From assembly GCF_001465795.2 (NCBI RefSeq), contig NZ_CP013659.2:1072501-1136500 (forward strand): a stretch of 64,000 bases of DNA, in the 5' to 3' direction. The DNA is from Planococcus rifietoensis. GTDB taxonomy: Bacteria > Bacillota > Bacilli > Bacillales_A > Planococcaceae. Position numbers and translations under genes: made by a program. The notes beneath the pieces were generated by a model. The model was not told the DNA's origin. It worked only from the letters and a program-made list of their open reading frames with translations, and searched no databases. Below are positions 1 through 64,000 of this stretch, one piece after another (position 1 is the first letter of the stretch; every line of letters starts with the position of its first letter).

Positions 1-213
1 TTCGATATCGAAAAAGAATTGCGCCGGAGCGGCAATCCTGAAGTGAAATCGGAAGAAGTCGGTGAATTGGTCATGAACCGGTTGGCGGATATCGATGAAG
101 TGGCCTATGTCCGCTTTGCTTCGGTCTATCGCCAGTTCAAAGACATTACGGTCTTTATCGATGAACTGAAAGATCTGCTTGACCGCAATCCCGGTGACAA
201 GGACAGCAAATAA
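1..213 (+). CDS. nrdR: Transcriptional repressor NrdR, C-terminal fragment (5' end outside window)
   Basis: The open frame runs in from the window edge and encodes the last 70 residues. The visible part corresponds to the end of the NrdR ATP-cone domain and its C-terminal tail, including [16 protein letters not shown], which is highly conserved in NrdR. The zinc ribbon and most of the ATP-cone lie upstream of the window. NrdR is the nucleotide-sensing repressor of ribonucleotide reductase genes. It ends 12 bases before dnaB, with the dnaB ribosome-binding site (AAGGCGGTG) starting at its stop codon, so the two are almost certainly co-transcribed as in B. subtilis (nrdR-dnaB-dnaI). Confidence 0.9.
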
Positions 214-225
214 GGCGGTGACCAC

Positions 226-1596
226 ATGACAATGTACAAAGAACTTCAGCCCGCCGACTTGTACCGGATCCGCATGCCATATCCATTTTCCAATTACGAC
301 CGCCAGTTGCTGACGCTCCTTTATCAGCCGATGGTCGGGTCAGATGCCATTTCCCTCTACTTGACACTTTGGGCAGATGGCGAAATGCGGTCTGAGGATT
401 CGACGCATTATACATTGATGAACACGCTCGGAAAACCGGTCAAAGCGATTTTCGAATCCCGCATTCAACTCGAAGCAATCGGTTTATTGAAGACTTTTCG
501 AAAAGACGGGGAAAACCGTTCGTTCGTATACGAACTGTGCCCGCCGCTCGATCCGAAAACCTTTTTTGCCGACCCGCTATTGTCGATGTTCCTGTTCAGT
601 AAAATTGGTGAATCGTCGTATCGCCGTGTCCGCGATCGTTTTGTCATCCAGGCGCCGCTTGCTGAAGGATATGCAGAAGTCTCCAGGACTTTCACAGATA
701 TCTTCCAGCCGGTACACGCGAAGTCGGGTTATCCGGCAGACGAAAAAGAGCTTGAATCACGGACGGACGGGGAATATGAAATAGATCAAGACTTTGATTT
801 TGCGTTGCTGCGCCAAGGCCTGTCTGAACAACTCGTGCCAAAGCGCGTATTGACCCCGTCCATCCGCAACTTTATCGTAAAGCTGTCGTTCCTCTACGGT
901 TTCGGCCCGCTTGAAATGCAAAAAGTCGTATTGCTGGCGATCGAAGATGATTACCGGATAGATGAAGAAGGATTGCGCAAAGCAGCTTCCGATTATTATA
1001 AAATGACCGTCACGACGACTGCGCCTAAACTCGAGCCTGTCAAAACGGCAGAACCGAAAACGCCGCAACCAGATGCACAACAAGCGCCTGCAAATAAAGA
1101 AGACGAATTGATCGCATATTTGGAGTCGGCATCGCCGCTTCAAGTGCTGCGCGATATCGCAGACGGCAAAGAACCACTGCCGGCTGACGTACAGTTGGCG
1201 AATCAATTGGTGACGCAGCATGGCATGGAACCGGCTGTCGTCAACGTATTGCTTCAATATGTTTTATTGCGCACCGATATGAAACTAACAAAAGCGTATG
1301 TAGAAAAAATAGCATCGCATTGGCTGAGAAAAAATGTCACGACAGCCAAGCAGGCAATGGAATTTGCACGCATCGAACATACGCAGTATATGAAATGGAA
1401 AAATGAATCAAGCGCCGCACCGAAACGCGCAGCATCTTCCGGACGCAAGCCGATCCGCGAAGAAAAGTTGCCTGAATGGTTCAATAAGAAAGACGAAGTG
1501 GAAACACCTGGACAAGGAGCTTCAAGTGAACAGCTCGAACAGGAAAAACAGAAATTGCTTGCGAAGCTTGCGTTGAAGAAAAGAAAGGGTGATTAG
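226..1596 (+). CDS. dnaB: Replication initiation / membrane attachment protein DnaB
   Basis: 456 residues, close to the Bacillus DnaB length (about 470). This Firmicutes-specific protein is not the replicative helicase. With DnaD and DnaI it loads the DnaC helicase at oriC and at restart sites and links the origin to the membrane. The N-terminal part (about 1-130) contains the characteristic opening ADLYRIRMPYPFSNYDRQLLTLLYQPMVG. A charged, Pro/Gln-rich linker lies around residues 260-295, followed by a DnaB/DnaD C-terminal (DDBH2) segment containing MKLTKAYVEKIASHWL. The start at ATG 226 follows an AAGGCGGTG ribosome-binding site. The stop codon abuts the dnaI start with no spacer, so translation is probably coupled. 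Assignment rests on sequence and the nrdR-dnaB-dnaI order. Confidence 0.93.
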   Translation: MTMYKELQPADLYRIRMPYPFSNYDRQLLTLLYQPMVGSDAISLYLTLWADGEMRSEDSTHYTLMNTLGKPVKAIFESRIQLEAIGLLKTFRKDGENRSFVYELCPPLDPKTFFADPLLSMFLFSKIGESSYRRVRDRFVIQAPLAEGYAEVSRTFTDIFQPVHAKSGYPADEKELESRTDGEYEIDQDFDFALLRQGLSEQLVPKRVLTPSIRNFIVKLSFLYGFGPLEMQKVVLLAIEDDYRIDEEGLRKAASDYYKMTVTTTAPKLEPVKTAEPKTPQPDAQQAPANKEDELIAYLESASPLQVLRDIADGKEPLPADVQLANQLVTQHGMEPAVVNVLLQYVLLRTDMKLTKAYVEKIASHWLRKNVTTAKQAMEFARIEHTQYMKWKNESSAAPKRAASSGRKPIREEKLPEWFNKKDEVETPGQGASSEQLEQEKQKLLAKLALKKRKGD

Positions 1597-2535
1597 ATGG
1601 AACCGATTCGTGAAACGATGAAGCGAGTGGTCAATGCGCCCTCATTTTCCGAGCGCTATGATGCAATGAAGAAAGAAGTAATGGAACATCCCGGCGTCCT
1701 AAAATTCCTTAAAGAACACGAAGAGGAAATCGACGGGCCGACAGTGGATAAAGGCATGGGCAAGCTATACGAATATATCGACCAATCGCATGACTGCAAT
1801 AAATGCCCGAACCTCGGTGGCTGCATCAATCATCTGAAAGGATTCGAACCGAATCTTGTATTGGAGCGGGGCAATATCGGCATCTCGTACACTAAATGCC
1901 GGTTGAAAACCGCTGAAGATAATAAACGCCATGCTTCTTCCTTGATCCACAGCATGTATATGCCAAAAGAAGTGATGGCGGCGAGAATCGAAAACTTCGA
2001 GCTCGATGACCGGAGGCTGCCAGCTTTCCGCGCAGTTGATGATTTTCTAGAGAAAGCGACAGGCCCGGATTCGCTTCCGGAAAAAGGCTTGTATTTATAC
2101 GGCAAGTTCGGAACTGGCAAATCCTATTTGTTGAGCGCGGTCGCGAATGAACTCGCGGAGATCAATGTGAAAACGGTTCTTGTGTTCGTACCGGAATTCA
2201 TGCGCGAAATGAAACAAGCGATTGGTGACCATACGCTGCAGGAAAAAATAGAATACGTCAAAAAAGCCGATGTGCTCATGCTCGATGATATCGGAGCTGA
2301 AGCGATGTCGAGCTGGACACGCGATGAAGTGCTCGGTACGATCCTTCATTACCGGATGGCGGAGAAATTGCCGACCTTCATGAGTTCGAACTTTAGCTAC
2401 TCCGAACTTGCGCACCATTTGACTTATTCACAGCGCGGCGAAAAAGAAGACTTAAAAGCAGCGCGCATCATGGAACGGATTCAGGCATTGACCGTCCCAG
2501 TCAAACTTGAAGGCGAAAACCGCCGCAACAAGTAA
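1597..2535 (+). CDS. dnaI: Primosomal helicase loader DnaI
   Basis: 312-residue AAA+ ATPase that loads the hexameric replicative helicase. The N-terminal domain contains a zinc-binding set (Cys67, Cys70, Cys76, His79, Cys101), the helicase-binding module of Bacillus DnaI. The AAA+ domain follows: Walker A GKFGTGKS at 169-176 and Walker B VLMLDDIG ending around residue 243, with sensor-like MSSNFS near residue 263. The length equals B. subtilis DnaI (311). It starts on the base after the dnaB stop. Downstream lies the thrS promoter and T-box, so this is the last gene of the nrdR-dnaB-dnaI unit. No obvious T-rich terminator hairpin follows the stop; transcription may run into the thrS leader. 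Confidence 0.95.
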   Translation: MEPIRETMKRVVNAPSFSERYDAMKKEVMEHPGVLKFLKEHEEEIDGPTVDKGMGKLYEYIDQSHDCNKCPNLGGCINHLKGFEPNLVLERGNIGISYTKCRLKTAEDNKRHASSLIHSMYMPKEVMAARIENFELDDRRLPAFRAVDDFLEKATGPDSLPEKGLYLYGKFGTGKSYLLSAVANELAEINVKTVLVFVPEFMREMKQAIGDHTLQEKIEYVKKADVLMLDDIGAEAMSSWTRDEVLGTILHYRMAEKLPTFMSSNFSYSELAHHLTYSQRGEKEDLKAARIMERIQALTVPVKLEGENRRNK

Positions 2536-2544
2536 GAGAAACTA

Positions 2545-2573
2545 TTGCCTTTTGATTTTTTTCATCGTATAGT
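2545..2573 (+). promoter_or_regulatory. Candidate sigma-A promoter of the thrS leader
   Basis: TTGCCT at 2545-2550, a 17-base spacer and TATAGT at 2568-2573 lie just after dnaI. The predicted start near 2580 is right before the T-box leader. Inferred from motif fit and position only. Confidence 0.55.
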
Positions 2574-2579
2574 AAGAAT

Positions 2580-2842
2580 CATCAATAATGATTTACATGC
2601 AATGACAAGGACATGAGCGATCACGCATGGCACACAGAGAGGGAAGACACGGCTGAAAGCTTCCCGGCACAGCGTTTTTGTTTACCCCCTTTGAGCAGCG
2701 CCTGCGAACTCCAGTAGCAGGCGACGGTACCGGCCCGTTAGCCGATGCAGAGCTTCGTTCCGTGCGTAAAGATTGTGCGGAAGAGAAGAAGGGTGGAACC
2801 ACGAACAGAGCTTCGTCCCTTTTGGGATGGGGCTTTTTGTGT
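2580..2842 (+). promoter_or_regulatory. T-box leader of thrS with intrinsic terminator
   Basis: The T-box sequence GGGTGGAACCACG at 2791-2803 is followed directly by a terminator hairpin (2809-2840: arms AGCTTCGTCCC and GGGATGGGGCT, then TTTTT). This is the standard arrangement in which uncharged tRNA pairs with the T-box bulge and stabilises the antiterminator. Upstream are stem-forming segments typical of Stem I, and a candidate ACC (Thr) specifier at 2684-2686. The specifier is less certain than the T-box itself. Its role as a threonine-tRNA sensor follows from the downstream thrS gene. Confidence 0.88.
2809..2842 (+). terminator. T-box terminator before thrS
   Basis: An 11-pair stem with G-U pairs around a TTTT loop, followed by a T-run. 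It is the regulated terminator of the thrS T-box. Confidence 0.8.
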
Positions 2843-2881
2843 GGAAAAAAAGAAAAGCTGAATCGCCTGTTCAGCTCCGAC

Positions 2882-3107
2882 AGGCTTAAGGCACACTGGC
2901 GAAGCGGCGCTTTCTGCCGCACAGCCAGGGTGACTTAAGACCCCGAGGAGCTAGGCGCTGAAGCTAGACATCAAGAAAAGCTGAAGCTGCCTAGCGGAGG
3001 AAGCTAAGCTAAGAACGCGACGTCCTGTCGCAACGCTTAGCTGACCCACATCCTGTGGCCCTCTGACTGGCTTACGACCCGAGAGGCAGTCAGCTGAAGC
3101 TAGACAC
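2882..3107. repeat. Repeat family R1: chain of hairpins inserted between T-box terminator and thrS
   Basis: Two related units end in nearly the same tail, GCTGAAGCTAGACA (ending at 2970 and 3105). The first unit carries GCGAAGCGGCGCTTTCTGCC and is clearly related to 6156-6251 between rpmI and rplT. The second unit contains several hairpins: 3007-3042 (arms AGCTAAG/CTTAGCT), 3046-3059 (CCACA/TGTGG around a TCC loop) and a CTGACTG/CAGTCAG pair. No open frame is credible here. This makes the thrS leader about 340 bases longer after the terminator than usual. Confidence 0.8.
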
Positions 3108-3180
3108 AAAAAACCCTGAAGAGCTGAACCAGACCCTGTGGTTCGCGATTCACCCGATATCATTCAAAGGAGAGATTCAT

Positions 3181-5109
3181 ATGGCAGACATGATTCAATT
3201 AACATTCCCGGACGGCGCAGTAAAAGAGTTCGCCAAAGGAACATCTACAGAGGAAATCGCTCAGTCCATCAGCCCGGGCCTTCGCAAAAAAGCGGTGGCA
3301 GGCAAGCTTTCCGGCAACTTGGTCGATTTGAAAGCACCTCTTGAAGCGGATGGCGAGATCGCGATCATCACGCCGGAATCCGAAGAAGCATTGGAAGTAC
3401 TACGCCACAGCTCAGCGCATTTGATGGCTCAAGCAGTCAAGCGCCTGTATCCGGATGCCAAGCTTGGGGTGGGGCCGGTCATCGAAAACGGCTTCTACTA
3501 TGATATCGATACAGAGTCGGCGATTACAGCTGAAGATCTGCCGGTCATCGAAAAAGAAATGAAGAAAATCATCAATGAAAACTTAGACATCGTCCGCGTG
3601 GAAGTATCGAGAAACGAAGCGCAGCAACGCTTTGAAGCGATCAACGATCCATACAAGCTGGAGCTTCTAGAAGCGATCCCAGAAGATGAGCAAGTGTCGA
3701 TCTACGAACAAGGCGAATTTTTCGATTTGTGCCGCGGCATCCACGTGCCATCAACTGGAAAATTGAAAGAATTTAAATTATTGAGCGTCGCTGGAGCTTA
3801 CTGGCGTGGCGATAGCGACAATAAAATGCTTCAGCGTATCTACGGAACTGCCTTTTTCAAAAAAGAAGAATTGAAAGCTCATCTTGAAATGCTCGAAGAA
3901 GCAAAAGAGCGCGACCACCGCAAAATCGGCAAAGAGCTCAATTTGTTCATGAACTCCCAAAAAGTCGGCCAAGGCCTGCCGATGTGGCTGCCGAAGGGTG
4001 CAACAATTCGTCGCATCATCGAACGCTATATCGTCGACAAAGAAGAGCGCATGGGCTATGACCACGTCTACACGCCGGTTATGGGCAGTGTCGAATTGTA
4101 TAAAACAAGCGGCCACTGGGACCATTATCAGGAAAACATGTTCCCGGTCATGCAAATGGACAACGAAGATTTGGTGCTGCGCCCGATGAACTGCCCGCAT
4201 CACATGATGATCTACAAGCAAGGCATTCATTCCTACCGCCAATTGCCGATCCGCATCGCAGAACTTGGCTTGATGCACCGCTATGAAATGTCAGGTGCCT
4301 TGTCTGGCCTGCAGCGCGTGCGCGGAATGACATTGAACGATGCCCACCTATTCGTGCGTCCGGATCAAATCAAAGAAGAATTCAAACGCGTCGTCAATCT
4401 CGTCATTGAAGTGTATAAAGACTTCGATTTAAAAGATTATTCGTTCCGCGTATCTTACCGCGACCCGGCTGATAAAGAAAAATACTATGACGATGACGCC
4501 ATGTGGGACCGTGCGCAATCGATGCTGAAAGAGGCAATGGATGAACTTGGCCTCGATTATTTTGAAGCAGAAGGTGAAGCAGCATTCTACGGGCCAAAAC
4601 TCGACGTTCAAGTGAAAACAGCACTTGGCAAAGAAGAAACTTTGTCGACTGTCCAGCTCGACTTCCTGTTGCCGGAAAAATTCGATTTGACGTATATCGG
4701 CGAAGACGGCAAACAGCACCGTCCGGTCGTCATTCACCGCGGCGTCGTTTCGACAATGGAGCGTTTTGTTGCCTTCCTAATCGAAGAATACAAAGGTGCA
4801 TTTCCGACATGGCTCGCGCCGGTGCAAGTGGAAATCATCCCGGTATCGCTCGATGTGCACAGTGAATACGCAAAAGAGCTTCAGGAGAAAATGCAGCAGC
4901 ATAAATTGCGCGTCGACATCGATGAGCGTGACGAAAAACTGGGCTATAAAATCCGCGAAGCACAAATGCAGAAAGTTCCATACATGCTCGTTATCGGCGA
5001 TAAGGAGCTCGAAAGCGGCTCGGTCAACGTACGCAAATACGGCGAGCAGAACTCTGAGAGCATGCCGTTCGAAGACTTCCTTAAACTCGTCCAATCCGAA
5101 CTTCGCTAA
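3181..5109 (+). CDS. thrS: Threonyl-tRNA synthetase
   Basis: 642-residue class II synthetase that charges tRNA-Thr. An N-terminal TGS domain (1-62) is followed by the editing domain with HSSAH (76-80), the Cys184/His188 pair (FDLCRGIH) and the catalytic core. The zinc ligands Cys338 (MNCPHH), His389 (MTLNDAH) and His519 (VVIHR) are all present, and motif 2 carries the RVRG loop. The C-terminal anticodon-binding domain starts near residue 540. ATG 3181 sits behind AAGGAGAG. The gene is preceded by a T-box leader, so expression is expected to rise when tRNA-Thr is uncharged. Length and domains are those of the bacterial enzyme. Confidence 0.98.
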
Positions 5110-5114
5110 AGTGC

Positions 5115-5143
5115 TTGACAGTAAAAGCGCTGCGTGATATTCT
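5115..5143 (+). promoter_or_regulatory. Promoter of infC-rpmI-rplT
   Basis: Consensus TTGACA at 5115-5120, a 17-base spacer and TATTCT at 5138-5143, just after thrS. It gives a start near 5150, immediately before the L20 leader. Confidence 0.8.
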
Positions 5144-5149
5144 TATTTA

Positions 5150-5297
5150 GGTTATTGAATACTTATATGTGCAAGCAGGAGCGCCCGCTTCTCACCTGAT
5201 CGACCGATTGTTGGCAGGTAGACACGATTGACTTTTACATGCATCTAGCATGTGTCATATTATGGCGGGCGAACTCCTCGGGGTTCGCCCGCTTTTT
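5150..5297 (+). promoter_or_regulatory. Ribosomal protein L20 leader (autoregulatory RNA)
   Basis: The region between the promoter and infC carries the Firmicutes L20-leader pattern: GCAAGCAGGAGCGCCCGCT, a CACCTG...CAGGT stem and a strong terminator at 5265-5297 (GCGGGCGAAC pairing with GTTCGCCCGC, then TTTTT). L20 binds this RNA in B. subtilis and favours premature termination of infC-rpmI-rplT. The function is taken from the family; the structure and position are seen here. Confidence 0.85.
5265..5297 (+). terminator. Regulated terminator of the L20 leader
   Basis: A ten-pair GC-rich stem (GCGGGCGAAC/GTTCGCCCGC) followed by a T-run, about 75 bases before the infC start. Confidence 0.85.
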
Positions 5298-5371
5298 GTT
5301 TGCGCCTGTGAACCGGATCGTCCGGTTTACACATTTAAGCTATTCGCGACACTACCCGGAGGTGGATCATT

Positions 5372-5890
5372 ATTAGCAGAGACAACAATGTAAACGAAGG
5401 CATTCGTGCACGTGAATTACGGGTTATTGACCAAAATGGTGAACAGCTCGGAATCAAATCACGCAACGAGGCGCTCGAGATTGCAGCTCGTGTCAACTTG
5501 GATCTAGTACTAGTGGCTCCTCAAGCTAAGCCGCCGGTCGCACGGATCATGGACCACGGCAAGTTCAAATTTGAACAGCAAAAGAAAGAGCGCGAAATTC
5601 GTAAAAACCAAAAGATCATCAACGTCAAAGAGGTTCGTTTGAGCCCTGGCATCGATGACCACGATTTTAACACGAAGCTCCGCAATGCCATCAAGTTCCT
5701 TGAAAAAGGCGACAAAGTGAAAGCTTCAATCCGTTTCAAAGGCCGTGCAATCACGCACAAAGAAATCGGACAACGCGTCCTTGAGCGCTTCGCAGAAGAG
5801 TGCAAGGAAGTCGCGACGGTTGAACAGCGCCCGAAAATGGAAGGCCGCAGCATGTTCTTGATGCTGAACCCGGTCAACGAGAAGGAATAA
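5372..5890 (+). CDS. infC: Translation initiation factor IF-3 (AUU start)
   Basis: 172 residues. It prevents premature 50S joining and proofreads start-codon selection. The frame reads [20 protein letters not shown] before reaching [17 protein letters not shown] core sequence, so a start at the internal TTG (5498) would cut off the N-terminal domain. The only sensible starts are ATT codons at 5369 or 5372, behind GGAGGTG (5358-5364). ATT 5372 has the better spacing of 7. An AUU start is typical of infC and allows IF-3 to repress its own translation. The N domain covers about 1-80, followed by a lysine-rich linker and the C domain ([23 protein letters not shown]). First gene of the infC-rpmI-rplT operon. 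Confidence 0.95.
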
Positions 5891-5918
5891 TAGCATAATT
5901 GTTTAGGAGGAACCCGAA

Positions 5919-6119
5919 ATGCCGAAAATGAAAAGCCACAGTGGAGCGTCTAAACGCTTCAAGAAAACTGGAACTGGTAAAGTAAAACGCAACCGTTCCC
6001 ACACAAGCCACTTGTTCGCAAACAAGTCAACTAAGCAAAAACGTAAGCTCCGTAAGGGCTCATTGGTTTCTGCAGGCGACTTGAAACGCATCAAATCATT
6101 GATCTACAACATGAAGTAA
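5919..6119 (+). CDS. rpmI: 50S ribosomal protein L35
   Basis: 66 residues, the standard L35 length, with the typical opening [20 protein letters not shown] and a very basic composition. It starts 28 bases after infC behind AGGAGGAACC. It belongs to the L20-controlled operon. The gap to rplT (177 bases) is unusually long because a dispersed repeat has been inserted. Confidence 0.98.
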
Positions 6120-6130
6120 AACTAGAAAAG

Positions 6131-6251
6131 CGTAAGTGCCCGGTTAGATTCGACGGGCATAAGACGAAGGGGCGAAGCGGCGCTTTTTGCCGCACAGCCA
6201 CTTTGACTTATGACCCTGAGAATCTGGGCGCTGCAGTCTAGACACCAACAA
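6131..6251. repeat. Repeat family R1 copy inside the rpmI-rplT gap
   Basis: It shares GCGAAGCGGCGCTTT, GCCGCACAGCCA, TGACTTA(A/T)GACCC and the CTAGACA tail with 2882-2970. It lies within the ribosomal protein operon and leaves the rplT ribosome-binding site intact. No terminator-like T-run is present, so it should allow read-through. Confidence 0.8.
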
Positions 6252-6296
6252 CTACAAAAATCGAATTTTTCATATTCAAGCAGGAGGTAATTCAAT

Positions 6297-6656
6297 ATGC
6301 CACGCGTAAAAGGCGGAACAGTGACGCGCAAGCGTCGTAAAAGAGTATTAAAATTAGCTAAAGGTTATTACGGTTCGAAACACTTACTATTTAAAGTAGC
6401 GAACCAACAAGTCATGAAGTCAGGTAACTATGCTTACCGTGACCGTCGCAACAAAAAACGTGATTTCCGCAAATTGTGGATCACACGCATCAACGCAGCA
6501 GCTCGTTTGAACGATATTTCTTACAGCCGCTTGATGCACGGATTGAAACTTGCTGGCATCGACATCAACCGCAAAATGCTAGCTGAAATCGCTGTATCTG
6601 ATGCAGCTGCTTTCACAGCTTTGGTTGACCAAGCGAAAAAAGCATCTAACAACTAA
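6297..6656 (+). CDS. rplT: 50S ribosomal protein L20
   Basis: 119 residues, the standard length, with [29 protein letters not shown] and [19 protein letters not shown]. An early-assembly 23S rRNA-binding protein that also represses its operon through the leader at 5150-5297. The start follows GCAGGAGGTAATTCAAT. Last gene of infC-rpmI-rplT before the terminator. Confidence 0.98.
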
Positions 6657-6692
6657 TTCATACTAGGCCTAGCGCCTGGTTCGATAGAAAGG

Positions 6693-6719
6693 AGGCCGGC
6701 TAATTGCCGGCCTTTTTTT
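6693..6719 (+). terminator. Terminator after rplT
   Basis: GGCCGGC and GCCGGCC arms around TAATT, then eight T. It ends the infC-rpmI-rplT transcript. Confidence 0.85.
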
Positions 6720-6745
6720 GTTGAAGCCGTTCGGGAGGGAAGACA

Positions 6746-7009
6746 ATGATCATTTTGGCAGCTTATTTAGCCGTCATGTCGAGTTTTGCTTTTATCATGA
6801 TGTGGGCAGACAAAAGGCAGGCGCAAGCACGAGGGCCGCGCATCCCGGAAAAACGCCTGTGGCTTGTCGCAGTCATTGGCGGGGGAATCGGCGCATACCT
6901 GGGAATGATGCTGTTCAGGCATAAAACGAAGCATACGAATTTCCGCATCGGATTCTTTGCCCTAGCCTTGATTCAAGCCAGCTTGCTAGTTTGGATAGCG
7001 TCTCAATAA
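6746..7009 (+). CDS. ysdA: DUF1294 membrane protein YsdA
   Basis: 87 residues with three hydrophobic segments (about 2-20, 35-54, 66-84). It contains the DUF1294 signatures MMWADKRQA, R(I)PEKRLW and GMMLFRHKTKH. The function of the family is unknown. Position directly after rplT matches B. subtilis rplT-ysdA-ysdB-ysdC. The start follows GGGAGGGAAGACA. Confidence 0.88.
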   Translation: MIILAAYLAVMSSFAFIMMWADKRQAQARGPRIPEKRLWLVAVIGGGIGAYLGMMLFRHKTKHTNFRIGFFALALIQASLLVWIASQ

Positions 7010-7011
7010 CA

Positions 7012-7046
7012 AAAGAGGAAGAAGCTCAGGCTTCTTCCTCTTTTTT
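7012..7046. terminator. Bidirectional terminator between ysdA and ysdB
   Basis: Perfect arms AAGAGGAAGAAGC and GCTTCTTCCTCTT with flanking A and T runs. It serves the convergent ysdA (+) and ysdB (-) and overlaps the last codons of ysdB. Confidence 0.85.
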
Positions 7047-7418
7047 CATCAATTGTTCGATTGGGCTTTTCCAGGAAATGTCCGCATCCGGATAATTCAT
7101 GCGGATCTCCTTCTCCAGGAAATGAAAATCCTCTTTCGAGAAGCCGATCAATTTGTCAGGCGTTTCGGTCCAGATGAAAATGGAGACGACATCAAATGCC
7201 TCTTTCGTGGTCCCTAAATATTTCTCGCCTTCAAACAGAACACCGCGCATGGCAATGAAAAAATTCTTGCGGACGTTCCCCACATCGTCGTGAAAATAAT
7301 AAGTGCCGGATTCCAGCGCGGCATCGAGCTTGCGCTTGGGGTCAAAAATGAATTTGAGGAGACGGTAAAACAAGTAAATAATCAAGGCGATGATGATCAA
7401 GCGGATCAAAAATGCCAT
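7026..7418 (-). CDS. ysdB: YsdB-like membrane-anchored protein (sigma-W pathway homologue)
   Basis: 130 residues: one N-terminal transmembrane helix (about 3-24) and a soluble domain ending in a Lys/Glu-rich tail. The order ysdA-ysdB-ysdC matches B. subtilis, where ysdB is associated with the sigma-W pathway. The molecular role is not known. The start at 7418 follows AAGGGGGG on the minus strand with 8-base spacing. It is transcribed against its neighbours. Assigned by synteny and overall shape; no catalytic motif is visible. Confidence 0.75.
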   Translation of the reverse strand: MAFLIRLIIIALIIYLFYRLLKFIFDPKRKLDAALESGTYYFHDDVGNVRKNFFIAMRGVLFEGEKYLGTTKEAFDVVSIFIWTETPDKLIGFSKEDFHFLEKEIRMNYPDADISWKSPIEQLMKKEEEA

Positions 7419-7508
7419 CGGATTGCCCCCCTTATCAGGATAGTCTTGTGTATAATACGTAACAGAAGCTTGGAAGTTTCACAATTTTGATCAAAAAGGA
7501 GAAAGTCT

Positions 7509-7994
7509 ATGAACCTTCAGGAATTATTTCACATGCAACGGGAGCTCGACCGCTATATCCAATCGAATAGAAACGTCGAGGAATCGGTGTTCCGCAAGAA
7601 AGTGCTAGCCCTTCAAGTGGAATTGTCGGAGCTTGCGAATGAAACGAGATGTTTCAAGTTCTGGAGCACGAAAGGCCCTTCGGATAAAAGCGTTTTGCTG
7701 GAGGAGTATGTTGACTGCATTCATTTCATCCTGTCGCTTGGCATTGAAAAGGGCTTTGATTCACTGGAACAATGGCCAGCAGCGACCAATGAACAAGACC
7801 TGACGGAACTGTTCCTCTCTGCCCATCAAGGCGTCGGCCGGTTTGCAGAACAAGCAACGCACGAAGAGTATTTAAGCTTATGGCAGACCTTCGGGGCACT
7901 AGCAAAAGCACTCGGTTTCAGCTATGAAGAAGTACTGACAGCTTATGTAGAAAAGAATGAAACCAATTACAAGCGTCAGCAGCAAGGGTATTGA
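7509..7994 (+). CDS. Dimeric all-alpha dUTPase (dUTP diphosphatase)
   Basis: 161 residues. Predicted all-helical, with the acidic metal-binding pattern of the dimeric dUTPase / MazG-related superfamily: ALQVELSELANETRCFKFW early and LEEYVDCIHFILSLGIE in the middle, supplying the E..E and E..D pairs. KNETNYKRQQQGY closes the protein as in related enzymes. It would hydrolyse dUTP to dUMP and limit uracil in DNA. The start follows AAAAGGAGAAAGTCT. It lies between ysdB and the M42 peptidase, a location not occupied in B. subtilis 168. Confidence 0.85.
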   Translation: MNLQELFHMQRELDRYIQSNRNVEESVFRKKVLALQVELSELANETRCFKFWSTKGPSDKSVLLEEYVDCIHFILSLGIEKGFDSLEQWPAATNEQDLTELFLSAHQGVGRFAEQATHEEYLSLWQTFGALAKALGFSYEEVLTAYVEKNETNYKRQQQGY

Positions 7995-8065
7995 ATGAAT
8001 CTTTTGATAACGTAACCGCTTTCCTATATACTGAAAAAGCAATGACTATTTAGGAGGTCGAAATA

Positions 8066-9154
8066 ATGTCGAAATTAGATGAAACACAACAAATGTTAAA
8101 AGATTTGACAGACGCGAATGGCATTCCCGGCAACGAACGCCAATCCCGAGAGGTTATGAAGAAATACATAGAGCCGTTTGCCGATACGATCGAGACGGAT
8201 AATCTAGGCAGCTTGATCGCCAAAAAAGAAGGGCTTGCAGATGGGCCGAAAATTATGGTCGCCGGACATTTGGATGAAGTCGGCTTCATGATTTCACAGA
8301 TTGACGACAAAGGATTCTTGAAATTCCAAACGGTCGGCGGCTGGTGGAACCAGGTCATGCTTGCTCAGCGCGTGACAATTACAACGCGCAGCGGAAAAGA
8401 AATCACAGGGGTTATCGGATCCAAACCGCCGCATATCCTGTCTCCGGAAGCACGCAAAAAACCGGTGGAAATCAAGGATATGTTTATCGACATCGGCGCA
8501 TCTTCACGTGAAGAAGCAAAAGAATGGGGCGTAACACCAGGCGATATGGTCACTCCTTATTTCGAGTTCACGGTCATGAACAACGATAAACTGTTGATGG
8601 CAAAAGCTTGGGACAACCGCATTGGCTGCGCCATCGCCATCGATGTCTTGAAAGGCTTGAAAGGCGTCGACCACCCGAACGTCGTGTATGGCGTCGGAAC
8701 GGTCCAGGAAGAAGTCGGCCTGCGCGGCGCGAAAACGGCGACTTCATTCATCCAGCCGGACATCGGTTTTGCAGTGGATGTCGGCATCGCAGGAGACACG
8801 CCAGGCGTCACATCAAAAGAATCCAACAGCAAAATGGGCGATGGCCCGCAAATTCTTTTGTTCGACGCCTCGATGGTGTCACACCGCGGCTTACGTGAGT
8901 TGGTCGTCGATACTGCGGAAGAATCAGGAATCCCGTTCCAGTTCGAAACGATTGCAGGCGGCGGAACAGACGCCGGCTCTATCCATTTGACGGCAAACGG
9001 CGTACCGGCCTTGTCGATCGGTGTAGCGACGCGCTACATCCACTCACACGCAGGCATCTTGCACCGCGACGATTACGAAAATGCTGTAAAATTAATCATT
9101 GAAGTGATCAAGAAGCTCGACCGCGACACAGTAACGAAAATTACATTCGATTGA
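8066..9154 (+). CDS. ysdC: M42 family metallopeptidase YsdC (glutamyl aminopeptidase/endoglucanase-like)
   Basis: 362 residues, the usual length. Dinuclear-zinc aminopeptidase fold: [12 protein letters not shown] supplies the first metal His and Asp region, AWDNRIG the bridging Asp, [10 protein letters not shown] the catalytic Glu pair, [13 protein letters not shown] another ligand and IHSHAGI the last His. M42 enzymes form large tetrahedral complexes that trim peptides in the cytoplasm. Some family members are annotated as cellulases, which is likely a historic misnomer. The start follows TAGGAGGTCGAAATA. Followed by a terminator. Confidence 0.93.
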
Positions 9155-9159
9155 TTTTG

Positions 9160-9188
9160 AAGCCCGGCAGATGCCGGGCTTTTTTTAT
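9160..9188 (+). terminator. Terminator after ysdC
   Basis: AGCCCGGCA and TGCCGGGCT arms with a minimal loop, followed by seven T. Confidence 0.9.
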
Positions 9189-9300
9189 TGACTCCAGCAG
9201 CTTTCAGGACAGTAGCTTCTCATTGTGGCTGCAGGAAATTGGTTGGGGAATTACTGCGAAAATGACCTGCGAATCTTATGTAAAAAGATTGGAATAGCTA

Positions 9301-9440
9301 ACGCCACTCGACTGCGCGGAAGATGCTGCTTGCCGTGGGGCGGGTGTTGAGCCAAGGCGGAAGGGCACCGCCTTTGTCTCGCCAGCCCGCGCGGTCCCGC
9401 AGGCGTCAGCCCCTTCCGCTCCGTCTTTAAGTTGAGAGGG
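9301..9440 (-). repeat. Repeat family R3, copy 1
   Basis: On the minus strand it reads GCGGAAGGGG, GACGCCTGCGGGACCGCGCG, GGCTGGCGAGACAAA, a hairpin, then GGCTCAACACCCGCCCC and CGGCAAGC. Those blocks recur at 47651-47790. The internal hairpin has arms AAGGCGG (9354-9360) and CCGCCTT (9368-9374). Confidence 0.85.
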
Positions 9441-9674
9441 CAATGGTACATTTCACCACTTTCTCATTAGGAAGTATGAGAAAAGTATCTGCCTTGCCTA
9501 AGCAGGTCGGCTGATGGAATTAATTTTTGTAAAGTAAGTAGAATTGCTTTTTCGATTCTGCTTATCTTCTCAAAAAAGTCGCGTATTAACCAGTTAATGC
9601 CATCTTCAAAATTGTCATAAATACATTTGCTTCTGTCAATCTAATAAAAAAGCAGCCACGCGGTGCAGTACTAG

Positions 9675-9922
9675 ATGAAAAATCAACAGTGGGATTGAAA
9701 AGATTCCACAAGACAACTCCAGCTATTTTGGTCTATGCAAGAAGCGAGAAGCGATTCCCCCACTAGCCGGCAACTGACTATAGAAGCAGAACGATTTGAT
9801 CAAGCTATATACAAAGAAATCTCTCAGCCGCCCAGCGTCAAGGGTAAGCCGAAGCAATGAGACAGATGTTCTTTCTGGCTCATTGTGAAAGGCCAACCCA
9901 AAGCCGGGCGGCGACTAGCCAA
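9675..9922 (-). repeat. Structured repeat R2, unit A1
   Basis: First of two tandem units with a 248-base period, both starting ATGAAAAATC. A 31-base hairpin core lies at 9855-9885 (minus-strand outer arms CAATGAG/CTCATTG, inner arms CAGA/TCTG, loop AAGAACA). It is flanked by GC-rich segments that can pair (GCCGCCC/GGGCGGC). Confidence 0.88.
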
Positions 9923-10170
9923 ATGAAAAATCCTCTGAGACACAAAAACTATTCTACAAATAAACTCTAGCTAATTTTGTCTAAGCGAAAAGTGGGAAGC
10001 GATTCCTCCACTAGCCGGTAACTAACTATAGAAGCAGAACCGTTTGAACAAGTTATAAACAAAGAAATCTCTCAGCCGCCGAAGCGTCAAGGGTAAGGCA
10101 AAGCAATGAGACAGATGTTCTTTCTTGCTCATTGTGAAAGGCCAACCCAAAGCCGCCCAGCGACTTCTAA
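9923..10170 (-). repeat. Structured repeat R2, unit A2
   Basis: Second tandem unit, nearly identical to A1 over the distal 190 bases. Hairpin core at 10104-10134 with intact outer arms CAATGAG/CTCATTG and the same AAGAACA loop; the inner stem is slightly degraded. Confidence 0.88.
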
Positions 10171-10238
10171 TTAGACGTTCGAAGAAAGTTGATACACTTT
10201 CACACTTAACCATCAGGAAAAATATATGTTAGGTAAAC

Positions 10239-10267
10239 TTGACTTAATGTTAATTATACATTACATT
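10239..10267 (+). promoter_or_regulatory. Candidate promoter of the XRE regulator cassette
   Basis: TTGACT at 10239-10244, a 17-base spacer and TACATT at 10262-10267 in a very AT-rich tract. Short partly symmetric ATA/TAT runs around 10250-10288 could be an operator. Weak evidence. Confidence 0.4.
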
Positions 10268-10303
10268 ATGTTATATAAACTATACATGAAACGAGGGCTG
10301 CGG

Positions 10304-10504
10304 ATGCTGAAAAACCGTGTGAAAGAGCTGAGGGCGCGCTATGGGTTTACACAAAGCGAGCTGGGTAAGCAAGTGGATGTGACGCGACAGACGATCGCGT
10401 TTATCGAGAAAGGCGAATTTTCACCGTCAATTACATTGTCTTTGAAGCTCGCTAAGGTCTTGCAAGTGGAAGTAGGCGACTTATTTTGGTTGGAGGAGGA
10501 GTAA
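10304..10504 (+). CDS. Small XRE-family transcriptional regulator
   Basis: 66 residues, nearly all one Cro/C1-type helix-turn-helix: NRVKELRARYGFTQSELGKQVDVTRQTIAFIEKGEFSPSITLSLKLAKVLQV. The pattern matches the short YozG-like DNA-binding regulators that are usually encoded next to a small membrane protein. ATG 10304 is chosen because the domain begins there. Upstream ATG or TTG codons in the frame would add a non-conserved AT-rich extension that overlaps the putative promoter. It overlaps the ribosome-binding site of the membrane protein that starts 3 bases after its stop, so the two form a pair. Confidence 0.85.
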   Translation: MLKNRVKELRARYGFTQSELGKQVDVTRQTIAFIEKGEFSPSITLSLKLAKVLQVEVGDLFWLEEE

Positions 10505-10506
10505 AA

Positions 10507-11001
10507 ATGAAACAGGATTTTCGCATGACATACCCGCTTTGGAATATGGCATTTATCTTGATTTTGGCAGTGATGGCGGTTGGGTTCACTTCAAGCTTCG
10601 TCAATGTCACGAAGACTGATTCGAGCTTGAGCATCGAAACGCAAGCGGTGGAAGGGTTCTTACTGTTCGCGGCATTGATCGCGTATTTAGTATTAATCAC
10701 CATCTATTTGATTGCTTTGCAAGCGTACAACCGAAAAAATCCAGGCAAGAAAATTTCTCCATTTTCAATGCGCCCTCCTGAATACATGGAACAAGACGAG
10801 GGGATGACATTCATCACAAGAAAAGCGGTGCAGAAAGTGTATACATTCATCACCTGGATATTGCCGTTCTTTGCATTGATCGTGATGCTTTTCCCGATCC
10901 CGAGACTTTTCATTGTCTGGGGAATCCTCGCGGTCGCATTCGGGCAGAACCTGATTTATTATATGGAAATGCGCAGGCATCTGAAGGAGGCGGCTGAATG
11001 A
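10507..11001 (+). CDS. Four-helix membrane protein paired with XRE regulator
   Basis: 164 residues, with about four transmembrane helices (roughly 14-32, 55-78, 112-132, 134-152). I do not recognise a named family or any catalytic motif. The start at 10507 follows the strong GGAGGAGGAG site. Adjacent small XRE regulators and membrane proteins commonly form self-regulating pairs, sometimes linked to envelope stress or antimicrobial resistance. That link is inference. The 3' end overlaps the start of the next gene by 4 bases (ATGA), so all three genes are translated as one unit. Confidence 0.7.
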   Translation: MKQDFRMTYPLWNMAFILILAVMAVGFTSSFVNVTKTDSSLSIETQAVEGFLLFAALIAYLVLITIYLIALQAYNRKNPGKKISPFSMRPPEYMEQDEGMTFITRKAVQKVYTFITWILPFFALIVMLFPIPRLFIVWGILAVAFGQNLIYYMEMRRHLKEAAE

Positions 11002-11441
11002 TTTATGAATACGCATTAATATTTATCGGGGCAGCGATTCCGTGGTTTGAAATCGCGCTCGTCATCCCGCTCGGCATTGTCTGGGGCTTGTCGCCGGTAT
11101 GGGTCATGATCACGGCGTTTGTTGGGAATATGCTGACAGTGATGCTGCTTATTATCGGCTTCGACAAATTCCGCATCTGGTATGATAAGCGCCAGGCAGC
11201 AAAAGGCAAGGAGCCATCGAAGAAAAATGAACGCGCTGTGCGTATTTGGAATAAATACGGGCTGCCGGGGCTGTCGCTTTTAGGGCCAATCTTGATCGGC
11301 ACGCATATCGCGGCATTCATCGGCATGACGCTAGGTGCGACGAAGCGCAATACGACCGTCTGGATGATTATCAGCATCGGGGTCTGGACGCTCGCGTTCG
11401 GGATTTTGACAGCACTTGGCTTTGATTTCTTTACTGCGTAA
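10998..11441 (+). CDS. Small multidrug export-like membrane protein (Sm_multidrug_ex family)
   Basis: 147 residues with four hydrophobic segments. It has the family pattern GAAIPWFEIALVIPLGIVWGLSP at the N terminus and KYGLPGLSLLGPILIGTHIAAFIGMTLGA in the second half. Proteins of this Pfam family (PF06695) are annotated as putative small multidrug exporters; direct evidence for transport is thin. The start overlaps the preceding stop (ATGA). Last gene of the XRE cassette, followed directly by the methyltransferase gene. Confidence 0.75.
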   Translation: MIYEYALIFIGAAIPWFEIALVIPLGIVWGLSPVWVMITAFVGNMLTVMLLIIGFDKFRIWYDKRQAAKGKEPSKKNERAVRIWNKYGLPGLSLLGPILIGTHIAAFIGMTLGATKRNTTVWMIISIGVWTLAFGILTALGFDFFTA

Positions 11442-11493
11442 AACGGCCCTATGCTATACTGGAGCTATTCTTTGAAAAAGTGGTGAACGTATT

Positions 11494-12267
11494 ATGAAAC
11501 GAATTGAATCATTGCAGAACTCGCTCGTCAAACATTGGAAGAAACTGAGCACCACCCGTAAAGAGCGCGACAAATTCGGGGAATTTCTCATCGAAGGCTT
11601 TCATTTGACCGAAGAGGCGTTGAATAAGAAAGACGGAATCAAAGGCTTGATCGTCCGCGAAGGCACGGAGATTCCAGATGCTTGGGATATCGAGGGCCTC
11701 ACGCTTTACGTGGTAACGGCACAGATTGCGAAAGAGATTGCGGAAACTGAGCATACGCAAGGCATTTTCGCCCATTGCGCACAGCCGGAGTATAGCGACT
11801 CTGTGCAAGAGCAGTGGCAGACGCTGCTATTGATCGACGCCGTGCAAGACCCAGGCAATGTCGGGACGATGATTCGCACCGCGGCAGCTGCCGGAATTGA
11901 TGCTGTCGTTCTCGGAAAAGGTTCGGCGGATGCGTACAATCCGAAAACGGTGCGTTCTGCGCAAGGTGCGCATTTCCAAGTGCCAATCGTCAAAGGCGAT
12001 TTGTTCGACTGGGTTGAACGCTTGAAAGGGCGAGACATTCCGGTTTACGGGACGGCGCTTTATCAATCGGTGCCAATGTACGAGGCGGAATCGAAAGAGC
12101 GGTTTGCGCTGATTGTTGGAAATGAAGGAAGCGGCGTGGAGCCGCAGCTGCTCGAGCAGACCGACCAGAATCTCATGGTGCCGCTTTACGGCCCGGCAGA
12201 ATCATTGAACGTAGCCGTAGCCACTGGAATTCTATTGTATAGCCTCGTTCCCAAAACTGGTGTTTGA
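11494..12267 (+). CDS. ysgA: TrmH/SpoU-family RNA 2'-O-methyltransferase YsgA
   Basis: 257 residues. An N-terminal RNA-binding substrate domain (about 1-95) is followed by a SPOUT methyltransferase with all three motifs: motif 1 DPGNVGTMIRTAAAAGID, motif 2 ALIVGNEGSGV and motif 3 VPLYGPAESLNVAVATGILLY. The knotted C-terminal region binds S-adenosylmethionine. It probably 2'-O-methylates rRNA; the exact nucleotide cannot be told from the sequence. The position directly before pheST matches B. subtilis, where sspI precedes ysgA; sspI is not found here. The stop codon overlaps the pheST promoter. Confidence 0.88.
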   Translation: MKRIESLQNSLVKHWKKLSTTRKERDKFGEFLIEGFHLTEEALNKKDGIKGLIVREGTEIPDAWDIEGLTLYVVTAQIAKEIAETEHTQGIFAHCAQPEYSDSVQEQWQTLLLIDAVQDPGNVGTMIRTAAAAGIDAVVLGKGSADAYNPKTVRSAQGAHFQVPIVKGDLFDWVERLKGRDIPVYGTALYQSVPMYEAESKERFALIVGNEGSGVEPQLLEQTDQNLMVPLYGPAESLNVAVATGILLYSLVPKTGV

Positions 12268-12292
12268 TTAACCGGCGAAAGTTCATTATAAT
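12264..12292 (+). promoter_or_regulatory. Promoter of the pheST leader
   Basis: TTGATT at 12264-12269, a 17-base spacer and a perfect TATAAT at 12287-12292. It overlaps the ysgA stop codon. Predicted start near 12299. Confidence 0.82.
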
Positions 12293-12298
12293 AGAAGA

Positions 12299-12549
12299 GA
12301 AATAAACAAGCGTTGACCGGGAAAAGTACGCAGTCCCCTGCATCCAAGGAAGTCCGCCCTCGACTGAAAGCGCGGATATGCAGGAACTCCGGAAGTTCAC
12401 CCCGCGAGCTGCTAGACGGGGACCGGCCGAGTGCCGTAAAGTCTAGCCGGTGATGAGCCGTTATTCAATGGAGTGATCGCCTACGCGCGATAACTAGGGT
12501 GGTACCGCGAATCAATGCCTCGTCCCTTTTTGGGGGCGGGGCTTTTTTA
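12299..12549 (+). promoter_or_regulatory. T-box leader of pheST
   Basis: T-box AGGGTGGTACCGCG at 12496-12509, followed by a terminator hairpin at 12517-12549. The Stem I specifier region contains AGTTCACC, with TTC (Phe) at 12396-12398. The equivalent position in the valS leader reads TGTCACC. It senses uncharged tRNA-Phe; mechanism known from the family. Confidence 0.92.
12517..12549 (+). terminator. T-box terminator before pheS
   Basis: GCCTCGTCCC pairs with GGGGCGGGGC (one G-U), followed by TTTTTT. Confidence 0.85.
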
Positions 12550-12568
12550 TGTTCAAGGAGGAGAGAAA

Positions 12569-13606
12569 ATGGAAGCAAGATTGCAGGAATTGAAAAATGA
12601 AGCATTGGAGAAAATCCAGGCAGCGCAAACAGTCAAGGAATTGACGGACGTGCGCGTAGCGTATTTAGGGAAAAAGGGGCCGATCACCGATGTCCTGAAA
12701 GGCATGGGCAAATTGCCGGCGGAAGAGCGTCCAAAGATGGGCGCGCTTGTAAACGAAGTGCGTGCAGAAGTAACTGAGTCGCTCGAAGCGCGCATGGTCC
12801 TGTTGGAAGAACAGGCGATCAATGAAAAGCTGCAAAGCGAAACGATCGATATTTCTTTGCCAGGGCGTCCGGCAAAAACGGGCAATCCCCATCCATTGAC
12901 GCGTGTAGTCGAGGAAATCGAAGATCTTTTCTTGTCGATGGGATACGAAATCGCTGAAGGCCCGGAAGTCGAGAAGGATTATTATAATTTCGAAGCGCTC
13001 AACTTGCCAAAAGGGCATCCAGCGCGCGATATGCAGGATTCCTTCTATATAACAGAAGACATTTTGCTGCGCACGCATACCTCACCGGTGCAGGCGCGCA
13101 CGATGGAAGCAAAAGGCGGAGAACCGATCAAGATCATTTGTCCGGGCAAAGTCTATCGCCGCGACAATGACGATGCGACGCATTCGCATCAATTCACCCA
13201 AATCGAAGGGCTTGTTGTTGGTGAAGACATCCGCATGAGCGATTTGAAAGGGACTTTGTCCATCTTTGCCAAGAAGATGTTCGGCGAAGACCGTGAAATC
13301 CGCCTGCGCCCGAGCTTCTTCCCGTTCACGGAGCCTTCCGTTGAAATGGACATTTCCTGTTTCAAATGCGGCGGGTCTGGCTGCAATGTCTGCAAAAAGA
13401 CCGGCTGGATCGAAATTCTCGGTGCCGGCATGGTGCATCCGAACGTTCTGGAAATGGCCGGCTATGATTCGAAGCGCCTGACAGGATTTGCATTCGGCAT
13501 GGGGCCAGAGCGCATCGCGATGCTGAAATACGGCATCGAGGATATCCGCCATTTCTACACGAACGATGTGCGTTTCTTGACGCAATTTCAACGGACGGAA
13601 CTTTAA
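12569..13606 (+). CDS. pheS: Phenylalanyl-tRNA synthetase alpha subunit
   Basis: 345 residues, the standard length. An N-terminal coiled coil (about 1-85) is followed by the class II catalytic core. Motif 2 contains [21 protein letters not shown] and motif 3 [35 protein letters not shown] in the middle is a normal feature of this subunit. ATG 12569 is preferred over the upstream in-frame codon at 12515 because it follows AAGGAGGAGAG and gives the canonical N terminus; the upstream codons lie in the terminator. It works as an alpha2-beta2 enzyme with pheT, 12 bases downstream. Confidence 0.97.
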
Positions 13607-13618
13607 GGAGGAACTTTC

Positions 13619-16018
13619 ATGTTAGTATCGACAAAATGGTTGAAAGAATATGTAAATACACAAGACTTGCCCCCAGCAGAACTCGGGGAAAAAATTACGC
13701 GCGCAGGAATCGAAGTTGACGCCGTAATCGACCGTTCAGAAGGACTGGCGAATTTGGTCGTCGGTTATGTGACGGAGTGCGTGAAACATCCGGAAGCCGA
13801 TAAACTGTCAATCTGCCAAGTGGATGTCGGCGGCGGGGAAATCGACCAGATCATCTGTGGCGCACCAAATATCGCTCAGGGCCAGTCGGTCATCGTGGCA
13901 CGTCCGGGCGCGAAGCTTCCAGGCGGCATGAAAATCAAAAAAGCGAAGCTGCGCGGGGAAGTATCGAACGGCATGATTTGCTCGCTTCAAGAGCTGGGCA
14001 TTGAAACGAAACTTGTGCCAAAAAGCTATGCAGAAGGCATTTATGTCCTACCTGAAAAAGCAGAGCCTGGCACAGATGTGTTGTCTTACCTGGACTTGGA
14101 CGATACGGTCCTTGAACTTGGCCTCACGCCGAACCGAGCGGATGCGATGAGCATGCTTGGTGTCGCTTATGAAGTCGGCGCCATTTTGGGAGAAGAGGTT
14201 AGCTTGCCGGAAATTGAGTACACAGAAGCTGCGGACAGTGCAAAAAGCATGCTGTCGCTCGAAGTGGATGCACCAGAAGCGAATCCTCTTTATGTAGCGA
14301 AAGTCGTGCGCAACGTTAAAGTGAAGGAATCTCCACTTTGGCTGCAACAGCGTTTGATGGCAGCTGGCGTGCGCCCGCATAATAATGTCGTGGACGTGAC
14401 CAACTATATTTTGATGGAATACGGCCAGCCGCTTCATGCGTTTGACTATGATTCTCTTGGTTCCGGTAATATCACCGTGCGCCAGGCAAAAGAAGGCGAA
14501 AAAATTACAACGCTTGATGACACAGAACGCATCTTATCTGCGCATCAATTAGTCATCACCAACGGCACGGACCCTGTCGCACTTGCCGGCGTCATGGGCG
14601 GTGCAAATTCGGAAGTGAGCGATGAGACGACAACGGTCGTCATCGAGTCCGCTTATTTTGCTTCCGATTCGATTCGCCGTACGTCGAAAGACCATAATTT
14701 GAGAAGCGACGCGAGCTCACGCTATGAAAAAGGCGTCGACCCGAACCGCGTCATCCCGGCTGCCGAACGTGCTGCCCAATTATTGGCTGAACTGGCGGAA
14801 GGCGAAGTGCTTGCCGGATCGCTCATCTTCGACCAGCTCGATAAACAAGAGCGCGTTGTCAAAGTTTCTCCGGACTTCATCAATAGCCGCCTCGGCATGA
14901 AGATCCGCCTTGAGGACATGCTTGATATCCTCAGCCGTTTGAAGTTCAACACAGAAGCGGTGAACAACCAATTGATTATTGAAGTGCCGACGCGCCGACA
15001 AGATATCCAGATCGAAGAAGATGTCGTGGAGGAAATCGCACGTCTTTACGGCTACGACGAGATTCCGGCAACGTTGCCGCGTACCGATGCCACACCTGGC
15101 GGATTGAGCCCTTACCAGGCGAAACGCCGCATTGCACGCCATTTCCTTGAAGGCGCTGGCCTGCTTCAAGCTACGACCTATTCCTTGACCTCGGAAGCGG
15201 CTGCGACGCAATTTGCGCTGGAGCCGACGGAAACGACCCGTCTATTGATGCCGATGAGCGAAGAGCGCAGCATTTTGCGCCAAAGTTTATTGCCTCATTT
15301 GCTTGAGTCACTTTCATACAATACGGCGCGCCGCATTGATTCGGCAGCTTTGTATGAAACGGGTTCGGTGTTCTTGAAAGGCCAGGATGAATTGCTCGAT
15401 GAACAAGAACATTTGGCGATTGTCATGACAGGACTGTGGATCGACCATAGCTGGCAGGGCGAAAAGAAAGCTGTCGACTTTTTCGTGGCAAAAGGCATCG
15501 TGGAAGGGCTTGCTGAAAAGTTGGGCCTAGAATTGTCATTCGAACGCGGCGAAATGGACGGCTTGCATCCAGGCAGAACCGCATTCATCCTGCTCGATGG
15601 CAAGCGCATCGGCGTTATTGGCGCCTTGCACCCGTCCGAGCAGAAAACGCGCGATTTGAAAGAAACGATCGTGGTGGAGTTGAACTTGGCGACGTTGCTG
15701 ACACGCGAAACGGAAGCACTTGTCTATACCCAAGTATCCCGCTACCCGACGATTTCACGCGACGTGGCGTTGGTCTTGTCGAATATCGTGGAAGCGCAGA
15801 CGATTGAAGGAGTCATCCGCAAAGCGGGCGGCAAGTTGTTGAAAGATGTCCGCGTCTTCGATCTGTACGAAGGCGACCGCATGGATGAAGGCAAGAAATC
15901 CTTGGCGTTCTCGTTAAGATATTTCGACCCGGAGAAAACACTGACCGATGAAGAAGTGAACGCAGTGCATGAGAAAATCATCAAAGCGCTCACGGAATCA
16001 GGAGCGGAACTCCGCTAA
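13619..16018 (+). CDS. pheT: Phenylalanyl-tRNA synthetase beta subunit
   Basis: 799 residues, normal for Bacillales. Domains in order: N-terminal segment, EMAP-like tRNA-binding domain (about 40-150, VVGYVTECVKHPEADKLSICQVDVG), B3/B4 editing domain (about 215-390), B5 domain, the catalytic-like core and the C-terminal anticodon-binding FDX-ACB domain (from about 705, VSRYPTISRDVALVL). The start follows AAGGAGGAACTTTC. Same transcript as pheS and ended by a bidirectional terminator shared with rnhC. Confidence 0.97.
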   Translation: MLVSTKWLKEYVNTQDLPPAELGEKITRAGIEVDAVIDRSEGLANLVVGYVTECVKHPEADKLSICQVDVGGGEIDQIICGAPNIAQGQSVIVARPGAKLPGGMKIKKAKLRGEVSNGMICSLQELGIETKLVPKSYAEGIYVLPEKAEPGTDVLSYLDLDDTVLELGLTPNRADAMSMLGVAYEVGAILGEEVSLPEIEYTEAADSAKSMLSLEVDAPEANPLYVAKVVRNVKVKESPLWLQQRLMAAGVRPHNNVVDVTNYILMEYGQPLHAFDYDSLGSGNITVRQAKEGEKITTLDDTERILSAHQLVITNGTDPVALAGVMGGANSEVSDETTTVVIESAYFASDSIRRTSKDHNLRSDASSRYEKGVDPNRVIPAAERAAQLLAELAEGEVLAGSLIFDQLDKQERVVKVSPDFINSRLGMKIRLEDMLDILSRLKFNTEAVNNQLIIEVPTRRQDIQIEEDVVEEIARLYGYDEIPATLPRTDATPGGLSPYQAKRRIARHFLEGAGLLQATTYSLTSEAAATQFALEPTETTRLLMPMSEERSILRQSLLPHLLESLSYNTARRIDSAALYETGSVFLKGQDELLDEQEHLAIVMTGLWIDHSWQGEKKAVDFFVAKGIVEGLAEKLGLELSFERGEMDGLHPGRTAFILLDGKRIGVIGALHPSEQKTRDLKETIVVELNLATLLTRETEALVYTQVSRYPTISRDVALVLSNIVEAQTIEGVIRKAGGKLLKDVRVFDLYEGDRMDEGKKSLAFSLRYFDPEKTLTDEEVNAVHEKIIKALTESGAELR

Positions 16019-16022
16019 AATC

Positions 16023-16065
16023 AAAAACAGTCTTGGGCTCATGGTGAGTCCAAGACTGTTTTTTT
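16023..16065. terminator. Bidirectional terminator between pheT and rnhC
   Basis: AACAGTCTTGG and CCAAGACTGTT arms with flanking A and T runs, between convergent genes. Confidence 0.88.
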
Positions 16066-16999
16066 ATGTGCGTTTTTTCTTCGCTGCCAAGGCTTGCGCT
16101 TTTTTCGTATTGGCAAAATGGGCTTTCGTAATGCTTTTCAGGAAGGCTTCTCCGCGCGACAACAAGATCTTGGCCGCGGCTTCATCGACAATCGCGCCAG
16201 CCCCTTTTGGCAAAGAGACGCCTGCAACTGTGCTGAGACGGTCCATTTCCTCTAAGAAAGCGACACGCGCAATGATCGATGCGCAGGCGACCGATACATG
16301 GAGATTTTCCGCTTTCGTGGAAAACAAAACATTCTCGCGGATGATGTCCGATTCTTGTGCGATGTGCCGATAATAGATGCCGCGCTCTGCGAATTGGTCG
16401 ATCAAAATCGCTTCGGGTTTTTCCGGCGCCATTTTTCGCAAGACATGCTTCAGCGCTTGGTTATGGAGCAATGCTTTGATCTTGCCTTGCGACCAGCCTT
16501 GCGCCTGTACTTGATTGTATTTCTCGTTGTCTAAGGTTAGCACGCTATAGGTGAATGCTGCTTTTAAGTCAGGCGCGATTTTCCGCATATAATCATCCGT
16601 CAATTGCTTGGAATCCTTAACACCGAGTTCTTTTGCGAGCTCGACTTGGTGTGCGGGCACAAAGCAGGCGGCGACGGTGATTGGGCCGAAGAAATCGCCC
16701 GTGCCGGTTTCATCGGAGCCGAGCACAGAGCGGTTGGCGAAATCGGGCGGCAATTGATCGCCTTTGGCTGACGCTGTTTTCTCTTTGATGCTGTCGGCAG
16801 CGCCCCATTTAGCCGTTTCACGCTCGGCACCTGCGCCCTGGAACATGACTTTGCCGGATGTGTAGACGGTAATCATCGCATCCGGCAGTTTAGCGGCAAA
16901 GCGGGCATGGGGATTCTTGGTTTTTATTTCCTTATTTTGGTAGTGTGAGATTAGCCGTTTCAAGGCTTCTTCCGGCAGTTTCAAGACGCTATTGGTCAT
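16064..16999 (-). CDS. rnhC: Ribonuclease HIII
   Basis: 311 residues (B. subtilis 313). The N-terminal TBP-like substrate-binding domain (about 1-80) is followed by the type 2 RNase H fold. [13 protein letters not shown] at 94-106 provides the first catalytic acids (Asp96, Glu97); LIDQF and the ACASIIARV helix supply the rest. It cleaves RNA in RNA-DNA hybrids. It is divergent to zapA, with the start at 16999 behind AAAGGGG on the minus strand. Order and orientation match the rnhC-zapA-yshB arrangement in B. subtilis. Confidence 0.95.
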
Positions 17000-17020
17000 T
17001 GGGAGTCCCCTTTCTTATGA

Positions 17021-17050
17021 TTCACAATCCGCTTGTGTTCGTGTTATGAT
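17021..17050 (+). promoter_or_regulatory. Candidate promoter of zapA-cvpA
   Basis: TTCACA at 17021-17026, an 18-base spacer and TATGAT at 17045-17050. It would start transcription near 17057, downstream of the in-frame ATG codons, which supports the TTG start for zapA. Confidence 0.5.
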
Positions 17051-17081
17051 GGTCTATAGAATTCCAAAGGGGGAACGCGCA

Positions 17082-17342
17082 TTGCAAGAGCAGCATAAAA
17101 TTCGCACTGTCGTTGATATATATGGCCATACATATAAGATGCTCGGTACTGAGACATCCGGCCATATGAGGCTTGTCGCTTCCATGGTCGACAGCAAGAT
17201 GCGGGAGATCAACGCCGCCAATCCATCGCTTGACCAAGCGAAACTAGCCGTATTGACCGCGGTAAATGCGACACATGAATATCTTAAACTGAAAGAGCAG
17301 CTAGAACAAATGGAAATTGAATTGAATAACTTGAAGGGCTGA
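17082..17342 (+). CDS. zapA: Cell division protein ZapA (TTG start)
   Basis: 86 residues, matching B. subtilis ZapA (85). It promotes FtsZ ring bundling. The N-terminal part holds [33 protein letters not shown], characteristic of the family, and the C-terminal half is a coiled coil used for dimerisation. TTG 17082 was chosen because AAAGGGGG lies 8 bases before it. The ATG codons further upstream lie in or before the predicted promoter and would add a non-conserved extension. The stop is 5 bases before cvpA. Confidence 0.92.
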
Positions 17343-17347
17343 CGGAT

Positions 17348-17884
17348 ATGCTTGATTTAATCTTATTAGTATTGCTTCTGGCGGGGATTTTGGTCGGCTT
17401 CAAGCGAGGGCTGGTGCTGCAGTTTCTGCACATGGTCGGCTTTGTCGTCGCGCTCATTGTCGCCTATACGTATTATAAACCGCTATCGGAAAACTTTGTG
17501 TTATGGGTTCCATACCCGACGGTCGACGAAACCTCGCGCTTTGCGATGGCTTTCGAACAATTGAATCTGGACCAAACTTTTTATCAGCTCTTGGCATTCG
17601 CACTCATTTTCTTTGTCGTGAAATTTTTGCTGACGCTGATTGCATCGATGTTCGATTTCATCAAATACATACCTGTGCTTGGCTTCTTGAGCCGTATTTT
17701 CGGTGCAGTCCTTGGGCTCATCGAAGCGCACATCCTGTTGTTCATCGGTTTGTATGTATTTGCGCTATTGCCAGTCGATGTCATTCAAAACCAAATCGAC
17801 AACTCCGGAATTGCACGCGCGATCCTGGAGCATACGCCTTATTTCTCTGAGAAAGTGAAGGAATGGTGGTATATTTATATGTAG
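17348..17884 (+). CDS. yshB: CvpA family membrane protein (YshB)
   Basis: 178 residues with four transmembrane helices, typical of CvpA/colicin V production-type proteins: DLILLVLLLAGILVGFKRGLVLQFLHMVGFVVALIVAY at the N terminus and YIPVLGFLSRIFGAVLGLIEA later. The biochemical role in Firmicutes is unclear; some members affect envelope homeostasis or biofilm. It is co-transcribed with zapA, as in B. subtilis, and followed by a terminator. Confidence 0.88.
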   Translation: MLDLILLVLLLAGILVGFKRGLVLQFLHMVGFVVALIVAYTYYKPLSENFVLWVPYPTVDETSRFAMAFEQLNLDQTFYQLLAFALIFFVVKFLLTLIASMFDFIKYIPVLGFLSRIFGAVLGLIEAHILLFIGLYVFALLPVDVIQNQIDNSGIARAILEHTPYFSEKVKEWWYIYM

Positions 17885-17887
17885 TAG

Positions 17888-17919
17888 GAACTTCTCTCTT
17901 ACGAGGGAAGTTTTTTTAT
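17888..17919 (+). terminator. Terminator after cvpA
   Basis: AACTTCTCTC pairs with GAGGGAAGTT around TTAC, then seven T. Confidence 0.8.
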
Positions 17920-17945
17920 GAACCGATTAGGGAGGTTTGTTTGGC

Positions 17946-19649
17946 ATGAATAAAAAAATCATTATCCGTACATTGGAAAATATTGCGTTATATATGGAAT
18001 TAAAAGGGGACAACCCGTTTAAAGTATCGGCTTTTCGTAAAGCTGCCCAAGCACTTGAACTCGACCAGCGCAGCTTGGATGAGATTGAAGATGTTACGAA
18101 GCTAAAAGGCATCGGTAAAGGCACGGGCGATGTTATTACGGAATTGCTGACCGATGGCAAATCGTCTGTTCTCGAAGAACTGCAGGAAGAAGTGCCGAAA
18201 GGGCTTGTGCCAATGCTGAAACTGCAAGGGCTTGGCGGCAAGAAAATTGCCAAACTCTACAAAGAACTCGGCGTGGATTCAATGGAATCTTTGAAGCAGG
18301 CGTGCATCGATGGGCGTGTCCAAGCGCTTCCGGGATTTGGCGCAAAATCCGAAGAGAAAATCCTGCTTGAGCTGGAAAACTTCGAAACCGACCCGGGACG
18401 CCACCCAATCTGGAAAACGGAAGAAACGGTGGCATTCATCGAAAACTTGTTGACGACGATTTCCGATGTTGCGGAATTTTCAGTTGCCGGAAGCTTCCGC
18501 CGCACGAAAGAGACGAGCAAAGACCTCGACTTTATCGTAGCGACCGCTAAACCGGCAAAAGTGAAAGAACAGCTGCTCGCCGGCTTGCCAGTGAAAGAAA
18601 CCATTGCTTCAGGTGACACGAAAGTCTCTGTTGCGGTGGAAGTGGTCGAGCCGATCGATGTCGATTTCCGCCTCGTTGCACCAGAAGAATTTGCGACAGC
18701 GCTGCACCATTTTACCGGATCCAAAGACCATAATGTCCGCATGCGCCAATTGGCTAAAGCGAAAAAAGAGAAAATCAGCGAATATGGCGTGGAACAGGAA
18801 GACGGTTCCGTGTTGACATTCGAATCAGAAGAGGCATTTTTCGCCCATTTCGATTTGCCGTTCATCCCGCCGACCGTGCGCGAAGATGGCCGTGAAATCG
18901 ACCGCATTGCGGAATTGCCGGCACTTGTCGCGGTTGATGATATCCGCGGCGATTTGCATATGCACACAACCTGGTCGGACGGAGCGCATTCCATCGATGA
19001 AATGATCAATGCCTGCCACGAGCGAGGGTACGAATACATGGTCATCACCGACCATTCCCAATACCTGAAAGTCGCGAATGGATTGACGCCTGAGCGCTTG
19101 ATAGAGCAGAACGGGAAATTGCGTGAGGCCAATAAACGCCATGACGGGATCGAAGTATTGTCCGGAACGGAAATGGACATCTTGCCGGATGGCAGTTTGG
19201 ATTTTGACGACGAAGTGCTCGCGCAATTGGATTTTGTCATTGCGAGCATCCACTCGAGTTTCCAGCAGCCGCAAGAACAGATCATGGCACGTATTTTGAC
19301 AGCGATGAAAAACCCATATGTCCATATGATCGCGCATCCGACCGGCCGTATCGTCGGAAAACGCGACGGCTATAATCCGGACGTTGAACAAATTCTCGAT
19401 TGGGCCAAAGAATATGGCAAAATCGTCGAGTTGAACGCGAGCCCGTATCGACTTGACCTGGCTGTCGAATGGCTTGTCATGGCACAGGACAAAGGCGTGC
19501 CGGTCGCTATCAATACCGATGCCCATGCAATCGAAGGGCTAGAGGTCATGGCAACAGGCGTCCGCCACGCACAGAAAGCATGGCTCAAAAAAGACAATGT
19601 GGTCAATACATGGCCGCTTGAGAAGTTAAGAGATTTCTTGAAACGATAA
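17946..19649 (+). CDS. polX: DNA polymerase/3'-5' exonuclease PolX
   Basis: 567 residues (B. subtilis 570). N-terminal helix-hairpin-helix region (about 45-125, [10 protein letters not shown] and [12 protein letters not shown]), X-family polymerase palm with [17 protein letters not shown] (about 180-196, the DxD metal site) and a C-terminal PHP domain with [34 protein letters not shown] and NTDAHAI metal ligands. It fills gaps in base-excision repair and has a Mn-dependent exonuclease. The start at 17946 follows GGGAGGT with 9-base spacing; the TTG at 17937 is too close to it. Confidence 0.96.
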
Positions 19650-19662
19650 AGGAGGAGTTTAT

Positions 19663-22023
19663 ATGATCGCAGAGCGCGCATTACGAACTCTCGAATTTTA
19701 TAAAATCCGTGAAGAAGTGGCTGCATTTTGTACTTCATCACTTGGAAAAGGGTTAGTGAAAGAATTGCTGCCGTCTACTGACATCGCGGAAGTAAACCGT
19801 TTGCTCGAAGAAATGGACGAAGCGGCGCAATTATTGCGCATCAAGAATAATGTGCCGATGGGCGGGATTTCCGATATCCGTCCCCATGCGAAACGCGCAC
19901 AGATCGGCGGCAGTTTAAGCCCGGTGGAGTTGATGGAAGTTTCCTCAACGATCCGCGCAAGCCGGATCTTACGCCATTTCCTTGAAGCCATCGACGCGGA
20001 AGAAGATATCGACATTCCCCATTTCATGGAGAAAAAAGAAAGTATGCCAATTTTGACGCAGCTCGAGCACGATATTAACGCTTGCATCGATGATAACGGC
20101 ACTGTGGTCGACAGCGCGAGCTCGGAACTTCGCAGCATCCGCCAGTCACTGCGTGCGCAGGAAAGCCGCGTGCGTGAAAAACTCGAGAGCCTGATACGCG
20201 GACGCAATGCGTCGAAAATGCTGTCAGACTCCATTGTCACCATTCGCAACGACCGCTTCGTTATCCCGGTCAAACAGGAATACAGAAGCCATTACGGCGG
20301 CATTGTTCATGACCAATCATCGTCAGGTCAGACGCTGTTCATCGAACCGGATGCCGTCGTGCAGGCGAACAATGAAGTGCGTAGGCTGAAGTTGAAAGAA
20401 CGAGAAGAAATCGACCGCATCCTGCTGATGTTGTCTATGAAAGTGCAGGAAGTCGCTCATGAATTGTTCACTTTGGTCGGTGTATTGGCGGAAGTCGATC
20501 TGATCTTGGCCAAAGCGAAATACGGGCAAGCGCATAAATGCTCAAAACCCGACATGAACACAGAAGGCTATATCAATTTAAAAAAAGCCCGCCACCCGCT
20601 CATTCCTCAAGATGAAGTGGTGCCGAACGATATCGAGTTTGGCCGGGACATTACGGCGATCGTCATCACCGGACCGAACACAGGAGGCAAGACGGTCACC
20701 TTGAAAACGGTTGGCTTGTCGACTTTGATGGCACAGGCAGGACTTCCAGTGCCGGCACTTGAAGGATCGGAACTGGCTGTATTCGACCAGATCTTTGCCG
20801 ATATCGGCGATGAGCAGTCGATTGAGCAAAGCTTAAGTACGTTTTCTTCCCATATGGTTAATATTGTCGACATCTTGGAGAAGTTCGATGAAAACTCATT
20901 GGTCATTTTCGATGAGCTTGGTGCCGGCACCGACCCGCAAGAAGGGGCGGCACTTGCCATTTCCTTGCTCGATGAAGTTCACGGCAGAGGCGCGCGCGTT
21001 ATCGCGACGACCCATTACCCGGAACTAAAAGCTTATGGCTATAACCGGGAAGGCGTTGCCAATGCAAGTGTCGAGTTCGATGTCGAAACATTGAGCCCGA
21101 CCTACCGTTTGCTGATCGGCGTGCCGGGACGCAGCAACGCGTTTGAAATCTCCAAGCGGCTCGGTTTGCCGGAGCATATCATTTCCCATGCGAAGAGCTT
21201 TACAGGAACCGATCGCAAGGAAGTCGACTCGATGATTGCTTCGCTGGAGAAAAGCCGTCGCGAAGCGGAACGGGATGCAGAAGAAACCCGTTCTGTGCTT
21301 GAAGAATCCGAGACGCTAAAAGAAGACTTGGCGAAACGACTCGCGGAATACGACAGCCGCAAAGAGCTGCTTGAAGACAAAGCAAAAGAAAAAGCGCGCA
21401 AAATCGTCGATCAGGCGCGCGCGGAAGCGGAAACGGTCATCAAGGAACTGCGCCAAATGCAGCTGACCCAGCAGACCGGCGTCAAAGAACACCAGCTGAT
21501 CGATGCCAAAAAACGGCTGGAAAATGCCATGCCGGAAAACCGCGTCCTGAAAAAAGCGAAAAAGAAAAACGAACCGGTCGCCCTGAAACCGAACGACGAA
21601 GTAAAAGTGCTATCCTACGGGCAAAAGGGGACATTGGTCGAAAAAGTTTCCGACACGGAATGGGTCGTACAGGTCGGCATCTTGAAAATGAAGCTGCCTG
21701 AATCCGACCTCAGCTACACAAAACCGGAAAAGCAAAAAGAAACACGTACAATGACCAGCTTGAAAGGCCGGGAAGGCTACACGAAAATGGAGTTGGACCT
21801 TCGCGGTGAGCGCTACGAGGATGCCCTTTCGCGCGTGGAGAAATATTTGGACGATGCCTTATTGGCGAATTATCACCAAGTTTCCATTATTCACGGCAAG
21901 GGGACCGGCGCGCTACGACAAGGCGTGCAGCAATACTTGAAGAAACATCCGCGCGTCAAAAGCTATCGCTTTGGCGAACCGGGTGAAGGCGGCTCGGGCG
22001 TAACGGTCGCTGAATTGAAGTAA
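19663..22023 (+). CDS. mutS2: Endonuclease MutS2
   Basis: 786 residues (B. subtilis 785). MutS-type core without the mismatch-recognition domain, Walker A GPNTGGKT at 337-344, Walker [21 protein letters not shown], a long coiled coil (about 510-620) and a C-terminal Smr nuclease domain ([12 protein letters not shown] and [11 protein letters not shown]). In Firmicutes it acts in ribosome collision rescue and recombination control; which role dominates is not visible in the sequence. The start follows AAGGAGGAG. It sits 13 bases after polX, same transcript. Confidence 0.96.
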
Positions 22024-22044
22024 GGGCGGAGGGGGAGTTTGCAA

Positions 22045-22458
22045 ATGTTCGAAGAAGGATTTTGGACCCATCCGCTCGTCGAGACAGCTGGCTATTTCAG
22101 TGTAGTAGTCTTATGCTTGATCGTAGCGATGGTTATTTTTGAAGTCGTAACAAAATACAAGAACTGGGAAGAAATCAAAAGCGGCAATTTGGCCGTGGCG
22201 ATGGCGACTGGCGGAAAGATTTTTGGCGTCACAAATATTTTCCGCTTTTCGATTGAACAGCACACAACACTGTTTGAGATGATCGGCTGGGGGCTGTTTG
22301 GATTCGTGTTGTTGATTTTTGCTTACATCCTTTTTGAGTTTCTGACGCCGAAATTCAAAGTGGACGAAGAAATCGCCCGCGATAACCGTTCGGTCGGCTT
22401 GATTTCGATGACCATCTCAGTCGGCTTGTCGTATGTTATCGGAGCCAGTATTTCATAG
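22045..22458 (+). CDS. yshE: DUF350 family membrane protein (YshE)
   Basis: 137 residues with about four transmembrane helices. It has the DUF350 layout, including FEVVTKYKNWEEIKSGNLAVAMATGGKIFGV between the first two helices and EEIARDNRSVGLISMTISVGLSYVIGASI at the end. Function unknown. ATG 22045 follows GGAGGGGGAG at suitable spacing; TTG 22039 is too close. It directly follows mutS2, as yshE does in B. subtilis. Confidence 0.88.
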   Translation: MFEEGFWTHPLVETAGYFSVVVLCLIVAMVIFEVVTKYKNWEEIKSGNLAVAMATGGKIFGVTNIFRFSIEQHTTLFEMIGWGLFGFVLLIFAYILFEFLTPKFKVDEEIARDNRSVGLISMTISVGLSYVIGASIS

Positions 22459-22470
22459 GAGTTGGAACGA

Positions 22471-22551
22471 ATGGAGAACCTAATCAAAATCTTAATCGTT
22501 TTTTGCATCTTGTTTGTGCTTGTAGGAATCGTCTTCCTATTCGTGTTTTAA
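22471..22551 (+). CDS. 26-residue single-helix membrane micro-protein
   Basis: ATG 22471 follows TAGGAGTTGGAACGA, a good ribosome-binding site 12 bases after yshE. The frame encodes MENLIKI and then one uninterrupted hydrophobic helix (LIVFCILFVLVGIVFLFVF), with the stop right at the transcription terminator. Size, ribosome-binding site and placement argue for a real translated peptide, perhaps a partner of YshE. I do not recognise a family. Confidence 0.6.
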   Translation: MENLIKILIVFCILFVLVGIVFLFVF

Positions 22552-22576
22552 AAACGGCCTATGCGCCGTTTTTTTT
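22551..22576 (+). terminator. Terminator after the mutS2-yshE unit
   Basis: AAACGGC and GCCGTTT arms around CTATGC, then a T-run. It starts at the stop of the 26-residue peptide. Confidence 0.85.
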
Positions 22577-22604
22577 ATGGATTCATTTCGAAGGAAAATA
22601 ATGT

Positions 22605-22633
22605 TTGAAAGCGTTATCATAATTCTTTATACT
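22605..22633 (+). promoter_or_regulatory. Promoter of fadD
   Basis: TTGAAA at 22605-22610, a 17-base spacer and TATACT at 22628-22633. Confidence 0.78.
22606..22619 (+). promoter_or_regulatory. cre site (CcpA operator) on the fadD promoter
   Basis: TGAAAGCGTTATCA matches the cre consensus TGWAANCGNTNWCA at every defined position. It covers the -35 element, so CcpA should block fadD when preferred sugars are present. In B. subtilis the FadR regulon is under catabolite repression. Confidence 0.85.
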
Positions 22634-22684
22634 TAAAGTAGGAATATTCTCACGATTCCGATAAAAGAGGGGGAGGTAGAAAGT

Positions 22685-24376
22685 ATGTCCGAAAAACCGT
22701 GGTTAGCTCATTATCCGGCGGAAGTACCGCACACGCTAACGTATCCGAGCATGCCGGTCCAGGAATATTTGACGAAAGCCTATGAAGACTTTCCGCAAAA
22801 GACCGCAATTCATTTCCTGGGCAAGGACCTTAGCTACGAAGAGTTGTACCAATCTGCCATGAAGATGGCCAATTACCTTCAAAAGCTAGGCATCCAAAAA
22901 GGCGACCGGGTATCCATCATGCTGCCGAACTGTCCACAAGCGGTCATCAGCTTTTATGGAATTCTTTACGCTGGGGGCGTCGTCGTCATGACAAATCCGC
23001 TTTATACGGAGCGGGAAATTTCCTACCAGATGAAAGATTCCGGTGCCAAGGCAATCATCGCACTTGATATTTTGTTCCCGCGGATCAATAAAGTGATCAA
23101 AGAAACGGATCTTGAGAACGTCGTCGTCACGGGTATCAAGGATTACCTGACATTCCCAAAAAACCTGGTGTACCCGTTCATCCAGAAAAAGCAATACGGC
23201 ATGACGGTGAAAGTCGAGCACCGGGGAATCAATCACCTCTTCACGGAAATCATGAAAACAGCTTCGCCGCAAATTACCAAGCCGCCATTTGATTTCGAGG
23301 AAGATTTGGCGCTGCTGCAATACACTGGCGGAACGACCGGATCGCCAAAAGGCGTTATGCTGACGCACCGTAACTTAATCTCGAATGCGACGATGTGTGA
23401 CGCTTGGCTCTATAAATCAAAGCGTGGCGAAGAGACGATCATGGGCATCATTCCCTTGTTCCACGTGTACGGTTTGACGACTGTCTTGATCTTGTCTGTC
23501 ATGCAGGGCAATAAGATGGTACTATTGCCGAAATTCGACCCAGAGCAGGCCTTAAAGACCATCAACAAGCAAAAGCCAACTTTGTTCCCTGGCGCACCGA
23601 CGCTTTATATCGGTTTATTAAACCATCCGGACATCAAGAAATACGATCTGTCTTCCATTGAAGCATGCTTGAGCGGATCCGCGCCGCTGCCGATAGAAGT
23701 GCAGGAGAAATTCGAACGCATCACGGGAGGCAAACTGGTCGAAGGCTATGGCCTAACTGAAACCTCGCCGGTTACCCACTCGAATCTCGTGTGGGGAGAA
23801 CGGACGAAAGGCTCGATCGGCATGCCGTATCCGGACACGGATTGTGAAATCTTCCTTCCGGGAACGACTGACCCTGTACCGAACGGGCAGATCGGTGAAA
23901 TCGCCATTCAAGGGCCGCAGGTGATGAAAGGCTATTGGAACCGTCCGGATGCTACGGCAGCAACGATTGTCGATGGCTGGCTATTGACTGGGGATCTTGG
24001 CTATATGGACGACGAAGGACAATTCTTTATCGTCGACCGCAAAAAAGACATGATTATCGCCGGAGGCTTCAATATCTATCCGAGGGAAATCGAAGAAGTT
24101 CTGTATGAACATGAAGCGATCCAGGAATGTGTCGTTGCCGGAATCCCGGACCCATACCGTGGCGAAACAGTAAAGGCATACATCGTGCTGAAAGAAGGGT
24201 ATACTGTTACAGAAGAACAATTGGATAAACATTGCCGCGAACATCTCGCTGCGTTTAAAGTGCCGCGCATCTATGAGTTCCGTAAAGAACTTCCGAAGAC
24301 GGCAGTCGGTAAAATATTGCGCAGATCGCTGGTGGATGAAGAAATCGCCAAACGCAATGAAGCAGTTCCTTCTTAA
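22685..24376 (+). CDS. lcfA: Long-chain fatty acid-CoA ligase
   Basis: 563 residues (B. subtilis LcfA 560). AMP-forming acyl-CoA synthetase that activates fatty acids for beta-oxidation. The P-loop YTGGTTGSPKGVMLTH is near residues 213-228, with GYGLTETSP, GWLLTGDLGYMDDEGQFFIVDRKKDMIIAGGFNIYPREIE (containing the DR hinge) and the catalytic Lys in PKTAVGKILRR close to the C terminus. The start follows GGGGGAGGTAGAAAGT. Promoter with an overlapping cre. It heads the lcfA-fadR-fadB-etfB-etfA cluster, as in B. subtilis. Confidence 0.95.
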   Translation: MSEKPWLAHYPAEVPHTLTYPSMPVQEYLTKAYEDFPQKTAIHFLGKDLSYEELYQSAMKMANYLQKLGIQKGDRVSIMLPNCPQAVISFYGILYAGGVVVMTNPLYTEREISYQMKDSGAKAIIALDILFPRINKVIKETDLENVVVTGIKDYLTFPKNLVYPFIQKKQYGMTVKVEHRGINHLFTEIMKTASPQITKPPFDFEEDLALLQYTGGTTGSPKGVMLTHRNLISNATMCDAWLYKSKRGEETIMGIIPLFHVYGLTTVLILSVMQGNKMVLLPKFDPEQALKTINKQKPTLFPGAPTLYIGLLNHPDIKKYDLSSIEACLSGSAPLPIEVQEKFERITGGKLVEGYGLTETSPVTHSNLVWGERTKGSIGMPYPDTDCEIFLPGTTDPVPNGQIGEIAIQGPQVMKGYWNRPDATAATIVDGWLLTGDLGYMDDEGQFFIVDRKKDMIIAGGFNIYPREIEEVLYEHEAIQECVVAGIPDPYRGETVKAYIVLKEGYTVTEEQLDKHCREHLAAFKVPRIYEFRKELPKTAVGKILRRSLVDEEIAKRNEAVPS

Positions 24377-24389
24377 CTAAGGCAAAAGC

Positions 24390-24418
24390 TTGACACAATT
24401 TAAACAAAACGATAATAT
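24390..24418 (+). promoter_or_regulatory. Promoter of fadR
   Basis: Perfect TTGACA at 24390-24395, a 17-base spacer and TAATAT at 24413-24418. It lies inside the cluster between fadD and fadR, with the FadR palindrome starting at its -10 element. Confidence 0.8.
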
Positions 24419-24461
24419 GAAAATATGAATGAATCGCCATTCATATTTTCATATTTTTTTG
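24414..24461 (+). promoter_or_regulatory. FadR operator palindrome, possibly also the fadD terminator
   Basis: A perfect 18-base inverted repeat: AATATGAAAATATGAATG (24414-24431) and its complement (24438-24455). The centre, TGAATGAATCGCCATTCA (24426-24443), matches the FadR consensus TGAATGANTANTCATTCA at 14 of 16 defined positions. The 3' arm runs into a row of T, so as RNA it also resembles an intrinsic terminator for read-through from fadD. Confidence 0.82.
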
Positions 24462-24473
24462 GGTGGTGACAGG

Positions 24474-25058
24474 ATGGTAAAGAAGGATAAACCGAAATAC
24501 AAGCAAATCATCGACGCTGCGGTCATCGTTATCGCAGAAAATGGTTACCACCAAGCGCAAGTTTCAAAAATTGCCAAGCAAGCCGGTGTAGCGGACGGTA
24601 CGATTTATTTGTATTTCAAGAATAAAGAAGACATTCTCATTTCCGTCTTCCAGGAGAAGATGGGCGTGTTCGTCAGTGAATTGGAAAAGATCATCGCGAA
24701 AGACGCAAGCGCTGCCGACCAGCTCGGCATGATGATTAACAGCCATTTCAGCTTGCTAGCGAGCGATCTGCACTTGGCGATCGTGACACAGCTAGAACTC
24801 CGGCAGTCCAATCATGACATCCGCATGAAAATCAATAATGTCCTGCGGGGGTATTTGAAATTGATGGACCGGATTCTGATCAGCGGCATCGAGTCAGGAG
24901 AATTTGATCAAAATATGGATATTCGTTTAGCCCGCCAGATGGTTTTTGGTACAATGGATGAGACCATTACTACCTGGGTGATGAACGATCACAAGTATGA
25001 TTTGGTCGAACTCGCACCGAAAGTGCAACGCTTATTGCTGAAAGGCATGCAAGCGTAA
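24474..25058 (+). CDS. fadR: TetR-family fatty acid degradation repressor FadR
   Basis: 194 residues, identical in length to B. subtilis FadR. The N-terminal helix-turn-helix (about 12-58) contains [34 protein letters not shown], followed by an all-helical ligand-binding domain that senses long-chain acyl-CoA. ATG 24474 gives the canonical [11 protein letters not shown] start; the upstream in-frame ATG at 24429 is inside the operator. The palindrome just upstream implies autorepression. Neighbours are the beta-oxidation genes it is expected to control. Confidence 0.93.
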
Positions 25059-25075
25059 AGGGAGGGGATGAGCAG

Positions 25076-25849
25076 GTGGAATTTATCAGCTGGAAAAAAG
25101 AAGATGGGGTAGCGATCGCGACAATCAACCGGCCGCCGGCAAATGCATTGTCTCGCGCGCTGATCTTGGAAGTCGATGCACTTCTGGATGAAGTAAAAAA
25201 CGACTCGGATGTCCGTGCGATTGTCTTGCACGGCGAAGGACGTTTCTTCTCGGCAGGTGCTGACATCAAGGAGTTCACAGAAGTGACTTCAGGGGAAGAA
25301 TTCTCGAAACTGTCAGCGAGCGGCCAAGCGGTATTCGAACGCGTGGAAACCTTCCACAAGCCGGTCATTGCCGCGATTCACGGCGCAGCGCTAGGCGGAG
25401 GTTTGGAGCTTGCCATGAGCTGCCATATGCGTTTTGTCACGGAAAATGCTAAACTGGGATTGCCGGAACTTCAGTTGGGCTTGATTCCTGGATTTGCAGG
25501 AACACAGCGTTTGCCTCGTTATGTCGGAGTGGCCAAGGCCGCTGAAATGCTTTTGACGAGCGATCCGATTACGGGCGAAGAAGCAGTGCAGCTCGGTCTT
25601 GCCAACCGTTCTTTCGGCGAAGAAGACCTTCTTCCGCAAACGCTTTCAATTGCGAAGAAAATTGCGAAAAAGAGCCCGGTGTCCGTCAAGGCAGCCATCG
25701 ATATGCTTCAATATTCGAAGCGCGGGGCATTTGAAGAAGGGGTCAAAGCAGAAGCGGATTCGTTCGGTACGGTTTTTGTATCGGAAGACGCGAAGGAAGG
25801 CATTGGCGCTTTCCTGGAAAAACGCGAAGCACAATTTAAAGGGAAATAA
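25076..25849 (+). CDS. fadB: Enoyl-CoA hydratase
   Basis: 257 residues of the crotonase fold. It hydrates trans-2-enoyl-CoA in beta-oxidation. The oxyanion-hole motif [15 protein letters not shown] is near residues 52-66, and [19 protein letters not shown] and [22 protein letters not shown] carry the conserved glycine loop and catalytic glutamate region. GTG 25076 follows GGAGGGGATGAGCAG; a nearby ATG is out of frame. Same order as B. subtilis fadR-fadB-etfB. Confidence 0.93.
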
Positions 25850-25869
25850 TACTTGGGAGGTTTACGTTC

Positions 25870-26643
25870 ATGAACATTTATGTATTGGTAAAACGTACGT
25901 TTGACACAGAAGAAAAGCTGGTTGTCTCCGGTGGCCAAATTCAAGAAGATGGCGCTGAATTCATCATCAACCCATATGACGAGTATGCGATCGAAGAGGC
26001 CATCACGGTCCGCGACGCTCACGGCGGCGAAGTGACAGTGGTCACAATCGGCGACGAGGAAGCTGAAAAGCAATTGCGTACAGCACTTGCCATGGGCGCT
26101 GACAAAGCGGTCTTGATCAATACAGAAGACGATGTGGAGGAAATGGACCAGTTTACGGCAGCTTACATACTGGCAGAGTACTTGAAAGATAAAGAAGCGG
26201 ACTTGATCCTTGCAGGTAATGTAGCGATCGACGGCGGATCCGGCCAAGTTGGACCGCGCGTAGCCGATTTGCTTGATATCAACTACGTAACGACGATCAC
26301 AAGCCTTGAAATCGAAGGCGAAACAGTGAAAATTGTTCGTGATATCGAAGGGGATGCAGAAGAGCTTGAAACTTCATTGCCTTTATTGGTCACAGCCCAG
26401 CAAGGCTTAAACGAGCCGCGCTATCCATCTCTTCCAGGAATCATGAAAGCGAAGAAAAAGCCGCTTGAAGAGCTCGAGCTCGATGATTTGGATATTGACG
26501 AGGAAGATGTAGAAGCGAAAACAGAAACAATCGAAGTTTACTTGCCGCCGAAAAAACAAGCCGGCCGCATTTTGGAAGGCGAAATTCCAAGCCAAGTTTC
26601 TGAACTGGTCAGCTTGCTTCGCTCTGAAGCGAAAGTTATATAA
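25870..26643 (+). CDS. etfB: Electron transfer flavoprotein beta subunit
   Basis: 257 residues, normal length. Family features include YVLVKRTFDTE at the start, NPYDEYAIEEA, LAMGADKAVLI and the recognition loop with GLNEPRYPSLPGIMKAKKKPLEEL. With EtfA it accepts electrons from acyl-CoA dehydrogenases. The start follows TTGGGAGGTTTACGTTC. An acyl-CoA dehydrogenase gene is not in this window. Followed 49 bases later by etfA on the same transcript. Confidence 0.96.
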   Translation: MNIYVLVKRTFDTEEKLVVSGGQIQEDGAEFIINPYDEYAIEEAITVRDAHGGEVTVVTIGDEEAEKQLRTALAMGADKAVLINTEDDVEEMDQFTAAYILAEYLKDKEADLILAGNVAIDGGSGQVGPRVADLLDINYVTTITSLEIEGETVKIVRDIEGDAEELETSLPLLVTAQQGLNEPRYPSLPGIMKAKKKPLEELELDDLDIDEEDVEAKTETIEVYLPPKKQAGRILEGEIPSQVSELVSLLRSEAKVI

Positions 26644-26692
26644 ACGTACGCCAATCATTTATTTTCACATCTACTTAGGGGGTTAACGGACT

Positions 26693-27661
26693 ATGTCGAA
26701 AAAAGTATTAGTATTGGGCGAAACGCGTGAAGGCGCTTTGCGCAACGTATCATTTGAAGCAATTGCCGCAGCCAAGAAAATTTCAGGCGACGGGGAAGTC
26801 GTTGCTGTCTTGCTCGGGGAAGCGGTGAGCGAGTTCGGAAACGAATTGGTCGCTTACGGCGCTGACCGTGTCATCACAGTTGAGCACCCACACTTGAAAT
26901 CTTATACATCTGACGGCTACGGCCAAGCATTCATGGCAGTTGTTGACCAGGAACAGCCTGAAGCAATTGTCTTCGGCCACACTGCGGTTGGCAAGGACTT
27001 GTCGCCAAAAATCGCATCGAAATTGCAGACCGGCTTGATTTCCGATGTGACGGATATCGAAGGGGAAGGCGCAGACGCAGTCTTCATCCGCCCAATCTAT
27101 TCCGGTAAAGCATTTGAAAAAGTGAAATTGAAAGAAGACGGAGTTGTCTTCATTACAGTACGCCCGAACAACATCACGCCGCTTGAGCGTGAAGAACGTT
27201 CTGGCGATGTATCGAGCTTGTCAGTCGATATTACAAACTTGCGCACGATCATCAAAAACGTCGTCCGCAAATCTGCAGAAGGCGTCGACCTTTCGGAAGC
27301 GAAAGTCATCATCGCCGGCGGACGCGGCGTCAAGAGCAAGGAAGGTTTTGAACCATTGCAGGAACTGGCTGACCTTCTCGGCGGCGCTGTCGGAGCATCA
27401 CGCGGCGCATGCGATGCGGATTACTGCGATTATTCCTTGCAAATCGGACAGACAGGGAAAGTTGTTACACCTGATCTTTACATCGCAGCAGGAATTTCCG
27501 GCGCGATCCAGCACATGGCAGGAATGTCCAACTCCAAAGTCATCGTTGCGATCAATAAAGACCCGGAAGCGAATATCTTCAAAGTGGCAGACTACGGAAT
27601 CGTCGGAGATCTATTCGACGTCATCCCGTTGCTCACGGAAGAATTCAAGAAAGTCATGTAA
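26693..27661 (+). CDS. etfA: Electron transfer flavoprotein alpha subunit
   Basis: 322 residues (B. subtilis 325). The C-terminal FAD-binding domain shows [36 protein letters not shown], the conserved IGQTGKVV followed by [19 protein letters not shown], and [22 protein letters not shown]. It works with EtfB as the electron carrier for fatty acid oxidation. It ends the lcfA-etfA cluster and is followed by a terminator. Confidence 0.97.
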
Positions 27662-27666
27662 TCACC

Positions 27667-27696
27667 ACAGCCTGCATTTATGCGGGCTGTTTTTTT
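27667..27696 (+). terminator. Terminator after etfA
   Basis: ACAGCCTGCAT and TGCGGGCTGT arms with one G-U pair, then seven T. Confidence 0.85.
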
Positions 27697-27700
27697 CTGC

Positions 27701-27775
27701 AACTAGAGATGAAGCGAAAGAGGCCGACTCCTACGAGCCTGAAGCGTGCCCCTGTAGCGGAATCTCCTGAACTTT
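27701..27775 (+). repeat. Degenerate, internally deleted R3-like repeat
   Basis: It starts AGAGATGAAGCGAAAG and continues with GCCGACTCCT, like the left end of R3 (47661). It then skips to GCCTGAAGCG and CGGAATCTCCT, like the right end. The middle hairpin region is missing. Similarity is partial. Confidence 0.5.
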
Positions 27776-27870
27776 AAATACATTGACGACATCAAATCCA
27801 GGCAGTTTAACGCCAACAACAGCCGGGTATGGAAGGACTAGGCAAATAAATAGCTAGCGTAAATCACGTC

Positions 27871-27879
27871 TGCTATAAT
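27871..27879 (+). promoter_or_regulatory. Extended -10 promoter of trxA
   Basis: TGCTATAAT (TGn plus a perfect TATAAT) 40 bases before the trxA start. No good -35 is visible, as is usual for extended -10 promoters. Confidence 0.6.
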
Positions 27880-27918
27880 CGAAATATAGTTTGGTTATCA
27901 CTTAAGGAGGAATTATAC

Positions 27919-28233
27919 ATGGCAATCGTTAAAGGAACAGATCAGAATTTCAAACAGGAAGTTTCAGAAGGACTCGTATTGGTCGACTTTTGGGCAGCAT
28001 GGTGTGGGCCTTGTAAAATGATCGCGCCAGTTCTTGAAGAACTTGATGCAGATATGGACGACAAAGTGAAAATCGTGAAATTGGATGTTGATGAAAACCA
28101 ACAGACAGCTAGCGAATACGGCATCATGTCCATCCCGACACTTCTTTTGATGAAAAACGGCGAAACAGTCGATAAAGTCGTCGGCTTCCGTCCAAAAGAA
28201 GCTTTGGCTGAATTGGTTGAAAAACACGCATAA
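27919..28233 (+). CDS. trxA: Thioredoxin
   Basis: 104 residues with the active site [18 protein letters not shown] and the cis-proline segment [15 protein letters not shown] general cytoplasmic disulfide reductase. The start follows AAGGAGGAATTATAC. It has its own promoter and terminator, consistent with a monocistronic gene as in B. subtilis. Confidence 0.97.
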
Positions 28234-28237
28234 TTCC

Positions 28238-28272
28238 AAAACCGGGTCCCATTCGTGGAACCCGGTTTTTTA
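28238..28272 (+). terminator. Terminator after trxA
   Basis: AAACCGGGTCCC pairs with GGAACCCGGTTT, followed by a T-run. Confidence 0.88.
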
Positions 28273-28286
28273 AATAGGGTGATAAA

Positions 28287-30080
28287 ATGAAAAGTCAAAT
28301 GATGCAACACAAACTCGCGGTTTTACCTGACCAACCGGGCTGCTATTTGATGAAAGACCGGCAAGGGACGATTATCTATGTCGGCAAAGCGAAAGTGTTG
28401 AAAAATCGTGTGCGTTCATATTTTACAGGCAGCCACGATACGAAAACACAAAGGCTTGTCAACGAGATCGAAGACTTTGAATACATCGTCACCTCCTCGG
28501 ACAAGGAAGCGCTTATCCTTGAGTTGACGCTCATCAAGAAACATGATCCAAAATACAATATCCGCCTGAAAGACAATAAGACCTATCCGTATTTGAAAAT
28601 TACAGGGGAACGCCACCCGAAATTGGTCATCACGAGACAGGTCAAAAAAGATAAAGGGAAATACTTCGGCCCTTATCCGAATGCCTATGCAGCGAGCGAG
28701 ACGAAAAAACTGCTGGATCGTTTATATCCGCTCCGCAAATGCCATACGATGCCGGACCGCGTTTGCCTGTATTACCATCTTGGGCAATGCCTCGCGCCTT
28801 GCGTCAAGCCGGTAGAGAAGGATACGTACCGTGAAATGATCGACGGCATCAGCCGCTTCTTAAATGGCGGCTTCCGCGAAGTGAAGCAGGAGCTGACCGA
28901 GAAGATGAGTGAAGCGGCGGAGAATCTGGAGTTCGAACGGGCGAAAGAATACCGCGACCAAATCAGCCACATCGAATCGGTAATGGAAAAACAGAAAATG
29001 GCCATGAACGATTTCACCAACCGTGACGTCTTTGCTTACGCTGTCGACAAGGGCTGGATGTGCGTGCAAGTATTTTTCGTGCGCCAAGGAAAGCTGATCG
29101 AGCGCGAAGTGTCGATGTTCCCGTTATATCGCGACCCGGAAGAAGAGTTTTTAACTTTCCTTGGCCAGTTCTATGAAAAGCCGGACCATATCAAACCGAA
29201 TGAGATCCTGCTGCAAGAAGCGGAAGACGAGGAATTTCTGAAAGAATGGCTCGGCGCGAAAGTGCTTGTCCCTCAGCGCGGCAAGAAGAAAGATTTGGTG
29301 CTGCTTGCGCGCAAGAATGCGGAAATTGCCATCAAGGAGAAATTCCAATTGCTCGAGCGCCAGGAAGAACGGACGGTTGGCGCTTGCAACGAATTGGGTG
29401 AAGCGATGAACATTCACACGCCGCTACGCATTGAAGCATTCGATAACTCCCATATCCAAGGGGCGGATGCCGTGTCTGCGATGGTCGTCTTTATTGACGG
29501 CAAACCATCGAAGAAAGATTACCGGAAATACAAAACCCGCTCTGCGCAAAAGCCCGATGATTATGCGGCAATGCGTGAAGTGGTCCGCAGACGCTACAGC
29601 CGCGTGCTGAAGGATGGCTTGCCGCTGCCCGACTTGATCATCATCGATGGGGGCAAAGGCCAAATCGAATCGGCGCGCGAAATCGTTGAAGACGAACTCG
29701 GCCTCGATATCCCGATTGCTGGCCTTGCAAAAGATGCCAAGCACCAAACGTCCCAGTTGTTGTATGGCAATCCGGTTGAAATGGTGGAACTGAAGCGCAC
29801 AAGTGAAGCGTTTTATTTATTGCAGCGCATTCAAGACGAAGTCCATCGCTTCGTCATCACGTTCCACCGCCAATTGCGCGGCAAGAATTCGATTCAATCT
29901 GCGCTCGACGGTTTGCAAGGCGTCGGCCCGAAACGCAAGCAGCAATTGCTCAAGCATTTCGGCTCCGTCCGGAAAATCAAGGAAGCGAACGCCGGCGAGA
30001 TCCAGCAGGCCGGCATTCCTGAGAAGCTGGCCATGGAAATCGAACGGCATTTCAAAGAACAGCCGTTGCAACAAGAATAA
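28287..30080 (+). CDS. uvrC: Excinuclease ABC subunit C
   Basis: 597 residues (B. subtilis 598). N-terminal GIY-YIG nuclease ([19 protein letters not shown], about 18-36), a UVR interaction motif (about 200-238, [15 protein letters not shown]), the RNase H-like second nuclease ([22 protein letters not shown] and [17 protein letters not shown]) and C-terminal tandem helix-hairpin-helix ([13 protein letters not shown]). It makes both incisions in nucleotide excision repair. Starts behind AGGGTGATAAA. The trxA-uvrC-lysC order matches B. subtilis. Confidence 0.97.
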
Positions 30081-30094
30081 CTTCGTGGTATTGT
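30066..30094 (+). promoter_or_regulatory. Candidate promoter of the lysC riboswitch
   Basis: TTGCAA at 30066-30071, a 17-base spacer and TATTGT at 30089-30094. It overlaps the uvrC end and would start near 30101. Moderate match only. Confidence 0.4.
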
Positions 30095-30120
30095 AATAAC
30101 ACAATTGAATCACTTGTAAA

Positions 30121-30363
30121 AAGTGATGATAGAGGAGCGGACGTCAATAGTATGCATTCCGAGATTTGCAGAATCTGTGAAGGATGCCGAAAGGGACGCC
30201 CGCCGAAGTTTATGCGCACTGCTTGCGTGTATGCTGGTCCTGCATTTAAGAAATGCAGGGCTGTCAGAGTTTGACTCTGGAGGGCTATCTCACATGGACG
30301 TTTGAAATCGTACATGAGAAGAGAGGTAGCTTGCCGGGCAATCGGCGAGTTGCCTCTTTTTTG
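30121..30363 (+). promoter_or_regulatory. Lysine riboswitch with intrinsic terminator (L box)
   Basis: Aptamer at about 30121-30295 with the L-box blocks GATAGAGGAGCGGAC, AATAGTATG, CCGAAAGGGACGCCCGCCGAAG, GGTCCTGCAT and ACTCTGGAGGGCTATCTC. The terminator stem at 30323-30363 (GAGGTAGCTTGCCG with CGGCGAGTTGCCTC) runs into TTTTTT. Lysine binding favours the terminator and shuts off lysC. The function follows from the RNA class. Confidence 0.93.
30323..30363 (+). terminator. Riboswitch-controlled terminator before lysC
   Basis: A long imperfect stem followed by a T-run. Part of the lysine riboswitch expression platform. Confidence 0.85.
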
Positions 30364-30398
30364 TTGAGGGCCACTTATCTTAAGTGGGAGTGGAGAGA

Positions 30399-31625
30399 AT
30401 GACAACAATCGTAATGAAATTCGGCGGGACGTCCGTGGCGTCCCCGGAGAAAATCGTAGGCGTGGCAAGACGCGCTATCCGGGAAAAACAACAAGGCAAA
30501 CGCGTCGTCATCGTCGTCTCGGCGATGGGCAAAACGACAGACACGCTGCTTGGCCTTGCGGGAGAGATTTCCGCAGAGCCGCCAAAGCGTGAAATGGACA
30601 TGCTGCTCGCGACTGGTGAACAAGTGACCATTTCGCTGTTGGCGATGGCATTCAAAAAACTCGGCCATGATGCTTTGAGCTTCACAGGCTGGCAGGCAGG
30701 AATCGAAACGGAATCCGTTCCGCGGAATGCACGCATCGAAACGATCCATACGCAGCGTTTAGAGGAAGCGCTTGAACTCGGCTTGTTCTGCGTGGTCGCA
30801 GGATTCCAAGGCGTCGACAAGAACGGCAACATCACGACGCTTGGCCGCGGTGGATCCGATACGACTGCTGTGGCGCTGGCGGCTGCTTTAGGCGCTGAAA
30901 AATGCGAAATCTATACGGATGTTGACGGTGTCTACACTTCCGATCCGCGTTATGTCACAGGCGCCCGCAAACTTGAACAGATTTCATACGACGAAATGCT
31001 CGAATTAGCCAATCTCGGGGCGGGGGTTCTTCATCCGCGCGCCGTGGAATTCGCCAAGAACAACCAAGTGCCCCTTTCTGTACGGGCCAGCTACTCGGAT
31101 GAACCGGGGACTATCATTCAAGAGGTGATCACTGTGGAAAAAAATCTAATTGTGCGCGGTGTGGCATTTGAAAAAGACATCGCCCGCATCACGGTCAGCT
31201 ATACAAAGCCGTTCAACGGCTCGCTTGCCAATATCTTCACGACTCTGGCGGATCACTTGATCGATGTCGATATCATCGTGCAAAGCATCAGTGAGGAGTT
31301 TCCGCCGTCTGTCTCCTTCTCGATCAAAGAAGACAGCCTGGTAGAAGCCCAGCGCGTATTGTCGGAAGCACAGGAAAAAATCGGCTACAACACTATCGAT
31401 ATCGAAACCGGCTTGGCGAAAGTGTCGATCGTCGGATCCGGCATGGTGTCGAATCCCGGCGTCGCAGCAAAAATGTTCGATATTCTTCGCACGCAGGATG
31501 TGCCTGTGAAAATGGTCAGCACTTCCGAAATTAAAGTCTCTGTCGTCGTGCCGGCGAGTGAAATGGAACGCTCAGCAAATGCGCTTCACGATGCATATGG
31601 ACTGACGCCAGCGTCTGTCAGATAA
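30399..31625 (+). CDS. lysC: Aspartate kinase (aspartokinase II type), alpha and beta products
   Basis: 408 residues, same as B. subtilis LysC. It phosphorylates L-aspartate, the first step to lysine, diaminopimelate, threonine and methionine. Kinase domain with MKFGGTSVAS, LATGEQVTISLLA, GRGGSDTTAVALAAAL and YTDVDGVYTSDPR; two ACT domains after about residue 260. An in-frame GTG at 31134 (codon 246) behind AGAGGTGATC matches the known internal start of the B. subtilis beta subunit. The start at 30399 follows GGAGTGGAGAGA; the frame is open further upstream but lacks a better site. Controlled by the lysine riboswitch. Confidence 0.95.
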   Translation: MTTIVMKFGGTSVASPEKIVGVARRAIREKQQGKRVVIVVSAMGKTTDTLLGLAGEISAEPPKREMDMLLATGEQVTISLLAMAFKKLGHDALSFTGWQAGIETESVPRNARIETIHTQRLEEALELGLFCVVAGFQGVDKNGNITTLGRGGSDTTAVALAAALGAEKCEIYTDVDGVYTSDPRYVTGARKLEQISYDEMLELANLGAGVLHPRAVEFAKNNQVPLSVRASYSDEPGTIIQEVITVEKNLIVRGVAFEKDIARITVSYTKPFNGSLANIFTTLADHLIDVDIIVQSISEEFPPSVSFSIKEDSLVEAQRVLSEAQEKIGYNTIDIETGLAKVSIVGSGMVSNPGVAAKMFDILRTQDVPVKMVSTSEIKVSVVVPASEMERSANALHDAYGLTPASVR

Positions 31626-31628
31626 GCA

Positions 31629-31657
31629 AAAAGCCCAGCCAAGCTGGGCTTTTTTGC
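31629..31657 (+). terminator. Terminator after lysC
   Basis: AAGCCCAGC and GCTGGGCTT arms around CAA, then T-run. Confidence 0.88.
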
Positions 31658-31669
31658 GTTCCCAAGATT

Positions 31670-31687
31670 TTGTGTAAAAATTCACAT
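31670..31687 (+). promoter_or_regulatory. Rex-like operator upstream of sdhC
   Basis: TTGTGTAAAAATTCACAT matches the Rex consensus TTGTGAAWWWWTTCACAA at 16 of 18 positions. It ends 11 bases before the -35 of the distal sdh promoter. Rex is the NADH/NAD+-sensing repressor of Gram-positives. Candidate only. Confidence 0.5.
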
Positions 31688-31698
31688 TTTGTTCAAAT

Positions 31699-31727
31699 TT
31701 GAAATCATGCCATTGCAGTCCTATATA
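31699..31727 (+). promoter_or_regulatory. Distal candidate promoter of sdhCAB
   Basis: TTGAAA at 31699-31704, a 17-base spacer and TATATA at 31722-31727. The 12-base palindrome TTCAAATTTGAA (31692-31703) covers its -35. Confidence 0.5.
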
Positions 31728-31870
31728 AGCTTATAAAACAGTGAAACGGATGCCTATATCTCGCCTGTTTCGAAATAAAAATATAGCTTTTCATGAATTC
31801 TTTCCTATTTAATATCCGTAAAAACCTTTACAAACCCTAGACTGGATGCGCCTAAAAAGGGTTCCTTGCC

Positions 31871-31899
31871 TTGACGCTCCTAGAGGGGGGGAGTACAAT
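31871..31899 (+). promoter_or_regulatory. Proximal promoter of sdhCAB
   Basis: TTGACG at 31871-31876, a 17-base spacer and TACAAT at 31894-31899. It gives a leader of about 100 bases. That leader holds a hairpin around 31935-31979 (arms GCA-ACGCA with TGCG-CTGC, and TTTTCC with GGAAAA). Confidence 0.75.
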
Positions 31900-32006
31900 A
31901 AATATGTCATATTCTTGTACATGATGCTTATAGCAACGCAGAGATATTTTCCTGATATAGGAAAAATTTGCGCTGCCAACTAATGTTTTTGAGGGGGGTA
32001 AAATTT

Positions 32007-32618
32007 TTGGATAACAATCGTGAATTTTTAATGCGCAGGCTGCATTCTTTACTCGGGGTCATTCCAATCGGATTGTTCTTGACGCAGCATTTGATCGTCA
32101 ACCATTTCGCTACGCAAGGCGTGGAAGCGTTTAACCAAGCTGCCCACTTCATGGCAAATCTTCCATTCGTCATCTTCCTGGAGATTTTCGTCATCTACTT
32201 GCCGCTCATGTATCATGCTTTCTACGGATTATACATAGCGTTCACAGCGAAAAACAACCCGGGGCATTACAGCTACATGCGCAACATCTTATTTGTTGCA
32301 CAGCGTTACACCGGGATTTTCCTTGTGGTCTTTATCGCATGGCACGTGTTTGAGACAAGATTCCAAGTTGCGATTGGTGCAGCAGAGGCAGATTTCAACA
32401 TGATGGAAAACATCCTGTCGAATCCGTTTATGTTCGCCTTTTACGTATTGGGTGTCCTGTCCGCAACGTTCCACTTAGCGAACGGATTGTGGTCTTTCTT
32501 TGTAACGTGGGGAATCACGGTTTCAGAGAAAGCACAGCGCTACTCAACTTACTTCACACTTCTAGTCTTTATTGTATTATCGATCATTGGTATCAGAGCA
32601 TTGTTTGCATTCGTTTAA
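32007..32618 (+). CDS. sdhC: Succinate dehydrogenase cytochrome b558 subunit (TTG start)
   Basis: 203 residues (B. subtilis 202). Five transmembrane helices with several histidines positioned for two b hemes (for example in RRLHSLLG, TQHLIVNHF, LMYHAFYG, AWHVFETR, TFHLANG). It anchors SdhA/SdhB to the membrane and passes electrons to menaquinone. TTG 32007 follows GAGGGGGG with ideal spacing and gives the typical short N terminus DNNREFLMRRLHSLLG. The in-frame ATG at 31968 is less likely, because it would precede that site. First gene of sdhCAB. Confidence 0.93.
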   Translation: MDNNREFLMRRLHSLLGVIPIGLFLTQHLIVNHFATQGVEAFNQAAHFMANLPFVIFLEIFVIYLPLMYHAFYGLYIAFTAKNNPGHYSYMRNILFVAQRYTGIFLVVFIAWHVFETRFQVAIGAAEADFNMMENILSNPFMFAFYVLGVLSATFHLANGLWSFFVTWGITVSEKAQRYSTYFTLLVFIVLSIIGIRALFAFV

Positions 32619-32663
32619 GGATGTCCCAAACATTGGTGAATTAAAAGAGGAGTGAACACTACA

Positions 32664-34412
32664 ATGGCGAAAGGCAAAATTTCTATCGTCGGTGGGGGCC
32701 TAGCTGGCCTAATGGCAGCGATCAAAGTTGCCGAAGCAGGAGCACCTGCCGATCTATTTTCCATCGTTCCAGTTAAACGGTCTCACTCTGTGTGCGCACA
32801 GGGCGGCATTAACGGAGCGGTGAATACAAAAGGTGAAGGGGATTCCCCAGCAATTCACCTAGATGACACCGTTTACGGCGGTGACTTCCTAGCTAACCAA
32901 AAGCCGGTTAAAGCAATGGCTGATGCAGCACCTGGCATCATCCGCCTGCTTGACCGCATGGGCGTCATGTTCAACCGTACGCCTGAAGGGCTTCTTGACT
33001 TCCGCCGTTTCGGCGGCACGATGCACCACAGAACGGCATTTGCCGGCGCGACAACGGGCCAACAATTGCTATATGCATTAGATGAGCAAGTCCGCCGCTA
33101 CGAAGTCGCAGGCTTGATCACAAAATATGAAGGCTGGGAATTCCTGGGCCTCGTCATCGACGACGAAGGCGTTTCGCGAGGAATCACTGCACAGAACTTG
33201 ACGACAATGGAGATTAAATCGTTCCGTTCGGATGCTGTCATCATGGCAACCGGCGGACCGGGGATTATCTTCGGAAAATCCACAAACTCTGTCATCAACA
33301 CAGGTTCTGCTGCATCGATCGTGTACCAGCAAGGCGCTTACTATGCGAACGGCGAATTCATCCAAATCCACCCGACAGCAATTCCTGGCGACGACAAGCT
33401 CCGCTTGATGTCAGAATCTGCGCGCGGTGAAGGCGGACGGATCTGGACGTATAAAGACGGCAAGCCTTGGTACTTCCTGGAAGAAAAATACCCAGCATAC
33501 GGAAACCTGGTCCCACGTGATATCGCGACACGCGAAATCTTCGATGTGTGCGTTAACCAAAAACTCGGCATCAACGGCGAGAACATGGTGTACTTGGACC
33601 TTTCCCATAAAGATTCGAAAGAACTCGACATCAAACTGGGCGGCATCATCGAAATCTATGAGAAATTCACAGGCGACGATCCGCGTAAAGTTCCGATGAA
33701 GATTTTCCCAGCAGTCCATTATTCCATGGGCGGGTTATGGGTCGACGATCATCAGATGACGAACATCCCTGGCGTTTTGGCAGCCGGCGAATGCGATTAT
33801 TCCCAGCACGGTGCGAACCGTCTCGGCGCTAACTCGCTCTTGTCAGCCATCTATGGCGGCATGGTCGCTGGACCGAATGCCCTTGAGTATGTCAAGGGCT
33901 TGGAAGTATTGGCCGAAGACTTGCCAAACGATATTTACGCGAAGCATGAAGCTGAAGAGCAGCGTAAATGGGATGAAATCTTAGCGCTTGACGGAACTGA
34001 AAATGCTTACGTCTTGCACAAAGAACTGGGCGAATGGATGACGGACAATGTGACGGTCGTTCGCTATAATGACCGCCTTGAAGAAACAGACCGTAAAATC
34101 CAGGAGCTTCTTGAACGCTTTAACCACATCAGCATGACGGATACGCAACTTTGGAGCAACCAAGGCGCAATGTTTACTCGCCAGCTGAAAAATATGCTAC
34201 ATTTAGCACGTGTCATCACTATCGGTGCGTTGAAACGCAACGAAAGCCGCGGCGCTCATTACAAGCCGGAATTCCCGGAACGTAATGACGAGGAGTTCTT
34301 GAAGACGACTATGGCGAAATTCAACGGTTACGATGCGCCGATCTTCCATTATGAAGAAGTCGACACTGGCTTGATCCCGCCACGCAAACGCGATTATTCC
34401 GCGAAAGCATAG
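32664..34412 (+). CDS. sdhA: Succinate dehydrogenase flavoprotein subunit
   Basis: 582 residues (B. subtilis 586). The N-terminal FAD-binding motif SIVGGGLAGLMAAIKVAE is followed by SHSVCAQGGINGAVNTKGEGDS, which contains the region of covalent FAD attachment in this family. HPTAIPGDDKLRLMSESARGEGG is the active-site segment and HGANRLGANSLLSAIYGG the C-terminal FAD motif. It oxidises succinate to fumarate in the TCA cycle. ATG 32664 was chosen; GTG 32652 is inside the ribosome-binding region. Same transcript as sdhC. Confidence 0.97.
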   Translation: MAKGKISIVGGGLAGLMAAIKVAEAGAPADLFSIVPVKRSHSVCAQGGINGAVNTKGEGDSPAIHLDDTVYGGDFLANQKPVKAMADAAPGIIRLLDRMGVMFNRTPEGLLDFRRFGGTMHHRTAFAGATTGQQLLYALDEQVRRYEVAGLITKYEGWEFLGLVIDDEGVSRGITAQNLTTMEIKSFRSDAVIMATGGPGIIFGKSTNSVINTGSAASIVYQQGAYYANGEFIQIHPTAIPGDDKLRLMSESARGEGGRIWTYKDGKPWYFLEEKYPAYGNLVPRDIATREIFDVCVNQKLGINGENMVYLDLSHKDSKELDIKLGGIIEIYEKFTGDDPRKVPMKIFPAVHYSMGGLWVDDHQMTNIPGVLAAGECDYSQHGANRLGANSLLSAIYGGMVAGPNALEYVKGLEVLAEDLPNDIYAKHEAEEQRKWDEILALDGTENAYVLHKELGEWMTDNVTVVRYNDRLEETDRKIQELLERFNHISMTDTQLWSNQGAMFTRQLKNMLHLARVITIGALKRNESRGAHYKPEFPERNDEEFLKTTMAKFNGYDAPIFHYEEVDTGLIPPRKRDYSAKA

Positions 34413-34436
34413 CAATAAGAAGGGAGCTAATTTACC

Positions 34437-35207
34437 ATGGGTGAAGCAGCAAAAACGGTTATTTTCGAAATCGAACGCCAGAACTCTACTGACGAAAGTT
34501 CGTACTGGGAAAAGTTCGAATTACCATATCGCGCCAACATGAACGTCATTTCCGCATTGATGGAAATTCGGCGCAACCCGGTCAACATGGACGGGAAGAA
34601 AACAACTCCAGTCAACTGGGACATGAACTGCCTTGAGGAAGTTTGTGGCGCATGTTCAATGGTCATCAACGGCAAAGCACGCCAGTCGTGTACAGCTCTT
34701 GTCGATCAGCTGGAACAGCCGATCCGCCTTCAGCCGATGAGAACATTCCCGGTCGTCCGCGACTTGATCGTAGACCGCAGCCGCATGTTCGACTCACTGA
34801 AGAAAGTCAAAGCGTGGGTGCCGATCGACGGTACGCATGATCTTGGCGAAGGTCCGCGTATGCCTGAGCGCAAACGCCAATGGGCTTATGAATTATCTAA
34901 ATGTATGACGTGCGGCGTATGCCTCGAGGCTTGCCCGAACGTTAACGATAAATCCGACTTTATCGGTGCGGCTCCGCTTTCTCAAGTTCGCTTGATGAAC
35001 GCGCATCCAACAGGCTCCATGAACCGTGATGAGCGTTTGAACGCAATCATGGGCGAAGGCGGCCTTGCGGATTGCGGTAACTCCCAAAACTGCGTGGAAT
35101 CTTGCCCGAAAGGCATTCCATTAACAACGTCAATCGCAGCTTTGAACCGCGACGTGAGCATCCAAATGTTCCGTAACTTCTTCGGAAGCGATCACATGGT
35201 CGACTAA
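34437..35207 (+). CDS. sdhB: Succinate dehydrogenase iron-sulfur subunit
   Basis: 256 residues (B. subtilis 253). An N-terminal 2Fe-2S ferredoxin domain with MNCLEEVCGACSMVINGKARQSC and a C-terminal domain with CMTCGVCLEACPNV and CGNSQNCVESCPKGIP for the 4Fe-4S and 3Fe-4S clusters. It carries electrons from SdhA to the SdhC hemes. ATG 34437 follows AGAAGGGAGCTAATTTACC. Last gene of the operon, followed by a terminator. Confidence 0.97.
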   Translation: MGEAAKTVIFEIERQNSTDESSYWEKFELPYRANMNVISALMEIRRNPVNMDGKKTTPVNWDMNCLEEVCGACSMVINGKARQSCTALVDQLEQPIRLQPMRTFPVVRDLIVDRSRMFDSLKKVKAWVPIDGTHDLGEGPRMPERKRQWAYELSKCMTCGVCLEACPNVNDKSDFIGAAPLSQVRLMNAHPTGSMNRDERLNAIMGEGGLADCGNSQNCVESCPKGIPLTTSIAALNRDVSIQMFRNFFGSDHMVD

Positions 35208-35211
35208 TCTA

Positions 35212-35239
35212 CACTCCGCCTTTATGGCGGAGTTTTTTT
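35212..35239 (+). terminator. Terminator after sdhB
   Basis: ACTCCGCC and GGCGGAGT arms around TTTAT, then a T-run. Confidence 0.88.
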
Positions 35240-35297
35240 GTTTCATCTGAAAATGCGCCTGTGCTTGGTTGAAACAGATGTCCTTTGCGCCAGTTTT

Positions 35298-35306
35298 TGC
35301 TATACT
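35298..35306 (+). promoter_or_regulatory. Extended -10 promoter of ysmA
   Basis: TGCTATACT, 36 bases before the ysmA start. No clear -35. Confidence 0.55.
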
Positions 35307-35341
35307 AACAAAATGAGAACTGATTTACAGGGGGAACTGGA

Positions 35342-35809
35342 ATGAGAGCGGCATACATAGAGGATTTCACTAAATGGCAGCAAGGCTTTACTTTTTACGC
35401 GCCGGTGCACGTGCGCTTTTCGGAAACGGACATGTTCGGGCATGTCAACAACACGGTGCCGATCGCTTATTTTGAATACGCCAGAATCGAATTCATGAAA
35501 GAAATCGGCTTGATGCAGGCTTGGCTTTCAAATGACAGCGACTTGATCCCAGTGGTAGCGGACATGCAGGTCGATTTCGTCCGCCAAGTATTTTTCGATG
35601 AACAATTGAAGATTTACGTGAAAGTGGAATCGATCGGAAACTCTTCGGCAGACATCCATTATTGGGCAGTGAACGACAAGCAGGAAACCTGTTTTACGGG
35701 CAGGGGCGCCGTAGTCCAAATCTCCAAAACGAGTGGCAAAGGCCATCCGTGGAGCGACGCGGACAAGGCGATGCTGCGCAGTGGAAGTCTGACTTCTTCC
35801 GGCAAATAA
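35342..35809 (+). CDS. ysmA: Acyl-CoA thioesterase, hot-dog fold (YsmA)
   Basis: 155 residues. It has the 4-hydroxybenzoyl-CoA thioesterase-type signature VRFSETDMFGHVNNTVPIAYFEYARIEFMKEIG, with the catalytic Asp region, followed by the antiparallel sheet strands. The substrate is unknown; related YbgC-type enzymes hydrolyse short or long acyl-CoAs. The start follows AGGGGGAACTGGA. Position after sdhB matches B. subtilis ysmA. The next gene in B. subtilis, gerE, is absent. Confidence 0.85.
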   Translation: MRAAYIEDFTKWQQGFTFYAPVHVRFSETDMFGHVNNTVPIAYFEYARIEFMKEIGLMQAWLSNDSDLIPVVADMQVDFVRQVFFDEQLKIYVKVESIGNSSADIHYWAVNDKQETCFTGRGAVVQISKTSGKGHPWSDADKAMLRSGSLTSSGK

Positions 35810-35883
35810 TGCGGCTCTTGCCTTATGGGAGCGAAAGCGTCACTATGGAACAAATACCAGTAGCTAGGGAGTGAACCAAGTCC

Positions 35884-36336
35884 ATGACTGAAGACAACTT
35901 AAACCGCCGCCACGACTTGGAGCGTGTGGCATTTATGGAAAAGGAATTGCGTTATATATCCGGGATCATCAAACAAAAAGGCCGTGAAATCCTGAATTCG
36001 TATACCATCACGCCGCCGCAGTTCGTGGCGCTTCAATGGCTGTTCGAACATGGCGACATGACCATCGGCGATTTGTCGAATAAAATGTTTTTGGCCTTCA
36101 GCACGACGACCGATCTGGTCGACCGGATGGAGAAAAACGATCTGGTCGTCCGCATCCGCGAAGAGCAGGACCGCCGGGTGGTGCGCATTAAATTATTGAA
36201 AGAAGGCGAACGGATCATTGAAGAAGTGATCAAGAAGCGCCAGGATTATTTGGAAGCAGTACTCGAGGACTTCAGTGAAGAGGAAGTCGAGCAATTTTCA
36301 AGCTTGTTGGAGAAAATGCATATCAACATGAAATAG
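35884..36336 (+). CDS. ysmB: MarR-family transcriptional regulator (YsmB)
   Basis: 150 residues. The winged helix-turn-helix of the MarR family is clear: TPPQFVALQWLFEHGDMTIGDLSNKMFLAFSTTTDLVDRMEKNDLVVRIREEQDRRVVRIKLLKEGERII, flanked by dimerisation helices. The ligand and targets are unknown. Its position between ysmA and racE equals B. subtilis ysmB. It begins 74 bases after ysmA and ends 10 bases before racE, so it may be co-transcribed with both. Confidence 0.88.
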   Translation: MTEDNLNRRHDLERVAFMEKELRYISGIIKQKGREILNSYTITPPQFVALQWLFEHGDMTIGDLSNKMFLAFSTTTDLVDRMEKNDLVVRIREEQDRRVVRIKLLKEGERIIEEVIKKRQDYLEAVLEDFSEEEVEQFSSLLEKMHINMK

Positions 36337-36346
36337 GAGCGGGGCT

Positions 36347-37156
36347 ATGACATTGAATGCGCCAATCGGAGTCATTGATTCAGGCGTCGGCGGATTGACC
36401 GTCGCCAAAGAAATCATGAAACTTTTGCCTAATGAAAAAATCTGTTATATCGGCGACAATGCCCGCTGCCCGTACGGCCCCCGTCCGCTTGCGGAAGTTC
36501 GGCGCTATACGTGGCAGATGGCAGAAGCGCTCATGAAAATGAATATCAAAATGCTGGTCATTGCCTGCAATACGGCAACGGCGGCAGCGCTCAATTCCTT
36601 ACAGAAGAAATTGCCGATCCCAGTCATCGGCGTTATTTTCCCTGGAGCCCGCGCTGCCATCAAGTCCTCTTCGACGAAGAAGATTGCCGTCCTTGGCACG
36701 TCCGGAACCGTCAAGAGCGGTGCTTATGAAAAAGCCATCAAATCACTTGTTTCGGCTTCAGACGTCATTCAATTGGCGTGTCCGCGCTTTGTCCCGCTCG
36801 TGGAAAGTGATGAGTATGAAGGGGAGTTCGCGCGCCGCATGGTAGCGGAGACCTTATCGGCGATCAAATCGAAAGAATTCGACACCGCCATCCTCGGATG
36901 CACCCATTATCCATTATTGCAGGGCTTTATCGAGCAAGAGCTCGGCGACACCGTGACGGTTCTATCGTCAGCTCAGGAGACGGCCAAAGATGTTTCGCGC
37001 CACTTGAGCTATCAGGACAAATTTGCGGACCGCCGCAAACCGCCCGTCCATCAATTCTATACATCCGGTTCGACGGAGATATTCCGCACGATCATCAAAA
37101 AATGGCTCGCCATCGACGATCCGTGCATCCGTTCGATTCAGTTCCCGAAAACCTGA
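36347..37156 (+). CDS. racE: Glutamate racemase
   Basis: 269 residues (B. subtilis RacE 272). It makes D-glutamate for peptidoglycan. The catalytic cysteines lie in VIACNTATAAA and AILGCTHYPLL, and the N-terminal IGVIDSGVGGLTVAKEIMKLLP carries the first active-site Asp/Ser. Also YIGDNARCPYGPR. The start follows GAGCGGGGCT. B. subtilis has gerM between racE and rph; no such gene is found here. Confidence 0.96.
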   Translation: MTLNAPIGVIDSGVGGLTVAKEIMKLLPNEKICYIGDNARCPYGPRPLAEVRRYTWQMAEALMKMNIKMLVIACNTATAAALNSLQKKLPIPVIGVIFPGARAAIKSSSTKKIAVLGTSGTVKSGAYEKAIKSLVSASDVIQLACPRFVPLVESDEYEGEFARRMVAETLSAIKSKEFDTAILGCTHYPLLQGFIEQELGDTVTVLSSAQETAKDVSRHLSYQDKFADRRKPPVHQFYTSGSTEIFRTIIKKWLAIDDPCIRSIQFPKT

Positions 37157-37178
37157 CGGCATAGCCGCCGGGTTTTTG
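37149..37178 (+). terminator. Weak terminator after racE
   Basis: A short GC-rich stem around ATAG with a following GTTTTTG. It overlaps the racE stop. Moderate strength. Confidence 0.45.
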
Positions 37179-37229
37179 TCGTCCAGGCAGAATTATGGTA
37201 AGATTTTTTGAGTACATGAGGAGGATTCA

Positions 37230-37982
37230 ATGATGACAAGAATTGATAATAGACAAGCAAATGAACTGCGCCCGGTGGAAGTAGAAACGGATTATTTGAT
37301 CCATCCAGAAGGATCGGTCCTGATTACGGTCGGCCAGACGAAAGTGATTTGCACAGCGACAATCGAGTCGCGTGTTCCGGGTTTCTTGAGAGGCCAAGGC
37401 AAAGGCTGGGTAACGGCTGAATATTCCATGCTGCCACGCGCAACAGGAAGCCGCAACCAGCGCGAAGCGACGCGCGGCAAGCTCGGCGGGCGTACAATGG
37501 AAATTCAGCGCCTGATCGGCCGCTCCTTGCGCGCTGTCGTCGATCTCGAGAAGATCGGCGAACGCACACTGTGGATTGATTGCGACGTCATCCAGGCGGA
37601 CGGGGGAACGCGTACAGCGTCTATCACGGGTGCTTTCATCGCCATGACCATCGCACTCGGCAAATTAGACGTGCCGGTATTTCCAGTGACGGATTATTTG
37701 GCCGCTACAAGCGTCGGCATCAACAGCAGTAAGCAAGCCATCCTGGACTTGAACTATGAAGAGGATTCCACAGCAGCGGTCGATATGAACCTGGTCATGA
37801 CAGGATCCGGTGAGTTTGTGGAAATGCAAGGCACGGGCGAAGAAGCGACATTCAGCCGCAAGGAATTGAACGAAATGCTCGACCTCGGTGAAGCAGGGAT
37901 CCAGCAATTGATCAAAATCCAACAACAAGCGATCGGCGAATTGTCGTCGCGGATCGGCGAAAAGGTGGAATCCGCCCTATGA
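37230..37982 (+). CDS. rph: Ribonuclease PH
   Basis: 250 residues. Phosphorolytic 3' exoribonuclease for tRNA maturation. Characteristic segments: [95 protein letters not shown]. It starts behind GAGGAGGATTCA; ATG 37230 and 37233 are both possible. The stop overlaps the next start (ATGA), so translation is coupled to the nucleotide-cleaning enzyme. Confidence 0.96.
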
Positions 37983-38575
37983 AAAAAATCGTCATTGCCA
38001 CACAGAACAAAGGAAAAGCCAAAGACTTTGAAACCTTGCTGTCCCCTCTAGGCTATGAAGTATTAACTTTAAGAGATGTCGCACAAGACCTCGACATCGA
38101 AGAAACTGGCACAACGTTCGAAGCCAATGCGATCCTGAAAGCGGAAGGCGTCGCGAAAGAACTCGGCATTCCGGTGATCGCCGACGACAGCGGCCTCGAA
38201 ATCGATGCATTGGACGGAGAACCGGGCGTCTATTCTGCCCGCTATGCGGGAGGCGAAAAGAGCGACGACGCCAATATCGAAAAAGTGCTGGAGAAGTTGT
38301 CTGGCGTACCGGACGGAGAACGCACCGCGCGGTTCCGCTGCGTCTTGGCAGTTGCCGCACCGGGTGAACAAACGCAAACCTTCTCGGGGTCATGCGAAGG
38401 TGAAATTTTGCGCTTGCGCAGAGGCGACCACGGCTTCGGCTACGACCCAATCTTTTACGTGCCTGCCCAGGAGCGTGCCATGGCGGAACTTGAACCCGAA
38501 GAAAAAGCCGCCATCTCTCACCGCGGCCAAGCATTGCGCGAGCTCAGTGAAGCGATGCCAGAGTGGCTGAAATAA
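37979..38575 (+). CDS. ysnA: XTP/dITP diphosphatase (RdgB/HAM1 family, YsnA)
   Basis: 198 residues. It removes non-canonical purine triphosphates (dITP, XTP) from the pool. Family motifs: [16 protein letters not shown] at the N terminus, [38 protein letters not shown] and [12 protein letters not shown], then [13 protein letters not shown]. The start overlaps the rph stop. Same rph-ysnA pairing as in B. subtilis. In E. coli the homologue is rdgB. Confidence 0.95.
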
Positions 38576-38602
38576 GAAAAAAGATATTTTTTTGAAATAG
38601 CA

Positions 38603-38631
38603 TTGACTTTTCCTCGGATGATTTCTATAAT
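38603..38631 (+). promoter_or_regulatory. Promoter of tRNA-Arg
   Basis: TTGACT at 38603-38608, a 17-base spacer and perfect TATAAT at 38626-38631, 28 bases before the tRNA. Confidence 0.82.
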
Positions 38632-38659
38632 TAAAATTGTCTTTCGTGAGGAAAGTCAT

Positions 38660-38733
<74 letters not shown>

Positions 38734-38737
38734 TCTC

Positions 38738-38777
38738 AAAACCTTGTTTTCCCTTATCGGGAAAGCAAGGTTTTTTC
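38738..38777 (+). terminator. Terminator after tRNA-Arg
   Basis: AAAACCTTG and CAAGGTTTT outer arms with TTTCCC/GGGAAA inner arms, then a T-run. Confidence 0.88.
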
Positions 38778-38898
38778 ATTTTGTGAAAAACGCTTGTGAA
38801 GAAATGATGGACATTTGATTTTTAGCTGTTTATTTGTGAGGTATATCGTATAATGGAAAAAGATAGAGAATAAACAGACCAAAAGGTGGAAACGAGAC

Positions 38899-39495
38899 GT
38901 GTTCAGAAACAAATGGAAACGGATTTTGATTGTGCTTTCCCTTGTACAAACGATTTTAATTGCAGCGACAGCGACGAGCATTTGGACTTTTGCCGGTGAA
39001 TCCGAGTTGATGGAAGTTGATGCAGCGATCGTGCTCGGCACGAAAGTTATCGGCGGGGAACCTTCGCCGGTGCTCGAGCAGCGCATTCGCCACGCCATCG
39101 ATCTTTACGAAGCGGGCTATGTCGAGAAAATCATCTTCACAGGCGGCACTACGGACGGAGCGGACCTCGCCGAGTCGGTCGTAAGCCGGGATTTCGCGAT
39201 CCGCAACCATGTGCCTGAAGAAGACATTCTGATCGAGACCCAATCGCTCATCACGGAAGAGAATTTCCGTTTCGCCGGTGAACTGGCGGATGAAAACGGC
39301 TTGTCGAGCTTTCTCGTCGTCAGCGATCCCTTACATATGAAACGTGCGCTGCTTATGGCAGAACACGCTGGAATTGACGCCCATTCTTCTCCGACGCCTT
39401 CGACCGAATTCAAGGGCTTTGCGAACATCGCACCGTTTTTTGCGCGTGAAGTCGTTTGCTATATGGCTTATGTCGCGATGCATGCCGTCATTTGA
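38899..39495 (+). CDS. YdcF/SanA-type DUF218 membrane-anchored protein
   Basis: 198 residues. One N-terminal transmembrane helix (about 10-33), then the DUF218 fold: VDAAIVLGTKVIGGEPSPVLEQRIRHAIDLYEAGYVEKIIFTGG, IETQSLITEENFRFA, FLVVSDPLHMKRALLMAEHAGI. Related SanA/ElyC proteins act in envelope integrity in Gram-negatives; the Firmicutes role is not established. GTG 38899 follows AAAGGTGG at 9-base spacing. Followed by a terminator. Confidence 0.85.
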   Translation: MFRNKWKRILIVLSLVQTILIAATATSIWTFAGESELMEVDAAIVLGTKVIGGEPSPVLEQRIRHAIDLYEAGYVEKIIFTGGTTDGADLAESVVSRDFAIRNHVPEEDILIETQSLITEENFRFAGELADENGLSSFLVVSDPLHMKRALLMAEHAGIDAHSSPTPSTEFKGFANIAPFFAREVVCYMAYVAMHAVI

Positions 39496-39497
39496 TG

Positions 39498-39532
39498 AAA
39501 CTGTCCCGCTCATGCGTGGACAGTTTTTTAAT
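39498..39532 (+). terminator. Terminator after the DUF218 gene
   Basis: AAACTGTCC and GGACAGTTT arms around CGCTCATGCGT, then a T-run. Confidence 0.8.
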
Positions 39533-39597
39533 TTAACAGATGAACACAGCGGCCTTGAGTGATACACTATTTAAAAGCTGTGAGGAGTGTGTTGTCT

Positions 39598-40032
39598 ATG
39601 GAAACTGATGGACTGAAACTCAGCACGAAATGGCAAGGGGATTTTGTATTCGAAGCTATAGGGCAAGGCGGCCACAGGCTCCGGATGGATGCCCATCCAG
39701 GAGTCGGGAACGACCAAGGCTTGCTTCCGATGCAAGCGCTGCTCGGTTCGCTTGCTGGATGTGTCGGCATGGACGTCGTGATGATTCTGCGTGCCAGAAT
39801 GAAAGATGTTCGCTCTATTGAAATCGTCACGGAAGGAGACAAGCGCCGCAACCCGCCGAAGGAATTTCTGGCGATTACGGTGACCTTTATCGTAGAAGGC
39901 GATATCGATAAAGAGAAGGTCTGGCATGCCATCGAAGTAAGCGAGGAGAAATATTGCCCGGTCGCCCATTCCTTAAAAGCGGACGTCACGTACAAACTGG
40001 TTTTGAATGGCGAAGAGGCTGGCGCAAAATAG
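39598..40032 (+). CDS. OsmC/Ohr-family protein
   Basis: 144 residues. Both redox cysteines of the family are present: Cys55 in GSLAGCVGMDV and Cys120 in EEKYCPVAHSL. The flanking sequence (GNDQGLLPMQALLGSL) is like the YhfA/OsmC-type subgroup rather than Ohr. It probably reduces organic peroxides, but the substrate is unknown. ATG 39598 was chosen; TTG 39592 is a possible alternative closer to GAGGAG. The stop codon lies in the terminator stem. Confidence 0.85.
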   Translation: METDGLKLSTKWQGDFVFEAIGQGGHRLRMDAHPGVGNDQGLLPMQALLGSLAGCVGMDVVMILRARMKDVRSIEIVTEGDKRRNPPKEFLAITVTFIVEGDIDKEKVWHAIEVSEEKYCPVAHSLKADVTYKLVLNGEEAGAK

Positions 40033-40047
40033 CGCCGGCTTTCGTTT
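40018..40047 (+). terminator. Terminator overlapping the OsmC stop codon
   Basis: GCTGGCGC and GCGCCGGC arms around AAAATA(G), followed by TTTCGTTTT. Confidence 0.65.
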
Positions 40048-40096
40048 TCACAGTGTATTTTCCTATGGTATGATGAATGGATAAAGAGGTGGTAGG

Positions 40097-41077
40097 ATGC
40101 GGAAGAAATTTGGGGATTTGAAGCGCAAGGGCAACGTCATCGTCTTTCCGACAACGGTCACTCGGCTGCTCTCGGAAGGGATGACCAGTTTAAAAAATGA
40201 ACAATACGCCGATGCTCGCGATAAACTGTACCAAGTGCTCGTCTACGAGCCGGACCATGCGGCGGCGCTCGGCGGATATGCCTACAGCTTGTACGAGCTG
40301 GGGGAATTCGAGGAAGCGCTCGAAGTCGTTCAGGAATTGCTGCGTGTCGGACCGATCCATTATTTGGAGACAATGGAGCTATACATAAGCATTTTAATGC
40401 AAGTAAAGGAATTCGAAGAAGCCGAGAAGATGATCGAAGTGCTCATCGAGGAAAACGTCCTGCCAAAAGAGCGTTTGGAGCAATTCCATCAATTGCGCGA
40501 TCTTAATGAACGCATCGCCGAAAGCGCAGCCTCTGCCAAACGGGAAACGGGCCAATTCAGCCTCGAGCAATTTTTGCCGCTTAGCGCAGCCGAACAGGAG
40601 CAGCGGGTGACCGAATTGCCTAAAGAGGCGTATGGTGCCATGAAAAAGCAGCTGATCGACTTGATCAAGCATCCGGAAGTGGATTGGGTGGCGAAATCCT
40701 ATCTGCTGCTCATGCTCCGTGAACAGCAGATTAGCGGAACGGTGAATGTTGAGAAGTTCCATTACACAAATGAGCTGGCGATCGACGAACTGCCGGATCC
40801 ATTGAAAGATGCACGTCTGCTCGGAATCCGCAAGCGCTTGGAAGAGGCTTTGGAAAAAGAGCCAGCCAAGCTGCAGATGGCGATGGAACTGGTTGACCGG
40901 CATATCTACCTGCTGTATCCGTTTTTCTGGGAAGAGTTTGAGGAAGCGGAGATCGCTGAAGCCTACCACGCATATCTCGATAGTTTGTTCAGCGGGGAAG
41001 CGGAAGTGAAAGCTGATCCGAAACTGCTGGAAATGCTCATGCAAGCCGAGGCATACATAGAATTGCGCAATGGTTAG
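40097..41077 (+). CDS. ysoA: TPR-repeat protein YsoA
   Basis: 326 residues. Two or three tetratricopeptide-like repeats in the first 130 residues (LLSEGMTSLKNEQYADARDKLYQVLVYEPDHAAALGGYAYSLYELGEFEEALEVVQELL), followed by a helical C-terminal half without recognised motifs. Likely a protein-protein interaction scaffold; partner unknown. Its location just before tig matches B. subtilis ysoA. The start follows AAAGAGGTGGTAGG. Confidence 0.85.
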   Translation: MRKKFGDLKRKGNVIVFPTTVTRLLSEGMTSLKNEQYADARDKLYQVLVYEPDHAAALGGYAYSLYELGEFEEALEVVQELLRVGPIHYLETMELYISILMQVKEFEEAEKMIEVLIEENVLPKERLEQFHQLRDLNERIAESAASAKRETGQFSLEQFLPLSAAEQEQRVTELPKEAYGAMKKQLIDLIKHPEVDWVAKSYLLLMLREQQISGTVNVEKFHYTNELAIDELPDPLKDARLLGIRKRLEEALEKEPAKLQMAMELVDRHIYLLYPFFWEEFEEAEIAEAYHAYLDSLFSGEAEVKADPKLLEMLMQAEAYIELRNG

Positions 41078-41083
41078 AAATAG

Positions 41084-41111
41084 TTGAACCTGCTCGTATG
41101 TGTGATATAAT
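41084..41111 (+). promoter_or_regulatory. Promoter of tig
   Basis: TTGAAC at 41084-41089, a 16-base spacer and perfect TATAAT at 41106-41111, right after ysoA. Predicted leader about 60 bases. Confidence 0.7.
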
Positions 41112-41180
41112 GTGGAGGTTGTCAAAAATCGTACAAAAATCGTACATGACTTTGTAAAAAATTGTTTGGAGGGCTTATAC

Positions 41181-42482
41181 ATGTCAGCAAAATGGGAAAA
41201 GCAAGAAGGTAATGTCGGAGTTCTTACAGTAGAAGTGCCGGCTGAAGAAGTAAACGGCGCGCTAGATAAAGCGTTTAAAAAAGTCGTTAAAGAAATTAAC
41301 GTACCAGGATTCCGCAAAGGGAAAATGCCACGCCAAATGTTCGAAAAACGTTTCGGTGTAGAATCTCTTTACCAGGATGCACTTGATTTCATCCTGCCTG
41401 ACGCTTACGCGAATGCAGTCGAAGAAGCAGGCATCAACCCGGTTGACCGCCCTGAAATCGACATCGAAAAATTGGAAAAGAACGAGCCATTGGTATTCAC
41501 TGCTAAAGTAACAGTGAAGCCTGAAGTGGAACTCGGCGAATACAAAGGCCTTGAAGTTTCCAAAGAAGACACGAACGTGACGGATGAGGAAATTGAAGAG
41601 CAATTGAAAGAAAGCCAAGAACGCATGGCTGAATTGACTGTCAAAGAAGACGGGCAAGTTGAAAACGGCGACACAGCTGTGATCGATTTCGAAGGATTCG
41701 TAGACGGAGAAGCGTTTGAAGGCGGAGCAGGCAACGACTACTCCCTAGAAATCGGTTCTAACTCATTCATCCCAGGCTTCGAAGAGCAATTGGTCGGCGC
41801 TAAAACAGGCGAACAAAAAGACGTTGAAGTCACTTTCCCTGAAGAATACCACGCTGAAGAGCTTGCTGGAAAATCGGCAACGTTCAAAGTGACGGTAAAC
41901 GAAGTGAAAGCGAAAGAACTTCCTGAACTTAACGACGAGTTCGCTAAAGAACTTGACGAAGAAGTAGAAGGTCTTGACGCACTTCGCACGAAAATGAAAG
42001 AAAACTTGAAAGCGGAGAAAGACAACGCTTCTGAAACACAAATGCGCGATCAACTTGTACAAAAAGCGGCAGAAAACGCTACAGTTGAAATCCCGCAAGC
42101 GATGATCGATTCTGAAATCGACCGCATGATGCAAGACTTCGAACAACGCCTAAGCCAGCAAGGCATGAACAAGGAATTGTACTTCCAGTTCTCAGGCCAA
42201 GACGAAGACGCTCTTCGCGAGCAAATGAAAGCCGACGCTGAAACACGCGTACGCGTATCATTGACGCTTGAAGCAATCGCGAAAGCGGAAAACATGGAAG
42301 TTACTTCTGAAGACATCGACAAAGAGCTTGAGAAAATGGCTGGCCAATTCAACATGGACGCTGAACAAATCAAAACAGCTCTAGGCGGCACTGAAATGCT
42401 AGAAAACGACATCCGTATGCAGAACACGGTTGAGTTCCTAGTGGAGAACGCTAAAATCTCTGACGCAAAAGCTGCTGAATAA
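41181..42482 (+). CDS. tig: Trigger factor
   Basis: 433 residues. Ribosome-associated chaperone and prolyl isomerase. The ribosome-docking signature GFRKGKMP is at 43-50 of the N domain. The FKBP-type domain (about 150-245) includes [23 protein letters not shown] and [13 protein letters not shown]. The C-terminal arm is helical. ATG 41181 follows TGGAGGGCTTATAC; the longer in-frame start at 41112 falls inside the promoter/leader. Same tig-clpX-lonA order as B. subtilis. Confidence 0.96.
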
Positions 42483-42501
42483 CACATAAGATTCTCAATA
42501 G

Positions 42502-42534
42502 GACAAGGTGCGGCAACCGCACCTTGTTTTCTAT
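42502..42534 (+). terminator. Terminator after tig
   Basis: ACAAGGTGCGG and CCGCACCTTGT arms around CAA, then TTTT. Confidence 0.85.
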
Positions 42535-42581
42535 ACATAATGGCAAACAAATTCAAGTTCCTACATATAAAGGCAGTTTCT

Positions 42582-42610
42582 TTGGAATAGTTCTAATTAG
42601 TTGATACAAT
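42582..42610 (+). promoter_or_regulatory. Promoter of clpX
   Basis: TTGGAA at 42582-42587, a 17-base spacer and TACAAT at 42605-42610. A second option is TTGATA (42601) with TAAGAT (42624), also 17 apart. Confidence 0.65.
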
Positions 42611-42654
42611 CATATTAATCTTGTAAGATAATGGCTTGAATAGGGGTGACTACA

Positions 42655-43926
42655 TTGTTCAAATTCAATGATGAAAAAGAACATTTGAAATGTTCGTTTT
42701 GCGGTAAACCGCAAGAACAAGTTCGTAAACTGGTCGCAGGGCCAGGTGTATATATTTGCGACGAGTGCATCGAGCTTTGCACGGAAATCGTAGAAGAGGA
42801 ACTCGGAACAGAAGAAGAAACTGAGTTCAAAGAAGTACCAAAACCGAAAGAAATCATGGATATTCTAGGTGGCTATGTAATCGGTCAAGACAAGGCGAAA
42901 AAATCCTTGGCAGTAGCGGTTTACAACCATTACAAACGCGTCAATTCCCAAAGCAAGATCGACGATGTCGAACTTTCGAAATCGAATATCGTCTTGATTG
43001 GGCCAACAGGAAGCGGGAAAACTTTGCTCGCGCAAACACTCGCGCGCATCCTGAACGTGCCGTTTGCAATTGCGGATGCCACATCGCTTACTGAAGCTGG
43101 TTATGTCGGGGAAGATGTCGAAAACATCTTGCTCAAATTGATTCAAGCGGCAGACTACGATGTTGACCGTGCAGAAAAAGGCATTATCTACATCGATGAA
43201 ATCGATAAAGTGGCGCGTAAATCCGAGAACCCGTCGATTACACGCGACGTTTCCGGCGAAGGCGTACAACAAGCTTTGCTAAAAATCCTGGAAGGCACAA
43301 CAGCAAGCGTTCCCCCACAAGGCGGACGCAAGCATCCTCATCAGGAATTCATCCAAATCGATACGACGAACGTCCTGTTCATCGTAGGCGGTGCGTTTGA
43401 CGGCGTTGACCAAATCATCAAACGCCGCCTCGGCAATAAAATCATTGGCTTCGGTGCAGATCCAAACAAAGAAGAAATGGACGAAAAATCCCTTCTTAGC
43501 CAATTAATTCCAGAGGACTTGTTGAAATTCGGCTTGATCCCTGAATTTATCGGCCGCCTGCCAGTGCTCGCAAGCCTTGAGCAATTGGACGAAAATGCAC
43601 TTGTGCAGATTCTGACAGAGCCGAAAAACGCACTTATCAAGCAATATCAGAAGATGATGGAGCTTGATGGCGTTACCCTGACATTTGAACACGACGCACT
43701 GATTGAAATTTCCCGCCTCGCAATCGAGCGGAAAACAGGCGCACGTGGATTGCGCTCAATCATCGAGAACATCATGCTTGATGTGATGTATGATTTGCCA
43801 TCCCGTGAAGATATCGTCGAATGCATCATCACGAAAGAAACAGTGACCGAGAATTCGCAGCCGAAATTGATGCTGGAAGACGGCACTGAGTTCGATAACG
43901 GCAATAACGAAAAAACATCCGCTTAA
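42655..43926 (+). CDS. clpX: ATP-dependent Clp protease ATP-binding subunit ClpX (TTG start)
   Basis: 423 residues (B. subtilis 420). N-terminal zinc domain with Cys13, Cys16, Cys35 and Cys38 (KCSFCG and YICDEC), Walker A GPTGSGKT at 116-123, Walker [10 protein letters not shown] and the ClpP-docking IGF loop (KIIGFGAD, about residue 262). It unfolds substrates for ClpP. TTG 42655 follows AGGGGTG with 6-base spacing and yields the canonical FKFNDEK start; GTG 42646 is part of that site. lonB, between clpX and lonA in B. subtilis, is absent. Confidence 0.96.
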
Positions 43927-43956
43927 AATTTGGCTGATGCACAAGAATAGGATGAT

Positions 43957-44010
43957 ACGGGCTGACTCTGAATCGTGCACATCCGCGCGTATGGGGGTCA
44001 GCCCTTTTTC
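43957..44010 (+). terminator. Terminator after clpX
   Basis: GGGCTGACTC and GGGTCAGCCC arms with a long loop, then TTTTT. Confidence 0.75.
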
Positions 44011-44088
44011 CACGAAAAAACAACAGTCTTCGAGATAATTGGCGCAGACTGACAGAGAGAAAGAGAAATGACGGAGGTGCACTTAGTT

Positions 44089-46416
44089 ATGGCGAAGAAA
44101 AAAGTGACAAAACAAGTCCCGCTCTTGCCGCTTCGCGGACTGCTCGTCTTCCCGTCGATGGTCTTGCATATTGATGTCGGCCGGGAGCGTTCAGTAGCAG
44201 CGCTCGAGCAAGCAATGATGGATGACCAGATCGTCTTTTTGGCGACTCAGAAAGATATGGCAGTGGAGCAACCGGACAAAGATGATTTGCATAAAATCGG
44301 TACCTTGGCTTACGTAAAGCAAATGCTGAAATTGCCGAACGGCACAATCCGTGTGTTGGTGGAAGGCCTTGAACGCGGCCAGTGGAACCAATACGAGGAT
44401 GGCGAAAAATTCACGCAAGTGGAAGTGACGTCGTTCCCGGATGAACCGGAGCGCGATGCAGAGCAAGATGCGTTGATGCGTATTTTGCTGGAACAATTTG
44501 AAATCTTCGGCAAAGGCTCGAAAAAAGTGACGACCGAAACTTTCAATACTGTGGCAGATATCGAAGAGCCTGGCCGTTTGGCGGACATGATTGCTTCCCA
44601 TCTATCGCTGAAATTGCAAGGGAAGCAGGAAGTGCTTGAAACTTTCGATATCACGAAACGCCTTGAACTATTGATTAGCCGCCTGCATAACGAGCAGGAA
44701 GTGGCAGATATCGAGAAACGCATCAACGACCGCGTGAAAAAAGCAATGGAACAAACGCAAAAAGAGTTTTATCTTCGCGAACAGATGAAAGCAATCCAAA
44801 CCGAACTTGGTGACAAGGACGGCAAAGGCGCAGAAGTGGCTGACCTGAAAAAACGCATCGAAGAAGCCGGGATGCCGGAATCGACCGCAAAGACGGCATT
44901 CAAAGAATTGGACCGCTACGAAAAATTGCCATCCGCTGCGGCGGAAAGCGGCATTATCCGCAATTACATCGAATGGCTCGTAACGATTCCTTGGTCTGAA
45001 ACGACTGAAGACCGACTGGATATCAATTACGCGGAAGAAGTGTTAAACCGCGACCATGACGGCCTTGAAACGGTAAAAGAACGCGTACTTGAGTATTTGG
45101 CTGTCCAGCAGATGACCAAATCGCTGCGTGGGCCGATTCTTTGCCTTGTCGGACCACCAGGTGTCGGGAAGACGTCTCTTGCCCGTTCGATCGCCGATTC
45201 ACTTGATCGCAATTTCGTCCGCATCTCGCTCGGCGGCGTACGCGATGAATCCGAGATCCGCGGCCACCGCCGCACCTATGTTGGCGCAATGCCGGGACGC
45301 ATCATTCAAGGTATGAAAAAAGCAGGTACCGTCAATCCGGTATTTTTGCTTGATGAAATCGATAAAATGTCCAATGACTTCCGTGGCGACCCGTCGTCAG
45401 CGATGCTTGAAGTATTGGACCCTGAACAAAACAATTCCTTTAGCGACCATTACATCGAAGAAAGCTATGACCTATCGAATGTGCTATTTATCGCGACTGC
45501 CAATGACCTAGGATCGATTCCTGGGCCGCTGCGCGACCGCATGGAAGTCATTTCGATTGCAGGCTATACAGAACTTGAGAAGAAATTGATCGCCAAAAAC
45601 CATTTGGCACCGAAACAATTGAAAGAGCACGGTTTGACGCCAGAGCAGTTGGACTTCCAAGAAGACGCATTCGTTTCCATGATCCGCTATTATACGCGGG
45701 AAGCCGGCGTGCGCGGTCTGGAACGCCAAATCGCTTCCGTCTGCCGGAAAGTAACGAAGCAAATTGTTTCGAGAGAAAAAGAACAGGTGACAGTCGGCGC
45801 GGAAGAAGTCGAGAGCTATCTTGGCAAGAAGAAATTCCGCTACGGCGTGGCTGAAAGTGAAAACCAAGTGGGCGTTGCGACTGGTCTCGCCTATACTGCA
45901 GTTGGGGGAGACACTTTGCAGATCGAAGTGTCGCTATCTGCAGGCAAAGGCAAGCTGCAATTGACCGGTAAATTAGGCGATGTCATGAAAGAGTCGGCAC
46001 AGACGGCGCTATCGTTTGTTCGTGCACAGGCAGAATCGCTTGGCATCGACCCGAATTTCCAGGAAGCACACGATATCCATATCCACGTGCCGGAAGGAGC
46101 CGTTCCAAAAGACGGCCCATCCGCCGGTGTGACAATTGCGACAGCGCTCGTTTCAGCACTCACGAAGCGGCCAGTGCGCCGCGACGTCGGCATGACAGGG
46201 GAAATTACGCTTCGCGGACGCGTCTTGCCGATTGGCGGACTGAAGGAAAAAACTTTGAGCGCCCATCGTGCAGGATTGAAGACGATCATCGTCCCTGCAG
46301 AAAATGAACGCGACCTCGACGATATTCCGGAAACCATCCGTGAAGAATTGGAATTCCATCTCGTCAGCCAAGCGGAACAAGCGCTTGAAATTGCGCTGGA
46401 AGGAGTAAAAGAATGA
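44089..46416 (+). CDS. lonA: ATP-dependent protease LonA
   Basis: 775 residues (B. subtilis 774). N-terminal substrate domain ([25 protein letters not shown]), a coiled coil around 210-260, AAA+ module with Walker A GPPGVGKT at 355-362 and FLLDEIDKM, and a C-terminal Ser-Lys protease (Ser in PKDGPSAGV, Lys in [14 protein letters not shown]). ATG 44089 follows GGAGGTGCACTTAGTT; ATG 44068 lies before that site. The stop overlaps the ysxC start (ATGA), the same coupling as in B. subtilis. Confidence 0.96.
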
Positions 46417-46994
46417 AGGTCCATAACGTAGAACTGGTGATTAGCGCGGTTCGTCCAGCGCAATACCCCGAAACCGAGCTTCCCGAGTTTGCACTCGCCG
46501 GACGCTCGAACGTCGGAAAATCGTCTTTTATCAATAAACTGATTGGCCGCAAAAGCATGGCTCGTATTTCGTCCAAACCTGGCAAAACGCAAACTTTGAA
46601 CTTTTACAAGATCGAAGAAGACTTATTTTTCGTCGACGTTCCAGGTTACGGGTACGCAAAAGTATCCAAAAGCGAACGTGAAGCATGGGGCAAGATGATC
46701 GAGACCTATATTACAAGCCGCGAGCAATTGCGTGCAGTGGTTCAAATCGTCGATCTGCGCCATCCGCCGAGCAAAGATGACCAAATGATGTATGATTTCA
46801 TGAAACATTACAACATCCCGTGCATCATCATCGCGACAAAAGCCGACAAGATCCCGAAAGGCAAATGGGACAAGCATAAGAAAATCGTCCGTGAAGGGCT
46901 TGACATGGAGAAAGGCGATCCATTAATCGTCTTTTCTTCCGAAACTGGGCTCGGGCAAGAAGCCGCCTGGCAGGAAATCGAAAAACGCATGTAA
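46413..46994 (+). CDS. ysxC: Ribosome biogenesis GTPase YsxC/EngB
   Basis: 193 residues (B. subtilis 195). Small GTPase for 50S subunit assembly. G1 GRSNVGKS at 30-37, G2 threonine in [12 protein letters not shown]3 [11 protein letters not shown]4 TKADK and the G5-like SSETG. It begins inside the lonA stop codon and is followed by a strong terminator. Confidence 0.95.
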
Positions 46995-47029
46995 GCAAGC
47001 AGGCAGTTCACCTGACTGGCTTGAAATAA

Positions 47030-47074
47030 AACAGGACCCGGAAAATCATTGATTTTCCGGGTCCTGTTTTTTGT
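47030..47074 (+). terminator. Strong terminator after ysxC
   Basis: A perfect 17-pair stem (ACAGGACCCGGAAAATC with its complement, loop ATT), then TTTTTTG. Confidence 0.92.
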
Positions 47075-47120
47075 TTTGTATAGTAATCAGCTGAAATAGA
47101 TGAACGAGATAATTAAACGA

Positions 47121-47340
47121 GTGAGCGAGATGAATGGCTCATCGGTTATTTCTTCATAAAGTAGTCGCCTCCCGCTTGGGGCATGCCTCCCACAATAAGC
47201 CAAGAAGAACACTTGTCTTATTGCTCCGGCTTGCCCATGTGCGCGGTTCGGCTTTTAGATTTCATTGGATATTGCGTGCGAAAACGTGTCATTATTAGTT
47301 GGTTTCATCCGCTGGTAGGGACACCTAGCTGGACTTGATA
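47121..47340 (+). repeat. Structured repeat R2, unit B1
   Basis: Homologous to the units at 9.7-10.2 kb but inverted. Hairpin core at 47193-47223: outer arms CAATAAG/CTTATTG, inner arms CAAG/CTTG and loop AAGAACA. Shared flanks are CGCCTCCCGCTTGGGGCATG before, CGGTTCGGC after and TAGCTGGACTTGAT at the end. Confidence 0.88.
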
Positions 47341-47557
47341 GTGAGATAAATCGGCCGATGATTATTTCATCGTAAAGCTAGCCGCCTCCCGCTTGGGGCA
47401 TGCCTCCCGCAATAAGCCAAGAAGAACACTTGTCTTATCGCTTCGGCTCGCCCGTATGCGCGGTTCGGCTTTTAGATTTCATTGGATGTTGGATGCGAAG
47501 AAGTGTCACTGTTAATTGTTTTTATCCGCTCTTGGCGACGCTTAGCTGGACTTGATA
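47341..47557 (+). repeat. Structured repeat R2, unit B2
   Basis: Second tandem unit, highly similar to B1 (period about 220). Hairpin core at 47410-47440 with the same arms and loop, one mismatch in the outer stem. Confidence 0.88.
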
Positions 47558-47650
47558 ATTATAGAGAAGTTCTGTGATCAGTTCAATTTGAATTTACGAA
47601 GATGATTAAAGTGTTTCACACTTGCTTAAGTGTATGATGAATTATATTTC

Positions 47651-47790
47651 CCCTCTAAAATTAGAGATGAAGCGGAAGGGAGGCGACGCCGGAGGGACCG
47701 CGCGGGCTGGCGAGACAAATGTGCCGCGTACTTTGGCACATTGGCTCAACACCCGCCCCTCGGCAAGCGTCCTCCCTGAAGCGCAATCTC
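47651..47790 (+). repeat. Repeat family R3, copy 2
   Basis: Shares CCCTCT, AGCGGAAGGG, GGACCGCGCGGGCTGGCGAG, ACAAA, GGCTCAACACCCGCCCC and CGGCAAGC with the minus-strand copy at 9301-9440. Its internal hairpin is AATGTGCC (47718-47725) with GGCACATT (47735-47742), unrelated in sequence to that of copy 1. Confidence 0.85.
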
Positions 47791-47956
47791 CACCCAATAC
47801 ACCTCCTACTTAATTTTGATAATATACATATCTTTTTCCTAATTCAACACCATGAAAATTGCCATCTATTGTGCACAAGTTCACAGTCAATTCCGACTAC
47901 AAGCGTTATACTTGTGACACCATAATCGCTTTGCTAGAATTGTAATTAGGTTAAGT

Positions 47957-47971
47957 TTAGAATGATTATAA
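47957..47971 (+). promoter_or_regulatory. PerR-like box upstream of hemA
   Basis: TTAGAATGATTATAA matches the Per box TTATAATNATTATAA at 13 of 14 defined positions. It lies 149 bases before the hemA start in an AT-rich promoter-like stretch. A short hairpin (GTTTCCG/CGGAAAC) follows at 47978-47994. In B. subtilis the hemAXCDBL operon is repressed by PerR, which supports the call. Confidence 0.7.
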
Positions 47972-48119
47972 AGTGGAGTTTCCGTAGCGGAAACCCTTGT
48001 ACGATAAAGCAAAGTTCAAGCAGGTTCATGCCTTGTTCACAAAATTGCAGGCATAACCTGATGAAAAAGTGGTATACTTAGGGAAATGAAATATTGAACG
48101 CGAAAGGTGTTTTAAGCCC

Positions 48120-49502
48120 ATGCATACACTCGTAGTCGGGGTCAACTACCGTTCAGCGCCTGTATCGATCCGTGAGAAGCTGTCGTTCATCGAAAGCGAG
48201 CTTCCACAAGCGATGCAAGCCCTGCAACAACAAAAAAGCATATTGGAGAACGTCATCGTATCGACATGCAACCGGACGGAGATCTATGCCGTCGTGGACC
48301 AGCTGCATACCGGCCGTTTTTACGTGAAGCAATTTTTGGCTTCCTATTTCGACATTCCGATGGAGCAGTTCTCCCAGTATTTATTCCTTCATGAACAGGA
48401 CGAAGCGATTGATCATTTGTTCCGTGTCACTGCCGGAATCGATTCGATGGTGCTTGGCGAGACGCAGATCCTCGGGCAAGTGAAATCGAGTTTCCTCGCA
48501 GGCCAAGAAATCGGCACGACGGGAACCGTGTTCAATCAATTGTTCAAGCAAGCGGTGACGCTGGCGAAACGTGCGCATAGCGAAACAGCGATTGGCGAGA
48601 ACGCCGTATCGGTTTCCTACGCAGCGGTCGAGCTTGGCAAGAAGATCTTCGGTTCATTGAAGAACAAGCATGTCGTCATTCTCGGAGCAGGGAAGATGGG
48701 CGAACTCGCCATCAAGAACCTGCAAGGCAGCGGAGCAGACCGCATTACGGTCATCAACCGCACATTCGAGAAAGCGGAAGTGCTCGCTGATAAATTCGGC
48801 GGAATGGCAAAACCATTGAATCAATTACAATGTGCCTTATTGGAAGCGGACATCCTGATTTCGTCCACCGGGTCGACGGATTTCGTCATCGATCTTGAGT
48901 TGATGCAGTTTGTCGAAAAGCTGAGAAAAGGCAAGCCGTTGTTCATGGTCGATATCGCGGTACCGCGTGATATGGATCCGCGCATCGGCGATCTTCAAAA
49001 CGTTTTCTTATATGACATTGATGATATGCAAGGCATCGTTGAAGCGAACCTCGCTGAACGTGAACGCGCGGCGAAACAAATCGCCGGCATGATCGAACAA
49101 GAAGCAGAGCAGTTCAACGACTGGCTTGGTACGCTCGGCGTCGTTCCGGTCATTTCTGCACTGCGTGAAAAAGCGCTTGGCATCCAAGCGGAAACGATGG
49201 AAAGCATCGAGAACAAAATGCCGGATTTGACGGATCGCGAGAAGAAGATCCTCAACAAGCACACGAAATCGATCATCAACCAGTTATTGAAAGAGCCGAT
49301 TTTGCAGGCGAAGGAAATGGGCACGGCGAAGAAATCACGCGAACAGCTAGAGTTGTTCATGCAGATTTTCGGCATTGAAGAAGAAGTCGAAGAGCAGCGT
49401 GAAAAACAAGCGCTTGCGACGCGCCAAAAAGCGGAGCGTGCACGCCTTGAAAAACAGCAAGAAGCACTGCAAGGGCAAGAAAATCCAGGCTATACTGTAT
49501 AA
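48120..49502 (+). CDS. hemA: Glutamyl-tRNA reductase
   Basis: 460 residues (B. subtilis 455). Reduces glutamyl-tRNA to glutamate-1-semialdehyde, the first committed step of C5 heme synthesis. Active-site Cys50 in [14 protein letters not shown]-binding [17 protein letters not shown] near residue 185, and a helical dimerisation domain at the C terminus with a charged Glu/Gln/Arg-rich tail. The start follows AAAGGTGTTTTAAGCCC. First gene of hemAXCDBL, behind a PerR-like box. Confidence 0.96.
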
Positions 49503-49663
49503 AAGCATTTCCGATTGGCGTGGGTTTTCATCTCCATCGCCGTAAATGACCCAACCGGGCCGCGATTGCGGGATAGAGCTATCTTATAATGAGGCGTTTT
49601 CGAATCTATATGTTAAAATGTAGAGGCGAAACGCCTTTAATTATGGAAACGAAGGGGAATAGG

Positions 49664-50494
49664 ATGGCTGATATAACAATGGCAAGGCTGCATGAAGCTA
49701 TGGTTATACTATATGCTATCAGCCTTGTCTTTTATTTTGTCGATTATTTATATACTACGAAAAAAGCCATCCGGATCGCCATGTCACTTCTTGGGGCCGT
49801 GTGGTTATTGCAGACCGTGTTCCTGGTGCTCTATATCGTAGAGACGCAGCGATTCCCGGTACTGACTTTGTTTGAAGGCATTTATTTTTATGCGTGGCTA
49901 CTCGTTACGCTATCGCTCGTCTTGCGGATTTTTTACCGCTTCGACTTTGCGGTATTTTTGATCAATATCATCGGATTCATCTTTATGGTTATCCATACAT
50001 TTGCGCCGGTCCAGATCGAACGGTCGCCGGTTGGGGAAGCTTTGGTGTCGGAGTTGTTGTTCATCCACATCACGTTCGCGATTCTGTCCTATGCGGCATT
50101 TTCACTGTCGTTTGTCTTTTCCGCGCTTCACTTACTGCTATACAGGCTGTTGAAGCAGAAGAAATGGACGAAGCAATGGAGCAGCTTGCCGTCACTCGGG
50201 CAGACCGAACAAGGCATGACCATTTCCATCCTGGTCGGGATTCCGATGCTGTTCGTCTCGCTCGTTCTCGGCTTCCAATGGGCAGTCGTATCGTTGGAGG
50301 AATTTTCCATTTTAGATGTAAAAATTGTGGGTTCGTTCATCCTGCTGATTGTCTATAGCTTTATTCTATGGCGTCACCGGCGAGGCAACTTGAATGGCAT
50401 GAACTATGCCTGGGCTCATTTGTATGCGTTTTTGTTATTGCTGATTAATTTCTTTTTCGGCAGTCGTTTATCGGAATTTCATTTTTGGTATTAA
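49664..50494 (+). CDS. hemX: HemX, integral membrane protein of the heme operon
   Basis: 276 residues, identical in length to B. subtilis HemX, with about eight transmembrane helices (CcsA/ResC-like cytochrome c assembly family): ITFAILSYAAFSLSFVFSALHLLLYR and AWAHLYAFLLLLINFFFGSRLSEFHFWY. In B. subtilis it lowers GluTR (HemA) levels. ATG 49664 follows AAGGGG with 7-base spacing. The 160-base hemA-hemX gap contains an inverted repeat (AGGCGTTT/AAACGCCT, 49592-49636). Confidence 0.9.
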   Translation: MADITMARLHEAMVILYAISLVFYFVDYLYTTKKAIRIAMSLLGAVWLLQTVFLVLYIVETQRFPVLTLFEGIYFYAWLLVTLSLVLRIFYRFDFAVFLINIIGFIFMVIHTFAPVQIERSPVGEALVSELLFIHITFAILSYAAFSLSFVFSALHLLLYRLLKQKKWTKQWSSLPSLGQTEQGMTISILVGIPMLFVSLVLGFQWAVVSLEEFSILDVKIVGSFILLIVYSFILWRHRRGNLNGMNYAWAHLYAFLLLLINFFFGSRLSEFHFWY

Positions 50495-50512
50495 TAGAAA
50501 GGTAGGATTCAG

Positions 50513-51442
50513 TTGAGAAAAATCATTGTAGGGTCAAGAAGAAGCAAGCTTGCGTTGACGCAAACCAACCAATTCATCGAGAAAATGAAAGCGGCAGGTG
50601 CGCCGTTTGAATTCGAGATTAAGGAGATTGTCACTAAAGGCGACCGCATCCTGGATGTTCAATTGTCAAAAGTGGGGGGCAAAGGGCTTTTCGTTAAGGA
50701 AATCGAAGAGGCGCTATATGCCAAGGAAATCGATTTCGCCGTCCACAGCATGAAAGACATGCCAGCTGTACTTCCTGAAGGTTTTGTCATCGGTTGTATC
50801 CCGGACCGGGAAGACCCGCGTGACGCCTTTATTGCGAATGACCATGTGAAATTGATGGATTTGCCAGTCGGCGCTGTCGTCGGCACTAGCAGCTTGCGCC
50901 GGAGCTCGCAGTTACTTTTGCTGCGCCCGGACCTCGATGTCCAGTGGATCCGCGGGAATATCGATACACGCCTCGCGAAGCTCCATGCAGGGGATTTCGA
51001 TGCCATCATCCTGGCAGCTGCTGGTTTGAAACGCATGGGCTGGAGCGATGACATCGTCACTGAATTCATGAATACAGAAGACTGCCTGCCAGCGATCGGC
51101 CAAGGCGCACTCGCCATTGAATGCCGTGAAGACGACGAAGAGCTTCTTGTGGAACTGGCGAAAGTGAACGATAAAGAAACTGAACTGGCCGTTACGGCGG
51201 AGCGTAAATTCCTGAAAGACATGAACGGCAGCTGCCAAGTGCCGATTGCAGGATACGCGACGGTTTCAGGTGATGAAATTTCCTTCACAGGATTGATTTC
51301 AGCTCCAGAAGGCGACCAAGTGTATAAAGAATCAGCGGCCGGCAAAGACCCGATTGAAGCAGGCCGTATCGTAGCTGAAAAAATCAGTGCACAAGGCGGA
51401 TATGATTTGATCCAGCGTGTCATCGCCGAAAGCAATGTGTAA
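50513..51442 (+). CDS. hemC: Hydroxymethylbilane synthase (TTG start)
   Basis: 309 residues. Polymerises four porphobilinogens. N-terminal [42 protein letters not shown], and the dipyrromethane cofactor Cys241 in [15 protein letters not shown] 50513 follows AAAGGTAGGATTCAG and is the only start near the conserved N terminus. It overlaps hemD at the 3' end. Confidence 0.96.
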
Positions 51443-52121
51443 GAAAAAACCGGTCATTATTTTCACCGGCAGCCGGCTGCCGAAAGAAGCGGCAGAGCTG
51501 GCACTGCAGAACGGGGCACAGGTGGAATATTTTCCGTTGATTGAAACGGTGCTTAGAAACACCGATGTGCCTGATTTCGGGCGCTATGGCTGGCTGATTT
51601 TCACGAGCCGCAATAGCGCCGAAGCTTTTTGCAAACTGCATCCCGAAACGAATGCGAAAATAGCGGCTGTCGGCGACAAGACCGCTGAAATGCTGGAAGA
51701 ACACGGCTATACGGTCGACTTCATCCCATCAACGTTCAGTGCCGATGTCTTTGTCCAGGAATTTCCGGACATCGCCGGCAAGGAACGCTGTTTGTTTGTC
51801 CGGGGGGCGCTCGCCAAAGACACGATTTTGTCGATGCCTCTTGCGATCGATGAATGGACCGTCTACGACACCGTCAAAAAGCGCAGCAACGCGCAAGCGC
51901 TCGCAGAAATGTCCAATGTCACGATTATTTTCGCCAGCCCTTCAGCAGTTTCCGCTTACACGGATGCGGGCGGAAATTTCAAAAACATTCAGACTGCCGC
52001 GATTGGGCACATCACCGAACGAGCGATTAAAGAAGCGGGGGGCGAAGTTCATTTCCGCCCTGAAACTTATACGTATCTTGAAATCATCCAGACAATAGCG
52101 AAAGGAAGTTGCAACTTATGA
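51435..52121 (+). CDS. hemD: Uroporphyrinogen-III synthase
   Basis: 228 residues, a poorly conserved family. It closes and inverts hydroxymethylbilane. Recognised by position and by the two-domain pattern with [37 protein letters not shown] and [34 protein letters not shown] 51435 overlaps the hemC stop by 8 bases. No strong ribosome-binding site is seen, so translational coupling is likely; GTG 51417 is the alternative. Its end overlaps the hemB start (ATGA). Confidence 0.88.
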
Positions 52122-53098
52122 AAGATTTGAAATTCGATCGCCACCGCCGCCTGCGCGGTTCAGCGAATCTTCGTGCAATGGTCCGTGAAACCTCCATCCA
52201 GAAAGAGGATTTCATTTATCCGATTTTCGTTGTGGAAGGCGAAGACTATAAAAAAGAAATCTCCTCAATGCCAGGCGTTTATCATTTTTCAATCGACCGC
52301 CTTGGCGAAGAATTGGATGAAGTGGTCGAACTCGGCATTCCGTCCGTCATTCTTTTCGGTGTTCCGAAAGATAAAGACCCGGTCGGCTCGCAAGCTTATC
52401 ACGACCACGCGATCACACAAGAAGCGATTCGTTTTGCCAAACAGCGCCATCCAGAACTCGTTGTCATCGCCGATACGTGCTTATGCCAATACACTGACCA
52501 TGGCCATTGCGGCGTTATCGAAGACGGCGTCATCTTGAATGACGAGTCGCTCGACTTGTTGGCGCGTACAGCGGTATCTCAAGCGAAAGCCGGAGCAGAC
52601 ATCATCGCGCCATCGAACATGATGGACGGATTTGTCGCGGCGATTCGCTACGGTCTCGACGAAGCCGGATTCTCAAATATTCCAATCATGTCATACGGCG
52701 TGAAATATGCTTCCGCTTATTACGGGCCATTCCGCGAAGCGGCGCATTCAACGCCTCAATTCGGCGACCGCAAAACCTACCAAATGGATCCGGCAAACCG
52801 CATGGAAGCACTTCGCGAAGCGTCATCCGATGTCAATGAAGGTGCCGATTTCATGATCGTCAAACCGGCATTGTCTTATCTTGATATCATCCGCGAAGTC
52901 CGCGATAACTTCGACATTCCGATTGTGGCTTATAATGTGTCCGGCGAATACGCAATGGTTAAAGCAGCCGCACAAAACGGCTGGGTCGATGAAGAGAAAA
53001 TCGTCCTTGAAACTTTGCTCAGCATGAAACGTGCGGGCGCAGATATTCTGATGTCGTACCACGCAAAAGACGCGGTACGCTGGCTGGAGGGGAAATAA
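52118..53098 (+). CDS. hemB: Delta-aminolevulinic acid dehydratase (porphobilinogen synthase)
   Basis: 326 residues (B. subtilis 324). Joins two 5-aminolevulinates. Schiff-base lysines lie in [17 protein letters not shown] and [11 protein letters not shown]. The metal cluster [13 protein letters not shown] provides the cysteine ligands of zinc-type enzymes. ATG 52118 follows AAAGGAAGTTGCAACTT and overlaps the hemD stop; a longer start at 52109 would precede proper spacing. Confidence 0.97.
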
Positions 53099-53099
53099 C

Positions 53100-54386
53100 A
53101 TGGGATACGAAAACTCTAAACAAGCATTCGAAGAAGCGAAACCATTGATGCCAGGCGGCGTTAACAGCCCGGTGCGAGCCTTTAAATCGGTCAATATGGA
53201 CCCGATTTTCATGCAATCCGGCAGCGGCGCGACCATTACGGACATCGACGGCAATACGTATATCGATTACGTCTTGTCTTGGGGCCCGCTGATTCTGGGC
53301 CATGCCCATCCTGAAGTGGTGAAAGCCATCCAGGAACAGGCAACACTTGGCACTTCATTTGGCACACCAACGACCCTTGAAAACGATATGGCAAAACTCG
53401 TCCAAGAGCGCGTGCCGTCAATTGAAATGGTCCGTATGGTATCATCCGGTACAGAAGCGACGATGAGCGCATTGCGCGTGGCACGTGGCTATACCGGACG
53501 CAACAAAATCTTGAAATTCGAAGGCTGCTACCACGGCCATGGCGATAGCTTGTTGATTAAAGCAGGATCTGGCGTTGCGACACTCGGCTTGCCGGATTCA
53601 CCAGGCGTTCCTGAATCTGTGGCAAAAAACACGATCACGGTTCCTTATAACGATTTGGAAAGCGTGCGTTTAGCATTCCAGGAATTCGGCGATGACTTGG
53701 CGGCTGTGATCGTCGAGCCGGTTGCCGGCAATATGGGTGTCGTCCCGCCAGCTGAAGGATTCCTTCAAGAGCTGCGCAACTTGACGCATGAAAACGGCAC
53801 CGTTTTGATCTTTGATGAAGTCATGACCGGCTTCCGCGTCGGCTATAATTGTGCCCAAGGCCATTACAGCGTCACGCCGGACATGACATGCCTTGGCAAA
53901 GTCATCGGCGGCGGGTTGCCTGTCGGCGCATTCGGCGGCAAACGCGAAATCATGGAACAAGTCGCACCAAGCGGCTCGATCTACCAGGCAGGCACACTGT
54001 CCGGAAACCCGCTCGCGATGCGTGCAGGCTTTGAGACATTGTCGCGTTTGAATGAAGCAAGCTACGAAACATTCGTCGAACGTGGTGACCAGCTCGAAAA
54101 AGGTTTCCGCGAAGCGGCTGAAAAATACAATATCCCGCATACGGTCAACCGTGCAGGCTCGATGATCGGCTTCTTCTTCACGAATGAGGAAGTGACGAAC
54201 TTTGAAACAGCTTCGAGTTCCGATCTGGAGTTGTTTGCGGAGTACTATCGTTTGATGGCGGAAGAAGGCATTTATTTGCCACCATCCCAGTTTGAAGGCA
54301 TGTTCCTTTCGACTGCCCATACACCTGAACATATCGAACGCACAGTGCAAGCATTCCATAATGTGTTTGCGAAACTAGCGAAATAA
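53100..54386 (+). CDS. hemL: Glutamate-1-semialdehyde 2,1-aminomutase
   Basis: 428 residues (B. subtilis 430). PLP enzyme converting glutamate-1-semialdehyde to 5-aminolevulinate, using the HemA product. PLP lysine Lys267 in [14 protein letters not shown], with [20 protein letters not shown] and [12 protein letters not shown]. It starts 1 base after the hemB stop behind GGAGGGGAAATAAC. Last gene of the heme operon. In B. subtilis, spoVID-ysxE follow before valS; here they are replaced by an AbrB-family transporter-like gene. Confidence 0.97.
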
Positions 54387-54393
54387 TTTAGAT

Positions 54394-54442
54394 AAACCGT
54401 CCTTGAAGGCCAGAACCGCTGGCTTTTGGGGGCGGTTTTTTT
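54394..54442 (+). terminator. Terminator after hemL
   Basis: AAACCG outer arms with an inner GCCAG/CTGGC stem, then GGGCGGTTTTTTT. Confidence 0.75.
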
Positions 54443-54627
54443 CACAAATTAATTGTGCTCGTTTCTTTTATTATCAGGATAGGTGAAGGGAGAGGATTAT
54501 ATTTGCCATAAGAGTGACGAAACTTATTAGTTGAGAAATCGATTTGTAGAGGGAAGTGCATTTTCTGTCTAATAGTCTGGTAATATAAAACTAATGGTAA
54601 TTTTAATTAGTGAAAGTTGGTAACGCA

Positions 54628-55677
54628 TTGAAACGTTTTCTTGTAACTTTAGCCATTGCGCTTGGCGCTGGCTTTTTGTTTAGCTTGACCGGCTTGTTCC
54701 TGCCTTGGCTGCTGGGTCCGATGGCGGCTTTTCTTATTTTGCGTCAAGTGACCGATATGAAGTTCCACTGGCCGAAAGTGTTCCGGACGCTCGGGCTATT
54801 GCTGCTCGGTGTTCAGATCGGCGCAGCTTTTACGCAGGAGTCGGTATTGTTGATGGCGACAGATCTGCCGTATATGTTCATCATGACGATCGCGGTCGTC
54901 GCGTTTTCCTTAGTGCTCGGATGGTTGTTCCAGCGTATGACGCGCGTCACGATGTCGACGGCGTTGCTCGGTTCAATGCCGGGCGGCTTGTCGCAGATGG
55001 TGCTAATTTCAGAAGAAGTGAAATCCGCTAATGTGACGATCGTGTCGGTCATGCAGACCTTCCGCATCCTGCTCATCGTCTTCACCGTGCCGCTCGCTGC
55101 AGGACTCTTGTCGGGACGAGCGCCGGGTGACATCACAGAGACGGCCTTCCGGTTCTCGCCGTATGCATTCGGCATCGCACTCGTCTTCGGTTACGTCTTG
55201 TACTGGATCATGAAGCGCATTTCTTTTCCAGCGCGCGAATTGATGGCGCCGGTTCTTGCGATGGCTGTCGTCCAGACCTTGACCGGCAGCGATTTAATCG
55301 ATTTACCGGGACTCGTCATCATCATCGCGCAAGTGTTGATCGGAACGCATCTCGGCTTGTCGATGGAGAAGCTTGGCGATTCCTTGGATGGGCGGATTGC
55401 AGGGGCAGTATTGCTCAATACCGTATTGCTCATTGTGTTTTCAGCAGGTCTTGCCTACGGATTGGAACTGCTATTGCCGGAGTATCTATTCCTCGACTTT
55501 TTCTTGAGTGCAGCCCCGGGCGGCATGGCGGAGATGACGATTACCGCGCTCGAGGCGGGAGCCGATGTGCCGCTGGTGACGAGCTTCCATCTGTTCCGGC
55601 TGTTCTTTATCCTGCTCGTTGCGGCGCCGCTCGTGTCTCACTACGTGAAAAAGCTTGACGCTAAATCAGGCTATTGA
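54628..55677 (+). CDS. AbrB-family (AmoA-like, PF05145) membrane protein
   Basis: 349 residues with about nine or ten transmembrane helices arranged as two similar halves. Each half carries a glycine-rich GSMPGGLSQMVLI or AAPGGMAEMTITALEAGADVPLV segment, the duplicated AbrB motif. The Pfam label mentions ammonia monooxygenase, but no evidence links the family to ammonia oxidation; it is probably a small-molecule transporter or regulator. The start is uncertain: TTG 54628 gives the usual KRFLVTLAIALGAGF N terminus, GTG 54610 lies 18 bases upstream, and neither has a strong ribosome-binding site. It is unrelated to the AbrB transition-state regulator. The valS promoter overlaps its 3' end. Confidence 0.85.
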   Translation: MKRFLVTLAIALGAGFLFSLTGLFLPWLLGPMAAFLILRQVTDMKFHWPKVFRTLGLLLLGVQIGAAFTQESVLLMATDLPYMFIMTIAVVAFSLVLGWLFQRMTRVTMSTALLGSMPGGLSQMVLISEEVKSANVTIVSVMQTFRILLIVFTVPLAAGLLSGRAPGDITETAFRFSPYAFGIALVFGYVLYWIMKRISFPARELMAPVLAMAVVQTLTGSDLIDLPGLVIIIAQVLIGTHLGLSMEKLGDSLDGRIAGAVLLNTVLLIVFSAGLAYGLELLLPEYLFLDFFLSAAPGGMAEMTITALEAGADVPLVTSFHLFRLFFILLVAAPLVSHYVKKLDAKSGY

Positions 55678-55684
55678 GTACAAT
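55655..55684 (+). promoter_or_regulatory. Promoter of the valS leader
   Basis: TTGACG at 55655-55660, an 18-base spacer and TACAAT at 55679-55684. It overlaps the AbrB-family gene and starts transcription just before the T-box. Confidence 0.7.
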
Positions 55685-55690
55685 AAGCTT

Positions 55691-55937
55691 AACAGGATAT
55701 TGATGCGTTGATGAGGATAGTAAAGTGTCCGGGACATTTCAGAGAGGGAGCCGAGTGGTGAGAGGCTTTCATGTTCCGCATTTGAATGTCACCTCGGAGC
55801 AGTTGCCGTGAAATGAGTAGCGGGAACCGGATGCGAATCCGTTATCGAACTTGAGAGCCAGGCGCAATTCTGCCTGTGTATAAAGGTGGTACCGCGAAAA
55901 ACTCCTTCGTCCTTTACGAGACGACAGGAGTTTTTTT
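55691..55937 (+). promoter_or_regulatory. T-box leader of valS
   Basis: T-box AAGGTGGTACCGCG at 55883-55896, followed by the terminator at 55899-55937. Specifier segment AATGTCACC with GTC (Val) at 55788-55790, parallel to AGTTCACC in pheS. It senses uncharged tRNA-Val. Confidence 0.92.
55899..55937 (+). terminator. T-box terminator before valS
   Basis: AACTCCTTCGTC pairs with GACGACAGGAGTT, followed by a T-run. Confidence 0.85.
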
Positions 55938-55998
55938 GTATTCATTTTTAAGTTCGACAGTAAACAGAGCCGAATATTGGCCAAGAGGAGGAATTTGG

Positions 55999-58632
55999 AT
56001 GAGCAAGCAATTATCAACGAAATACGAACCGCAAGCAATCGAACAAGGGCGTTACGACTGGTGGGTGGACAATAAATTCTTCGAAGCGAAACCGGAAAGC
56101 GGCAAAACGCCGTATACGATCGTTATCCCGCCGCCAAACGTCACGGGCAAACTTCACTTAGGGCATGCGTGGGATACGACTTTACAAGACATCATGACGC
56201 GCATGAAGCGCATGCAGGGCTATGACGCCTTGTGGCTTCCTGGTATGGACCATGCCGGCATCGCGACACAGGCGAAAGTCGAAGGCAAGCTGAAAGAAGA
56301 AGGCCGTTCACGCCACGATATGGGCCGCGAAGCGTTTCTTGAAGAGTCATGGAAATGGAAAGAAGAATACGCAGGCCATATCCGCCAGCAATGGTCGAAG
56401 CTTGGGCTTGGACTCGACTATTCACGCGAGCGTTTCACCTTGGACGAAGGCTTGTCAAAAGCGGTGCGCGAAGTATTCGTGAAATTGTACGAGAAAAAAT
56501 TGATTTACCGCGGCAAATACATCATCAACTGGGACCCGGCGACCAAAACGGCGATCTCGGATATCGAAGTTATCTATAAAGACGTACAAGGTGCGTTCTA
56601 TCATATGCGCTATCCGCTGGCTGATGGTTCTGGCCATATCGAAATCGCGACGACTCGCCCTGAGACGATGCTCGGCGATACGGCAGTAGCGGTTCACCCG
56701 AGAGACGAACGCTATCAGCATTTGATCGGCAAAAAGGTCATCTTGCCAATCATCGGACGTGAAATTGAAATTGTTGCTGACGATTACGTAGATCGCGAAT
56801 TTGGAAGCGGCGCTGTGAAAATCACGCCTGCGCATGACCCGAACGACTTTGAGATCGGCAATCGCCATAATTTAGAGCGCGTCCTTATCATGCATGAAGA
56901 CGGCTCGATGAATGAAAATGCCGGCAAATATGAAGGCATGGACCGCTTCGAATGCCGCAAAGCGATCATTAAAGATTTGCAGGACATGGACGTGCTGTTT
57001 AAAATTGAAGATCACCTTCACTCGGTCGGGCATTCCGAGCGCAGCGGTGCGGTCGTCGAACCGTATCTGTCGACGCAATGGTTCGTCGACATGCAGCCAC
57101 TTGCCAAAAAAGCGGTCGATAGCCAAAAGAGCGACGACGGCGTCAATTTTGTGCCGGACCGTTTCGAAAAAACCTATTTGCACTGGATGGAAAACATCCG
57201 CGATTGGTGCATCTCGCGTCAATTATGGTGGGGACATCAGATCCCGGCTTGGTATCATAACGAAACCGGTGAAATCTATGTCGGCCACGAGGCACCGGCT
57301 GATGCGGAAAACTGGACGCAAGATGAAGATGTTCTCGATACGTGGTTCTCATCCGCCCTATGGCCATTTTCGACACTCGGCTGGCCGGAAGAAAACGATG
57401 AATTGAGCCGTTATTACCCGACCGATGCACTCGTGACGGGCTATGACATCATCAATTTCTGGGTATCGCGCATGATTTTCCAGGCGCTCGAATTCACTGG
57501 CGAAAAACCGTTCAAAGACGTGCTCATCCACGGCCTTGTTCGGGATGCGGAAGGCCGCAAAATGTCGAAATCACTCGGCAACGGCGTCGACCCGATGGAC
57601 GTTATTGCGGAATACGGCGCGGATTCCTTGCGCTACTTCCTGGCAACGGCATCATCTCCAGGACAGGACTTGCGCTATTCGAATGACAAAGTCGAGTCGG
57701 TATGGAACTTTGCCAATAAAATCTGGAACGCATCGCGTTTTGCAATGATGAACATGGAAGGCATGGAGCACACAGACATCGATCTGTCCGGCGAGAAATC
57801 CGTGGCTGATACATGGATCTTGACGCGCCTCAACGAAACGATCGAGCAAGTGACAGACCTTGCGGAACGCTACGAGTTCGGGGAAGTCGGGCGCCTGCTT
57901 TACAACTTCATCTGGGATGATTTCTGTGACTGGTATATTGAGATGGCGAAATTGCCATTATACGGAGAAGACGAACAGGCAAAAGCGATGACGCGTTCCG
58001 TACTCGCATACGTGCTCGATAACACAATGCGCTTGCTTCACCCATTCATGCCGTTCATCACAGAAGAAATCTGGCAGAACTTGCCGACTGAAGGCGAATC
58101 GATCACGATTGCCGCTTGGCCGACAGCCGACCCGGCACTGAGCGATGCGAAAAAAGCCGACAGCATGAAGCTATTGATGGACGTTATCCGTTCGGTCCGC
58201 ACGATCCGTGCCGAAGTCCAGACGCCGATGAGCAAGAAAGTGCCGATGACGATCAGTGCGAAAGACGAGACGACGTTGTCGGTGCTCGAAGAAAACGCAG
58301 CGTACATCGAACGTTTCTGCAACCCGGAGACTTTGACGATTGGCCACAACATCGAAGCACCTGAGAAATCGATGTCAGCGGTCGTGTCCGGAGCGGAATT
58401 GTTCATGCCGCTTGAAGGCTTGATCGACATCGAAGAAGAATTGAAACGCCTGCAAAAAGAACTCGACAAATGGGCGAAAGAAGTCAAGCTCGTCCAAGGC
58501 AAATTGTCGAACGAACGCTTCGTGTCGAAAGCACCGGAAGCGGTAGTGGCAGAGGAACGCAAGAAAGAAGCGGATTACCTTGAGAAGCACGCAACTGTTG
58601 AAAAACGCATGGAAGAATTGAAGAACCTGTAA
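55999..58632 (+). CDS. valS: Valyl-tRNA synthetase
   Basis: 877 residues (B. subtilis 880). Class I synthetase with HIGH-type [14 protein letters not shown] near residue 46, the editing CP1 domain ([17 protein letters not shown]), KMSKS in [14 protein letters not shown], the anticodon domain and a C-terminal coiled-coil arm ([30 protein letters not shown]). ATG 55999 follows AAGAGGAGGAATTTGG; the frame is open upstream through the T-box terminator, but those codons would be part of the leader. Controlled by the T-box. Confidence 0.97.
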
Positions 58633-58638
58633 TAGGAA

Positions 58639-58673
58639 AAAGCGATTCCCTTTAAATGGGAATCGCTTTTTTC
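58639..58673 (+). terminator. Terminator after valS
   Basis: AAAGCGATTCCC and GGGAATCGCTTT arms around TTTAAAT, then T-run. Confidence 0.92.
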
Positions 58674-58679
58674 AGCTTG

Positions 58680-58815
58680 TCAAGAAAGCTAGGAAGCCGT
58701 GTTTTCCGAAGCTTATCGCTCGCTGTACGTGGACTCGCGCCCAAGCCTCCTCAGACGCCACTGCGGCCTGCGGGGTCTCGGTCGTCTCGCTGATCCACAG
58801 GAAAGATAAGGTCGA
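58680..58815. repeat. Repeat family R4 between valS and the ATP-grasp pair
   Basis: It contains AGCCTCCTCAGACGCC, CCTGCGGGGTCTCGG, TCTCGCTGATCCACAGGA. This block pattern resembles a GC-rich dispersed repeat I know from Bacillales intergenic regions. The remaining DNA up to 58970 shows no gene. Confidence 0.6.
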
Positions 58816-58970
58816 CCAACGGGAGACATTATCTTTGCGAAAGTAATGCGCAGCATTATTGAGCAGAAGGGTTTACGAGCGAACGCTTCTTCAAATCCTT
58901 AGACAGGTCATTGATTTTGAATGTCGGAAAAATGATTCTATTTCAATTCGTAACTGAGTAATAACCTCAT

Positions 58971-59765
58971 TTAGTTCCGGTCGCTGTCACGGAACGGATA
59001 GTTTTGTTCCAAGTTTGTAAAATGCTGTGCCAAGAGCTCGGCGATATTATCATCGTGTGTTTGGTAAAAAGAGCGTGCGCCGACTGGGTCTTCAAGTTCA
59101 TTGAACACATGGCGGCCGTCTTCCAATAGCAAAAAGTCGATGCCGATGTAATCGCTGTTCAAGGCTGTGGCGATTTTTTCGACGTCGTTTCGCTGTGCAG
59201 CCGTCAGCTCGAATCGTTCAACGGAAGCACCGAGCGAATAATTCGCTTTGAATGAACTAGTGGCGCTGCGTTTGACCGCACCGACGATATTCTTGCCGAT
59301 AACGTACGCCCGGACATCGGCAATATGCGGAACCACGGGCTGATAGAGGAGCAGGGATTCAACAGCAGGCACATCCTCCGGCGATTCGACAGGCCACACT
59401 TCCGCGCCGCCGTGGCCATCCGCGCTTTTGGCGATATACGGATACGGCAGAGCCGACCGATACGTCGGGATCGCGGGGAGGCCAAGAACTTGGAAAAATT
59501 GATAGCTTTGCCATTTATCGTTGGCGATGCGGTTCACTTCCGCACGGTTGATGAGCCGTACTCCGCGATCTTCCAAAAAACGGGCAGCATGCGGCTGCCG
59601 TACGCGGTAAAACACCGATTGGCCATGGACGCGCTGGATTAATTGTTCCACCCCATCCTCGCTCCAGTCATCCCAGGTGAGCAACTCAATTGAACAATAG
59701 CGCTTCAATTCATCGATAAATCCCTGGTTATGCTGTGCAGCCGCGGATTCATACAAAACGATCAT
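58971..59765 (-). CDS. ATP-grasp ligase-like protein, second of a pair
   Basis: 264 residues. ATP-grasp fold: a pre-ATP domain, ATP-binding strand PYPYIAKSADGHGGAEVW (Lys and glycine loop), HIADVRAYVIGKNIVGAVKRSA, and YIGIDFLLLEDGRHVFNELEDPVGARSF at the metal site, where the usual E-x-N is changed to NELED. It is similar to RimK-like carboxylate-amine ligases and to the shorter YheC/YheD proteins. Those are linked to spore coats, a poor fit with this apparently non-sporulating genome. Its start overlaps the stop of the upstream ligase (ATGA). Substrates unknown. Confidence 0.75.
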   Translation of the reverse strand: MIVLYESAAAQHNQGFIDELKRYCSIELLTWDDWSEDGVEQLIQRVHGQSVFYRVRQPHAARFLEDRGVRLINRAEVNRIANDKWQSYQFFQVLGLPAIPTYRSALPYPYIAKSADGHGGAEVWPVESPEDVPAVESLLLYQPVVPHIADVRAYVIGKNIVGAVKRSATSSFKANYSLGASVERFELTAAQRNDVEKIATALNSDYIGIDFLLLEDGRHVFNELEDPVGARSFYQTHDDNIAELLAQHFTNLEQNYPFRDSDRN

Positions 59766-60625
59766 GCCAAATCCTCCTGAATATAGCGGATCATCGCATC
59801 TGCGACGTTGACGCCTGTGACATTGAGGATATTGCGGATGTGTGCAGCGGCGTTGACTTCACAGACGAGCGTCTGGCCGTCGGGTCCGTATAGCAAGTCG
59901 ACGCCGGCAAATACGGCACCGACCGCTTGCGCTGCATCCAGTGCGAGTTGCTGTTGCTGTTCGCTCAGTTCAACTGGGAAGGCACGCCCGCCATTTGTGA
60001 TGTTCGCTCGGAAATCGGTGTCGGACTGCCGTTTCATCGCCGCGACGATTTTTTCGCCGACGATATTGACGCGGATGTCGCGCCCGCGGCTTTCTGCGAT
60101 GAATTCCTGGAATACGTAATCGATGCCGGACAGGCTTTCGACTTTTTCGTAAAACTGCTCTTCGGTTTCGATCAGGTACACTTTCATGCCGAACGATCCG
60201 TGGCCTTCTTTGATAATCATCGGCAAGCCGAGTTGATCCAAGATGCCTTCGTAATAACCGGAACCTTGGATTGTGAAGTTCGGATAGACTTTCGGTGCAA
60301 CGATCGTCTTCGGCATCGGGATCTTTCGTTCGGCTAGCCGGATGTACTGCGTGGCTTTGTTATCGCATAAATCGATGATCGCCGGATCGTTGTAAACGGG
60401 AACGCCGCGGCTTTTCAGGAAATATCCGAGCAGGATGTCTTTATCGAGCAGCACTGCAAAATCGGGAAACGGCTGCTGTTCAGACAGCGACATTTGGATT
60501 TCATAGTTTTTCTTAATGGATACTTGGATCCCTTGGCGCTCGGCGGCTTCTGCCATCAATTGCGCTTGGTCTTGAAATTTATCGGAAACGAGGCTTCCGT
60601 TATAGATCACCCAACAACTCAGCAT
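59762..60625 (-). CDS. RimK-family ATP-grasp ligase, first of a pair
   Basis: 287 residues, full RimK/LysX-type organisation. N-terminal domain with VLLDKDILLGYFLKSRGVPVYNDPAIIDLCDNKATQYIRLAERKIPMPKTI, ATP-binding MIIKEGHGSFGMKVYLIE, FIAESRGRDIRVNIVGEKIVAAMKR, and AGVDLLYGPDGQTLVCEVNAAAHIRNI with the EVN metal site. It should form an amide bond between a carboxylate and an amine using ATP; the substrates cannot be read from sequence. Start 60625 has better spacing to GAAGGTGG than 60631. Divergent to folC and translationally coupled to the second ligase. Confidence 0.8.
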   Translation of the reverse strand: MLSCWVIYNGSLVSDKFQDQAQLMAEAAERQGIQVSIKKNYEIQMSLSEQQPFPDFAVLLDKDILLGYFLKSRGVPVYNDPAIIDLCDNKATQYIRLAERKIPMPKTIVAPKVYPNFTIQGSGYYEGILDQLGLPMIIKEGHGSFGMKVYLIETEEQFYEKVESLSGIDYVFQEFIAESRGRDIRVNIVGEKIVAAMKRQSDTDFRANITNGGRAFPVELSEQQQQLALDAAQAVGAVFAGVDLLYGPDGQTLVCEVNAAAHIRNILNVTGVNVADAMIRYIQEDLA

Positions 60626-60641
60626 TTCCATTCCACCTTCA

Positions 60642-60650
60642 TGATATACT
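60642..60650 (+). promoter_or_regulatory. Extended -10 promoter of folC
   Basis: TGATATACT, 48 bases before the folC start, in the short divergent region shared with the ATP-grasp pair. No clear -35. Confidence 0.5.
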
Positions 60651-60697
60651 CATACGTAAAAAGTGTATCATGTTTACTTACGGAAAGAGGTTTTTTT

Positions 60698-61888
60698 ATG
60701 ATTACAGGACTCGATCACTATAAAGATAAATGGGGTGTCCAGTCGGACGCTTCGATTCAACCTGGACTAGAAGCAATGGAATCCGCGTTAGCTGAATTGA
60801 GAAATCCCCACCACGGGCTGCCATTTATCTACATTGCGGGAACCAATGGCAAAGGCTCCACGGCGGCTTTCGTTTCATCCATTCTTATGGCACACGGAAA
60901 ACGTGTCGGGAATTTCTTTTCGCCTGCGATCGAAGATATCCATGACCAAATCCAGATTGATCGTTTGCCGGTCGCAGCCGCAGACTTCGACCAGGCAATG
61001 GAGCAGCTGGCGACAGTGAAAACGCCATTGACGGATTTTGAATTGCTGACGGTGCTTGCATTTCTCATTTTTAAAGACAAAAAGCCCGATTTTATCATCA
61101 TCGAAGCGGGCATGGGCGGCAGGTTCGACAGCACCAATGTGATTGATCCGCTCATTGCGATCATCACGAGCATTTCAAAAGAACATACGGTCTTTCTTGG
61201 CGACACTATCAAAGAAATCGCTTGGCACAAAGCGGGAATCATTAAACAGGATAAGCCCGTCGTTATTGGCCCTCTGCCTGAGCTAGCTTTCGAGCAAGTC
61301 GACGCAATCGCAAAAGAAAAAAATGCTCCTGTGTCCAAGGTGCTAGAAGCGTACAAAGGTCCATTGAAGTTGAAAGGGAAACATCAAAAAATCAACGCGT
61401 CATTGGCATGGACGGCCACTGAACAAGTGCTGGGACGATTTTTTGAAGAGCAAAAAGCCGTTTCGGGCTTGGCTCAAGCAGCCATTTCCTTTCGCTTTGA
61501 AGAAGTGTTCCCGCAAGTCATTTTTGACGGGGCGCATAACGAAGCAAGCATTGATGCACTGGTGAAAACCGTACAGGAAAATTACCCAAATCAAAAAATC
61601 CATATTGTAATGGGGTTAATTCAAGGAAAGGACTATTTATCCATTTTAAAGTCGCTGGAAAATATTGCTGCACGTTTTACATTCATTAATTTTGAAGACG
61701 AGCGCGCAATGTCGGCGCAGATTTTATTTTCAGAAAATATAAGTAAAATAAAGACAATTCAAAATGATTATGATATATTACCTGTATACGAAGATATAGA
61801 AGTGACAATAGTCACAGGTTCTCTTTACCTACTTAGTATCTTAAAACAACAAAATTATGAAATGTTCCGGCTATACAAAAACCGCTGA
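60698..61888 (+). CDS. folC: Folylpolyglutamate synthase / dihydrofolate synthase
   Basis: 396 residues, somewhat shorter than B. subtilis FolC (about 430). The P-loop YIAGTNGKGSTAAFVSSIL and the second region DFIIIEAGMGGRFDSTNVIDP are clear, followed by the Mur ligase C-terminal domain with FDGAHNEASIDAL. It adds glutamates to folates. ATG 60698 follows GGAAAGAGG. The last 50 codons are distinctly AT-rich and rich in ATA/AAT/AGT compared with the rest. valS-folC order as in B. subtilis, with the ATP-grasp pair inserted in between. Confidence 0.93.
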   Translation: MITGLDHYKDKWGVQSDASIQPGLEAMESALAELRNPHHGLPFIYIAGTNGKGSTAAFVSSILMAHGKRVGNFFSPAIEDIHDQIQIDRLPVAAADFDQAMEQLATVKTPLTDFELLTVLAFLIFKDKKPDFIIIEAGMGGRFDSTNVIDPLIAIITSISKEHTVFLGDTIKEIAWHKAGIIKQDKPVVIGPLPELAFEQVDAIAKEKNAPVSKVLEAYKGPLKLKGKHQKINASLAWTATEQVLGRFFEEQKAVSGLAQAAISFRFEEVFPQVIFDGAHNEASIDALVKTVQENYPNQKIHIVMGLIQGKDYLSILKSLENIAARFTFINFEDERAMSAQILFSENISKIKTIQNDYDILPVYEDIEVTIVTGSLYLLSILKQQNYEMFRLYKNR

Positions 61889-61934
61889 TCAGCAAAACGG
61901 GGGCGCTGTGTGAACATAGTAAGGGAGAAGTGCG

Positions 61935-63638
61935 ATGGATCCATTAACAAAAAGAAGGCGAATCCTGTGGACAGCATGGTTATTGATTGTGCCGCCAGGG
62001 CTTTACCTCATCTATCAATATTACCCTCCGCCTTCCATGGAACTGGCCGATGTTCTAGCCTATCTGGCCTTTTTCGTGCTGGCTTGCTTGTTCCCGATGA
62101 ACATCAGCGGCGTGCCCACCTATCTCGTACAATGGCTAACGGTAGCTGTATTTTTGAAATACGGATTGTTTGTCGAAGTCATCCTGTCCCAGATTACGAT
62201 GATCATCGTCATTTTAAGGCTTCGAACTTCTGAAGGCATATCGGTGCGCATCCCGTTCAACTCAATGATGTTCTTTGCCGTTTCAGCGATTGCGGGTTTG
62301 ACATTCCTGTTTGCAGGCGGTGAGATTGGTTCTTTAAATCTCGGAGATGTGATCGTGTTCGGTTTATTGTTCCAGACCGTCTCTTTTGTCGCCAATCAAT
62401 TGATTCTCTACGGATATGCAAGAATCCTTGGCGAGCATAAAGACTTTTTCTCGCTCGATACCATCTGGGATTTCACCATTACGTTTTTGGTGTTTCCGTT
62501 CTCGATTGCCCTTTATATGTCAGAAGCCTATTTTGGCTTGGCGGCTCTATTATTGCTCGGCATCCCGTTCTTTACGATGACTGCGATTATTCACATGTAC
62601 ACCAATTCTGAAAAGGTGAACAACGATTTGAAAAAAGCGGGCGTGATCGGCCACCAACTAGCGGCCCGTTTATCAACAGACGAAGTGCTCGATCAATTTG
62701 TCATTCAAGTTGCCAATTTATTTAAAGTGGATTTTGCGTATGTCATTGATTTCCGCGATGGGCAGCTGCTGATGTTGAGGAAGTTCGAAGAAAGCCAATT
62801 GCAGCCGCTTGACAAGAAGCCGATTGAATACGACGAAGGAATTGCAGGACAAGCGATTGTAAAAGACAGTTCATACATGTTCAGCAGCAAAGCACAGTGG
62901 AAAAACATGCCCACGGAATACATTCATGCGGATTCAGAGAGCCTCATGGCCATGCCCATTTCACGAAACAATAAAATCGAAGGTGTTTTAGTTCTCACTG
63001 CCCGCAGGAAGCATGCATTTCTTCCCCATCAGCTGCAAATTCTCGATATTTTAAGCACGTATTTTGCCGTATCCTTGGAAAAAGCGGTCCTCGTCCAAAA
63101 AGCGATTGCCAAGAGCGAACGCTGCGGGCTGACGAAATTGTATAATTACCGCTACTTGGACGAAGCGATCGGCAAATGCATGGAACAAGTGAATAGCAAA
63201 GAGCTTGATCATCTGTCCGTAGTGATGATGGACATCGATTACTTCAAAGCGATCAACGACAAATACGGCCACCAAAGTGGCAACGAAATCCTTATTGCGC
63301 TGGCCAATCTATTGACGAAAATGGTCGGCAATGAAGGAACCGTCGCCCGCTACGGAGGCGAAGAGTTTGTCATCTTGCTGCCGGGCTACAGCAAGGAAGT
63401 GTCCATGCTGTTCGCTGAGAATATCCGCAAAGAAATAGAAAAGCACGAATTTACCATCCACAGTGACCTAGACGACAAACGCGGTACGGTGGGCATCAAA
63501 ATCACCATGAGCATCGGCGTCTCTTCAGCACCAGAAGACAGCGATGACGCCATGGCCATGATCCGCAACGCAGACCGGGCGTTGTATATTGGGGCGAAGC
63601 AAGCAGGGCGCAATAAAGTCGCTGCCTACACAAAATAA
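61935..63638 (+). CDS. Membrane GAF-GGDEF diguanylate cyclase
   Basis: 567 residues. Five to seven N-terminal transmembrane helices (about 12-222), a GAF-like sensor domain (about 240-390, DEGIAGQAI and MAMPISRNNKIEGVLVLTA) and a GGDEF domain (about 395-567). The domain has DIDYFKAINDKYGH (433-446) and the catalytic signature RYGGEEF (GGEEF 474-478), so it should make cyclic di-GMP. No RxxD inhibitory site precedes the signature. It follows folC by 46 bases and precedes a pilin-like gene; B. subtilis has comC there instead. Confidence 0.9.
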   Translation: MDPLTKRRRILWTAWLLIVPPGLYLIYQYYPPPSMELADVLAYLAFFVLACLFPMNISGVPTYLVQWLTVAVFLKYGLFVEVILSQITMIIVILRLRTSEGISVRIPFNSMMFFAVSAIAGLTFLFAGGEIGSLNLGDVIVFGLLFQTVSFVANQLILYGYARILGEHKDFFSLDTIWDFTITFLVFPFSIALYMSEAYFGLAALLLLGIPFFTMTAIIHMYTNSEKVNNDLKKAGVIGHQLAARLSTDEVLDQFVIQVANLFKVDFAYVIDFRDGQLLMLRKFEESQLQPLDKKPIEYDEGIAGQAIVKDSSYMFSSKAQWKNMPTEYIHADSESLMAMPISRNNKIEGVLVLTARRKHAFLPHQLQILDILSTYFAVSLEKAVLVQKAIAKSERCGLTKLYNYRYLDEAIGKCMEQVNSKELDHLSVVMMDIDYFKAINDKYGHQSGNEILIALANLLTKMVGNEGTVARYGGEEFVILLPGYSKEVSMLFAENIRKEIEKHEFTIHSDLDDKRGTVGIKITMSIGVSSAPEDSDDAMAMIRNADRALYIGAKQAGRNKVAAYTK

Positions 63639-63677
63639 GACTACAGAACGGCTTTTGCCGATTCTGTAGTCTTTTTC
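63638..63677 (+). terminator. Terminator after the GGDEF gene
   Basis: AGACTACAGAA and TTCTGTAGTCT arms with an inner CGGC/GCCG, then TTTTT. Confidence 0.85.
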
Positions 63678-63861
63678 TCTCAGGAAAGATGGGAATAAAA
63701 GCTAAAGTTTTATTAAAAAGTATAGATTATCCTGTAAAAATACCGTGTCAAATACAAGTAAACATGCAATAATATAGGCGTAGCTTGATTTAGATAGAAA
63801 GGCTTCACTAAAAGGAAATTACTTACATTAATTAATGATAAATTAGGGGGAATACTGGAAA

Positions 63862-64000
63862 TGAATCAGCTGAAATCGCAACTAGGCTTAACCCTTGTCG
63901 AAGTGTTGGCGGCACTTGTCATCCTCGGCATCGTCTTCGTCGGCATCATGACAGTATTTCCCCAAATGACCCTCTTCAACAATAAGACCGAAGCGAAACT
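63862..64000 (+). CDS. Type IV pilin-like / prepilin-type N-terminal protein (3' end outside window)
   Basis: 46 codons to the window edge. After a short basic leader (MNQLKSQLG) comes LTLVEVLAALVILGIVFVGIM, the type IV prepilin/pseudopilin cleavage and helix motif with Glu at +5. It would be processed by a prepilin peptidase. The start follows AGGGGG. It may be a minor pilin of a competence or type IV pilus cluster continuing downstream; the rest is not visible. Confidence 0.85.

Follow-up and report, generated by a model that had tools for sequence, protein, structure and literature searches.

The window analysed here is a stretch of 64,000 nt from Planococcus rifietoensis (G000:C1:1072501-1136500, within a one-contig genome of 3.5 Mb; G000 denotes the organism's own genome). 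The HemA protein of this genome shares 99% identity with its counterparts in several Planococcus species, including P. citreus DSM 20549. At 9675-10170 the window contains R2, which consists of two tandem units with a period of 248, seen both in the sequence and in matches to the covariance model R1, for which 78 of 122 distinct cores were used. An earlier note on this DNA had described two units of this period sharing a 31-base hairpin, and the model matches at 9812-9914 and 10060-10163 bear this out. A second array lies at about 47 kb. We refer to the repeated module as R, and to the strand that probably folds as its RNA sense. The features of the two arrays are as follows.

9326..9445, plus strand: P module, a separate imperfect palindrome of ~120 nt (L001:1152-1271), which accompanies most arrays of the genome
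9746..9811, plus strand: 5′ half of R block 1, with a GNRA-like mini-hairpin GAA-GCGA-TTC and a ACTAGCCGGCAACT...AGAAGCAGA motif (from the sequence)
9812..9914, plus strand: R unit 1, core hairpin of ~104 nt, probable RNA sense plus (model R1, 116.1 bits, E 3.6e-33)
9855..9885, plus strand: 31-base inner hairpin of unit 1 as previously described, CAATGAGACAGATGTTCTTTCTGGCTCATTG on the plus strand (sequence and arm pairing)
9915..9993, plus strand: S, the poorly conserved spacer separating the R blocks (mean between-species identity 0.64 for the 75 nt beside the first core at 10 other loci)
9994..10059, plus strand: 5′ half of R block 2, mini-hairpin and motif as in block 1 (from the sequence)
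10060..10163, plus strand: R unit 2, core hairpin of ~104 nt, probable RNA sense plus, one inner pair broken (model R1, 84.8 bits, E 3.1e-23)
10104..10134, plus strand: 31-base inner hairpin of unit 2 as previously described (sequence and arm pairing)
47165..47267, minus strand: R core hairpin, copy 1 of a B-type array with period 217 (96.9 bits; tandem repeat)
47379..47484, minus strand: R core hairpin, copy 2 of the B-type array (99.1 bits; tandem repeat)
47646..47770, minus strand: P module of the 47 kb array (L031:2026-2150)

A protein-coding repeat was rejected by reasoning, since neither 247/248 nor 217, the periods seen, is divisible by three. An origin from a group II intron or an attC site was considered and dropped. 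The window also holds RNAs of known type: a Bacillaceae-1 RNA (2993-3059), two T-boxes (12304-12530 and 55699-55917), a lysine riboswitch (30122-30295), and a tRNA (38660-38733). None of the five Rfam matches in the window overlaps 9675-10170 or 47121-47557. Likewise, 0/8 Rfam matches up to E = 1 on 9160-10300 overlap 9675-10170, and seven loci from relatives gave no Rfam match. The search of Rfam 15 is thus in line with the previous suggestion that the hairpin belongs to no named RNA family.

Fold and covariation of the R core

The full fold is an interrupted hairpin of ~104 nt, and the conserved unit comprises 104 positions and 27 pairs. Read in the RNA sense, it begins with the foot (GCCGCC/GGCGGC in type A arrays), followed by GC/GC, GGGU/ACCC, GCC/GGC, and an internal loop GAN/NRRA. 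The inner part is an 8-bp stem, e.g., GCAAUGAG/CUCAUUGC, which an A.G mismatch separates from a 4-bp stem closed by a variable loop. In a first alignment (A1), 93.9% of cells pair and double changes occur in 15 of the 27 pairs. A shuffling test of covariation gave 138 double-change cells in A1, compared to a mean of 38 after shuffling (0/500 shuffles). When the structure is shifted by 1-3 columns, 26-44% of cells pair. For a second alignment (A2), 41 loci from beyond the close relatives were searched, giving 79 copies (E up to 1e-7). A2 is 91.6% paired, with double changes in 22/27 pairs, and it was aligned to model R1 and so is biased towards the model; its foot helix pairs poorly (72%). Double-change cells in A2 number 373 versus a shuffled mean of 124 (0/500; the shuffles of both alignments ignore relatedness), and shifted structures pair at 31-40%. 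At pair 48-127 of A2, 44 copies are GC, 28 are CG, and one-sided changes are zero.

The three compensatory arm changes that had been reported between R2 and the copies at 47.2 kb are real, but one pair is broken in each of two copies: an inner pair in the unit at 10104-10134 (AAGA/TCTG) and an outer pair in the second 47 kb copy (CTTATCG). The seven-base loop AAGAACA, reported as fixed, is identical in all four copies, but further copies carry AAGAGCA, AAGGACA, or AAGACCA, and the hairpin loop is more variable in other genera. The unpaired C and T had also been described as fixed. This C.T mismatch, which reads A.G on the opposite strand, is indeed steadier than the loop, as are the internal loops, but it is replaced by C-G in some copies. 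Copies from four genera retain the A.G mismatch as well as the GAN/NRRA internal loop.

Extent of the family and its arrays

BLAST searches of the own genome, in which 40 candidate regions were scored per query, gave at least 61 matches with R2 and at least 53 with the 47 kb array. A profile of the conserved ~104 nt, applied to stretches fetched around the BLAST matches, yielded 90 hits in 42 arrays, which is a lower bound for this genome. Counting split units and partial hits, 33/42 arrays have more than one hit. Spacings within arrays are mostly 242-249 (type A, as in R2) or 215-217 (type B, as at 47 kb), and the mini-hairpin with the ACTAGCCGGCAACT...AGAAGCAGA motif has an equivalent position in the A-type arrays among those listed. 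P adjoins the last R in equal orientation in 31 of the 42 arrays and is missing from the other 11. It has 35 matches in the genome, occurs with several alternative inner halves, and resembles palindromic repeats of other Bacillaceae genomes. At R2 the distance to P is 471 nt, compared to 223-333 nt in other arrays of the genome.

This arrangement bears on whether the arrays are stand-alone small RNA genes, each with its own promoter and with tandem units yielding a multivalent RNA. The single order and orientation of P beside R and the narrow range of most periods would suit such genes. A shared promoter upstream of P was not seen by eye, however, the 11 arrays without P would have to be accounted for, and solo copies (among those listed) lack such a context. 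We regard small RNA genes of this kind as very unlikely.

Other sequences are associated with the arrays. An insert, GCTCGCAGGATGCGAGTCATGCAGCTGATGCGACAGGACGTCGCG..CAGCTGCCC, recurs at several loci between a gene terminator and P, on the RNA-upstream side of P. Another repeat (...CATTTGCGACGCATCTGC..GCAGATGTGGGAGCAA) sits in the middle of the R core in two arrays (L090, G000:C1:3170011, and G000:C1:2345348-2346041). The region G000:C1:1.32-2.13 Mb is free of the 42 arrays, and a gap lies at about 1.40-2.34 Mb in the related genome G009 (among the matches listed). We dropped depletion at the terminus as an account of the 1.32-2.13 Mb gap: the contig starts with two ORFs that read as glgB/glgC-like, and the origin was not located.

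With R2 as the BLAST query, 11/40 genomes matched, own included, all within the genus. Model R1 matched all 46 genus genomes, own included, with 2 to at least 87 matches each; 87 candidates were scored per genome, so that high counts are lower bounds. Across the order, R1 matches were found in 90/261 genomes and 5/19 genera (46 genomes in the genus, 39 in genus g19, which is probably Sporosarcina-like, and five in three further genera). At the class level 13/299 genomes matched, all 13 in one family, which makes up part of the 299. All matches at the order and class levels are confined to one family, and a covariance-model search of relatives, as had been recommended, matched 52/200 genomes within it. 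Seven genomes of other genera, picked for having matches, contain 12 to 103 copies, and some other genomes of the order contain as few as one. The number of R copies per genome extends from few to about a hundred, and they stand alone or in arrays.

The arrays also vary in architecture. In other species R occurs solo (L200, L201) or as direct tandem repeats with a spacing of about 155 (L068) or about 208 (L227). In genus g19 the orientation of R alternates in all eight matches of L228 and mostly in L216 (10 matches) and L331 (nine matches). The arrays of L228, L216, L202, and L331, with alternating or mostly alternating R at steps of about 200 nt, resemble BIME clusters.

Several families of interspersed repeats invite comparison. 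BOX elements of Streptococcus pneumoniae have the structure boxA-(boxB)n-boxC, and excerpts of their description show them to be modular, intergenic, folded, and high in copy number, with a middle module that is absent or repeated; they are over-represented between convergent genes and turn over slowly (PMC3049150). R arrays have a BOX-like modularity, i.e., P plus 1 to 5 or more R units, with a unit number that varies between species. They differ from BOX in host group and in that the R module is itself a structured core of ~104 nt, found solo in other species. BOX is likened here by description, whereas for R we show covariation across genera and maintenance of pairs at shared loci. REP, BIME, and REPIN sequences are likewise numerous extragenic imperfect palindromes, with alternating clusters in some genomes (PMC3733652); their palindromes are 20-40 bp, whereas the R unit has 104 positions, is not found beside Y1 transposase genes at the 30 loci searched, and forms direct tandem arrays of nearly fixed period. 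The bcr1-bcr18 elements of the Bacillus cereus group, given in partial text as 100-400 bp long, about half of them transcribed and some with conserved secondary structure (PMC3446304, PMC6542083), are also interspersed repeats of a Bacillales group. By description they are set apart as elements of the cereus group, whereas R was found only in another family. The stem-loop families of Cozzuto et al. (2008), e.g., Bhal-1, Efa-1, and Bant-1, are repeated and intergenic and share a common predicted stem-loop; compared by description, they differ in that the excerpted text names no Planococcus or Sporosarcina (PMC2267715). Among the papers listed in searches of open-licence PMC text, none describes the R repeat in Planococcus or Sporosarcina. 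R is new as a family and is of the BOX/REP/bcr-like interspersed kind; it is a real, family-restricted structured repeat that was apparently undescribed. Its spread looks like old mobile-repeat biology. The view that R is not a degenerate transposon remnant is correct insofar as the copies are not simply degenerating, but they do belong to a high-copy interspersed repeat with modular neighbours.

Shared loci and maintenance of the fold

Stretches of 400 kb from G000 and from G009 were aligned; identity in the 40 longest aligned blocks is 81-93%. With coordinates mapped onto collinear blocks by hand, 11/13 G000 arrays and 11/12 G009 arrays have place and orientation in common. Of the 11 arrays in common, 10 differ between the species in hit number (partial hits included). 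The mean identity of units is 0.915 within an array (46 comparisons) and 0.845 across species (56 comparisons). In this one species pair, arrays are homogenised and their unit number changes, and most positions are shared. One site has R in G009 and P without R in G000.

Single loci can be followed further among relatives. At the hemA site, R1 matches were found in 10/69 relatives, out of 80 retrieved: L099-L106 have 1 to 5, L107 has one weak short match, and L112 has a solo copy. In L114 just the 12-base foot AGCGCCGAAGCG occupies the place of the complete copy of L112; this is compatible with deletion between direct repeats and with insertion, and a clean target duplication was not seen. The gene downstream of R2 is present in 43/46 genus genomes. 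Thirty loci with this gene were searched, and R is present at the R2 site in G000, G004, and G023. In G060 a short fused remnant at the gene junction reads as a deletion. The other 26 of the 30 loci gave no R match, and the upstream sequence differs in 9/26 (those aligned, among those listed). As G060 seems to have lost R2, this copy is dispensable, and a fixed essential RNA at R2 was rejected because of the apparent deletion at the same gene junction. At single loci, then, R is lost by deletion.

Where R is retained, its pairs are retained as well. Helices 2-3 were scored at 10 shared G000/G009 arrays, the remaining one of the 11 lacking a full unit in G000. We used the best-matching pair of units, a choice that favours similarity. 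Among 24 changed pairs, 12 were kept by a double change, eight were kept with a single change, and four were broken. A neutral simulation with an equal number of changes gave means of 0.85 double-kept and 24 broken pairs, and 0/20000 runs reached the observed values. Over all 55 cross-species comparisons at 14 loci, which are non-independent, 24 pairs were double-kept, 44 single-kept, and 22 broken, and the change per site was 0.056 for paired and 0.145 for unpaired positions. In first units the core is 0.846 identical between species, compared to 0.643 for the adjacent spacer (10 loci); in last units the values are 0.814 for the core and 0.712 for the next 70 nt (10 loci). Compensated variants could also be imported through gene conversion between loci. 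Paired mutations seem to maintain the fold where the copies sit. Selection on the fold, which the earlier note had proposed, is well supported by covariation across many genomes and by pairing retained at shared loci.

The same pattern might arise with no selection if the arms of the quasi-palindrome correct each other mutationally by template switching, or if gene conversion copies compensated variants. Homogenisation within arrays is real, as seen above, and double changes are frequent whereas few intermediate states occur. If the arms corrected each other, mismatches should disappear, but four genera still have copies with the A.G mismatch and the GAN/NRRA loop. Mutual correction of the arms is therefore unlikely to be the whole story. 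The core is also better conserved than the spacer, and we consider an origin of the pattern in the absence of selection improbable.

A greater share of our doubt goes to a REP/BIME-like DNA element, in which a hairpin in single-stranded DNA or a cruciform would be recognised by a transposase, recombinase, or nucleoid protein. The alternating arrays of genus g19, the few one-sided changes in A2 (pair 48-127), and the conserved mismatches, as in a DNA hairpin, are all consistent with such an element. The distribution of a RAYT-like Y1 transposase is consistent with it in part. Y1 was found in 29/46 genus genomes, one gene being broken, and 18/46 have no intact gene. All six genomes with five or fewer R copies are without an intact Y1, whereas 28/40 of the others have an intact gene (Fisher test, p 0.002). 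A Mann-Whitney test of copy number against Y1 gives p 0.015, and both tests ignore relatedness. Against this, a 70-contig draft genome with at least 87 R copies lacks an intact Y1. No R1 match lies within ±1.5 kb of Y1_Tnp at 30 loci (of at least 39 matches), and this neighbourhood does not support RAYT as the partner of R. The Y1 gene of the own genome is, by eye, flanked by a different short repeat of its own, GTCCCTGTGC..ACACAATT. Finally, most of the compared arrays are at shared places, so that present-day transposition does not explain the maintenance of pairs there. We regard a DNA element as possible but somewhat doubtful.

At the Y1 locus of the own genome, L273:1471-2076 (G000:C1, about 2.169 Mb) holds a single-copy RAYT-type Y1 with several flanking GTCCCTGTGCnCnACACAATT repeats in both orientations. 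By eye, the arrangement resembles a classical REP-RAYT system, here in a Gram-positive bacterium.

Folded strand, placement, and possible function

The minus strand had been taken as the folded strand at R2, and wobble counts mostly point to the opposite one. Read on the strand named in the earlier note, the 122 cores contain 85 A.C and 25 G.T; in A1, read in the opposite (RNA) sense, there are 70 G.U and 26 A.C (42 versus 13 rows). G.U makes up just 3.4% of cells in A1, and a higher share is expected of an RNA. A2 as a whole goes against the RNA-sense reading, with 32 G.U versus 49 A.C (21 versus 39 rows). Much of this contrary excess is contributed by the foot helix, which is poorly aligned, and by a single pair in 15 rows; helices 2-5 alone have 21 G.U versus seven A.C. 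Folding energies are also divided. The core alone folds at -12.8 kcal/mol on the previously named strand and at -25.8 kcal/mol on the opposite strand. Whole P-T-R elements give -77.6 versus -65.6 and -58.0 versus -56.0 kcal/mol, which slightly favours the previously named strand and counts against the RNA-sense reading. In A-type units the GAA-GCGA-UUC mini-hairpin forms a GNRA tetraloop in the RNA sense only. We conclude with moderate confidence that the folded strand is the plus strand of the window at R2. The assignment to the minus strand was thus probably mistaken, although part of the wobble and the folding of whole elements favour it. A single-stranded DNA hairpin also predicts a bias of G.T over A.C; from sequence, RNA would be the better guess for the selected form.

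Both neighbouring genes could be called in 40 of the 42 arrays of the own genome (ORF-based gene calls). None of these 40 arrays lies between divergent genes, compared to 19.7% of gaps in a 400-kb stretch (p 2e-4), and 15/40 lie between convergent genes, compared to 18.5% of gaps (p 0.004). Among co-directional gaps, the genes and the RNA strand run in one direction in 17 cases and in opposite directions in eight (p 0.054). The upstream gene is on the RNA strand in 32/40 arrays. At 8/40 places, the 47 kb copy among them, the RNA strand runs antisense to the genes on both sides, which counts against a transcribed element. So does the avoidance of promoters, which is also seen in parasitic repeats: in excerpts on pneumococcal repeats, an equivalent placement is read as tolerance of parasitic repeats (PMC3049150).

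Our preferred reading, held tentatively and at somewhat short of even chances, is that R2 represents a single locus of an interspersed structured repeat, modular and family-restricted, that most likely acts as RNA past gene ends and that once spread non-autonomously. The selected form would be single-stranded and strand-specific, most likely an RNA read from the plus strand of the window at R2. R may act as a local structural element in transcripts that run beyond gene ends, where candidate roles are a barrier to read-through, a stabiliser of 3′ ends, or a substrate for a double-strand RNase. Its earlier spread would have been that of a non-autonomous repeat. A more specific proposal is that R forms a family-wide class of structured RNA in Planococcus and its relatives, retained in dozens of intergenic copies because each folded copy is recognised at gene ends by a dedicated protein or ribonuclease, and that the tandem arrays are multivalent binding sites. 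This would be a genome-wide landmark system of RNA (or single-stranded DNA) that is not known from elsewhere, and we think it unlikely.

Interspersed repeats in bacteria have often been read as old parasites. Individual copies of R can be tracked from species to species at one site, with double changes preserving their pairs as the spacers drift, which makes the usefulness of such repeats testable in situ. One genus suffices for tests of this kind, as all 46 of its genomes that were searched carry R. A large structured family that is absent from Rfam 15 also affects the annotation of non-coding sequence in Planococcus and its relatives.
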